This document shows, piece by piece, positions 1 to 64,000 of a DNA stretch of 64,000 nt. Origin of the DNA: Diphasiastrum complanatum (lineage: Eukaryota > Streptophyta > Lycopodiopsida > Lycopodiales > Lycopodiaceae); contig MU831900.1 in NCBI GenBank assembly GCA_029204225.1, positions 1 to 64,000 of the forward strand, written 5' to 3'. Each line of letters starts with the position of its first letter. Position 1 is the first letter of the stretch. The notes beneath the pieces were generated by a model that saw nothing but the letters and a program-made list of their open reading frames with translations, was not told the DNA's origin and searched no databases. The position numbers and the translations under genes were made by a program.

Positions 1-1473
1 TCTGACTAATCAAAAGCTTACCTCCTTCAAATTAGAGGGAAATATGGAATTCAAATATTATGGCCCCAATTAGAAATCATGTGAAAAATATTGGTTTTGG
101 TCCTGTCAAATAAAAATGAAATGTGTAGTCACTAATAAAAATATCAAAAGGACATGCTATTACTGAAAGTAATGTATTGATGGTGCATCCTAGACGTACA
201 GAGCTGCCTCAGCTGCAGAAAACACTCCAATTTCTCTAGAAAAAGATGTGCGTTGGCTATAGGGGGATTCAATCCTGCTTCAGCCTTTCAAAAAGGGAAA
301 ATCTGCCTTGAAAAATAGCACTGGCCCTCCTCAGAATAGAGCTCTGATACTACTTCTCCTACATATCGTTGGTTGTGGGAAAGGAGCACTGATCATGAGT
401 CAATTGGGTCACCTTCTCCACCCCCATGCTCTCTCTCTCTCTCTCTCCCCCCCTCTGTTTGTATGCAATAAAACTTTAAACGGTAAACATGGCAGCATGC
501 AACTGGGCCACATCCCAAGCTCGGCAAATCACCAAAAGCTACAGTGTAGAATGAATCTCTTCAAATCTCTTCCCATCCTTAAGTAACCTTATAGCTCCTA
601 CTTACTATTCAGTTCCAGGGCATGTGGTATCCATGGGGGTTGCCCCATAAGTACCCCGAATTGCTAAACAACACCAGCTGGAGTCTATCTGTTAGCACCC
701 CCCATACACTGCCACAACCAATAGTGGAACGATTGGGCCACTCTGGTCGATTGTCGACTAATCCTAACCCCAGCGCATATAACTACAGGCGAGCATTGTC
801 AGGGGGGCACGACAATACTCATTACTACACAAGCTCGTGGCGTGCACCGCGCCCTGCACGACTAGCAGGTGCCCCTTGGTGTGATCAGTCACTAGACCCT
901 AACGATTGTCACAACACTTTGTACTTACTACTCCGAGTGGGACCACGACCTGGGTCCTAGCAACTTGTACCATCAGTTGTCTGTGACATCTATCAAATGA
1001 TAAGATAGATCTCCCACTTGCTAAACCACTAGCCGACAAAATCGGCAGTGCGTTGCTAGTGCCTGTGTAACAAGGGACTGGATATCCTTGTTTTCATGTA
1101 ATTGATAAGCCTAAGATTGAAAAGGGTAAGCAGGCATAAAAACATGTGTAAAAGAGGGATGCACGTATCATGATTGAGCGTGTGGTAGAAGAAGAAACCT
1201 GGAAGGAGTCGGCGGGTCACCCAACAAGGTCTGCAACATGTTTTTGACACTGGTCCACCAACTTCAAATGATCTTTCATGTCCTACTTCGGGGTATCAAT
1301 GACCATTTTCGCCATAGCTGGTAGACCCTCAGGGTTGAACTATTAGGCAAGGAAGGGAATTTATAAGAGAAGGGAGATGAACATCATTCTCTTGATTTTC
1401 CATAATTACTACTAAGAGATAAATTCACAATATAAGAAGAATCGAAAAAGGAAAACACAATGTTACAAAAAAG

Positions 1474-1537
<64 letters not shown>

Positions 1538-2555
1538 TAAAGCAAAGACTTACTAAGGAATTTCGAAAAAGCAAACAGATGCGATTTTACAAGTTTGAAC
1601 GCTGAAAGAGCAAACACAAAAATCAAAGATGGAGGGGAGAGTTCTCTCTGATTCACACAAGGAAGTGATTGAGCCTTCGGAGGATCTTAAATCTGCTCCT
1701 ACAGAGATGCGCTGAAAAATCATAAGTTTTAGCTTGTTTGCTGGCTGGCGCATTTCAAAAAGAACTAATTTTTTCCTTTGAACTTGAACGCTGGGCCTAT
1801 GGAAGGTAGGTATTTGTCTAGCCCGTCAAAGCAAGGAGTTTTTGCCCTGGAAATCGATGCTGGGCCTCCTGAAAGTAAAATGCGGCCTTAGCTGCATAAA
1901 ACCCAATTCTCTTAAAAATAAATAAAAGTGCGTTGGCCCTGTTTTTGGCCTTCAGCTTCTAAGTCACTCATCCAAAATAGATGAAATCTGACTAGACTAG
2001 GTCACCCTAGTGCTGGGAATCGACTCCTAAAATTTCAGAAAGTTTTACCAAGCATTTCTCTCTCAACAAGGTGATTTTACTCCTGCTACCTAGCCCTGTT
2101 CTTTTACCAATTACATTGTCACTCATGCAATTAACCTTACTGTGAGGATCTTCTGCAAAACTATTCTATGTGAGTCTGTTGCGATTGCTCAGAAAATAAC
2201 AAACTTTCTACAGTAGCTCGTTTTGAACAATAATGATGACTAGCCACATTTTTTTTTTCTTTGTAAAGAACACAGTTATAAACATATTTCCAGCCCACGC
2301 CCTTGTTGTTTCACAAGTATTCACTCATATAGGATCTTTTTGCTCTGATGCCATTCCAAATGTCAGGGTGATACTCCTTCTAACATTCATTAGTCAGCAG
2401 AAGCATTCATCAATCAATCCTTTTGACAACGTAGAAAGATCAACACACAAGCAATAGAGAGAGAGAATCAACCACAAGAACACGACGCTATGTATTAGAT
2501 TTATCTATCACAACATACAAGAGCATCTCCATAATGAGAATTTTAAGAGTTAGCA
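1..2555. other. Gene-free stretch, 5' flank
   Basis: I see no convincing gene here. The open frames at 308-586 and 622-960 have no recognisable motif and read like chance translation; 622-960 is GC-richer than its surroundings. The stretch holds a short CT tract near 429-447, a long TC tract at 1,478-1,534, and two diverged copies of a roughly 60-bp repeat (205-260 and 1,881-1,940). Confidence 0.5.
1478..1534. repeat. (TC)n microsatellite
   Basis: An uninterrupted TC dinucleotide tract of about 57 bp. It generates an artificial Arg-Glu open frame on the minus strand. Unlike the tracts at 2,556 and 6,645, I see no LINE 3' end beside it. Confidence 0.95.
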
Positions 2556-2595
2556 TGAGAGAGAGAGAGAGAGAGAGAATAGAATAGAATAGAAT
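2556..2595. repeat. (GA)n plus AGAAT repeat at a LINE 3' end
   Basis: A GA tract (2,556-2,578) passes into a short AGAAT pentamer array. It abuts the 3' end of the minus-strand LINE and is best read as that element's 3' tail, because the second LINE copy ends in the same way at 6,730. Confidence 0.8.
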
Positions 2596-2781
2596 ATATT
2601 AATGTCTATATAGTGCCCTTGGGCACATAAGACAAAGAAAAAGTACATCAGAAAGGAGCAGTGTCCATGTCGGACTTATTGCTATCAACTACAACTAAAA
2701 AACAGAGATAAACTGGAAATAAAAACCAAAGCTTAACCTCCAGCTATGGTGAGGGTACCAAAGCAATAGCTTAACCACCAG

Positions 2782-3440
2782 CTACGTGGAGGAATAAAAC
2801 TCACTAACTGAGAGAGAAAAACTGTGTGATCTGGTGTGAGGCACATGGTGGCCTCTGGTGACGAACTCTGGATGGTCGAGGAAGACGCTGGAGCTTGGGT
2901 CAACGAGCTGGAATGTCAATCTCACTATCCGAAGTATCTTCCCTAGCTCTTTTCTGAAAGAAAAGTGTAATATGTGGCTGGCCGCAGTCAACATCCTGAT
3001 CATCTGACAGAAGTGAAGATCTCAAAGAGAACATCTCTCGCAAAAGTAAACCAACACATCTCGCATCTGGATAGGCAAAGAAGGAACCAAGCGTGAGTGG
3101 AGTGTCCCAATATAGACAGTGGTATCTGCCTCTGATCTCATAGTAAGCTAGACATATGAAAATAAAGTGAAACTCATCCTCAACCTCATGTAGAGTACAA
3201 CACTGACAGATCTGTAATGGGTGTGGCCTGAGAGAGATAACTCGGTCTAACGGGTAGCCCTAAAGCATCCAGGTGAAGAAAGTGAGTGCGGTAGAAATGA
3301 AGCTTAACCCGTGAGGGATCCAGGTGAGACCAAACAGTATGTATGTATGCTCTGTAGATCTGTCGGCGAATGAACACATGAGTCCCATTTGGGAGGTCAG
3401 ACATATATAATCCCCAGCTATGTAGAAAGTCCAAGCATAC
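2782..3440 (-). pseudogene. LINE ORF2 C-terminal Cys/His region and 3' end
   Basis: Downstream of the RT, the minus strand reads a segment with ICQCC, then HEVEDEFHFIFIC and PLTLGSFF. This is the pattern C..C..., E.E.HF.F.C found at the C-terminus of many LINE ORF2 proteins. The second LINE at 6,731-7,279 encodes a close relative, HGVETEEHFIFSC followed by PVTLHSLL. This match proves that the two insertions belong to one family and that this reading is coding-derived. The last part (3,003-2,782) is weakly coding-like and may be C-terminus or 3' UTR. Confidence 0.65.
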
Positions 3441-3445
3441 TGAAA

Positions 3446-4650
3446 CTATGAAGACTTAGCCCGCTGCTCGGCCAAAGTGCGAGAGGATGTAAAAGCTGCT
3501 ACCACGTATCTGGAAGACTCAAGCTCTGAGACTCTATGAATGAACGTGATGATCCTGAAAATAGCTTCTACAATCAGTGGAGGAGAAGCATATAGAGCAA
3601 ATGGGGTGGGTGATAAGGGACATCCCTGCTTTACTCCGATCGTACTATGGATATATGAAGAGCATCCATCTCCATCACGGAATCGGGCCAAAACTCTCTC
3701 GTATAATGTGATGATAGCAGCAATGACTTCCTGTGAGAAACCAAGGGATGCCAAACGCTGGAGCAGCAAGTGTCTCCCGAATCAAATGCTTTGCGGAAGT
3801 CGACAAAGCAGCAATAGACTCTCTGTTTCCTGAACTTCGCCGCCTCAATGATACACCTCAGTATGAATATCTGGTCCGTTGTGGAATAGCCTGCTCTAAA
3901 ACCAGCCTGTCCCGTAGCATATAACTCCTCTGTCTCTACATAAGAGCTGATGATAGACTGCATAACTGAACCATAGAGCTTAGCCATAGTGTGACCGATC
4001 ATAATAGTACGATAATTGTCTACATTCAAAGGATCACCAGCTTTAAGTATAGGGTGCAACAGGTTAGTACACCAGGATGTGGGAAGGCCAAAAATAAAAG
4101 ATTGGTTAAAAACGTGGGAGATGTATGGAGCAACAATATGGGCGATAGGTTTTAGAAAGTCCATACTTAGAGAGTCAACATCAATGGCTTTATGGTTTTG
4201 ACCATTTTTTATGGCATTTTCAATCATGGAGTGAAAAGGGTGAATTCTGAGGGTCGCGGTGAGAGAGAGATGGAAGGAGAGTCAATTGTATAAATTCTTG
4301 CAGCATAGTCAATCCAAGATTCAATGGCAATAGGAGCCGGCATACATGAGTTTTTAGAAAACATCTTCCAAAAGAAGGTAGAAGAAGAGGAGTCCAAGGA
4401 ATCGATGAGTTTCTATGCCAGAGACTGAAAGTACGTAGTCTTTTTCCGCAAAGTCATTCTATGGTATTCTTTTTGTCTAGATGGTAAGGTGTCGGGAGAA
4501 TGGTATTGAGCGTGAACAACCTGCTTGTGTAGAGAGAGGCACTCATCATCATACCATCTATTGTAAGTGCCTTTATGAGACGAGAAAGTTTTCGGAGGAT
4601 ATGCAGCACTGGCTGAGTGAAGAAGCGACTGAGATAAAAAGTCGGCTTGT
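3446..4650 (-). pseudogene. LINE ORF2 reverse transcriptase domain, broken
   Basis: The RT would copy the element's RNA at the nick made by its endonuclease. Visible family motifs on the minus strand are TYNRWYDDEC in the linker near 4,560, TGQAGFRAGYSTTDQIF, motif A CFVDFRKAFDS (around 3,810-3,778), and motif B' GVKQGCPLSPTPFALY (around 3,637-3,590). The reading changes frame between motif A and motif B'. After FALY the text continues as RYVVAAFTSSRTLAEQ, where Y/FADD followed by VVLL would be expected, so the catalytic Asp pair appears lost. More sequence, normally the RT thumb, is then missing before 3,434. This copy could not make active RT. Confidence 0.8.
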
Positions 4651-4654
4651 TGGT

Positions 4655-5580
4655 CTACCGAAGATGAGAAAGGGAAATCGGTGAGCAGTGTGGCCAGAGA
4701 GGAGAGAAAGATGGACGATTGCGACGTGTGGAATGAGGTGTCATAGCAGTACCACGAGTGGCACGGCCCATAGACAGGAGCAATAGAGAGTGATCAGAAA
4801 TGGTAGAGTGCATAATATGAAAAGTATGAAGAAATGGAATCAAGGCTGGTGAGCCAATGAAGTAGTCAACAATGTTGTGACCACCCCCGTGCGGATGACA
4901 GGTATACACAGATGATGATGGCCATCGAGATAGGCCATTCAAAATGGCTAACGAGTGAGCTTCTGCAAGTCCAATCAGCTGTTCTCCAAAGTGTGTAGCC
5001 GGGTATCTGCATCCTGAGAGGTCCTATCCAAACTCACATCCAAAACCTGGATATGTAGGAAATCTCTATTTGCATGAAACTCTGTCTGCTGGGTGCTGGT
5101 ACGAGCATTAAAATCTCCTGCTAAAAGAATAAGGCCCTGCTGTGCAAAGCTGGCTATATCATCTGAGAGAGCCTGGAAGGGGTCACCACCATAGTCTGCA
5201 AACGCTGATGTCTGAGGTGCAAAATAACAAACTGCTATAAAGAGATCTTGAGGTAGCCCCAAGTAGTGACCAAAAAACTGTAACCAAATGAAACTTGCAA
5301 ATGGATCACCTTTGAGCAGCCTAAAATGAGTACGATAAACTTCCTTGGTAAGACATGCAACACCACCAAAGCCACGTGTGGTTTTTCCTCGAACGAAAGG
5401 CCTGTATGCTGAATGCCATGAATAATCCTGAATGGCTGGAAGGGGTCGATATAGTGATTCATGAGTCTCTGCTAAGAGAAAAATATCACATTGCTGCAAA
5501 AAAGAGTGAAAGTCTCCTGCTGAAGAAGATGAAAGCACATCGTTACAATTCCAAAAACCAATTCGTAATGGCTGAGGGGA
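4655..5580 (-). pseudogene. LINE ORF2 endonuclease (EEP/AP-endonuclease fold), broken
   Basis: This is the N-terminal domain of ORF2, which nicks target DNA to prime reverse transcription. The text starts IGFWNCNDV, followed by CDIFLLAETHE (metal-binding Glu), RGFGGVACLTK, AVCYFAP and LAGDFNART (the GDFN box). After a frame change near 4,990 it continues HNIVDYFIGS and TISDHSLLLL (the SDH box that ends the fold). Motifs and order match the exonuclease-endonuclease-phosphatase family. The start just after ORF1 (stop near 5,614) fits the usual ORF1-ORF2 arrangement. A single indel therefore splits an otherwise complete domain. Confidence 0.85.
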
Positions 5581-5613
5581 TCTTGGGCTGTTGTGCCTGG
5601 GATCCCCGACTTC

Positions 5614-6639
5614 CTATTGTGAAATTTTATCGTAGAATTTAGGCTTGCCTTTAATAAAGGCCACTCTTTGATTCCTAGCATTGGCCTCATGAATGACCAA
5701 TATCCTCGCTTGCCATTGTGTGTGTGTTAGATCTTCATCCATAAAAATAAAAGATCCTTTGAGCTTAGCTCGAAGGCGTAAAGCAGCATTGCGTCGTTCA
5801 ATGGAATGAAACTTTAGGAATAAGACCTTATCATCAAATTTGCTCCGCCAAGCAGTGTCAAATCCCTCCATATTATGTGCAAGCTTAGATACAAGAAGGT
5901 CTTTTGCCTCATCAAGAGCCTTGTTTCCATTAGGAATACCCCTAACTCGTATATTAAGAGCCTTCTTGGCACTTCTCTCATGTTCCGTAAAAACATTCTC
6001 TAGGGTAGAATTCATTAACGAAGGCTGAACTTGGCTAGATAAATTACCGTCCTGCTTAAGAACTGAAGCCCAAGTACTAGTTTCTTCCACTTACTTTGCC
6101 AAGGACGAGATTTTACTTTCCACATCTTGCTGCGAATGAGTATCATGCATCCCTTTCTCTTTCATCATGTCAATAGTGCTTTGCAAATCCTTATTTTGAA
6201 GAATGACCCTGGTAAGTTCTCCATGAAGCGTCTGATTTTGTAGCTGTAATTTCTCGGTAAATTGAAACACTTCTTTGAGCTGATGTTGTAAGTAGCTGTG
6301 AAGAGAATCAAAGTCGGATAAGTTGCTAGGTTGTAATTGCTCTGCAGGGATATGATAGGCATCTACAAAAGATAAAAATCGGGACCGGTACATTGGCAAT
6401 GCCCGGCAATGGAAGATGAGGTGATGACTGGCTGACAGCTGAAGAGCCAGCGATGGCCAGGTTAGCAGGTGATTGGCAAGCAGGAGAAGAGGGGGGCGGA
6501 GGAGACCCCCCCTTTTTGATTGAGGCCATATCAAAGATGCTGACAGGGCCTGAACGGGACAGAACCTGAGGACAGGTAGGGACTGGTCAGGGAAGGCAGG
6601 ACCGGAGCGGTAGGGCGGATAGGACCTGAGCGGAGGACC

Positions 6640-6640
<1 letters not shown>
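5614..6640 (-). pseudogene. LINE ORF1: coiled coil plus L1 ORF1p-like (Transposase_22-type) domain
   Basis: ORF1p would coat the LINE RNA. The N-terminal part is Pro/Leu-rich and is followed by a heptad-like stretch (LHSYLQHQLKEVFQFTEKLQ, LHGELTRVILQNKDLQ) typical of a trimeric coiled coil. After an in-frame TAA at 6,091-6,093 the same frame continues with NIRVRGIPNG, KVLFLKFHSIERRNAALRLR, KGSFIFMDEDLTHTQWQAR and KGKPKFYDK. This is the signature of the L1 ORF1p RRM plus C-terminal domain (VRGIP, LR.RA.LKGS, DED.T..QW). Plant L1s more often carry an RRM with a CCHC knuckle, so this architecture is notable. The open frame runs on upstream through the GA tract, which cannot be native. Confidence 0.75.

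Positions 6641-6644
<4 letters not shown>

Positions 6645-6730
<86 letters not shown>
6645..6730. repeat. (GA)n microsatellite, tail of the second LINE
   Basis: About 86 bp of GA with a few CA interruptions. It is followed directly on the right by TTTATTAATGTC, which matches the sequence right of the first LINE's tail (ATATTAATGTC at 2,595). It is therefore the 3' tail of the second LINE and marks the 5' limit of the first. Confidence 0.85.
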
Positions 6731-6734
<4 letters not shown>

Positions 6735-7277
6735 TTAATGTCTTTTGAGTTCCATAAGGTATATAAGACTGAAAAGGAGTACATTTCACATGTGTATAAC
6801 AATAAGGGAGTGTATATATACGTCTCCAAGCTGAACTACTCAACATAAATAAATAAAGCTAGTGCGACTGAATTATAGGACTAGCCACTAGCAGATACAA
6901 TGTCCAAATACACTATCAAGAAATAATATGCGGTCACAAGCTGGTACTTTGTTGCATGATCTTCTCGTGTTTGCCTTGATGTTGATATGGAATAAGAGAG
7001 TCGTCATCTGAATCGTCCCTCTATTCCATCGCCCTGTGAAGAAGGTAGTGACTTGTTGGCTTTGTGATATACCAGCCCTCTCATGTGTACTACTCTGAAG
7101 TGTAGCATCTCTGAACTGGGACATCTCTCTGAGCATGAGGGCAAATTCTGATCCTTGAACTCTAGCAATGAGTGCAGGGTGACTGGCTGATTTAAAAATA
7201 GACTACTATCTCCGACAGATCTCATAATATAGTGGCAGCTGAAAATGAAATGCTCCTCGGTCTCAACACCATGGCTT

Positions 7278-7279
<2 letters not shown>
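6731..7279 (-). mobile_element. Second LINE of the same family, 5'-truncated 3' end
   Basis: About 550 bp of a minus-strand LINE 3' end. The reverse complement encodes HGVETEEHFIFSCHYI and PVTLHSLLEF, matching the C-terminal Cys/His region of the LINE at 3,200-3,100. The terminal sequences next to the tails also match (ATTAATGTC, then a short stretch, then TATAAGACT or CATAAGACA, then AGTACAT). Truncation at 7,279 abuts another GA tract. 5' truncation is normal for LINE insertion. Confidence 0.8.

Positions 7280-7334
<55 letters not shown>
7280..7334. repeat. (GA)n microsatellite
   Basis: About 55 bp of GA at the 5'-truncated edge of the second LINE. It may be the tail of a still older LINE or part of the insertion site. 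No third LINE 3' end is recognisable to its right. Confidence 0.9.
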
Positions 7335-7337
<3 letters not shown>

Positions 7338-7342
7338 TCACA

Positions 7343-7545
7343 TCGGCTCCACTTAGAACTAGTCCTTTCTCATATGTGAAGAACCCATTTTATTAATTTA
7401 CATTACTTTAAGACACTTAGGTCTATTTCGTTCTTTGTTATTTAAGGTACAACTATTACTGTCTCCATTTTGGTCCACTTGGTGCTAGTCCTTTTTCACA
7501 TGTGAAGAACTAGTTTTATTAATCTAAGATACTTAGGCAAATACA
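7343..7545. repeat. Diverged tandem duplication
   Basis: Two copies of roughly 75 bp lie at about 7,343-7,421 and 7,470-7,540. Both read GGTCCACTT- or GGCTCCACTT-, then CTAGTCCTTT, TGTGAAGAAC, TTTTATTAAT and ACTTAGG. Mutations and small indels separate them, so the duplication is old. Confidence 0.7.
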
Positions 7546-10339
7546 CTTATTAACATTATGACTTTTTCCCTCTGCCAATAAAGTCGGCATTATAAAGTTT
7601 TAATACAACAAATGTGTTTCTTTTTAAGAATACTAACTACAACCAATATTGCATTTTAAAGACCAGTCCGTATCTAATTTCAATTATTCTGTTGAAAACT
7701 GATCAATTGCTAGGCTATTAGCAGTTGGCACTGATTTTGGCATAATGTAAGGACATCAGGGATTCACCATATCAGCATTGAATATTGTCTCGTTTAACAA
7801 TGGAAGGACTTGAAGGTGATATAGGCTTCTGCAAGGTTGTCAAACATTAGTGAATGTCATTGGGGTTTCTAAAGTTGTTGAAAATGTTTAAGAGAATGTG
7901 TATACTCTCCTATGGTATAGTTAATGGGGTCACTTCTGTCTGATGTTATAGGCTACATCCTATGGCTGTCTTTTAAAGTCTTTGACTATAGCATCAACCT
8001 TCATGCTTGTTTTCAGATTGGTTGAATTCATGGAAACATGTGCAGATCCTCTTCTTCCAGTGTGAGTTGTCCTCATATTCCAAACTCCAAATCAAATTCA
8101 ACTGCTAGCTGAGGTTTAAATTCATACAAAAGTTGATAGTTGTGGGTATGACAGCTGAATGTCTTGGTGCCATGCAGTACGACTGGTCCAATCTCAGCAG
8201 AATGGGACAGATGGTTCAGACAGCCAGTTGAGCCAAGTCAGTGCTGTTGGTGTTTAGGCAGCTTTTGTCTGAAATCGGTAAACTAGTTATGTCAGTCTTA
8301 TTGAAATCAATAAAGTACATTTGGAATAAAATTATATGACCTTTGTGGATCTCATATTTTTTGCAACCACTGCCACCAAGCTTTATTTGTTGATTTACAT
8401 CTGCTGTGGAAATCATCAGCCTTGGACCCATGAAGTGAGAGACAACGAGAATAATAATATCGATTGTCATTTGTCAGTTCTTGGGATTTCATTTGCTTCT
8501 TAGATCTGATTGCAGTTGTTGTGATGTAATTATCATGAGTCTCATGGTTCCAAAGCTGAATAGTGACTAGTCAGCTTTTTAGTCACTTAGAAAAAAAGGT
8601 GGAGTCCTTGGCATGTACGTCAATTCCAAATAAGGCTTAGACATCTTTCCCTTGGCACCAGGTATTATTGCAGCACCATTCATTTCATCAGTGGTCTGTG
8701 CAACAATCTTTATCAGTAATCTTTCACCACTTATGAAGCAAGATAGGAATAACTATAGCCAACAAGTTTTTTGGATAGCCTGGAAAGGCATGTATATTCA
8801 GTCTAGGATTATTTGTATAACCATTTCCTCCACTTCTTTAAACTAAGTACTCCTTTTTGCTTTTTTCTGTCTAGGGAGAATATTTTTGTTTGTTCACTGT
8901 CCTTCCTTGAAATAATGGGAGAAGAGGGGATGCTTGTCAGTGTATGTATGGGGGCAGTATTGCCCTAGCTTTCTGGAAGGATTATTGTCCAGAAGATTAT
9001 GGAAGTTTTTATTTTTGAGCTCAAATTTGATTCGATAATATAAGTAAAAGTACTTATATTGGAAATCTTTTCACATGGAGTACCAATATTATTCGGACGA
9101 AGCCTCATGCATAGGACTTCGCTCAACTCAAAATCTATACTTTTCACACAATGGCCCACTAACTACCATTACCTCTCTGACGGCACTGTTTCAGTTAAAG
9201 GTGAATTTTTTCCAGCACAGAAAAATTCAGCATCCCTAAGAATGGTCTGCACCGTAGCTCTAATCGGCCTAACACGTCAAGCAGGCTGGAAAAACACCTA
9301 CAGTCAATGTCCAACAAATGGCATGAAGTGCCTTAAGTAATAGCAAATGTCTTGCCACAAACAAACATCTGTAAATGTTTCTAGCAGAAGTTACAAAAAG
9401 TTACCACAAAACGAATTCCCTATTTGGGCACAAAACCTGGCACAACAACTGGCACCAAGCACTAAATATGTGACGAGTATTTGGAGTGATGGAATTTCTT
9501 GACAGCTTCATTTAGGCTGTTGTCCACTTTCTGTGTCCATATGGTTATTCCAGCATCAACATTTCGTTCATGAGCTGGGTAGGGGCTAGAATATGTTATC
9601 CGGAAGACGTGAGTTGCCGATCTGCTCTATACTTACTCATATTGATCGGGATAAATTTGACTTGGATGAGTCATACAACAGAGTATGCCTAGAGCAATTA
9701 AACTGGTCGGGCATTTCTTGTTCATCTTTCATCTTCCACTTCAAATTATGCCAACTTTTAATTTTAACATCTAACAACCATAAAAGTATCTCTATAAGAA
9801 AAGTCCTCAAAAGTTTTGCCAAATTACCAATATAATACTCTCTAATCCTACAAGAAATAGCTCAGCATCCACAACATAACTTACAGAACCAGATTTTCTG
9901 TCATTCAGCCAAAATTATGTTTACTGCTTCATTTACAAAATGTTGTCTCTGGTGAGTTTTTCACCAATTCCATTTCAGTCCTCTCCTCTCCCTTATTTTC
10001 CTTGCATTAAATCTTGCTTTCATTCTCTCAAAGCTCCATACTCATGCTACAAGCTGCCTTAGCATTAGAACTAGGATTGTCTTTAGCAAGACACACAAAA
10101 TTTTGAAAGAACTGTCCTACTTTTGATGAATGTAATATCAAACATATTTGTTGGGACTTCTTCAACTCCTTTGTAATTAATTTTAGTCAACAGTCCTCCA
10201 GGCATTCATCTCATTATCAGATTATCGGATTCTCCCACTAATAGTACTACCCTTGATATTCCTTGGAGTTCTAAGCCACACACCATAACTAGCCTCTTTA
10301 TCTTACTTTGGGCTCACATGAATGTCACTATTGATGTGC
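7546..10339. other. Gene-free stretch
   Basis: I find no gene in these 2.8 kb. The open frames (8,216-8,470 minus, 8,652-8,846 plus, 9,059-9,340 plus, 9,593-9,835 plus) are under 100 codons and show no motif I know. I see no terminal repeats, tRNA or long microsatellite. It may be old transposon debris or intergenic DNA. Confidence 0.5.
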
Positions 10340-11124
10340 CCTTACAATCATCTCTTCTTCAAGGGAGTGTGTGGTTGATATCTTCACCAAAGCATTGGGA
10401 AAAGACTTGTTTATGAAGCATAGAACCTCACTTGGAGTTCTATCTAAATCTATGCTAAAACTAGTTGAAGAGGGAGTGTGAAAAATTGTCAACTAGTTTG
10501 GTTCTTTTATTTGGTTTTTTTGGAGGCCAAAATGAAATCTCAAGTTAGAGATAGTTTCTTATTTGTCAATAAAGGCCCAAATAATGGTTTTACTATTTTT
10601 GTCAAGTAGATAAGTGGATGAGGTCGTGTTTGGACCCATTCTGATTGGCTAATTTTAGTACATTGCATTTGGATTAGTTTTTGTAGGTTTTTGGTTAAGT
10701 ACCTAGAAGTTGTCATTTTAGGGCATACTAAGGGCAAGTGGCCAAATGAAATTTTGGTAGCTTTAAATAGCAGTACCAGCATGGAGAACATATCATTGTA
10801 TTCTCATTTCATATGGAGAATTCATCTCTTGAGTTTCTATGTCCATCTCATGTGTTTATATCTTGATATCTTGATTTTCTATGTGTAGAACGTTGATTTT
10901 ATGGTTGATATAGGTTCCACACGTTTGAAGGAAAGTTTGTTGCTGTTGTTGCATGGAAAGGGATAGTACCATACTTTATTTTCATGTTCATGATCAAATC
11001 TTAGTGATTTATGCAATTCTAGCATGCTAATCTTGATGAATTCTATCTTGTGACTAAATCTAGATGTGCACCAAATTGGCCCAAGATCTTTGATGCATTA
11101 GTTGTGATTTGGATATGTTTTCAC
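10340..11124 (+). mobile_element. Copia fossil: RNase H tail plus 3' LTR (TGTGAAAA family)
   Basis: The end of a Ty1/Copia polyprotein (VDIFTKALG..., then LKLVEEGV) is followed by a purine tract (GAAGAGGGAG) and an LTR that opens TGTGAAAAATTG at about 10,479. The LTR is about 645 bp and closes GTTTTCACA near 11,124, so its ends are the inverted repeat TGTGAAAA/TTTTCACA. The same start and similar length recur in the elements at 37,970 and 53,284-58,967, so this is a family. Everything upstream of the RNase H tail is gone or unrecognisable. Broken, old. Confidence 0.65.
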
Positions 11125-12110
11125 ATTTAGCAACAATATCGAATTGACAAAGGACACAAAGAGAATGTTATCCCAAGAACTTGAGATGACAAATATGGGA
11201 GAAGCACATTATTGTTTCGAGATTTAGATCCATAGAGACAGAAGCAAAAGGCTTCTCTCCATCACTCAATAGAGGCACTTCCAAAACTTATTATCAAAAT
11301 TCAATTTTATAAATTGCAAGCTTGTACATAATCCCATGGACCCAAGTTTGAAATTATCAAAGGAGCAATGTCCTCAAATTAATGAGGAGAGAGACGAAAT
11401 AAAGGGGTATCCATATCAATCAATCATAGGACCCCTGATGTATGCTATGATCTCAACCAGACCTGATATCGCATACGCCATCAGCTCCTTAAGCCAATAC
11501 ATGGCTAATCTAGGCATGATCCACTGAAAAGCTCTTTTAAGAATAATCAGATATGTATGAGCTACCATCGACCTACGCATCTGCTATGGAGATGTTGATC
11601 CATACTATATCCATACATTTCATGGACATACATATTCAAATTGGGAAGGCCATGTTGACAGTAGAAGACCGACTTCTAGATTTGTCTTCGTGTTCAATAA
11701 TGGTCCAATATCTTGGAACAGTTGAAAGCAAACCTCCGTTGCAATGCCATCGACAGATTCAGAATACATTGTAGCCTCTCAAGCTACTAAAGAGGAAATT
11801 TGGTTGAGAAATCTATTATCTGACATTGGTCTTAGACCCACTACTCCAACAATTATTCAATGCAACAATCAGAGTGCTATTGCATTATCGATAAATCCTA
11901 GATTTCACTCTAGGAGCAAGCACATCGAGATTAAGTACCACTACATCAAGAGCAAAAAACTCAACAAGGAGGTAAAATTGAAATTTTGCAGAACTCAGTA
12001 CATGGCAGTTGACATTTTTACAAAAAGATTAAATCAAGAAGCACACAAGAATTTATGTGCTATCTTAAATCTTGAATTCAATGCATTCAAGGATCCAGAT
12101 AAAGGGGGGG
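11125..12110 (+). mobile_element. Copia fossil: reverse transcriptase end and RNase H
   Basis: A Ty1/Copia pol fragment. Recognisable are the RT end with MTNMGEAHYC, YQSIIGPLMYA and STRPDIAYAISSLSQYM (RNase H side), then STDSEYIVASQATKEEIWLR, CNNQSAIALS, FHSRSKHIEIKYHYI and VDIFTKRLN. It ends at a purine run (AAAGGGGGGG, 12,102-12,111) that serves as the polypurine tract. Its upstream neighbour is the LTR of another Copia family, so the fragment was cut by that element. It carries several breaks and is not functional. Confidence 0.8.
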
Positions 12111-12582
12111 TGTTGGATTTCTATCCTCTCCATCCCTTATGTCATTACTAATCTAGATCATTTGTTGTATGTAAATACTTTGTACAATCGTGCACTTTGC
12201 AGAAATGTAAATAATATTCGTATGTCACCTGCACTCACCAACTCTAATAGTCGACTCAAACATCGGCGGATAAACAGAATCTTCATCATGTCTGGACAAA
12301 ACCTCTATTAGAATTATATATTGTTCGAAGGTGATTGCTAACGATACGTAGTGTCTTAATCCTATTTGTAATGTATAGACTAAGCATTCTTTTAATCTTC
12401 ATGTGTATATATACAACAACTTATCAATTGTGCGGTTAGATGCTCAATAACTCGATCAAACGTCCATAGTGCAATTTATTTGTTCTTTTTCTCTATTGTC
12501 ACAGAGTATTGTTTTGGAAAGAACGTGACTTTGTCTGCATTCAGACTTGTACTCCCTACGACTACATAATCTATGTTCCAAT
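12111..12582 (+). mobile_element. 3' LTR of the Copia fossil (approximate)
   Basis: Directly after the polypurine tract an LTR opens TGTTGGATTTC. It contains a TATA-like GTATATATAC near 12,405 and runs to somewhere near 12,582, where TGTTCCAATA could be the degraded end. No 5' partner is present in the window, so the right edge is uncertain. Confidence 0.45.
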
Positions 12583-13039
12583 AATCTAAGTCATGTACAT
12601 TGTGTTGAATGCTCATTTATTCTGTTATGATCGATTCTTGCTATGTAGATGAAATTATTCGTAGGTTAAATTTATTCATATGACTGATAATATGTGTCGA
12701 TCATAATGCTCTAAATTCTACAATATTACACTTCCGCGACTAAATTATAAATTAACATACTTCATGCATGTCTACTGAATCAACTGTATCGATCCAACGA
12801 CTTCAAAGCTGTGATCGAGTAGAGCGATCATCGATTTGTCGAGGTCGTCTCAAAACCGATAGATGTAGATCCATGCATTGAGGATTTTGGTATCCCCAAG
12901 CACAATTTCCGACAATTCAATCAAAAGATTTTTGGAAAACTCAAGTTGCTACGGCACATGGTTTTGGGTCACTCAAATCCTAACCCTAGTATTACCTATA
13001 TTAGGACATGTGACACCACTTTGTAATTACCTTTGTATC

Positions 13040-13042
<3 letters not shown>

Positions 13043-13128
<86 letters not shown>
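13043..13128. repeat. (GA)n microsatellite
   Basis: About 86 bp of uninterrupted GA. It creates an artificial Arg-Glu open frame. I see no LINE sequence on either side. Confidence 0.95.
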
Positions 13129-13132
<4 letters not shown>

Positions 13133-13404
13133 GTCCTCCTCTTCCTATTTCATTTTGGCAAAGGCCTTCTTATTTTTCTTGTATGTGATCATTTAGAGAT
13201 GTTGGATGCTTGTTTTGTTATTGTTAATCATGCAAACTCAACCATTCACATTTAGTTTACAAAACTAAATATTCATAAGATCCACATTCAAGAAAAGTAA
13301 GTGTTAGATCCACACATTCTAAAAAATGATCTTTAAGATCCTTAGATAGGACCTTTGAATATATTACTAAACTCTCTGGAGAACATCAACCTTAAGAGGA
13401 GGAT

Positions 13405-13670
13405 ATTTCGAGCCATTGATGCCTAGATAAAACCAAAGAGAGAAAGAGAAGAAAAGAAAAATCAAGAAATGCATTACATCCATCATTTAGGCACCAATCC
13501 ACTTTCAAATTTTGTGTCAAGGATGGTGGCAACCTTAGTTGCCTGGATCCTCATTTCTAGATAAGCCTACCCTCATTGGATCAAAACCCATATGAAAATC
13601 GACACTCATCGGTAGTAGATCCAATAACTCGCTTAAGGTCTCATTCCTAACCCAAAGGAAAGAGCCATAA
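13405..13670. repeat. Dispersed repeat, copy 1
   Basis: About 260 bp resembling 38,940-39,232 in the same orientation. Shared blocks include AGCCATTGATGCCTA, GATAAC/GGCAAC followed by CTTAGTTGCCT, CATTGGATC and AACCCATAT. On the minus strand both copies read an M/N-MGFDPMR-like peptide, so the repeat may derive from coding DNA, but I cannot name it. Confidence 0.6.
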
Positions 13671-15449
13671 ATAAGAATATTATAGGAATATGACTCTCCT
13701 CTATTGAATTTGAAACCTCTGACAATCTTGTATAATTTGCCAATGATAGATCTGAGTCCACATGATTTGAACATGTTGCTTCCAAAGCTTTTGCTTCCAT
13801 ATTAGTCAATATAATGTCAACTCATTTTTGTTCCATTAGTAGTCTTGCTTTCAAAGAGATTCCTCCACAAAAAAGATCCACCAAAAATTGATCTTCTTTG
13901 CAAAATGCTTTCATGAGATCTTGAAAAAGGATCTTTAAGATTTTTCAGCTGATGCATTTCAACTAGCCCAAATGGTTGGTCTTCCATGTCCTCCTGTTCA
14001 TCCAGAAATATTGTTGAAGTGTTGGGCCAAAAATATCAATTATTTATGTTTCAATCATAGTCAAGTTTTTGTATGTGCCAAATTTGGAATCCTAAATTAA
14101 AAAGATTATTACAATTGTTGTATAGAACTTTGATGTAATCCTCTATTTTTCTATTTTTTATTTGTAAGCTCCTACTTTGTAGTGAAAGTAAATTCTAGTT
14201 CGTGCAATGTAATTAGATTTAATATATATATAGAATCCATGAATTAGCATCAAGTCTCTCTATGTCTCCCATCATGATCTCCTTCCCTGTGAAGATTTCA
14301 CAGGTGATCATATGTGAGGTTGTTGTGGAATCCAAGTACTAGTATGGATTATCTATATATTTCTACTCTCTAGATTTGAAAAAACAAAACGTTTCTATTT
14401 GCAAAGCTTTGCTAGCTTTCAGCCCTCTTCCTGACAAATATGTTCGCGAACACAAAAGTCAAGAGATGCGAAGCATAAAAGTTTCGCGAACACTTGACGG
14501 GAAGACACGAACACAAAAGATTCGCGAACGAGAATCTTTTGCGATCCAACATGAGAAAGTCATACGACGGAAACGAAACCAACGATGCGACACGAAAAAC
14601 GTCGTGAAACCCTTTCTGCCCTCACGCTCCAAAGAGTACCAGCAAAGTTCATGACGTTAGCGGATACACTCTAGGACGCGGCTAATCTGCCACTCTTGTA
14701 ATTTCCTAATTAGTTGTAGATGCCTAATCACTCTAATCTAAAAGATTACACAAAGCGACTATATACTTACTAGATGATACTTGATAGTATATATATAGAA
14801 AACATTCTGATGCTAGTAAGCAATCAAGACAAAAATACAGACAAGAAGTCTGCCTACGTGTGAGACGCGTTCTGTGATCGGGATCCATAGTGATCCACAA
14901 GTCCGCTAGTAAGCGAGACATCCACTCGTGAGAGAACTGTATTTCTCTCACGCCAACGCATTGCGTGGATCTGCATGCAGTGCTTGAAGAATCAGAGAAA
15001 ATCAATAGATGGTCTTTTAGCCATCGTGCACATGTCAATTTATGATGTATGATCTTGAATGCAAATGTGTCTGCTGTTATTCATGTGTCTGATTCTCCCA
15101 TTCATTTCAATTTCGCACATTGGTTGAATTTGTTGAATGTTGCATTAATTTATAAATGTAGATCAACAATGCATGACTACATTCTGGAGGACTGTAGGAG
15201 TGATTTAGCTGGCAATGTCCAGCGACCACATTTGAACTCCTTTCGAATCACATTGAGCCGTGGTTGCATTGCTTTCGCGACAGTTTCGCGAACGTGAAAG
15301 ATTTTACTATCCTTCTCATCAAGATTTTAATTTCACAAGCACCTTCACTAACAATTTGATTTTTATGAATTTAATCTAATACAACCAAAAAAATTTCAAA
15401 AGCATTCAGAATTTGAGCTGTTTTGACATATGACTATTTCCAATTTTGA
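13671..15449. other. Unassigned, contains a CpG-rich TTCGCGAA cluster
   Basis: There is no gene I can support. The span 14,021-14,370 has LTR-like features (TGTTGGGCC start, a TATATATATA box near 14,225) but no partner. From 14,430 to 15,295 the otherwise AT-rich, CpG-poor DNA becomes CpG-rich and carries repeated TTCGCGAA palindromes. It may be an LTR or leader belonging to the adjoining Gypsy relic, which I cannot prove. Confidence 0.35.
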
Positions 15450-15920
15450 TAAGTTTGAAAAAGTCAATCTTTTGCTGGATGTAAATGTTTCATATTTGGA
15501 CCTCTAGAGATTGTACATACAATGGGAAGAAAACTATGTGACATATTTCAAGTATTATAAACTGTCTACCAAATAGTGTGGACCATTTTGGATTGTACAA
15601 AAAAATGGTTCTTTAGTTTACGAACTAGATCCTCAAGGCAAATCTATTTCACACTCAGCATTTCATGTAAGCTAATTAGAATTAAATTCACTTGAAAGTG
15701 ACATGGTGGGATTTGATGAGGATTTATCCCATTTAGAAGATTTATCGGTTAGTGTACTTTTGAAACCTAAGAGAATAGTTAGAAAGAGAGATAAACAACT
15801 GTGAAATTATTCTATCTTTGAGTGCTTGATTCGGTGAAAGGGTCAAGAACAGAGGATAAAGACCATAAGAAAGAATTTCCCTACGCTTCTGAGGATAGTA
15901 GTAGTTCAAGGGAGGAAGAA
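15450..15920 (+). mobile_element. Gypsy fossil: integrase C-terminus
   Basis: The translated sequence shows the end of a Ty3/Gypsy polyprotein: KYYKLSTK, GPFWIVQKNGSLVYEL and SISHSAFHVS (the family's KYYGPF, G.VAY.L, HPVFHVS region). The terminal RKRDKQ...YSIFECLI piece corresponds to the W-K-G chromodomain-like end. A purine-rich GGGAGGAAGA follows near 15,910. No RT or LTR can be assigned. Heavily degraded, old. Confidence 0.6.
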
Positions 15921-16079
15921 TATTACTTCCACATTTTGAATATAGGATTCGACATAATCATAGACTTGGATACACCATACTCCAATACTCGAGATTATTG
16001 GTTACGCCTCGCTATTCCAAACTAAGCCAAAAATGCAATTAATTATCTTGTGAGATTCCAATTACACATCTAACGATAT

Positions 16080-17660
16080 GTGGAGCTTTTGCATGGGTTA
16101 GAATGGCTTTTGGCATGATGTAGCATATCAATAATAATGAAAAGCATGTGTGGAAATCAATCTTGGAGCTCATTCATAGTGATATTTGGGTAAAAGTCCC
16201 AACCCAAAGTATTGGTAGCTCAACATACTTCTTAACCTTCATCAAAGATTATTCAAGAAAGACTTGGGTATACTTTCTTGAAGCATAAATCTCGAGCATT
16301 CGCTTATTTTATTGAATTCAAAGCTACGGTTGAACTACATTCTAATATCAAAATCAAATACTTAAGAAGTGATAGGGGAGGAGAGTTTATTTCAATTGAG
16401 TTTAATGACTATTGCAAAACAAATGATATTAAACGACAATTAACCACGTCCTACATGCCGAAACAAAATGGTGTTGCCAAGAGTAAGAATAGGACTCTTG
16501 TGGAAGCGGCTAGAACTCTGCTCAAGGAAAGTGGTTTATCATGAGGTTTTTGGACTAAAGCTGTCCAAACAGCAATGTATCTTCAATATCAATCGCCTCA
16601 CAAAGCTATTAAAGGAAGGACACTTGAAGAGAAGTATTATGTCAATTAACCTGACATCACTCACACATTTTTGGATGCAAAGCCTATGCACACATTCCTA
16701 TCGAATTACACCAGAAGCTGGATGATAAGGTTAAGAAATACATATTTGTTTGGTATTTGGCTTTGCATGAGAAAAGATACAAACTCTATAATCCTTTAAC
16801 CAAGAAATACAAATAAGTAGGGATGTCTATTTCAATGAAAATAAAATGGCTGGTGCACTTGGTGCAGATCTGAAACTTGGGAATTGCCAAGTGGATAGTG
16901 ACCTGGATTTTTTCCCATTTGATTTAAGATAAGAGGAAGAAGGTGCTGCTCAAGATGTAGAGTAGATTCGACATCAAAACAACCCTCATATTGGTAACTT
17001 CCAAAAACCTACAACAGTTAATCCTTAACCTAGTCCTCCTCCCCAAGAAACTCCCTCGATGGTACTTGAAGACAATTGAAGGAGAAGAGATAATCGATAC
17101 AGCCAAATCTAGCCAACAAGGGGCTCTAAGAGTCCTAAGAGAGAATCAAAAGTTGAACTATGAATTTTGCCTTAACAAGCAAAAGTACTAAACGTACAAG
17201 ACCTTGTATAGGCAATTGGTTGGTAGCCTCATATATGCTACTATAACTAGGCCCGACATTGCATATAGTGTCAACTTTGTTAGCCAACATATGGAGAAAC
17301 CAAAAAAGGTCTACCTCAAGACAACCAAGAGGATTCTTTGTTATCTAAGGCATACAATTAATTATGGAACCGAATATGCCAAAAATGACATGGTCAAATT
17401 GTTGGGCTATTATGATGCCCATTGGGCAAGTGACCGACAAATCGGAGGTCAATTTTCGGAAATGCTTTCTCACTTGGTTTAGTTGTGATAACTTGGCTTT
17501 GTAAGGAGTAGCCTACAATGCCATAATCCTCTACCAAAACTTAGTATAGAGCTGCAACAACAGCTGCTTGTCAATGTGTTTGGTTGCGCACCTTGTGGCT
17601 TGCAAAATTATTCAATGTTCTTGATTGCTAGCATCTTAGATTCAACCCAATAGCATTTGA
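16080..17660 (+). mobile_element. Copia fossil: integrase, RT end and RNase H
   Basis: A Ty1/Copia internal fragment. Integrase is recognisable by LELIHSDIW, TYFLTFIKDYSRKTWVYFL, KYLRSDRGGEF and YMPKQNGVAKSKNRTLVEAART. Further right, YRQLVGSLIYATITRPDIAYSVNFVSQHM, KRILCYLRHT and LLGYYDAHWA mark the RT/RNase H junction. The RT core is missing, no LTRs are visible, and several breaks are present. It is old. Confidence 0.8.
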
Positions 17661-17699
17661 AATCATCTACAAAAGAGCCATTCATTGATCCAATGAAAC

Positions 17700-18560
17700 A
17701 AGCAAGAGGTCAACATATAGCTTTCAACAAGCTTGCAAAGCCTAAAGCTAATGTTGCATTAGTGCCTGGTGCAGATGTCTTTCCTTCAAATAGCGTCGAC
17801 TGGCAAAACGTGAAGTCCTTCACTAGAAAATTCTTCACCATACACGCCAAATATGGAGAACTAATATATGGTGGTTTGGCATCCTCTGCCCTGATAAAAA
17901 TGGGCATTTTCTTTTACGATCACATGTACGAAGTTCCAAAAAGAAAACTTTGGCCAAGGCAAATTAGCACCAATTTCTGAGCCTACGATTGATTCTCACG
18001 AGTGGCCATACGCTGACCAACTGACTATTGAATTAACGAAGAGGCAACTTCTCAAAGAGATTACTGGTAATATGAAGCCAACACTTGGATCCAAACGAGT
18101 CTACACTAGCATCTCTGTGCCGATTACCGTATTTGTTTCCATATTTAAGGCGGTCCCCTTTAGGAAATCAAACATGATGTGGGCTTGGAAAGAAACAGAA
18201 TCATCACTGTTGGATAACATATTTGTCGCATGGGATTCAAAGGAAATGTAGCATAAAGAGATAAGAGATTTAATAAGGTGTAAGCTCTCTTGTGAAACAA
18301 TGACCATAAGGTATCATATTTCACGTCAAACATGCTCCTTAAGTTTCATCTATAGGCGATATAAGTTTGGTCATGGCCCGATGGGACCCTCTGGACGCGG
18401 AGACGAATCAACAAGAAGTGGAGATCCCCATACATTTGCCCCATGATGAGATACGAGAAATTCATATCAATAAATAGTGCAGCCTAGAAGATCTTCGACA
18501 TATGCTTGGATTGACTTTTGCTGATGTGCCAGTAGATTTTGTCTTTACTCGTAATGGACA
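17700..18560 (+). pseudogene. Unrecognised coding-like segment
   Basis: Right of the Copia relic, the plus strand reads protein-like text that does not belong to Copia. It includes VALVPGADVFPSNSVDWQNV, KSFTRKFFTIHAKYGELIYG and MGIFFYDHMYEVPKRKL. After one frame change near 17,955 it continues ISEPTIDSHEWPYADQLTIE, LTKRQLLKEITGNMKP and MMWAWKETESSLLDNIFVAW. Near 18,500 a further piece, LEDLRHMLGL...FVFTRNGQN, ends at a good splice donor (AAAAT/GTAAGC). LEDLRHMLGL loosely resembles MHDLQHILGL in the minus-strand gene at 21.7 kb. I do not recognise the family. It could be an exon set of the accessory cluster that follows. Confidence 0.4.
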
Positions 18561-19061
18561 AAATGTAAGCCCCTAATTTCCATTAGATTCTTGAATTTTA
18601 AATAGTAATGTTGAATACATATAGGATTATTAATTTTGTATCTGGTTTTGCAGATACGGAGACGAGCCGAAAAAGGTCAAAAATTGTTTCATTTTTACAA
18701 ATAGGGACATTAGAAGTCCAATGGAATAAAGGATTTTATCTAATGAAAAATAGAAAACACAAAATTTTGGTTGTGTTTTGACTCTATTCTAATATAAATT
18801 TGGTTATGTTTTGACTTTACTTTTGCGTTGTCACATTTTATATGCCTGTTAGTACATTTGTGGATGTCCAAGGTTGAAATTACTTGTTAGGGTTTTAATC
18901 GTTTAGTGATATGCATTTTAATAATATTACTGGTTTTCTTTGAAGGTCTCCGCTAACCGGCAATTAGGATTTTTACTCATGAGCCAAGACAAGAACATAC
19001 TATATTTGAAAAAGAGGTCAAAACTTTTTTAGGGGCACTTACAAAAAATAGAACCCTTCAC
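18561..19061. other. Upstream region of the H3-like gene
   Basis: AT-rich, no ORF of note. It contains a possible intron and then the promoter region. TTTTTAGGGGCAC near 19,026 resembles TTTTTAGAAACAC upstream of the convergent gene at 22.3 kb. Confidence 0.4.
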
Positions 19062-19069
19062 TATATAAG
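19062..19069 (+). promoter_or_regulatory. TATA box of the H3-like gene
   Basis: TATATAAG lies 134 bp upstream of the ATG at 19,196. It is followed by a C/T-rich leader (CCTCATTTCTCCACTTCATC), as expected for a plant Pol II core promoter. The convergent gene has TATATGAG at the same distance from its ATG. Confidence 0.55.
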
Positions 19070-19183
19070 GGTGCTTGGGTCCTCATTTCTCCACTTCATC
19101 CCTCGAGTGTCAAAGTGTCAGTTTTTTGAGATTCTCTGTTTTTCAGCTCTCGTATTCTCTGATACATTTTCAAAGGCTAATCA

Positions 19184-20366
19184 ATGTCGAAGGAAATGGC
19201 ACGGACGAAACAAATGGCTAGAGATCCCAGAGTGACTGCATTGCTCCATAGAGATGCACTAGCCATCCTAGATGAGAGAGAGAGATGGGGGAGCAGAAGC
19301 AAGAGTAGGAGTCGCATCCCAACAGCGTCTCAGGATGATCCAGCCACTCAGCATGAAGCTGAGGAGGACATGGCCCACACAGTAGCTGCACAGGAGGACC
19401 AGAGTGAGCAGCAGCAGCATCAACAGTCACCACGACAAAAAAGCCCTTCCCCGACAACAACCGAGCGGGAGGAGGAAACAATGAAGTTCCTGGATGAGGA
19501 GCTTGCGACATCGGGTGAGTTGTCGATTCTTAATGATGCATTCTTCGACCCATTTCCACCAGCAATGGGCATGGACACAGCAGATTTGAGGATATCGGGT
19601 GACACCACACCTATCGTGTCACCCTAAGTCACGGCCCGGTGATGGGTCCGATGATGTCGTTGCTGGTGGGTGGTTCTGATGAGGGCACCCCGATGTCGCA
19701 CACAACAAGGATGAAGCAGAAGGTGACACACAGATGGTTAGGGAGAGGAGCACATGAGCGAAAAAGAAAGAATCCTCGCGAAGCAGGCTCTACATCAAAG
19801 CGACAGAACTCTGCAGTTCAGCAACCATCACCACTGCCCACACCGCCAACATCGCCTCCACCGTCTCCACCACCTCCGCCTCCACCACCACCTCCACCAC
19901 CTCCTCCTCCACCACCACCTCCACCACCACCTCCACCTCCACCTCCACCACCTCCTCCACCACTTCCACCACCTCCACGTTCTGCCGCAGCTGGCCCAAG
20001 TAGGACCGTAGAGCATGGCAAGGGTAGGCCGGCCCCTCGTGCAGCACCATGGGTTGGAAAGGAGCTCCGCAGGATGCAGCCACCACATCCTCGACCGCGT
20101 AGGAAGCGCAGGATCGCAAAGTGGCTCCAAGATATATGGAGTTATCAGAAGTTTATAAAATTTCTGATACTAGGGCCCCATTTGTGAGGCTTGTAAAAGA
20201 AATAATCGATGAATTTTCCTTAGGGAACAGAGTTACGGCAGATGCTATGTCCACGATACAAGAGTTTGAGGAAATGTACCTAACACAACTTTTTGAGGAC
20301 TCATTTTTGTGTGCAGTCCATGGGAAGAGCCACCTAGCTAGAAGGCTAAGGAGAGAGCGCAATTAA
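19184..20366 (+). pseudogene. Histone H3-like gene with long acidic/proline-rich insert, frame-broken
   Basis: Seen: the second ATG (19,196, context GAAATGGC) starts MARTKQMARDPRV, like histone H3 (MARTKQTARKS). An acidic, Ser/Gln-rich region follows, then a basic stretch (HERKRKNPRE), a polyproline run (about 19,855-19,975), and a basic segment RPRRKRRIAK. After these comes a histone fold: WLQDIWSYQKFIKFLI (H3 alpha-N LREIRKYQKSTELLI), APFVRLVKEIIDEF (PFQRLVREIAQDF), STIQEFEEMYLTQLFED, FLCAVHGK and LARRLRRERN. By hand, 24 of 50 residues match H3 from PF to H.K. Loop 1 has H3 length, not the longer CENH3 form. Loop 2/beta-2 (RVTIMPKDI) is absent. K4 is kept; position 9 is Asp. Two frame changes (near 19,627 and near 20,160) break it, unless they are sequence errors. 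Inferred: a divergent H3 mimic carried by a mobile element. Confidence 0.8.
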
Positions 20367-20437
20367 AAATATCATGTACATGATTTTATTTATAATATAT
20401 TGAAGATTTGGTGTCAAGTATATTGAAGAATTTCAGG

Positions 20438-20564
20438 TTATGTGAATGCAAATTGTTGTGATTGAGTTTAATATCTGATTTCAGTACTATTTATGTGAAT
20501 GCAATGATTTGAAAATTTTAGTACCATCTATGTGAATGCAGTGATTTAAAATTTTCAATACTAT
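20438..20564. repeat. Three imperfect tandem copies downstream of the H3-like gene
   Basis: Copies start at about 20,438, 20,491 and 20,528. Each contains TATGTGAATGCA followed by A/GTGATTTGAAAATTTT or a variant and ending with AGTACTAT-like sequence. Period is 37-53 bp. Confidence 0.65.
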
Positions 20565-20615
20565 GGGAATGGTAGTTTCTTTAAGCATGTTGTAGCTAAG
20601 ATATGTTTCCTTGCC

Positions 20616-20705
20616 TTGGCATGAAAATCACGCCAAGGCGCGACCAGGGCCATTTTGACATGGTCAAACGACCCCTGGTCGTGCCCTGGCGTGATTTTCA
20701 CGCCA
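20616..20705. repeat. Compound inverted repeat (long hairpin) between convergent genes
   Basis: Arms of about 42 bp (20,617-20,658 and 20,662-20,704) pair across a 3-bp centre with only a few mismatches. Each arm contains its own small palindrome, GGCRTGA-AAA-TCACGCC, so a cruciform with side hairpins could form. It is GC-rich in AT-rich DNA and lies between the 3' ends of two convergent genes (20,366 and 20,834). It could be a bidirectional terminator, a small foldback element, or a structure recognised by the element's transposase. Confidence 0.8.
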
Positions 20706-20833
20706 CAGAAAAGACAAAAGAAATTTTTATCAGAGAAAAAAAAATTAAATTCTAAATTCAAAGAATAAGCACATCATACAATTATAACAGATAATTAGGA
20801 GAGTCCACAAGAAAAAACCGACAAAATCTTTAT

Positions 20834-22306
20834 TCACATTCGGTCCAGTTCCTTCAGAGAGGACTTCAGCTTCTCTAATCGCTTTTCTGATGACAATACT
20901 GGTTTTAACATTTCTAATGCTAATTTAGAGGCATCACTCTCATTCTCATAAGGGCCAATTAGACCCGAGAGAATGAGCCAGGTCTCAAATCCTGGGCAGA
21001 AATCATTCAAAACGACTTTTCGGAGGACACAGTAAGCCTTTGGCGCTGACGGTGACAACTCCACCTCACCAATGTGCTTGGAGAGTGCTTTGTATTTAAG
21101 AAGCTCCATCGGTCCATCTGGACTATACTTGTTGCTGAAGTAGAAAATAAAGTTGTTGGGCAAGTTCCCAATGTAGTGGGCCAAAGACCTGTCCAGAGTT
21201 CCTGCTTCAACTTTCTTCTGAACGCCACCCCTTCACATAGCAAATGCATCAAGCTCCACTGCGTCCTACGTTTGGTTCAAATTATTGCAAAATGAGTATA
21301 ATGAAGACAAACAAACATAACAAAAATACACAAGTTGAATTGTTGGGTCAGACTTGCCTCGGTCCCTTCATCAATGTCTTCGGTTTGCGCAAGCTGAATT
21401 CCTTTGCCTTTGTGCTTCACGTCAGCAGTTTTCCCTTCGAGTACCTCGAATGGCCTCGTTTGAACTGGTGGTGGTTGAAGCGTTTTCAATTGGCAAAGCG
21501 CTCTTGCCAGTGCTTGCTCGGTGGTGTCCGCGTCATGGCCGATCAGCTTCTCATACGTGTTGTCAGGTTGGGTGTCAGCGAAAGTGGAACTGCCATTCTG
21601 CAAATTTACCAACGCTGCTAGCATCTCATCTTCTCGCAAGCCAAGAATATGTTGCAAGTCATGCATGAACACATACTCTTGCCCATCAATGATGATTGGA
21701 GCAAGGCCATGGATTCGAAGCATGACATCATCGGACTCATCGATATCTTCTATCTCCGCTAATGTGGATGCACCTGTCGCCTCTTGCGCAGCCAAGACTG
21801 CTTCGTGCTCCACGGATAAATCTTCCTCTTCACCCGGGTCGTGCATCTCGTTCACCTGCTCACTAGGATTGTGTTCGTTGTGGCCCACAGTCGCTGGAAA
21901 CTCATTAAGCAAAAAAATAATTGTAATCTCACCCGGATAGAAACTTCCTTCCTACACTTTCAAGATCAAAAGTTTTCAGCTGATCCTTGGTCAGCTCCAA
22001 GTAATGATCGTTACCCAAGTGACTAATAAATCTATTGAGACGAGCAATAAAGGGTCTATCTCCTTTTCATATATAACTAAGCAAGTTATATGGAATCCAC
22101 ATGATAGTTGAGCCAGGAATTTGTATGGCATAAGGCTTCAAAGTTTCATCTATATACTCACTCACATACGTGAATGCATCCGTATTAGCCCGTAGAGTGG
22201 CAAGCGTGTCTATTCTACCAGTGAACATACAATAAATACGATCTAACTGATCTAAAAACTGTGTGGGGGCTAGCAGATTGGCCAACTCTATTGTAGAGGA
22301 TGACAT
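20834..22306 (-). pseudogene. Unrecognised gene convergent to the H3-like gene
   Basis: I do not recognise this protein. From an ATG at 22,306 it reads MSSSTIELANLLAPTQFLDQ, TLKPYAIQIPGSTIMWIPYN and, after an in-frame TGA, LNRFISHLGNDHYLELTKDQ. Next come an acidic region (EEEDLSVEHE, EIEDIDESDD) and a conserved-looking IIIDGQEYVFMHDLQHILGL. The last exon (acceptor near 21,271) ends with LAHYIGNLPNNFIFYF, AYCVLRKVVLNDFCPGFETW and a charged C-terminus EKRLEKLKSSLKELDRM. A TATA element lies about 130 bp upstream. Stops and a shift near 21,240 show decay. HDLQHILGL loosely resembles the LEDLRHMLGL text near 18,500. Its position beside a transposase-like gene suggests an accessory gene of the same element. 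Confidence 0.5.
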
Positions 22307-22432
22307 TGTGATGCAACTAAGAACACTACTTTACCAGCTAACTAGTAGTCTAATTGAACAAGACAAGCTAAATTACGAGGAAAGAAATTTCAACAAAGCA
22401 AGAAATGACAACAAAATGAAAACCCCCACTCT

Positions 22433-22440
22433 CATATAGA
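22433..22440 (-). promoter_or_regulatory. TATA box of the convergent gene
   Basis: On the minus strand CTATATGAGAGTG lies about 130 bp before the ATG at 22,306 and is followed by GGGGGTTTTCATTTTG. This resembles CTATATAAGGGTG...GGGTCCTCATTTC at the H3-like promoter in both sequence and spacing. Confidence 0.45.
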
Positions 22441-22570
22441 GGGACGTGTTTCTAAAAATAGATATTATTATGAAACAAAATAAAGCATTTCTATTTATAA
22501 CAACAATCCAATTTGTCAGTAATATTTATCACAAAGGAATATTCGAATTACAATCCAACATAAATTGCTT

Positions 22571-24330
22571 CTATTCCATCTCATCAGTTTTCGTAGCTTC
22601 TCTAGCGTTGTTTTCCAAAACATTGGATGTTGGTGTCCTCGGCATCCATCTCTTTTCAACTCGAACTCTAGACATCCTCCATTCTTGATACCTTGTTTTA
22701 GCATTAGAGGATTGCCATGTCGTCTTTCTAACTGAATTTGAATTGGAGATCATTGAACTCAACTCTTCAGTTCTTGTGTTTTGAAAATGTCCTCGGCCCA
22801 AAACTCCTCTGTAAAACTATTGGAATATCCCCACCAATGCATTGCTAAGACCCTTTCCTCCGCCATGGCGTGAATTTTTGAAATATGCAGCCTTTGCCCT
22901 GTAATGACTCTTTTCCATGCCTTGCGTATTCCAGATAGCTAATGATCCGTAGGTTTTCATAAACCAAGGTCCATGAGCATAGAAGATGTGTTGTTCATAG
23001 AAAATTTGTATTAGTTTAAATCTTTATAATTACATAAATACGAAAGTAAAAAATATGAGACACACATACCATATAGTGAGTTATGTGTGTTCCTCCCTAT
23101 GCATCGATCATCAATTCAATAAATGTTTTGACTTCTCTTGCGTATCTGTCCAAATCTTCATCTCTGACAATTTCTTTGTTGATAGTTTGTGAATGCTTGC
23201 CAAACCTTAGCACGTGTACTTGCCATGCAAGGATCTGAGCCAATATTTGTTGTGCATTGACTTATTTTCTTCCAGTATTCCCATTCAACACTGCTTTCAC
23301 GTGCAGTATGATTTGACAATAAGTGTCTCGCTTTCGCACCACCCATTGAAACTTTTGCTGGAACATCTTGCGTTTTTCCACTCATCTCAACGTCTTTGGT
23401 AAGGCTCACGTGGCCCCCATGCAATCCCATATCGGATAAAATTATCTCTAGATTTCTAATGCTAACATCTGCTCTTGATTTGGGCTGCATGGTCTATTGG
23501 TAACAATAATGCAAAAATAATAATTTGTCCAGTATTCGTAATTCACCATGCATTGTGCAAAAATGGACTCTTTTGAGAGGAATGTTCAACATAGGACTCC
23601 AAGCTTTGTCTAGATTGTGCCTATTTGGTGCAAGACGTTGGTTGCAATTCAAAATACTTTTGTTCCGCCCAGATTCAAACATACAATATATACAAAAATT
23701 CTTTGCATTTGCACCAAGACCACAACCGTACATGCATTTCAAGGTCTTCAAATCAGCAGCTAGGTGCCATTCTACAGCAAAGCTTTCTCCTTCAACATTG
23801 AGCAATTTGCTTTCATTTTGTGCATGTATTATCTTAGATATACTACATTTTTCAAATAGCCACTCAAGTACGTCGTGAAACTCCTTAGGAACTTCAAATG
23901 CAGCTATCCACCATATGTGATTTTCGGATTGCACGCTAAATTCCTTACAATAACTTCCACCAAACTGTTGAAATTCACGATTCATCAAGGTGATTGTGAC
24001 ACGTTCAAGTTTACACCCTTTTACGATTTCTGTTTCGTCCAACTTAATAATAAATATAACTTTACCTCCGCAATATGTAAAACAAAAATTTCATTACGAA
24101 AACATATTAGTTGAAGAAAAGCATACAATTGAAAACCGAAATCCACAATAAATGTTCTTACTATTTGTTTTAACTTCGTAATGTCGGATCATCATCGCTT
24201 GGACCTTTTTCAGATCTAAGAATATATTGTTGCCTTGATGATAATGAAAACATGTCGGAGGTCCTTTCTTCTTATTGGTTACTGTAAAAGAATCTTCAAT
24301 ATGCTGAAACTCTCCTAATTCAGAGAGCAA
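22571..24330 (-). pseudogene. DDE-transposase-like gene, superfamily unassigned, broken
   Basis: Exons on the minus strand. The first (24,330 to about 24,165) has GPPTCFHYHQGNNIFLDLKK and ends at an A/GTAAGA donor. The second (about 24,075-23,070, donor near 23,069) begins VIFIIKLDETEIVKG, then EWHLAADLKTLKCMYGCG, NAKNFCIYC and RVHFCTMHGELRILDKLL. The third carries GSLAIWNTQGMEKSHYRAKA and AYFKNSRHGGG, then a basic tail ending near 22,571. The candidate catalytic set is D (about 24,038), D (about 23,753) and E (about 23,543), with a CxxC between the second D and a CTMHxE motif. This is the layout of several poorly classified eukaryotic DDE transposases. Damage includes an in-frame TAG after HYCYQ and frame changes. 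What it cuts is unknown. Confidence 0.55.
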
Positions 24331-24369
24331 AATCGAATTGCATTCTCGTTTGGTGGATTCAACAAGTTT

Positions 24370-24960
24370 ATAAGTAGGTTAAGAATTTTTTTGAGCAGCT
24401 ACCTATCCCTTTGAGGTCGCCCACCAACAAGCAATCTTCTGCACCAAACCGCTCTTCAAACAGCATTCGATTGGATTCAAACCAATCACAAATGCCAAGC
24501 AACCCTCCAAAAGAATTTTTCAGCTCCAATCTTTGCTTGCCTTCTGATTCAGCCGACAATTCCCTGTCTCAGAGTCCTTTTAACAGTTTCGAGTCGTTCC
24601 ACGAATCTCCACAGACTCGGTTTTGTGCTTCCTAGCCAACAAACCGTCGTAAATTCGCAGCTCTCTGTTCTTGTCCGGTAATTGTAGCCACCAAGGGCTC
24701 TGATTCCAAGTTAAGAAAATAGTTTAAAAACCCGACCGGATCAATCACCACAGCACAACGTCAAGTGCAATAAGACAAGACGACAAAATTGCTCTCCACA
24801 AATTGTATATTCAACTGATAAGCAAGTACAAAGATAAAGTTGCTTAAAAGCACTCAAAGGGCTCGTAAAAGAAAGACGGCCCGACAATTCTAGAACTGAG
24901 CACACATGGTGCCGTCGAAATAAGAAAGCACTGTATACGTCGATCATTGATATTTTAACT
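24370..24960 (-). mobile_element. LTR retrotransposon fossil: LTR end, primer site and leader
   Basis: On the minus strand a region shaped like the end of an LTR (24,960 to about 24,713) is followed by TTGGAATCAGAGCCC, a primer-binding-site-like sequence (compare TGGTATCAGAGC). An Arg/Glu-rich gag-leader-like reading (EQRAANLRRFV, then FGGLLGICDWFESNRMLFEE) follows down to 24,370. No other parts are visible and the family is uncertain. Broken. Confidence 0.4.
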
Positions 24961-27100
<2,140 letters not shown>

Positions 27101-28076
27101 TTTGCCGATTGCCACTTGGACTTTTTTCAATGGTTGATTATAGAGACCGGCCAAAATCAGAATGTTTTAAACAAAATCCAACAATGGTGGTGCTCTGCTT
27201 TAAATCATCTAGTGCCATCAATAAACTTTGCTACTACCATTCCTTTTTGGGGCACATCACATCAAAATGTTGAAAGTTCAACCAAAACACAATTTCATGT
27301 GGCCATTCACCTACCTGCTCCTGCTGCATCTGCTGCTTCCACCTTCCTTGTTCCTTCTGCCTGCTGGCCTGCTTCTCTGCACTCCTCTTCTACTTTCACT
27401 GATTTTTTGGTGATCTCGCTATCTCGCCATTGCTTGTCTTGAAGTGCTTGCTCTAAAGCTTTTCTTTCACTTCAATCTTCCCTTTCTGATGTTGCTCTCT
27501 TCCCTTGCAATTTGAGATTTGTGGGTGCCTGGATGATGTGTCTCGGATTTGCAGTCTTAGGGCACCCACTGGGTTGTCTTTGATTTGTGGGTTTTGAAGG
27601 CAGATCCAGGCAGATGTGGATGATCACTTCAGCTGGGGAAGTTTCCTGCCATAATGAGAAGTGATCTGTTTGTCAAAAGCAGCAGCTGAAATGAATGTGT
27701 CTAGATTATGTTTCTGCAAGGTTGGTCGTTTTTAACTTTGAAGCTTTATCTTTCATAGGCCGGAAAACTGTAGCAGGAACCTACTATTGCATGCATGAAA
27801 ATATTTCCTTGTGAAGCGAGATAAAAAAATCAGCAAGTTAATTTTATCTATGAGAAGCAAAGTGAAGATTTCTTTGCTTATACCAAAGACCTTGTAAGTG
27901 GACTGTATGAAGTTGAAAGTTGCAGTTTTTTCTCTTATGTTTGTGGACCATTTCAGTGTTCGCATTTTCGTATGCTTATAGTACAATCACCAAAGCGATA
28001 GCTGGAATTGGTACTTAAAACTTGTTCCGGAAGCTAAATTGTTCTCGAATTTGTTTGTTATGATCAAATTTTTCAG

Positions 28077-29738
28077 ATGGGCACAAGGTCACAATCTAGT
28101 CCAGTTAATAAAGCTCGTGCTAGTACTGGTAAAGGTAAGAACCAATCCAATCGCATTGTGCATGGATATTCTGTGGTGAAGGGCACTGCAAATCATCCAT
28201 TGGAAGATTATTTTGTAGCAGAGTATAGGTCATCTGGGAACCATGAGCTCGGGCTTTTTGCTATATTTGATGGTCACCTGGGGAACAGTGTACCTGCCTT
28301 TTTGCAAAATCATCTCTTCAACAACATTTTAAATGAGGTATTTAAGAGATTGTAATCCATGACACGGGTTTCTAGGCACATAGTAGAATCTTTGATGCGA
28401 TTTGGTTCCTCTCCATTCACATTCTGGATCTACCATTAATATTTTTCCTGCAATCATGAGCCCCTGAGATGTACAAATATTTCCAATCAGAAAAAGGTTT
28501 TGGTAGATTTTCTGATTAAACGTTTTAATGAAATTTTGGCCAAGACTTGTCAATGCTAATCAAAGGTTTATACATTCTCAATCTATCACAATGCAATTCT
28601 TTCCTGAATGTCTGATGCTTCTGTGGAACGGTTTTTGTATAGGCTACTTCTGTGTCTATCAGGTTCGTAGATAGTAGAATTTATTTGTAACGATTTTTAT
28701 AAATTTTTCTGATTGAGTGATCTCTTTGCAAGGAAGATGGTTGTATGAGACTTGATTGCAATGCAGCCAGGGTTCTTGAAGGATCCGGCAAATGCAATAA
28801 AAAATGCATACAGCCAGACGGATCGAATAATCTTGGATAGAGAAGCTATGCTGGGTAGTGGTGGTTCTACTGCGGTGACAGCCATTCTGCTCGATGGGAA
28901 GCGCTTGCTTATAGCTAACATTGGAGACTCCAGGGCAGTGCTGAGCAGAGCAGGCAAAGGAGTTCAGCTCTCTGTAGACCATGAGCCTAGCGAGCCATCA
29001 GAGAGGGTGAACATCCAAAATAGGGGTGGCTTTGTCTTGAATATGCCAGGTGCTCAGATGTGTGCAAAAATTTTCCCCTAGCTCTCTGCATTTGGCTTTT
29101 AGTCAACATTCGTAGTGTGCAATCATCACGTCTGAGTTTTCTGCTCTGTATCATTAATCTACAGGAGATGTTCCTCGAGTCGACGGGCAGCTGGCTGTCG
29201 CAAGAGCTTTTGGTGATAAGAATCTGAAAGAGCACTTGAGTGCAGATCCAGATATCAAAGAGGAGACGGTTGATCCAGCAACTGAGTTCCTTATCCTTGC
29301 CAGTGATGGCCTTTGGAAGGTAAGCTTTTGCTGTACAATGCACATTGACTCATTTTGCAAGGATAGGGAAAGTTAGAATCAAAAGGGCCATGCCTGCAAA
29401 CCCTTGATATTTTTTGGAGTCTTCACATGATTCACATTCATCTCGTGTTAAAAGCGTGCTATATGGAAATCTTTTATCAATCTTCTGTGGTACAGCGATG
29501 TAGCTTGCTTCATGTCAACTGCCTGTAAAGGTCATACATAGTACTTAAATTTGAATTAGTTGTGTTTGAGGCTTTTCATTCTACTGTTGGATTGTCGAAG
29601 GTGGTGCAAAATCAAGAGGCTGTTGATTTGGTCAGAAAAATCCGTAATCCCAAAGCTGCAGCAAAACGGCTGACTGATGAAGCCCTTAGCCGGAAAAGCA
29701 AAGACGATATATCTTGCATTGTTGTTAGGTTTCGATAA
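28077..29738 (+). CDS. PP2C-type Ser/Thr protein phosphatase, clade F-like, 4 coding exons
   Basis: Mg2+/Mn2+-dependent phosphatase that removes phosphate from Ser/Thr of target proteins, cytosolic or nuclear by family. Coding exons: 28,077-28,337, 28,767-29,049, 29,165-29,319 and 29,601-29,738, all with GT/AG borders and compatible phases, giving 278 residues, the usual length. Seen motifs: [28 protein letters not shown] (metal-binding DGH), [66 protein letters not shown] and the terminal [13 protein letters not shown]. These match the small Arabidopsis PP2Cs of the At1g34750 kind. The ATG follows a TTTTTCAG acceptor directly, so a 5'-UTR intron is likely. No transit peptide or membrane segment. 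All catalytic aspartates are present and no lesion is seen, so the gene looks functional. The exact orthologue is unknown. Confidence 0.95.
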
Positions 29739-30780
29739 GCATCAATTCTGCAGTCTGCGCTGCGCATCTCTTTGATGGTAGGTCTTCAATTCCGCGGCTA
29801 CTCTGAACTTCTACTTTAATCTATGCAGTACTCTGCCAGGCGTACTAGAGGCAAATCAAAGTCTTAGCTGGTAACATAGTATTTTCTTAACAATTTCTCG
29901 CTTCTTGCCAGTTTTGGACTCAGGTACAATGGCATACTGCCATGTTGCCGCTGACCTGGAATTGACAAGTGCTTTGCGCCGAGCTTGCTCAATTTCTTCT
30001 GGAATTACATACTCAATCTATTGTGGCTGTTGAAAGCCAGAAGCTTTTTATCAAGATTAATGCAATGGAGCACATGAACGAATATAATGCTGAGCATGAG
30101 CTCATCATATATCTGCAGAAAACTACAAGTTACTGGATTAAATTTTTTTCCGAATTCCGGCTTTGCCTACAAGAAGTCAAAAATCAATAAAAATCTTATG
30201 AAATTATAAAGTGAGAAATGTCCTGTCTTTAAGTATGTGAGTCCAAACTTTGGGGGTAGTAGGGCATTGATAGTTTCACTATAACTCAAATCAATCTTTT
30301 GCAGCTGTTCAATTTGTTCACAGGGGATAGTGTAGATTTTCACATTTTTCATTTGTAAGAGCAATGAGGGTATTGATGTTGCTGATCGTACCTGTTACAG
30401 ATCCAAATATTTTTGTTTGTTGGCCTTATGATTTTTGTTTTGGTTGTGTAGAGCATTGATCGGCCACTAGGTAGTTTTGTTTGTACCAAGCCTTTACTGC
30501 TCTTCTCTATCATAACACAGATTGTGAATCATCCAACGGGGTTGGCTCAACTCATTAGCTTTTGGCATCCAAAGTTTCTTTGGTTCCGAAATTCAAGCCC
30601 CCCTTGGAAACCAAGATGCATAAAACAGATTGTCATGGAGTATGTGCTTTAAGATTTGTATGCATTCCATTTCCGTTATGTTGTATATAGACCACAAGAA
30701 ATTAGATGCCAAGAGATATGGCTAAAAACCTGAAGCAAGAATGACTGAGCTTCTACTAAGATTCTGATCATTATTTCCCC
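29739..30780 (+). other. PP2C 3' region and intergenic DNA
   Basis: The 3' UTR of the PP2C gene must lie here; its end is not evident. A GT/AG pair (near 29,778 and 29,921) could be a 3'-UTR intron. No other gene is seen. Confidence 0.35.
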
Positions 30781-31448
30781 CCTCCCTCAACCTTTCCTGC
30801 TGCTCGCGATGCCTGTGCGCTGTGACGCGTGCTGTGTACATGTGACTCGGGCAGCTGCCCGGGAAAACCCGCCCCCCGTGCGCTTTCCTGGCCCCGCCCC
30901 CTTCCCGCTCCGACGTTCAAAAATGGAGCACTACTTTGCTTCTTCCTCGTCATCATAGGTATTCCGCCATCGCCATCGCGAGCGGCAGATGCTCCTCCTT
31001 ATTGGCAGCGGCTACCTGCAATGGCAGCTGTTTTCTATGAAGGATTTGCAAAGTTGGAGGCCGGGGTATGCTGCTGCTGCTGGTACTACTGGATCGTACC
31101 GGAATTCCATGAGGCGACTGATAGCGCCTGCGGACAGGAAGGCTATGGCCCTCTGGTTTTGAACTAAAGCTTGCAATGAGTCATTCTTTACTATCGCTGT
31201 GTCAGCAAAGGTTTTGTTCCAAAAGGAATACGTTGAATTTTACATTGCGAGAGGGATTATTATCTCTAAATTATGGCTGTGCAAGTTGCAAACCTAGACT
31301 ATGGGGGTTTCGAGATGAACGTGTGCAAGCAAAACGCCAACGAGTACAAAGTCCGTTGGATGAGCCAGTTGCACTTCAGAAGACTCTGACAAAAGAACTC
31401 TCCGACTACACATTCGTTCGATGGCAGCAACAAGCTAGAGAGAACTGA
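30780..31448 (+). other. CpG-rich patch with short ORFs
   Basis: Between 30,790 and 31,100 the DNA turns GC- and CpG-rich (CCGCCCCC, GACGCGTGC), unlike its AT-rich neighbours. Two modest plus-strand frames follow: 30,829-31,167, and 31,176-31,448, which reads FCSKRNTLNFTLREGLLSLN and ends ELSDYTFVRWQQQAREN. I know neither. This might be the first exon and promoter island of an undetected or dead gene, a processed fragment, or chance. Confidence 0.3.
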
Positions 31449-32410
31449 TTGCATAGATGTCCTTTGAGACTACTCCATGGATACAAGGCTCAATTCCTTT
31501 TACAAGTAAAATTCCGTAGTTTACTCAGAGCCTAATCTTTTAAACTATAATTAGAATAACTAAAGATCTTTTGACAACTATATAAACATTTGAGCGTTTG
31601 AAGAGAAGGAGATGATCAATCAATGTATTCACAGAGACCAAACAACCAAAAGCAGTTTTCTAGTAGCTAACTCCTCAGAGTTATGATCATTTTTAAAGAG
31701 AGTAAAGAGTATTATGAAAGATAGCATTCATTAGCTTTTGTAAGTAGGATCACGCACTTCGTGCGATTGTTTTGTGATTTGATACCATTGTTATTACAAC
31801 ACCCTTTTATACAAAAGCACTATTTTTCATATCAGTTGTATTCATGTTGAATGTTTGAATGCCTTTCAATCTTTCTCACCATTATTAAAACTTATCTGTC
31901 AGAAATAGAAAATAGCACAGCTATCTCAGACACCTAAATCGTTCGCATTCTCTATGGTTGTCTATGACACCTACTCTAACATTTTAATCAAATCAGAACT
32001 ACTCTAGTTCTTAGTCTCTAAGTAATCCAAGATCCTTATTCGTCATTTTTCAGCTATTTCATCATTTTTTTTCTTTGTTTGAGGGTGACGGCCTCTATTC
32101 TGCTGTGGCCTATCAGACCACCCTTTGTGTGTGTCAGTTTGCCATCATCCCCAACAGAGTGGTATTAGAGCCTGGTTTTGGATTTAATAGTCTTAAAATT
32201 AAGAACCTTATACATTCTTATTTTCTAGAGCTAGTTTTATATCTGATTTGACATTCATCAATTCATTCTAGAAGTTGCAATGTTTTTACATTCTTCCCAA
32301 ATAGACTAATAATTACATGATACAAATCTCAATAAAATGATCTACTCCAAATAAATTTGCAAATTTGTGCAAACAAAAAAATTTAAATACCATGAAAATT
32401 GAGCTAATAT
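31449..32410. mobile_element. LTR end with Copia-type primer site, fragment
   Basis: CCCCAACA at about 32,149-32,156, followed after three bases by TGGTATTAGAGCC (32,160), has the form of an LTR end plus a Met-tRNA primer-binding site (usual TGGTATCAGAGC). The LTR start could be TGTTGAATG near 31,850 but is not certain. The body of that element is missing beyond about 32,400. Old. Confidence 0.4.
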
Positions 32411-33010
32411 TTAGTATCTAAAATGCATCATCATCGGTATCAACACCTCCAGACTCAACATCATTATTAGAATCTGTAGAAGGTGAAAAGGTAGATGAGC
32501 CATCCTCTTCCACAAGAACATCATCCTCATCTTTATGCAAACCGAATTTAGCTTCAATTTGTTTACGTGTTCTTCTGGAGGATGTTCCAGTCTCGTTAGG
32601 GTAGACTTTGGTTGGAAGCCGTGCTTTGACAATATCTTTTGTCGTCTTTCTAATGCGACCCGATTTAGTTTGTTGAAAATCAAACACAAGAATATCAACT
32701 TCATCAAGAACAAGTACACTTGTGTGCGGTTGTCTTTGGCTCCCTTTTGTTTTCTTTTTCCAGATGCATTGGTCACCATTTCTGAACTATTCTTTCCATT
32801 AAATGGATTAGAATGTTCTGTTTGAAACCAATGTACCACAATGGATTCAAGTTTTCCATTTGAAGATTTTGATAAATTAAGAACTTTGGACAACCAGAAA
32901 GAATGACCAAGTGGATCATCATCAGCAAGAGTAGTAGCGATGGTACCAACTTTCATGTCTTGTACACTTCTGTGCCACATATTCATAAGGTCCTCTTGCC
33001 TTTGACGAGA
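32411..33010 (-). pseudogene. C-terminal fragment of a transposase-associated plant protein
   Basis: The minus strand reads MNMWHRSVQDMKVGTIATTL, then GHSFWLSKVLNLSK, SIVVHWFQ (an FWLxKV...VxW module seen, from memory, at the C-termini of uncharacterised transposon proteins) and KRKQKGAKDNRT. After one frame change near 32,700 it continues VLVLDEVDILVFDFQQTKSG, RIRKTTKDIVKARLP and an acidic end ESGGVDTDDDAF. This looks like the last two exons of a larger gene whose front is absent. It could be a tail from the same class as the transposase-like gene at 22.6-24.3 kb; that link is inference. Confidence 0.4.
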
Positions 33011-33099
33011 TCTTCAAGCACACAAATACATCTCTCTTGATGGTGCATTACCTAGCATATTCATTTTACAGACAACATTAGAATCACATTTAGTGGTGC

Positions 33100-33567
33100 A
33101 CAATAAATGGGCAATATCCAATTATGATACAAGATCAAGGTGAGCCTTCTGCTTTTGTTGGCAAGAAGAAAGATAGATCTAAGTTAACATGTTTCTATTG
33201 TGGAGTGTTTCAAGAAGAAAAGAGATCAAGGTGAGAAGCAAGACAATTTCATTTTTTATGAGGAGGTGTTGATGAGCAAAATTCAAGTGATTCTTTTTTT
33301 ATGTCTTCTTGTTTACTAACCAGTGATGGAGATATTGATCCATGGTGGATTGATAGTGGAGCAAGCTTTCATATGACATGTCACAAAGAGTAATTTACTT
33401 CTTTGGTGCCTTATGAAGGAGAGAAGAAGGTCATCAACATGGCCAATGATGGTAAAGTTGTTATCAAGGGCACTGGTACTATTCATATTTTTTCTCTCAT
33501 CTACAAACAAGAATGTAAGCTTGACGAATGTTTTTTTCATACCTTTCATTACTAAGAATGTTCTTAG
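33100..33567 (+). mobile_element. Copia fossil: gag end and protease
   Basis: A short Ty1/Copia piece with a degraded zinc-knuckle region (LTCFYCGVF) and a protease site region PWWIDSGASFHMTCHKE. It closely resembles the protease segment of the minus-strand element near 56,340, so both belong to the TGTGAAAA family. It is cut on the right by the LTR of another Copia family at 33,568. Broken. Confidence 0.7.
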
Positions 33568-34286
33568 TGTTAGATTTTAATACTCAGCCTTAACAATCAT
33601 TCAAGTAATGAGAATCTTGAAAACAGCTCTAGGCCGACTACATATTTCAGACCTTCACATTTTTTGCAATCTTTGTTTATCCCTTAAAACATTTTTTAGG
33701 CACCTTCATCTTTTTTGCCCTCTTCGCCTTTTTGCACCTTCGAGAAAATGCAACACAATAACCAAAATGCCTTGAAATCCATTTCAGGCATACCTTTAGA
33801 ATTTACATATTTTCTCTGTTCAAAGGCACCTTCGGATTTTTCGGGTTTTTAGTAACAGTGGCAGACCGACTTCGCCAAACTATCATCAACACCCTAAAAC
33901 AATTGGACAGCTGAATATCCGATGGGCAGTTACCTACTTTGTACATATACAAAGACTGGTGTAAATAACATTCAATGCTTGTAAGATATTTTTGACACTT
34001 GCAATTATATACTACTAGCTGAATCAAGCTAAGTAAGGTTTTTAATCATCAGAGTTTTTTATAGCTAGCATAATCATGCTCAACATTCAAGCTGAAGTTA
34101 TCACTTCAAGCTATTGTACTCACTGTTGATATTAATCAGAGTGCAATTTTTGTCCCACTACTGTATTGTTCTATTGCGCAATTTTATGAATCATTTATCT
34201 TGAATATTTCTGCTGCTAACTGTTGCGTTTCCATTCCTAAATGACCACGCTCAAGCTTCCGCTGCCTGTCCTCTCGATTTACAACA
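33568..34286 (+). mobile_element. 5' LTR of a Copia element (TGTTAGAT family)
   Basis: The LTR opens TGTTAGATTTTAA and closes TTTACAACA. It is directly followed by TGGTATCAAAGCGG, a Met-tRNA primer-binding site. The length of 719 bp is inferred from these two edges. No matching 3' LTR exists in the window, so age cannot be estimated. Confidence 0.65.
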
Positions 34287-37200
34287 TGGTATCAAAGCGG
34301 GCATTCTAGTAATCTACATTTCTACTGTGGATCAGTCTTGTTTTTATCAAGGTGTTTTAAATAACGGGCGCGCAGCCAACAATATTCTGATTTCGTTGTT
34401 TCTACCAACGATCTCATTCAAACCAGAATGGATCCATCTTCTAGTTCATCTCTCATTGAAAAACTCGATGGAGACAACTACCATCTCTGGAAATTCAAGA
34501 TGAGGGTCATACTACTAGCCAAAGAACTGTGGGACATTGTTGATGGCACATAGCTCAAACCATAAGGTGATGTAGCCAGCATCACCAAGTGGAGACTAAG
34601 AGATGGCAAAGCATTTTCCATAATCACCTTCAATATAATGTCCTACACACAGGATATTAGTCTAAGCATACCAATCAAAGCAACAACACAAGGGAATGGG
34701 TGGTGGATAAAAAAACCAGCCCACCAACCGAACCTAGATTGTAGAGATCTAGCCCCCAAGCTATGGATCAATCATAGTCATGGAAAGAGGAATCACACTA
34801 GCAGCATGTAGCTACCAATCACAGACTCAAGCATACACTAGTGAGAGCCCAATAGGTATACCTATACCGTCCAAGGCTCATGCACCACTAGTAGTGCATT
34901 GTGACACCTCACTAGACACCTATGCAGCCTATCTGGGCCACGTCATCTAGTTCTCTAATGACTCACTGATAGACCCATACCAACTCCACCACCATTTGTT
35001 TAGGCTTACAACCATTAATTATGACCATATACACATAAGGGCCCCAATTCTCTTTAGCCACAATTAGCTTACGAGTTGTTGGTCTACCGGTCCCTAGCAT
35101 GGACACACTACCCGAGACCAGTCATGGGCATGACACTCAGCATAAAAAATACTCAGATCAGCCACATACATGCTGCTCAGGCTGCTAAACATGCATGGGA
35201 CATCTTAGCAAGTCTCTACGATATTAGGGATGTTAGTTCTAAGTTATACTTGAGGAAGAAATTTTTGACCAAGAATCTACTCTCAGTAAGGAGAATCACC
35301 GATTTAGGTCGGAGGGTCGAATTCGATATAATCAGTTGCACAATTCTTGACAAATCCCTAAAGGTTCTAGCCTTTGTAAGAAGAAGTGACTATCTTCACA
35401 AACTCAGCCATTGCTACTCTTTTAATAGTCAAGCTCTTCTCACAGTCACTTCTGAATCAAATGATATGTTGTGGCATTTCAGACTTGGCCACCTCAATTT
35501 CAATAGTATCCAGCAAATGTTTGCTCAGCGACTAGTACAAGATCTATCTTTTGTCAGCAAGCCAACTTTTCCATGCGAAAACTGTATTATCAGCAAGCAT
35601 GCAAGAAGCCCTTTTATTTCAGACTCAATTCATACTTCCAAAGACTTGCTTGGGGTGACCTTGTACACAACGACATTTGTGGCCCGATGCAGACTGCTTC
35701 CACAAGGGGAGCTCTCTATTTCCTGACCTTCATCGACAACTTCTCTCAAAGGACTGCTACTTACTTTATGAAGAACAAATCCGAAGCATTTAAGTTCTTC
35801 AAGTAGTTCAAAGCGTCTGCAGAATAAGACCCAGAGGAAGATCAAGGCTCTATGCATAGATGGAGGGAGAGAGTATATCTTCACAGAATTCAAGGAGTTC
35901 TGCAAGGCCAATGAGATACATCAGCAATTCACAAGCATCTACTCACCTCAGTCCAATGGTGTAGCTGAAAAGAAGAATTGGACACTCATTGAAAGCGCCA
36001 AGAGCATGATGGCCCATGCCTCTCTTCCAAAGAATTTATGGACAGAAGCTGTTACTATAGCTGCCTACTTGCATAATTGATCCATCACCAAGGCCCTGAA
36101 TGGAAAGACACCTTATGAGGTGTGGACATGATCAAAACCATCACTCAAATATATTCGAGTGTTGGGATGCATCGCTTTCGTTCAGATCTTTGATGATCTA
36201 AGAAGAAAGCTAGATGACAAGAGCAGGAAAACGATTTTCATCGGCTATTTTCCAGACCACAAGGCATACAAGCTCTACAATCTAGATACCCAGAAGGTAT
36301 TCACCAGTAGAGACGTCATTTTTGTGGAAGACCAGTTCATCGACCACAAGGGGAAAGCTGTGGAAAAATCCGACCCAAGAATCAAACAACCAAATTCCGA
36401 TCTAGGGATTCAACTGCAGAAAAGTGACACTGACACCAACATTGAGTCAGAACCTCAACAAGTCAACTCACATCAGAGGACCAAAGTTCAGTCCAGAAGG
36501 TCGAATAGGTCCAGATAGCCTCCATCCAGATTTATGGATGATCCGGCTTGTTCCTTCGTACAAGAACCAACAACTGTTTTTGAGGCTATGTCTACTCTTG
36601 ATGCTGACCAGTAGAAAGCAGCGATGGACACTGAATTCGATTCTCTAATAGAGAATGATACATGGACAGTCACTGAGCTATAAAGGACTAAAAACTGATT
36701 CCATGCAAATGGATATTCAAAACAAAGTATGACGCTGAAGGAAGGCTAAATTGCTACAAGAATAGGCTAGTCGCCAAATGCTACTTCCTGATTCCAGATC
36801 TGGATTATTCTGAAACCTTCAGCCTAGTTGTCAAACCTGTTTCGATCCATCTACTTCTCTCCTTTTGCAGCCGCAACAGATCTTGAAGTCCACCAGATGG
36901 ATGTCCAAACCGCTTTCCTTAATATAACCATCGAAGAGGAAATCTATATGTCGCAACCAGAGGGATACAAACTCAAGGGCATGCAACAACACCTTGTATG
37001 TAAAATCCACAAGGCTCTCTATGGGCTAAAATAGTCACCCAGAGCCTGGTTTCAAAAAATCAATGCATTTATGATCGAGAATGGTTTTATTCCGAACTCG
37101 GCAGACTTGAATGATTACTTCAAGTTTGTATCAGATTACTTCATCATCATCACTCTCTATGTAGATGATACATTACTATTCAGTAACGATCTAAATCTGA

Positions 37201-37313
37201 TGAAAGATACGAAATACATGCTGGCCCAGGAGTACAAAATGACTGATGTGGGTCCAGCCCACTATTGTCTTGGAATCCAAATCCAACGAGATCGACCCAA
37301 CAGACTGAAGTAA
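34287..37313 (+). mobile_element. Copia fossil body: gag, integrase, RT (TGTTAGAT family)
   Basis: Internal region of the element whose 5' LTR is at 33,568-34,286. Parts in order: gag start (EKLDGDNYHLWKFKMRVILL, 34,430), an interruption by foreign sequence at about 34,690-35,075, gag (HIHAAQAAKHAWDILASLYD), GAG-pre-integrase (LWHFRLGHLNFNSIQQMF) and integrase (WGDLVHNDICGPMQTAS, TFIDNFSQRTATYF). The integrase end (LGCIAFVQIF, DDKSRKTIFIGYF) and RT (HQMDVQTAFLN, HKALYGLK, LYVDDTLLFSND) follow. RNase H and the 3' LTR are absent; at 37,314 the sequence passes into another Copia family. Several breaks and deletions; not functional. Confidence 0.85.
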
Positions 37314-38190
37314 AGATACTTTGGATATGTTTTTTAAAGTGTTTGAAGGGTCAAGTAAGGTCAAGAGAGTAGCAAGAAAGTGTTTTTCAAGTTTACTTTA
37401 GTTGTTCTGTCTTATGTTTGAGCAATTTCATGTGAATGTGTGCAAATTGTCAAGATATGGTGAAACTAGTTACATTGTTTTGCATCATTTTGATGTTGGA
37501 GTTGTACTAGCATTCTTGGCTGGTTTTGCTGATGGAAATGAAGCTAAGGGAGACTCATTATATCACTCATTCATGGTCAAGTCATCAAGTGATGATGATA
37601 TCTTATGACAAGATAGAGATGGAGGCTCATTCATGGATTTTCTTGGTGGAGACATATCAAGAACAAACAAAGATGGAGGAGACATACAAGCATTGGTTGA
37701 TTATGCACATTTATTGTTTGTTTGTTGTTATTTTCTAGAGATTTCAAAACTTGAAGGATGGATGAATCATTGCATGTACATTCTATTTGGTTCTTCATGT
37801 TCTAGTTACATCTCAATATGTAAAATTGACATAAGAAATAGTGAAGCATCCAATGTGGACACTATTCTCTATATCAATTATAAAATCATAGACATGAGGT
37901 TTATACTTAGAATTGAGATCATTCTAAAGTTGGATCAAAGTTGTGCGGTAAAACTAGTTGAAGAGGGAGTGTGAAAAATATCAACTAGTTTAGTTTAGTC
38001 AAGTTGAGTTTATTTGGCAATTCTTAGAGATAGACTTTGTAAAGCTAACAAGGCCTAAGAATAGTGGATGTATTATATTTGGAAACTTAGGCAAGTTGAT
38101 AAGGTCGAATTTGGACGATCTAGAAATTTTCATAAGTTGATAAGCTTGTGTAAGAGCATCCAAATGGGACAAGAGACTGTTATAAGTAGG
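37314..38190 (+). mobile_element. Copia fossil: 3' non-coding segment and partial LTR (TGTGAAAA family)
   Basis: About 650 bp (37,314-37,969) resemble the 3' internal segment of the minus-strand element at 53,910-54,740. The purine tract GAAGAGGGAG and an LTR start TGTGAAAAATATC at 37,970 follow. The LTR breaks off near 38,190, where an inverted piece of the same family begins. No integrase or RT of its own is visible. Broken. Confidence 0.75.
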
Positions 38191-38385
38191 CTATTGAGGT
38201 GCTTGAGGCCTCTCCTCCACACCTACAACAATCTCCATCAACTCATTCATTTCCAATAAGGACTCCATCCTCACCTTCCAAGTAGAATAGTTGATTGAAG
38301 TAAGCCTATCATTGCTCTCCAACATAAAGCCTCCACTTGTAGCCATGTTGAAGTGACCTGATCTTCTCCTATCAATCTGTTCCAA
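38191..38385 (-). mobile_element. Copia fossil: gag start, inverted orientation
   Basis: The minus strand reads MATSGGFMLESNDRL, STWKVRMESLLEMNELMEIV and VGVEERPQAPQ, matching the gag start of the element at 57,207 (MRMESLLVLNKLMDIVAGIE, EERP). It lies head-on against the plus-strand LTR fragment at 37,970-38,190. It is only a fragment. Confidence 0.75.
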
Positions 38386-38939
38386 TGATCAAAGCACTCT
38401 TTTGAATGACAACAAATATATTCAAAAAGAAATCGCAAAGATAAGGAAACTCTCAATTCTCTTCTAGCACTATTACTAGCAAATCAACACATAGAATGAA
38501 GAATTCTTGATTAACCTATGATCCACACACAATCTAATGAATCTTGTCACTTTATAAGATTGAAAAACACTCTATTAAAGTCCAACAACTTAAAAAAATA
38601 GAGATCCAATCAAAATTAGAGTTTTGACAAAATCACAAAAAACTGAATCTTCCAAATTATACATGCAATTGCAAAAAACTTAATATAGAATCTTGTGGCC
38701 TCTAATGATACCTTCCTAATGCATCATAAAACACCCAAATCCAGTAAGCCATGTGTGAAATCGGAATTCCTCAAGTTCATAAACCTAAATTGAGTTTTGA
38801 CCTACAAAAGATCCAATTTACATATGCAAAGAACTCGATTTTTGAGTAGAAATCAATCTAGCATTGGTATCTCCTCCAAATCTTTGATAAATGTGGTTGC
38901 TCCTTTCATAACCTGAAACACAAGAGAGGAGAAAATCCA

Positions 38940-39235
38940 GAGCCATTGATGCCTACATAAACCAAAAGAAACCAAGATCAAGAGCCATTTATGCCTAGAC
39001 AAAACAAGAGATAAAAAGAAGAAAGAGAAATAAAAAAAATGCATTTCCTCCATGATCTAGGCACGATTTCACGCTTAGATCTTGTGTTAAGGGTGGTGAT
39101 AACCTTAGTTGCCTCAATCCCCAATTACAGATAAATCTACCTCTCATTGGATCGAAACCCATATTACATGCGATACTCATTGATTGTAGATCCAAAACCC
39201 TTCGTAAAGCCTCATTCATGACCATAGAGGAAGAG
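38940..39235. repeat. Dispersed repeat, copy 2
   Basis: Resembles 13,405-13,670 over most of its length (AGCCATTGATGCCTA, CTTAGTTGCCT, CATTGGATC, AACCCATAT). The minus strand reads ACNMGFDPMRGRF here against FHMGFDPMR in copy 1. It is adjacent to a Copia gag fragment, so both copies may be parts of a Copia leader, but I cannot show this. Confidence 0.6.
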
Positions 39236-40131
39236 GCACAAAAAGGGGACTACATTACTGTGAAACAATATCAGGCCCACAAATGCCCTGGCATAATTGG
39301 TATTTGATTTTAAAAAAATAGTTAGTAGGTAAGTATTCATGCGGGTAAGTAAGAAGGTTTTCAAAGTAGGTATGTCTTAGAATATGACACGGAACCATCA
39401 TGTTGAGAGCTAATCAATATATGACACATAGGCAAAATTCACTCAAGAAACAATTATGGACTAGATAATGTGTGTTTAAAGGCACATTGTAGGAATATAA
39501 TGGCAAGTACTCTTGTGGAGTTGGAGACAAGAGGACCAACCGTTATATTCCTATTAACAAACACACAATCAAGCATAATGTGTTGCAAATATCATATTGG
39601 TAAACTAATCATGCCACATGGCACAAGCCTATTAGAGGGCTTGAATATGTGAGCCCCACAAACACCTATGATTCGTGACTTAAGAGTCACATGACACAAG
39701 CTTGGTGTAGAGCTCAAATATATGGGGCCCACAACTACCTATCATGATTTGATGCCACATGGCACACATAGTACAGAGCTTGAATATATGGGACCCAAAC
39801 GTCTTAGGTGATATGTGGGGCCCAAAATAGTGCTTTGTATTTTCAAGATTTTTGTCCACGAGACTTTATTTTCAAATTTTCATCCATGAGAGCTTCAAAT
39901 TACGATCATTGAGCCGAAGTATTTTGAGGGCGTAAAATTCTATGCAATCATGTATGTCAAGAAATTGAGATGGTTGCTTGGTTAATTGGTGACCCTCAAT
40001 TTAATTTGTATCGTTGATAATGCAAAGATTTTCTTTTGGCTAACCCCATCTCAATCTCGACCGTTGATTATGTAAGATTTTGAGATAATACACATTACTT
40101 TTTTTTTTTTTTGAAAACACACATTACTTAA
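39236..40131. other. Gene-free stretch with degenerate tandem array
   Basis: No gene is seen. Three degenerate units starting at 39,615, 39,688 and 39,755 share CACATGRCACA, GAGCTTGAATATATGGGRCCC and ACCTAT-like blocks (period 67-73 bp, ending near 39,820). Confidence 0.55.
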
Positions 40132-40567
40132 GGGTGGTTTCACATGGAAGAGTCCAGGGCCATTTCAGAATTTGCACTTACCCCCCGGTTTGAAAGCCCA
40201 GGTCCTTTCAAGTCATTCCATGTGAAAGCCCCTTTTCATTTGGAGGGCAAAGCATTTATTATTTAAACTCAAATTAGATAAGGTATTTATGGTTTTCATT
40301 GGAGGAGAGAGAGAAGGCCCACCACTTACCCCTCAATACTCCAAGAGGTCCAAGTTACCCCACCTTGGCACCTTTCAATGTCCCCTTGGATGCCACCTAG
40401 TATCTTGACTTACCCCACCTTGGCACCTTTCAATGTCCCCTTGGATGCCACCTAGGGTCAAATCTCGCTCTTGTGAAATGGGGGGAAGGCCTATTAAAGT
40501 GGCTCCACCAATCAAAATAAAATATTCGGGCCTTTTGGACTTAGCCCCACTCCATGTGAAACCACCC
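40132..40567. mobile_element. PIF/Harbinger-type MITE
   Basis: A 436-bp non-autonomous DNA element bounded by terminal inverted repeats GGGTGGTTTCACATGGA / TCCATGTGAAACCACCC. It is flanked on both sides by the trinucleotide TAA (40,129-40,131 and 40,568-40,570), the target duplication size and type of PIF/Harbinger (Tourist) elements. It encodes no protein. Inside, a 46-bp segment is duplicated (40,355-40,400 and 40,410-40,455). It sits about 620 bp upstream of the Atg22-like start codon and could carry promoter sequence. Confidence 0.9.
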
Positions 40568-40837
40568 TAAGTTACAAGTATTGGTATTGGTAGTGACTTT
40601 CTTTTCCACTATGAAAAGGGATTCCCATTTCTAATATAAAGAAGCTATTTTTCACAGAATTCTTATAATAAAATGAAAGAGGGAAGGAAAGCTTCAGGGG
40701 CAACACGTTGTGGGCAATGGGCATCGTTGACGAAGAGAGAGAAGATTCATAGATTCTGAGATTCTGCTGGAATTGAAGATTCAAAAGCTGCAAGAACTCC
40801 TGGCAAAACATGGAAGATAGGAAAGGATAAAGATAGG

Positions 40838-40839
<2 letters not shown>

Positions 40840-40878
<39 letters not shown>
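40840..40878. repeat. (TG)n microsatellite
   Basis: About 39 bp of TG, 310 bp upstream of the Atg22-like ATG, possibly within its promoter or 5' UTR. Confidence 0.95.
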
Positions 40879-40879
<1 letters not shown>

Positions 40880-41189
40880 ACAGAGATGGATGCTCATGCG
40901 AGAATGGAAGAAGAATATTAATAAGAAGCAAAGAAAAGAAAAGGTCTGCCTATTGTCTCTTCCGGATTGCACCGACAGACAGCTATCGAATTCACCTCCT
41001 CAATCAGGATCAGGAATTGCACCTCTGTCTGGTTTGATCAAATGGGTCTTTTCGTTGGGTTTGAGTTGATTAAGAGGCGGGAGGGAAGAATTTAAGATCG
41101 CCTTTTTCGTGATACTCTTTATTCATTGATTTGGCAAGGGACATGGGAAGATCCTGAACTTCCGCCTCAGAATTGCAGAATACCTTCTG

Positions 41190-43489
41190 ATGAGGAGCCA
41201 TCCTTCTTTTTCGGATCCCATTACAACCAAGAAGGAGTTGTGGGGATGGTACTTGTATGAAGCTTCTTCATCGGGTTTCAGTGGCTCCGTCCTCACCATC
41301 TTTCTCCCTCTTCTTTTAGTGTCTCTGGCGACTGATCAGGCATGGCTGCAGCTGGGGGCTCTGGCCCCTTTGAGCTGTGTGACAGATACTCAAACAAATT
41401 GTGTGGTTTGTATGCCCGGCAAGGGTGATCAGCTTCGAACTGCCACTGGGTATGTTGAAATCAAAACAGCAACTTATTTCATTTAAATGTATTTCCTATT
41501 TGTTTGTGAGAGCGTAATCAGAGAGGGAGAATGCATGCTTCTTTAGGCAGTTATGGGCTACCTCTGGGTATGGTGATCAGCTTCAGACCTTACTCATCAC
41601 CATCAACAAAACCAATGTTCGATCTTCCGTAGAAAACTGGAACATATATGTGGTGAGCTCAGCCCATGCCCACCCCACCCCTGAAGAAAGGCACTATCAA
41701 AACCACAGTTTGTTTTTTAATTGCCTTGAGATATGAGGTTACCGGGGGGACACTCACAAATGCTTTGTTGATGCACAGATATGCAGAAATGCAGTCTCTG
41801 AGGGTACATGCTGGGTCCGTAGCCTTGGATCCTGTTTCCTATGCCACCACTGCCCTGGGGTTTTCGGTCCTCTTCCAATTGATAGTGTTTATCTCATGTG
41901 GCCCGCTCATAGACTATGGCAATAGCCGGAAGCTCGTTCTTGTGGTGAGCACCATTGTTGGAGCTTCTGCTTGCTGTCTATGCTTGGCCTTGTATGCTCC
42001 CTGGCTATGGTGGGTCGGAGGTATTCTCCTCATTACTTCAAATGTTGCTTACGGTGTAGCATACATCTGCTATAACAGCTATCTTTCTGTTCTAACTGAC
42101 GGCACACCGGAGATGAAGAAGGCAGAGGCAGATGGAACGTCAGAAAGTGAGCAACGAGCATTGAGAAACACTATTGAGAATGACATATCTTTGAACGGTA
42201 TCTCGATTGGTAGTGTCTTAGGAGCCTTGTGTGTAGTGGTCTCCTTCAGTGTCTCTCTCCTTCCAGGCATGAGCAACAACTTGATTCTTCGATTGGCTTG
42301 CTTCATTGGTGGGGTATGGTGGCTAATTGGATCTCTCCCCACTTTTTCCTGGCTCCAGAACAGACCGGGACCTCCCCTCCAAGGCAAAATCACGCTATGG
42401 CTGGGATGGCAAAATGTATGGTCTCTCATCTGTGACTCCCAGAAACACAAATACACGTTTCGGTTTCTTCTGATCTACTTCATTTTCTCCGATGGGTACA
42501 CAACAGTAACCCAAATCGGGGTCCTCTTCGGCCAGCAAGAGCTTTGCATGTCAACAGCATCCTTGGCAGCTGTAGTATGTCTTGTCTCATTTTTTGCAAT
42601 TGTGGGGAACCCTTTGTTTGCTTACATTCAGCAGAAAAGTCTCTGGGATAACAACCAGATGTTGATACTAGTCCTTGCTGTCATGAGTACCGTCCCTCTC
42701 TATGGCATTCTAGGTTTCTTTGCCCCTATTGGGTTGAAACATCAATGGGAGCTCTTCGTATTTGGTTCCTGGTATGTGTCTTTTCAACCTCTCTCTCTCT
42801 CTCTCTAGTTATAAGGACCCCAAGTTGTTAAAGGGTTATCAGCTAAGGCACTAGATCGTTGCTGTCTGATTTGTACCATGGCCCCCCTGGGCTTCCTGTG
42901 GACTTCATAAAGTGCTTTGTCTTCCTCACTCTATCCTTCCTTGGCATTCCTCCCTGAAAGAAAGGAGTGGCATGGGCGGACAGATTCGCCTCAGACAAAG
43001 ACTTGCTAACTATTTGTTCTGGATGTATGTTTCTTTGAGTCTTTCAGTTCACAACTTGATACCAACTTACCAACAACAGATTGATCTCAATTTGTGCAAT
43101 TTCTAACCCATGAGTTCTCTTCGTGCAGGTTTGGGATGTCCCTAGGTGCCTTGCTGTCATACTCACGGACGCTTTTCTTGGATCTGATCCCAGTTGGAAA
43201 GGAGGCTGCCATGTTCTCCTTGCTGGCTTTAAGCTCCAAGGGTAGCGCGTGGCTGGGGCCGTTCATTGTTGCAATCCTAGTGCAGTTCACTGGGAGCCTC
43301 AGGATTGCATTTGTGTATGTGCTGGCTGTGATCTTGGTCTCCATTTTCTTGTTACATTACTTCATTGACAACAAGCAGGGGTTGATTGATGCTGGCCGCC
43401 TTAAACAGGTCAGCAATGATCTGGCTATGGAGGGTGACCACGTTAGTCATGATATCACCACTTGTCAGATAATACCACTTCTCAGATGA
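41190..43489 (+). CDS. ATG22-like: Atg22-like vacuolar membrane transporter (MFS fold), 3 coding exons
   Basis: Predicted multi-pass transporter of the Atg22 family; in yeast Atg22 exports amino acids from the vacuole after autophagic breakdown. Coding exons 41,190-41,449, 41,779-42,771 and 43,129-43,489 have GT/AG borders and phases that join cleanly, giving 537 residues, normal for the family. Motifs: KKELWGWYLYEASSSGFSGS with the first membrane helix, an extracytoplasmic Cys-rich loop, VAYGVAYICYNSYLSVL, ISLNGISIGSVLGALCVV, FRFLLIYFIFSDGYTTVTQI and, across the last junction, WFGMSLGALLSYSRTLFLDL. The C-terminal GKEAAMFSLLALSSKGSAWL and GPFIVAILVQFTGSLRIAF follow. The GWY.Y..........FLPLLL start and the F.L...S.KGS.W.GP end are typical of Atg22. 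About 11-12 hydrophobic helices. No lesion is seen. A MITE and a TG tract lie in its upstream region; regulation is otherwise unknown. Confidence 0.9.
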
Positions 43490-44160
43490 AGAGAGACGAA
43501 ACGGATTATTCACGACGAAACACACAGCATGTTGCAGTAACAAGCTGACATCTGCTATTTGATAGTTTGAAGTTGAGAGTAGTGTCAGCGTATGGTGAAT
43601 TTAGAGATCCCCTGACCTGCCTGGCATTCTCAATTTTGCTAAGCCACCTCGCACTTTTGTGTTCTGAAACTTAGAAATATTTAAATAGTAAGCATGAATT
43701 TATTACATTCCTCTGTCTTATTTTTTGAAAACTGTACATTTTTCAGCATATTGCTATGGCAAATTTTGGAATACTTCAAACACTAGTATGAGCATACGGT
43801 GGCAGCATTGTCGTCAACGGCTGATTTGTATGTAGCCTTGTCACCTTGGATGCTGGCCAAGGTGCTGAATTTGCCTGGCAGATTCTCTTGAGCTACAAGG
43901 AAATTTTTTTTTGAGGAGTGAGAGGCCAGTGCATCTCTTAGTCTGAAGCCCAGCTAATGTATCTTGCAAGCTTTCACTTGCCAGCCATTTTCAAGGGAGC
44001 AGTTCTAATTGTGTGAAGTTGGAGCAACTTGAGTTCTAGTCGGGCAGTGTTTGTTGTAAACATTGTGTCTATGAATGAACTGGTATGTTAGAAATGTCCA
44101 ACTTGTGTGATTTTGTCATTCTCTTCTGTCACTTCCTTCATACACAACCTTAGTCTGCAG
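43490..44160 (+). other. 3' region of the Atg22-like gene
   Basis: Contains the presumed 3' UTR; no ORF or structured RNA is seen. It ends at the target duplication GTCTGCAG (44,153-44,160) of the hAT-type element. Confidence 0.4.
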
Positions 44161-44968
44161 CTTAGAAGCCCGTTCTGACCAAAATGGGTTGGAATTTTCC
44201 GTTCCGTACGTTCCTGAACGTATTGGGTCGGAACGACTTAGTGTAACTTATAAAAAAATTATAAACGACCCTGCTGGCCCGCGCATTCTGCATTTCACAG
44301 ATAGCAAGCAAGGTAGCGAGCAGGGAAAGTGCGCCTACATGCATTTTGGGGATGAGCTGAGTGGTGAATGTGCTGTCCTTTTTCTGTCATCATTATTTGG
44401 GTATGTCAGTGTGATCAGCTGCAGGATTCAGTAGTGATCATAGTTTCATTTTTCAGATCCCATTTCATAAGGATTTTCCGCATCTTTTTTTCTTAAGTTT
44501 TTTAGTTTGATGGGCATAGAATGGGCTGTAGGCATCAGATTTGGATACTTGTTTGTGTGTTTAGTTTCTTTCAGTATGTATACAAGTGTGTGAACCCGTT
44601 CATTGTTTCTTTTCTGAAGTTCTTGTAGATAATTTTGTTGATAATTTTATGGTAGTGGGTCGGATCGTAGTTTAAATGCAAAATTTAGCCGAGCACAGTA
44701 GATTGTTCTTATTGACATGAATTCTCAGGTTAATTCTACTCCATTCCCAACACTCCTAGTTAATTTCAAATTATTGTAGTTAATTTTCTGTTTTTTAGTA
44801 ATTCTGTTTATTGTAGTTAATTTTCTGTTTTTTAGTTAATTTGCTGCATGTTTTAATAATTAAATCCTTTTTTAAAAAAATATGTTTTTTTTAAAGGTCA
44901 CGTTCTGAAACGGAACGCGTTCTGGAAGGCGTTCCAGAACGCGTTCCGTTCCGGAACGGGCAACTAAG
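44161..44968. mobile_element. hAT-type non-autonomous DNA transposon
   Basis: An 808-bp element with imperfect terminal inverted repeats CTTAGAAGCCCGTTC (left) and CTTAGTTGCCCGTTC (right, reverse complement). It is flanked by a perfect 8-bp direct repeat GTCTGCAG at 44,153-44,160 and 44,969-44,976, the duplication size typical of hAT elements. A subterminal palindrome lies near the right end, with arms GGAACGCGTTCTGGAA (44,912-44,927) and TTCCAGAACGCGTTCC (44,932-44,947) around a 4-bp centre. There is no transposase ORF (the 81-codon frame at 44,189 has no motif). Confidence 0.85.
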
Positions 44969-44976
44969 GTCTGCAG

Positions 44977-47960
44977 TCATCTTCAAGTTCCGTCCAAATA
45001 TGTCAGACATTCTCTGTAAAACAACTCCTTTATGCCTAGTTGATTAGGTATTACAACCCGGTCACTTAATCACTCACCATGATTTATGCCACCCCTGCTC
45101 CCCCTTTCTTTAGCCAACCACCCAACAGCATGGTTACAATTTGGTTTTTTTACTAGGTAGTTTCAAGATTCCAATCTACTTTACCTTTTAGAGGTTGCCG
45201 ATTGCAAGCTTTGGCTCCCAGGAATCATGGGCAAAAGCCAAAGAAGATGGAGACTGATCCATGTGATCAAGTTTTCAATCGAAATAAGAGGTTCCTGGGT
45301 GCAACAGTTGTTCTACTATTGCCAATTTGCCACCACTTTTGAGTGGGCATTGATGATCATTGTCATTCATGTGCATAAACATGTGGGCTCTAATTGGACC
45401 ACTCTCAAAGGCTATTGAATGCCCATTCATCCAAAGTCTTCTCATAGGAACGATATCTATGTTTCCTGTACTTACATGTAGCCTGTAGAATGAAAATATA
45501 TTCGATATATTTTGGGCATTTGCGCCCCGTGGCCCTCGTAGGTTGCAGAACTTTGCTGTATCATGCTCTAGTGACTGCAATTATTTGGGCAGTTCAAACT
45601 GTTGAGATTTTAGGCATTTTGGTTTTAAAACTAACGAAGTTGGAAAAATTTCAAATTCACTTATTTATTGGGCAATCCAGATTTGAATCAATTATTGCCA
45701 GACCTAGGCAAGGTATCTCCAAACACCATTCAATAGCTGGAGTGATTACCCCAATTCTTATCAATGTCTGAAATAAGTCTTATTTGTTCATTCTGATTTA
45801 GATGGCTATTTTCTTTTCCAGCCTTGTCAAGAGGTCTGCAAAAGATAGAAATGCACCAAAAAGAGTGATTGTTGTTTTTCCAGTGCTTATACGAATCCTG
45901 GAATTAGGCAGTTCAACTACTGTCTGCAAGACTTGGAGATTTAACTAGCTAAGCTCATGGGTTGAAGAACCGCCTAATTGTCGACCTTTTTTGTATGGCT
46001 ATAGTAGAGTGTAGAGTGAAACTATTCTTGTAATGAGAGTCTAGGATTTTCTTTGTTAGAAGGAAACTTTTGGTTTCTTAAGCTTATATTTACACAACCA
46101 ATTTCTCATTTTCAGGTAACTCTTTAGATCTCCCAAGCATCATTGATAAAAAAGAGCATGCATGAAAAATAAACACTTGAAGGAGAAAACCATATTGAAC
46201 GAGAGAAAGTACTAAACAGAATAGTTGTGAAAAGGAGGTTGAACCACGTGTGAGAAGATTCCACTCACTTACCTACCTCGTGGATTGTGCCAAGAATTCA
46301 TGATTGACTCACAAGCTAGTAACTATTGCTTATTGGATGATTAGGGCTGAAGTGCCTTGTGTATATGTATCTATTTACAAGTCAGTGAAGATGGCTGCAT
46401 GCATGAATTACTAGCTAAAGTTTGATACCTAACAAGTGCATTGAGGTAAGCTTTATGAACTAGCACTCTAGCTCCTCAATACATGACATCAAATTGACTT
46501 GGGGCCTATACACAATATTCAACTATTTTTGACCTAGGCCTTCACATGACAAGAGAAATTAATCTCTCACCAAACAAAATAAACGGTACATCCTACAATC
46601 AAACGCCCCCCACCCTTTTTGTCCTTATTGATTATCTTGAGTGATGTCTCATAGCTGCATGCGCTGATGCCATCAAGAGAGTTGACAATAGTGAGAGCAC
46701 GAGCTCTGACTCTTATAACTCCATTAGTACTTGGCAAGACTCCAAGAAATGCAACATGTGTAGCCAACCAAGGAAAACCGCAGTGCACGAATATTCTAGC
46801 CGCCTTTGATGAGTACGTTGCTAGTTGGCGAGCATTCTTTCCTATTGGCAACTATCGGCAAGCATTTCCAACTGGCTACTGGTGAGCATTTTGAACGAGT
46901 ACTTCCCCCGAAGGCGAGCGATTTCATGAAAACACTCGACCGAAGGCCCCACTATTTAAACACTACAAACACTCATTTTTCGTCACTAAACACTTGTAGA
47001 CTATCAAACTGTTGCAAACTTTTTGATCGATCAACAAAATGCATCCATTTGCCTCCATTCCACTTCAATCTAAGGCACTCTTTGATTGCATGCTCAGAAT
47101 AGTGATCAGTGCCTAGTTCCAACCTCAAAATCTTAGTTTTTAATAGATTTCAAAGATTTTTTACAAAATTTTTCACCTTATATCTCAAAATTTCCATTTT
47201 GATCTTGTTTTCCCTGTTTTTTTTAAGTGTTTTTACTTGTTTGCCTACTTAACCCTTGTTTTTTATTATTGCGAGCGCAACCAGAAAAGGGTAAATCTTG
47301 AGAAGTAGACGGCTGTTACAGAAACAAAAAACCATAACAAATTACTCACTATGTCGTAAGTACATAGAGGCTTCAAGGTTTGTATGTATGACTGCCTCAA
47401 TAAATACTAGTTTAAACTTTGATGATATCAGAATATAAAATTCCAAATTTCAACATGAAAACCAGTCATTGTCAGATAATAATTAATAACGAACATAAAC
47501 TGATCATAGGCATGATGTGCTAGAATGTATAAAACATTAGTGACTTTAATTCTAAGAAGCCTCAGGAGCAGAGGCAACTATAGCAAAAAGTGAGAAAATC
47601 TTCCCTGTATCGACCAATCTAATGAAATTAGCACCATATGAAATCAAATGGACATGTAAAAAATCAAGACCCATGTAGAAATCAAGTACTTAATAACATT
47701 TTACAAGTACTTATTGAAATGGCCACAAGAAGATAAAATAGAAACGTATGGAAAAGGATACAAGCAACATAACAGTTCCACATAGAGAACTGATGATTAT
47801 GTTTGAAAAGTGTTTTGCAGTAATGCGTAGTCTCATGGCATTGAAAAGCTACATAATAGCTAAGAGGTTTACAAAAATTGATGATATTCAATAGAAGAAC
47901 AAAAGTGAGATAATTGTGTATGTCCATCTTCCATATAAATCCTATGATCACTTTTTAATA
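44977..47960. other. Gene-free stretch
   Basis: I see no supportable gene, terminal repeat or RNA in these 3 kb. The GC-richer part around 46,650-46,950, with a TATTTAAA box near 46,950, could be an LTR or promoter relic. Confidence 0.4.
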
Positions 47961-47989
47961 GTCAAACAAACACCTAGAAAACCATTAGG

Positions 47990-48450
47990 AGATGGGCACA
48001 CTCGCATGGGATGCCACCATATCCACTCAGAGCCTTCATCTGTGACATGCACATCTGTATGTTAATAGGAATTCCATACAATAAAACAGAATGACTGAAG
48101 ATTGTGAAAAAGTGGAAGACTTTGGTCATTGTCCAAGCCTATTCCAAAATTTTCCTCTTAAGGATGCAATCTTCAGTAGTGTTCCAGTACCACACATGAG
48201 GTCGACTACCAAATGTCCTTGTTTAGAGAACAACATCACAATTAAATGACAAACCTTGTGGCTACGTTGGCTAGATCCATGAACATGCTTTCATTCATGT
48301 TTTATCCATTCTATAGTCAGGCTTCTATATTGAACTAAATCAACCCAGCCACCTCTTGGTTTTGGTACATCCTCAAAGTTTCGGGTGTTTGGCCCAAATC
48401 CATCTCTCGAGTATGCAGAGAGAATCAAAAGGTGAACCTGAAACACGTGA
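47990..48450 (-). pseudogene. Exon(s) of a methyltransferase-like gene (motif I region)
   Basis: The minus strand reads one frame of about 115 codons with a single TGA: SRDGFGPNTRNFEDVPKPRG, GWVDLVQYRSLTIEWIKHE, then SHKVCHLIVMLFSKQGHLVV and DLMCGTGTLLKIASLRGK. The block LFSKQGHLVVDLMCGTGT fits motif I of amino-methyltransferases of the N6/N4 DNA type (...LF..PGD.VLD.F.G.GTT), which in the beta class lies near the C-terminus. A further possible exon follows at about 48,047-48,000. Upstream parts on the same strand may be the exons at 60.1-63.9 kb. SAM binding and nucleic-acid methylation would be the role by family. The stop and scattered exons suggest a decayed gene. Identification rests on one motif and general pattern. 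Confidence 0.4.
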
Positions 48451-49550
48451 AAAAAAAAAACAAGATAATAAATAACAAAATGACATTTATTTATGTCTGT
48501 ACTTGGTTTTATTCACATTCCAAGCACTATTCCACAAATTAACCATTACACAACAAAAGAATGATTATGTTCGAATAGGACATGACTCTACAAATTTTAT
48601 GTACCATAGTCACAACCTACGATGCGATGGTGCACCAGTATATACTAGAGGACATTGGTTTCATTATAATCATTTGAACACCAAATATTTCAAAAAGCAT
48701 CTTTGAGTGAAATGGTAAGCATGCATATAATTTGGTAGGGGTTCAATAAAAGTGCTATGTTTTTTGTTTTTTAACTTCTCTTGTATGTCATTGGAGTGGA
48801 TTGGAGTAGAATTCCTAGAGTCCTTGCAAATGCACCACTTAATAGAGAATAGGTGCGAACATCTTTTGCAAAAACGATTTGACTTTTTCTCGTTGAGAAA
48901 ATTTCTTGGCAAAACACATGATATCGGTCCACCATTTATCATGATATGTTGTGCCTACAATACCCTACCTAATGAGGGCCCCACTTTTGTAAATATCATT
49001 TTTGAATGAGTATTTGCCCATGTTGCCTCTTTTCTTTTTCTTTTTTTCTATAACGAGTGCACAATATGCACACCACTTGATATTAGATAGAATTGTACAA
49101 ATATAAACTTTACATTAAGTGATTGGCCAAGACTAATTATGGAGCACAAGGCTTAGACATGTCAAGGAGCCTATGCCTTCTTTGTCGCAATAAGCGACTC
49201 CACCATCTAACATCTTCGTGAATGACTAGTTACCTCATTCTTAAGAAAGTTTTTTTGGTGTAAAATTTTCCATACATATCTTACATACTTTAGAAATAAT
49301 ATGCACAACAAACAACTCGTCAACAATGCCTAGCTTTTTTCAAAGTGCAAGATTGTCGGAATCCAGATTTTCACGTCTTTCATGCCATGGCTATGATACA
49401 CAGTCATTTTTTTTACAACATAGTTTTGATGTGATGGTGTAGAAGCTTCCAAAGTATGTCTCTTCCTTTTCTTGTTTTTTATGCAACCACCTTTCTAGTG
49501 TTTAGGCCTTTCACACAGTATTTATTCTTCTCATTTTCAACCATAAGATG
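48451..49550. other. Unassigned stretch
   Basis: No feature I can support. Open frames on both strands (48,503-49,009) lack motifs. It could be intron of the methyltransferase-like gene. Confidence 0.4.
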
Positions 49551-49559
49551 CTCTTTAAA

Positions 49560-50200
49560 AGTAGTGCCCACTACCTTCCAAAGCATTAATTTAGAAAAAC
49601 CCCATGGAATACTTTAACGTCACCATTATATTAGATAGTCTAATAGGAAGCGAGTCTATATCTTATATTTCTTGTAGACCCTCATTGCCCCATTGAGCAA
49701 ACTTAATATTGTCAATATCTTCTACATTTTTAACCATTCTTGTTTTAGGTTCATATGCCTAGAAGTTCCAAACTCAAAGTACTAAGCATCATTGGTGATG
49801 TCTTTAGCAAAGAAACATGTAGTGGCAATAAATGAATTCTCTTTCTCTTGGCTCTCTTCATGAGATTCTTCATCCACAAAGTTGGAGACATCTTTTGTGT
49901 TCTTCATTATTTTCATTACACATTATCTTTTTGCATTCTTGTATAAATATCTTGGCTAAACACAATAGCGACACTTCCTTTATGCCTTTTCCTTGTTGTC
50001 CCTTGGCCTTTTTTTCTCCATGAGCTTCTTCTAGGTTTGCCACATCCTCTTCCTTTTGATGCAAAGACTAAATTTATATGAGGTCTTGCAAAATTCTTTA
50101 TATTCTTTTCCTCTCGTAATAGAAGCCCACCACACATTCTTCAAATGATACAACCTTCATGGTAGCGATTAGACTTATAATAGTGACAAGAAATATTTAA
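49560..50200 (-). mobile_element. Copia fossil: gag zinc-knuckle and protease region, very degraded
   Basis: The minus strand shows a decayed knuckle (CHYYKSNRYHEGC), a Lys/Arg-rich gag end (RKKGQGTTRKRHKGS) and a protease-like FGTSRHMNLKQEW, the Copia DSGASxHM site in altered form. No LTR or pol remains. Very old, many breaks. Confidence 0.45.
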
Positions 50201-52210
50201 GAACTTACAAAACTCTCAAGAGTGTTTGGAACGTGATCAACGTCACTATTACTTGTACTGGAGCAAGTTACTCCAATGGCACTTCGATCGAAGGGAGAAG
50301 GAATCTTAAACCTTGAAATGGAAAAGTCAAGGTTTTAAAATCTCAACAAAGGAGGAGAGTGCACTTGACCCAAGGAAGAGTTCATGTGAACCATAATTCT
50401 GACCATATCGTAGAGAGGCCATGCCATTTTTTTTCTTCCATTTTTTATTTCATTATTTTAACTAATGCTATGATGAATTTATCAGGTTAGGCCATGACAC
50501 CCTTCTTGCCCACCAGCACTTTCGATAATTGGTGATCTTTCTTTTGTGATTGGTGGCATCGCTTTCCATAGTTTCACCTAATATCAACTAGCTTCATGTG
50601 TTGCTCTATTGTCATAAAGTGTAAGAGGTTTTCTCTCTATTCAATATTGTCGATGGTATTGTTAGAATGATGAATGCAACATTTGTTGGCATTGCATGTT
50701 GTAAAAGCGACGAGGACTAACATTTCAAATGATCCATTTGTTCATCGTTTATGTAACATAAATCTAGAGCATAGCTTATGATAATAGATTTGTTATAGAT
50801 CTAGCTTTGTGTTAGTTGGAAACTCATATTTGTGAGGCTGATTTAAAGCCTTATAGAATGCAATGCTGAGAATGCATTGAGAGATATTTGTTCCATTTTG
50901 TGCTAGAAGAAGTAGAAGCTTTTAAGAACTAGTTGAAGATCAATGTTTTTGCCCATTTTCTATTAGAAAATTGCAATTTGGAGGGCAAGAAACTTCATTC
51001 TTAGAAACTTTGCAAATAGGCACACTTTTTCAATAAAATAGGTTGTTGACATTTCTTGTTAGTAAGGTGCATTTTCAGCTAGTATGTTGCTAGTTTTTTG
51101 CAAAAATTTGAGCACATTTTTAAAAGCCTAAAGTTTTTTATTGGATGTCTTTGAGGGAGTAGATCTTATGCCCTCAAAACAGCTTTTTTCAACTCTAAAT
51201 TTGCAACTATAGTCATTTTTCAGTTAATGTTCAATGCATTTTTGCAATGGAATAGGGCACAGTTTTTGCCAACAAAAACTCACTACAATTATCCTTGATG
51301 GCAGCACTTTCCTGTAGCATAAACTCCCTAAAATCATCCTTTAATAGTCACATTTTGATTGATCATGTTCTAGTATTTTTGTGCTTTAGTTAGTGTGTAT
51401 TTTCCAGTCCTAAAACTCATTTTTTTTTTAGCACAAGAAGTGTGCTAAATCTTTGATAGGCACATATAGAACCTTAATCTAGCACCAATATTTGCAGCCT
51501 TAGCTCACATAAAGTACTTTTCGGATAGGTGCATTTCATGCTAGATTTTGTTGTCCATTACACCACTTTTTTTTTATCAAATGATGATACCTTAAACTTG
51601 CTTATAGATGCTCACTATTAGGCAAAGATTTTCCTACAATTCTACTGACCTATTCAAAGCTATGATTCACTAATTTTCAACTTGTTGTAGCAGACAATTG
51701 TTGTCCACATTGAAGCCCTAAATCACAACACAACGATTTTTTTTTTTTTTATGGATTGAAGTAGAACGAGCTTGAAGATGAAATTATAGCTTAATTATGA
51801 CATGTTTACAACATCGGCACATTAATTTTAAATATAGCTCACTAATCTTTTGTGAAGACAACATCATTTCCATTCTAAAATTGAGTAGCATTTTTTTAAT
51901 AGTATCATTGATTCTTGCATAAGTCATTCGGTAACCTTTTAGCATTTCATTCTATTGAATAGTTCTTCATGAGAGACGAACTAACAAGAATTATGACTAA
52001 CTCTCTAATCCCTACAATGTAGTTTTTTTTCAAGTTCCACTCTATCTCTATAGTATTACAAAGTTGTAGAATTGAACTTCGATTCCCTAAGTAGGACTGT
52101 ACCAACTAGTTAGCCATTCATCCCAAAACTACTCTAAATTTTCAGTTTACGTATATATCACAAAATCTTCTCATAAAGGCAATTTTTTCCTTTAAACAAT
52201 CAAGTTTTTT
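50201..52210. other. AT-rich stretch, possible Copia leader or LTR
   Basis: No gene is seen. About 150 bp near 50,540-50,690 resemble 52,685-52,850 (TTAGCTTCATGT.TTGCTC.ATTGTCA, TTTCTCTCTATT, GATGAATGCAACA.TTGTT). This may be an LTR pair or a repeated leader of the gag fragment at 52,216. Confidence 0.4.
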
Positions 52211-52215
52211 CTAGT

Positions 52216-52850
52216 ATGGAAAAGTTATCAATTGACAAGTTTGAAGTTGAAAACTTTCATAATTGGCAAGGAGACACAATGAAGCTATTAAATAAGGCCT
52301 ATGGAGTAGTGCTAGTGGCACTCTGTGGCTATGATGTGTGTTTAAGTGGGAGTGTGGGAGATTTGATCTTCATGCATGAATGATAAAATGGGCTTTTTTA
52401 TTTTATGATAGTACGGGCTATTTTATTTTATTATATGTCACATACTCTATGGTTATGATGCATGGATGTGTGTTCAAGAGGGAGTGGGAAAGATTTGATT
52501 TTCATCCATGAATGATACACCATTTTTTTAGGGTATGCCTTCAACATGTAGCAATACTGATGATATGTTACAAATCCAAAATGTATTGTAATATATATTG
52601 GGCATTTGATTCCTTTCCTAGTTTATTAGGCTAACTTTTGTTATGCAATTTAGTATGGGCATTCGCCAAGTGTTTTCTGGGTTCTAATGACCTTTGGTGA
52701 TTGGCCTTCACCTCATCAATTAGCTTCATGTATTGCTCCATTGTCAATCTATTATAGAGTGTTGGGAATTTCTCTCTATTTGATATGTAAATGCTATTGC
52801 TATTATGTTGCATTGAATGATGAATGCAACAGTTGTTGATATTGTTCTAG
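52216..52850 (+). mobile_element. Copia fossil, internally deleted: gag start joined to LTR-like end
   Basis: MEKLSIDKFEVENFHNWQGD (52,216 onward) is a Copia gag start. Within 140 bp it passes to a purine-rich AAGTGGGAGTG and a TGTGGGAGATTTGA start that looks like polypurine tract plus LTR. A diverged repeat of that LTR start lies about 120 bp on (near 52,480). No pol is present. A remnant. Confidence 0.5.
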
Positions 52851-53283
52851 TTTTTCACACCTACTTCAATAAATTTAAAGCTAAATATCAAAAGCAAATG
52901 TATCTTGCAATAGAGCCTCACATGGATTTTTCAAAGGAAAGATAAAAAAAACAGTGTGACATAACAAATAGTGAGCAACATTTGTTATGGAGGTATTTGT
53001 TAAACTTGTTCATGTGCATGCATATATTTCAAAATCGCTAACTGATAGTAATTGTGCATGGTACTTAAAAATGTGTGTGGACAATGATTATGGTGCATCA
53101 AATATATTTATGACATGGTGTTAGGTCGATGAAGCCATCAATACTTTTTAAACAAGTAATATTATTGGAAAAGGAAAGGTGAGCTAAGTGACTAGGAGGT
53201 GGCCAAAACTCATGATGTTTGAATTTCTCACCAAGCACATGTCTTGATGAAGAGACAATAGTTGTTGGTCTAATACACACATG

Positions 53284-60100
<6,817 letters not shown>

Positions 60101-60169
60101 TTATGTTTATGAAGAAAACATCCAATAAATCAAAACTTTGTCAAATTGCAGATTTGATTCATTATAAAT

Positions 60170-61260
60170 GTACCTTTGTCCTAGGCTCAGATAATGTCCA
60201 ACCAAGTGGGAGGTGGCTGTGAGTGACCAATCTATGACACAACTTCTAGCCATGTCATCAATCATGCAAATATGCTCCACACTATGCAGTGTTAGAAACC
60301 AACCACTATCTACAGTGATGTTTTCTACAATGGAAAATGCAGCATCGCATAGCTCATTTGACCACTCATTCCATGATGGTATTGCGGAAGGTCCTGTATC
60401 TACCCCATTAACTTGTATGCCAGTGGATAAATATGCAAAAACAAGATCAACAACTCCGAAAGCAGAATGAAGTCCCCAGATATTACCAACATCGCTGAAT
60501 ATTTTGATGAGTTCTTGAAATGCATTCCATTGTGCCCCATTATCACATAAGTTCTTGTTCAATCTACATGGACAACAAGGAATAATTAGAAATGCATTCC
60601 ATTGTGCCCCGTTATCACATAAGTCCAATCTACATGGACAACAAGGAATAATTAGAGCTTCAACAGAAGAAAAAAGAGAGAAGCTATCAAAAACTAATAT
60701 AAAATGTGACTGAAAAATTGTCCAAAAAATTAAGGTGGTGGAGATCATCTTACTAATTTATGTCGTTACATATGAGTAGTCTCTTGGCCTCCATAATAGA
60801 TGCATCCAAGTCCAATAACCACAGATTGTAGATTTACTCATCCTCTGTATTTGTTTCTGGTTCAGTGTTAGTATGTGTAGTGCGTTTAGTCTTTTTGGCC
60901 TTGCGCATCACTTGAGATACAATCAAAGTTGGGGTTATCATGGTCTTCTAAGATTGTTTCTTTCGACGAAGGTGACCTTTCCATGCTTGGGAGGTAGATG
61001 GCTCAAAATCTTCATCCGGAACCTTTACAAATTGAAGTACATGATATAAGCAATTTTTATATCAATATGTGACATTGGAAATTCATAATAAATAGTCTAA
61101 TGATCCATGTATAAAAACAATGGAGTGATGATGTACTTCTAGATCAGAAACAAACTGTGTAGTATCTTGCAGCCCCTTCAATTATGTTTCCTCTTCTAGA
61201 GATTGTTTCCACCAAGGGCAATTCTTTTTCTCCCATAAGGACAAGCCCTATTACATATTC
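60170..61260 (-). pseudogene. Exons of a methyltransferase-like gene, middle part
   Basis: Minus-strand pieces in order: 61,290-61,150 (YVIGLVLMGEKELPLVETIS, RRGNIIEGAARYYTV); 61,025-60,840 (VPDEDFEPSTSQAWKGHLRR, a stop, then a basic KAKKTKRTTHTNTE and acidic end) after an AAAG acceptor; and 60,560-60,170. The last reads NLCDNGAQWNAFQELIKIFS, GVVDLVFAYLSTGIQVNG, AIPSWNEWSNELCDAAFSIV, VDSGWFLTLHSVEHICMIDD and TATSHLVGHYLSLGQR, ending at a GTACAT donor. The VDLVFA...GI, WS...L......VL..SGW.L.FHS pattern is how amino-methyltransferases look around motif IV, but the expected D/S-PPY residues are not there (AYLSTG). With the motif-I exon at 48.4 kb this suggests one decayed gene. A different protein family remains possible. 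Confidence 0.4.
60518..60655. repeat. Tandem duplication across an exon start
   Basis: Two copies of about 65-70 bp (60,518-60,587 and 60,588-60,652) share GAAATGCATTCCATTGTGCC, TTATCACATAAGT and TCTACATGGACAACAAGGAA. They differ by a 6-bp indel and single changes. The duplication covers the splice acceptor and first codons (LCDNGAQWNAF) of the methyltransferase-like exon. Confidence 0.85.
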
Positions 61261-61529
61261 AAAGATTATATTTTGTGATAATATTTGCATGGACAAATTT
61301 ATTCTATTGTCAAAAAGTGTTTACCGATGCAATCATGTTGGCAGTATACATGCACTCTTTCTATGTGGTCATACACCACTTTTCACATGTTGAGGGCATC
61401 ACTATTAGTTGCTTTTGTGCAACACAATCAAAGAGCCATCTGCGAGTCAATTTTTACAAATAAATGTTTACATGCATTTGTATCATAGAACAATAAGCTC
61501 CACTACAAACAAAAGACTAACAACTTTTT

Positions 61530-63880
61530 ATTACCTGAAAATCAATATCTTTGATGCATGTGCAAGTTCTGGTTGCATTTCTTGTGTATATGTGTGTCTT
61601 ATTTTTCCAATAATGACTGTGCAAATCATTGAGAATTACCAACTTCTCAAAAACACAGTAAAGGGTGGAGTGACATCGCATTTCGGGCATATTCCAAAGA
61701 ACCTGCATGACCAGACGAAAGAACTCATCACCATTGGCAAGATTTGCCACTAGTGAGAGCTTATAGGTCTTTGTATGGAAGTGCCGATCAATGTTCTCAT
61801 TATGCTTCTTATTCGTTTCTTTGTCCACATGTGTTTTTAGCTCAGCCCTTTTCTCATCAATCTCTTCCTATCATTAAAATTCACTATAGTCAAAGTGCCA
61901 AGTTGAGAGGAGCTCAATCAGTCTTACTATGAACCAAGGAAGCTAGACTATTACTCACCCTGAAGACAATCTGCTTGAGAATCGACATGGGGACATTGTA
62001 CCAAGTCTTGGTGCCTATTTCTCTAGCAAGTTCTTTTGCTAGTTTTTTTTCCATCCAGGTCCGTTCTTCGCGAGGCAAATTATTTTTAATCAAAGTTGTT
62101 TTGTCTGCCTTACCGAATTGGCGAATCTGAAACATTTTGTCCGATAAGTTTGCTATGATATAGGCCTCATTAGCCTTCATTGAAGATTTGAACTTAGAAT
62201 TGCAATTAAACACAAAATTAAAGCACAACAAGTGACTTATAGTGCTTTCATGCCTGTTGGTTCCTATTAGAGCATATAAAAGCTCTCCCTCGTCTCTTTC
62301 TCAAAGTTGATAAAAGAAGAAACCACACAAATGTGCCTCCATTTTATATGTTGGTAGTCTGAAAATTTACATATCACAAACAAATAAAAAACATCAGTCA
62401 TTTTTATCATAAAAAGTAAACTTTGAAATGAAAAAAACAATTAAACAATGCTAGTAATGGAATATGCGCATACCTTTCTCAATCTTAGTCATGAAAGCCT
62501 TTAGTTGGTTGTTGCCATCCCACACAAGAAACATTTTGTTGTTCAAATGGGCCGACTCAAGGCATGTGGCAATTTCATTTAACATAATATCAATTAATTT
62601 TGGACTTTGGCAAAATCCCTTTTCAAAAATGGACTTGAGAATTTTGAGACATTGTTTAATTACAAAAATTCGATAATTTGATAGTATATGAACCACGTTT
62701 CAATTTGCAATGACACAATTGTGTACTATAAAACTCAAACATACACAAAATATTATAAAACTTTCCATATCCATATCATATGTTAAAAATCCTTTTCAAA
62801 TCATTTAAAAAGTATATAACATTCATCAAGAAATGACACGTTAATCACAAATCTTTTTTCAAACCGTACTCCTTTGTTATATTGTCAAAATTAGCGGTGA
62901 CAATTCCTACCGCTTGAGGTATTAAGTACTTACTTGCCTTTATGGTTTAGGCAATAACGTCTCTACATTTATATCCATATCTCCCTCATCAGATTCCTCA
63001 GACCCAGAACTTGAGTCTTGAGATGAATTTGTATCTGGAGGTGAGCTAGAAAGGACTGAGTCATATCTATATTTTTTGGAATATCGATAGTCATTATAGT
63101 CCCGACCGATGCTATTCATGAGCTCTGCCACACAATATGACATTCTATATAAGCACATAGACCAACTTGGAGCACAAAAGGATTCAATAATGCTGCTCAC
63201 ACCTCGTCAATGTTTTGCTTTCTTTTTGTGATCTGGCTTACATGACACAAAATGTTTTGCCGATTTTTCACTATCTCCGAAACACAACCTCAAGAGTTTA
63301 AATTTGCTTTGCATGCACTCGTTGACATCGTTCAGGGACTCAACATTGTAGAACAGGCTGCAAGTTCAGAACAGTTATATTGTTCTCTTTCAAAGGAGTT
63401 GCTAGCTCGTAGTAACCTTCAAAAACAGAACATCATACATCACGCATTACTTTGATGCTTGATTTGATACCTTCCTTCCTGTTGTGATCCAAAAAGAGAA
63501 CAGTCACACAGACTTTGTGTTGTGGCATGAGAGTTGTCAAACAATGGCACACCATTGACAAAATGTAATTGAAATCTAGAGACTCCAAGTTATCAAATAT
63601 ATACAATGTGGGACTCTCCCACATCAAAGAAGGAAGTGTCATGAAACTTGATTCTTCATCTCTACAACAGATGGCCTCCTCGTGTTTTGAAGTTTTTACT
63701 TTACAGAAAAATGTCCACTCGGTGTTACTAGAGGTCCCAGTGTCATGCTCAATATTGTGGGCAGCAAGATATTTTTGTTTTATATTTTCTACAGCTGCTC
63801 TCAAAAGTTTAGGAATAACACCAATTGATTTTGAAGTTATACCTTTGCCCTTGCCATGGTGTGCTCTTATCCAATTCTGA
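61530..63880 (-). pseudogene. Upstream exons of an unrecognised gene (probably the same gene)
   Basis: Minus-strand exon-like blocks. 63,880-63,430: QNWIRAHHGKGKGITSKSIG, LLRAAVENIKQKYLA, TEWTFFCKVKTSKHEEAICC, TLYIFDNLESLDFNYILSMV and KVCVTVLFLDHNRKEGIK. 63,200-62,940: MSYCVAELMNSIGRDYNDYR, then a Ser/acidic linker. 62,700-62,470: CQSPKLIDIMLNEIATCLES, MFLVWDGNNQLKAFMTK. 62,170-61,955: SDKMFQIRQFGKADKTTLIK, REIGTKTWYNVPMSILKQIV, with donor GGGTGAG. 61,752-61,540: ANGDEFFRLVMQVLWNMPEM, CTCIKDIDFQ, bounded by a CACTAG acceptor and CAG/GTAATA donor. Splice sites and frame agree for the last two. I do not know the family. The N-terminus may lie beyond the window. Stops after RDV and LLPKP may be real exon ends or decay. 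Confidence 0.45.
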
Positions 63881-64000
63881 CAAAAAGTTGGGTCAATGAT
63901 TTTTTAGAGTTGTTTTATTAAATGAAATTGACCTCAAAGTGATGTTGATCAATGCGGGTGGTGGACTGTTGGGTCTGCTCAAATCACCAAACAACTGCGA

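Follow-up and report, generated by a model that had tools for sequence, protein, structure and literature searches.

The closest precedent that we found for the gene described here is provided by fungal hAT transposons with a captured histone H3 gene. In Pyrenophora tritici-repentis a hAT transposon with an H3-like gene is reported to occur in 10 long and 16 short near-identical copies (PMC3538342); in the Mycosphaerellaceae a hAT-captured H3 was amplified to hundreds of copies, which are reported as inactivated by RIP (PMC6710886). Transposons also encode anti-silencing proteins: VANC of the VANDAL transposons is such a factor, described as sequence-specific (PMC10398659, PMC5735166), and VANDAL proteins, TET/JBP and SET proteins are named as anti-silencing genes carried on transposons (PMC12730594). 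Among the papers listed in searches on histones and transposons, which covered mostly non-subscription literature outside Repbase, none concerned a histone gene carried by a plant transposon.

Here we describe an H3-like gene, H3L, carried by a multi-gene DNA transposon of Diphasiastrum complanatum. Like the P. tritici-repentis element, this transposon has inverted ends and an H3-like gene with tail insertions that fits neither H3 nor CENH3; however, that element is a fungal hAT, whereas here no hAT domain was found among the ORFs scanned and no target-site duplication was seen, and divergent groups of elements each have the gene (PMC3538342). In the Mycosphaerellaceae, too, an H3 coding sequence was multiplied by a DNA transposon, but those copies are reported as RIP-inactivated, whereas in the present case some copies are open and the fold bears signs of constraint (PMC6710886). 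VANC resembles what we propose for H3L in being a plant DNA transposon gene that counters silencing; it is described as sequence-specific, whereas H3L would act as a histone (PMC10398659, PMC5735166).

A broken H3-like gene in a transposon remnant

The window, by which we mean the whole analyzed stretch of 64,000 nucleotides, contains a dead copy of this transposon-carried gene (Table 1). The original prediction had recognized it as H3-like, and both profile and sequence searches bear this out: the 87 amino acids encoded at 20103-20363 on the forward strand (terminal letters SHLARRLRRERN) match the Pfam Histone profile PF00125 with an E-value of 2.3e-11 and a score of 44.4 bits, above the cut-off of 26.4, and retrieve 175 distinct PDB sequences at E<=0.01, with H3.2 as the best match (1.7e-10). 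An AlphaFold model of this fold fragment has helices at residues 22-39, 46-73 and 77-86, at a pLDDT of only 60. The N-terminal frame starting at 19184 reads MSKEMARTKQMARDPR..., with ARTKQ, A7, R8 and D9 in frame as had been described; the Met of MARTKQ lies at 19196, and a further in-frame ATG, on which the original prediction was silent, stands four codons upstream at 19184. Between tail start and fold the product is acidic and proline-rich. The copy had been suspected to be dead, and its two frame breaks were located near 19624-19627 and 20169-20172.

The lack of loop 2, which had been taken for a trait of the protein, turned out to be a lesion of this copy. RVTI.PKD is gone after HGK near 20328-20331, and among 46 aligned copies about 25 fold positions are absent in the window and in L002 only, against 0-11 in the others; with 44 of the 46 free of the deletion, it was rejected as a feature of H3L. 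L002 (G000:C3:44338431-44338691) is 99% identical to the window gene, has the same deletion, and is either a segmental duplicate or a second haplotype of it. Open relatives read RVTILPKD with small changes at this place, and the loop R(V/L)TI(M/L)PKD with its preceding His is kept in the aligned genes of all three families discussed below.

The gene lies in the truncated remnant of a larger element of what we term family 1, delimited by blastn of three both-ended elements against the window, with main pieces of 84-93% identity. Neither of the family-1 inverted ends was found in the window, and both are hence missing from the remnant. An imperfect inverted repeat (ATCACGCCAAGGCGCGACCAGGGCC...) is present at 20613-20706 between H3L and ORF B, and pieces like it match inverted in other elements. 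Elsewhere in the window, LINE-like reverse transcriptase and endonuclease frames were noted by eye on the minus strand at 3631-5613.

Table 1. Features of the family-1 element remnant and its H3-like gene in the window
Feature	Position	Strand	Basis or remark
Truncated family-1 element remnant	17749..24379	+	corresponds to positions 844-7335 (of 8546) in the L017 element
ORF A remnant	17749..18446	+	family-1 ORF A homologous to frames in family-3 locus
H3-like gene (H3L), broken	19184..20366	+	frame analysis, Pfam, PDB, alignment of copies
Upstream in-frame ATG (MSKEM)	19184..19186	+	ATG at this codon in 35/36 ungapped family-1 copies (45 rows)
H3-like tail start MARTKQMARDPR, D at position 9	19196..19231	+	K4, Q5, A7, R8, D9 in 36/36 ungapped family-1 copies (45 rows)
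Polyproline run, minisatellite-encoded (CCTCCACCACCA-type)	19855..19978	+	
Histone fold	20113..20363	+	frame break near 20169-20172, loop 2 deleted near 20328-20331
ORF B, 3' part	20834..21232	-	
ORF B, middle part	21277..21951	-	
ORF B, 5' part (MSSSTIELANLLAPTQF...)	22067..22330	-	
ORF C (putative DDE transposase), 3' part with H(4)H and QGMEKSH	22571..23023	-	
ORF C, central part (SMGGAKARHLLSNHT...)	23158..23493	-	
ORF C, part with two candidate Asp and C(2)C (CIYC)	23494..24090	-	by eye
ORF C, upstream part	24094..24378	-	

Family 1: copies, ends and gene content

The search covered one genome (1.745 Gb in 5176 contigs). With the 87-residue fold as query, the best 150 of 2898 first-look candidates were scored, all at E < 1e-21; this total, like those given below for two further families, comes from a loose first look, and the searches may overlap. 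Most of the 150 scored matches are eight codons longer than the part of the query that they cover, indicating that the loop deleted in the window is present in them. Twenty loci of 10 kb each were fetched, selected for their long frames, and most copies proved to be broken. The three coding parts that the window gene presents separately are joined in a single frame, running from the MS..M start into the fold, at four of these loci (L010, L011 and the near-duplicates L026 and L027). Among these four only L010 has ARTKQ unchanged, and it encodes 412 residues from MARTKQ with a Pfam Histone match of 6.7e-29. The proline-rich insert of the original prediction is a usual feature of family 1; the genes read from families 2 and 3 showed no such insert.

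Comparison of the loci revealed a common block with sharp boundaries, formed by CATTAGGGCCCTTTTTGGACTCAAAAAGGGCCTCTTC and its inverse, with the left end found in 10 of the 20 loci. Four elements have both ends, measure 6.4, 8.3, 8.5 and 8.9 kb, and start and finish with CATTAGGG...CCCTAATG. Genome-wide the end pattern occurs 923 + 905 times, against 0 for the backward control. Among the ends listed, two facing pairs lie only about 1 kb apart (G000:C1:67871296-67872435 and C4:15745948-15746971) and are probably short non-autonomous forms. Inverted ends, many copies and, as discussed next, empty sites mark family 1 as a terminal-inverted-repeat DNA transposon.

Within these ends, ORF A and H3L are encoded on one strand and ORFs B and C on the other. 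Among the ORFs scanned against Pfam, only H3L scored above cut-off and no hAT family was detected. The family-1 H3L gene stops at the histone fold, with no C-terminal extension. In L023 (reverse strand, from 3916) an open frame of 391 residues couples the beginning of ORF C with the H3L fold, a natural chimera within a rearranged element. In L026 (reverse strand, ~2660-3400) a Gypsy-type reverse transcriptase frame was seen by eye between ORF A and H3L. An origin of family 1 as an LTR retrotransposon was rejected on account of the inverted repeats at its ends; this Gypsy piece and a Copia-type one in L051 look nested by eye.

Empty sites and affinities of the transposon

In the L052 locus an H3L gene is interrupted by a nested 2.4-kb element bounded by CATTAGGG...CCCTAATG, and the corresponding empty site is found in L048; no extra base is present, implying a target-site duplication of zero bp. 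At the family-1 element of L013, inserted in a repeat that we read as copia-like, all 40 scored empty copies (of 1130 candidates) span exactly 180/180 of the joined flanks; the flanks share CA, yet alignment of the empty copies to the joined flanks leaves not a single base unmatched. The spans of the empty copies of the L017 site are 178-181, blurred by 1-2 nt, which excludes only longer duplications. A TTA/TAA duplication of the Harbinger type was rejected, as TTA...TAA is part of the inverted ends and the empty sites have no extra bases.

A group of DNA transposons that comes close is the CMCT clade, whose described marks are CA..TG ends, the transposase motifs C(2)C and H(3-4)H located between the second D and the last E, and duplications of 2-5 bp (PMC12730594). 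CA..TG ends are shared by these elements (CATTAGGG...CCCTAATG in L017 and in the nested element of L052, with one or two terminal bases deviating in L013, L022 and L026). In ORF C we recognized by eye two candidate Asp residues, CIYC as a C(2)C motif and H(4)H, both before a final Glu, and QGMEKSH; H(4)H and QGMEKSH are conserved between families 1 and 2, and in L017 the second candidate Asp is replaced by N. Comparison of ORF C with Pfam profiles and PDB sequences gave no match, and an AlphaFold model of an ORF C exon was unusable (pLDDT 35). These motifs suggest that ORF C is probably a CMCT-like transposase. The element differs from the clade in its zero-bp duplication at the L052 and L013 sites, in the absence of a Pfam transposase match, and in having four genes, one of them a histone; because the missing duplication does not fit, we do not assign it to the CMCT clade.

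Divergent families with the same gene

A search with a canonical H3 query listed 13 full-length H3 genes with 97-99% identity to plant H3, together with genes on C7 (twin matches) and C8 that fall outside both this host set and family 1. The latter led us to define two further groups. For family 2 (L049/L051) the best 150 of 7447 candidates were scored and are 77-100% identical; for family 3 (L048/L052) the best 150 of 6054 comprise 81 rows of 81-100% identity, with the rest mostly at 63-70%. Many of the scored H3L matches in both families lie in long open frames. The folds of these two groups are 44-47% identical and match PF00125 at 7.5e-25 (family 2) and 5e-22 (family 3). One to three copies each of families 2, 3, 3b and 3c were fetched, the last two as single short stretches.

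H3L of these groups adjoins homologues of some of the other family-1 genes, a context that the original prediction had overlooked in a gene that sits in a multi-gene DNA transposon. In L051 of family 2 they correspond to ORF C and the 3' part of B; in L052 of family 3, to ORF A; and the 5' part of B is common to L051 and to L048 of family 3. The similarity of A (families 1 to 3), of C and the 3' part of B (families 1 and 2) and of the 5' part of B (families 2 and 3) lies far above 200 shuffles in each case, except that the middle of B of families 1 and 2 only marginally exceeds its shuffles (67, with a shuffle maximum of 63). The stretches read showed neither an ORF A in family 2 nor an ORF C in family 3. 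Copia-type gag-pol frames were noticed by eye beside the family-2 genes (L051:5764-7989). In both families 2 and 3, H3L and B form a divergent gene pair, and their H3L proteins share a C-terminal extension (score 133, the highest of 1000 shuffles reaching 52). Following this extension, family 3 gives a weak match to Peptidase_C48 (PF02902, Ulp1-like) with an E-value of 0.028, below the cut-off, and an Ulp1-like catalytic motif (QQVDSFSCGWYAIK) is found there at L052:4433-4687.

Family 2 ends were not seen in the stretches read, and for family 3 one end was found: a CATTAGGG end of its own, present 67 + 68 times genome-wide against 0 for the control. When 100 of these 135 ends were paired with 81 of the 150 H3L rows (three lower rows of 79-92% being excluded), 28 of the 81 rows had an end within 8 kb downstream, against 0 in the wrong orientation and 0 upstream. 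That H3L is a transposon gene is, on the whole, almost certain: the case is solid in family 1 and has good support in family 3, and for family 2 the presumed link to a transposon rests on the shared genes. The placement of H3L beside homologues of other element genes in two divergent groups makes it most likely that an old transposon lineage has kept H3L as one of its regular genes, and that it is not the product of a one-off capture.

The tail of H3L and signs of selection

H3L and canonical H3 have the ARTKQTAR start in common, and differ in that H3L is without K9, K14 and K27, has an insert or an extension and is carried by a transposon. Position 9 is D in families 1 and 2, P in family 3, L in 3b and G in 3c, and is never Lys in these five groups; K14 and K27 are judged absent by ungapped position. 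In the 36 ungapped family-1 copies, K4, Q5, A7, R8 and D9 are invariant, and the neighboring residues vary to some extent (R2 is retained in 29, T3 in 28 and T6 in 31). K4 is present in all sampled copies of all groups but one, the family-2 copy L059, where it is N; in the family-3 copy L058 Ile replaces the first Met. The upstream in-frame ATG of family 1 stands in a context judged weak and the MARTKQ ATG, found in all 36, in one judged strong. An exposed ARTKQ end in family 1 consequently depends on the choice of the second ATG as start. The family-3 gene of L048 has no Met ahead of MARTKQ in its frame.

Between the window and L010 the fold has dS 0.349 and dN 0.050 (dN/dS ~0.14), and against L017 the window gives a pN/pS of 0.22 in the fold, with the other parts at 0.21 (A), 0.15 (C3), 0.30-0.50 (B), 0.45-0.75 (C2) and 0.47 (N-terminal part of H3L); the copies were chosen as good protein matches, and such estimates are biased towards low dN and constraint. 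In pN/pS across pairs, with C1 left out because its rows lay in a wrong frame, the C2 parts look near-neutral in many cases (0.45-2.12), the change in the family-1 tail insert looks weakly constrained or neutral (0.39-1.55), and there is apparent constraint on A, B, C3 and the H3L fold. Comparisons between groups give a dN of 0.52-0.55, and dS is 1.66 (families 1 and 2) or saturated. The dS of the fold between the window and L017 is 0.35, compared with 0.07-0.19 for the other genes, perhaps as a result of recombination between subfamilies. On a tree of 44 family-1 copies (of 46 fold rows, with L003 and L035, the latter having no N-terminal row, excluded), the internal branches of the fold carry 45 nonsynonymous and 40 synonymous changes against a neutral ratio of 2.02:1 (p 0.005); the terminal branches carry 118 and 65 and look neutral (p 0.27), and a direct contrast of the two, taken alone, falls short of significance (Fisher p 0.08). 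Constraint is weaker in the N-terminal part (ratio of 0.75 on internal branches, p 0.012). This pattern of substitution suggests purifying selection on the fold, and H3L is likely to be a selected, working gene.

Possible roles of H3L

Plants use H3K9 methylation to hold DNA methylation on transposons. We propose that H3L would be made when the element is expressed, would pair with host H4 via its retained fold, and would sit in nucleosomes on or near element DNA; with the K4 region kept and K9, K14 and K27 lost from its tail, these nucleosomes could not take H3K9 methylation. As a whole, a transposon-encoded H3 variant that cannot be methylated at K9 and acts against silencing is our best explanation, with a probability of about one half. 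The anti-silencing mechanism in itself, suggested by the preserved fold together with the loss of K9 and the retention of K4, seems to us the likeliest one and is put forward tentatively. The original prediction had already conceived of an H3 that keeps K4 and escapes K9 and K27 marks; this gains support from the absence of Lys at position 9 in all five groups, and the mechanism itself is still one that we infer. More speculative again is the proposal that these elements constitute an undescribed superfamily of plant DNA transposons, with zero-bp target-site duplications and CATTAGGG ends, whose own H3 variant predates the split of the families and was selected to keep its K4 end and lose K9 against silencing.

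H3L might instead serve transposition itself: it could package the DNA of the element, guide the transposase to its targets or tag newly made copies. Its repeated association with A, B or C and the divergent H3L-B pair of families 2 and 3 would agree with such a role, and the homologous C-terminal extension of these two families, with the sub-threshold Peptidase_C48 match behind it in family 3, could be part of it; however, the family-1 gene ends at the fold and lacks any extension, and we regard this role as rather unlikely.

That H3L is a passive passenger, a captured host H3 multiplied without use, has the fungal hAT elements as precedent (PMC3538342, PMC6710886), and is in keeping with the broken state of most fetched copies and the neutral-looking terminal branches. 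Against it stand the two further groups, so divergent in their folds, in which H3L lies beside homologues of other element genes and often in long open frames, as well as the excess of synonymous change in deep comparisons and the alteration of position 9 in each group, which together make it an unlikely account.

A third alternative derives H3L from CENH3, as a protein that would help elements to persist near centromeres. Families 1 to 3 group together (UFBoot 71) and then with CENH3 (89), in a small tree of H3L, H3 and CENH3 sequences with long branches, the latter grouping being possibly due to long-branch attraction; a LIP.APF motif in family 1 is also like that of grass CENH3. Yet the family-1 fold is about equally identical to H3 (50/97; 52/94 for family 2 and 43/91 for family 3) and to three CENH3 sequences (44/97, 47/96 and 48/97), the alignment is short and long-branched, the tail start is H3-like, and the family-1 matches listed are spread over many large contigs. 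Loop 1, which is longer in CENH3, had originally been cited against CENH3: its H3 length is confirmed in family 1 and holds for family 3, with one extra residue in family 2, but the argument is weak given the grouping with CENH3. H3L may come from H3 or from CENH3, and a CENH3-derived protein that aids persistence near centromeres appears improbable.

An ordinary host pseudogene or variant H3 gene with no transposon link, for which the clear H3 homology might speak, was rejected and has next to no likelihood, in view of the large numbers of first-look candidates (2898, 7447 and 6054, with the best 150 of each scored), the conserved flanks and inverted ends, the contradicting empty sites, and the separate existence of the 13 full-length H3 genes.

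If the transposon-encoded, anti-silencing H3 variant is the correct reading, a histone kept by divergent transposon families would represent another anti-silencing route, in which the substrate of the silencing mark is itself replaced. It would make testable whether non-host histones can alter the chromatin state at their own DNA. Moreover, many of the genes counted as histones in plant annotations may belong to transposons.
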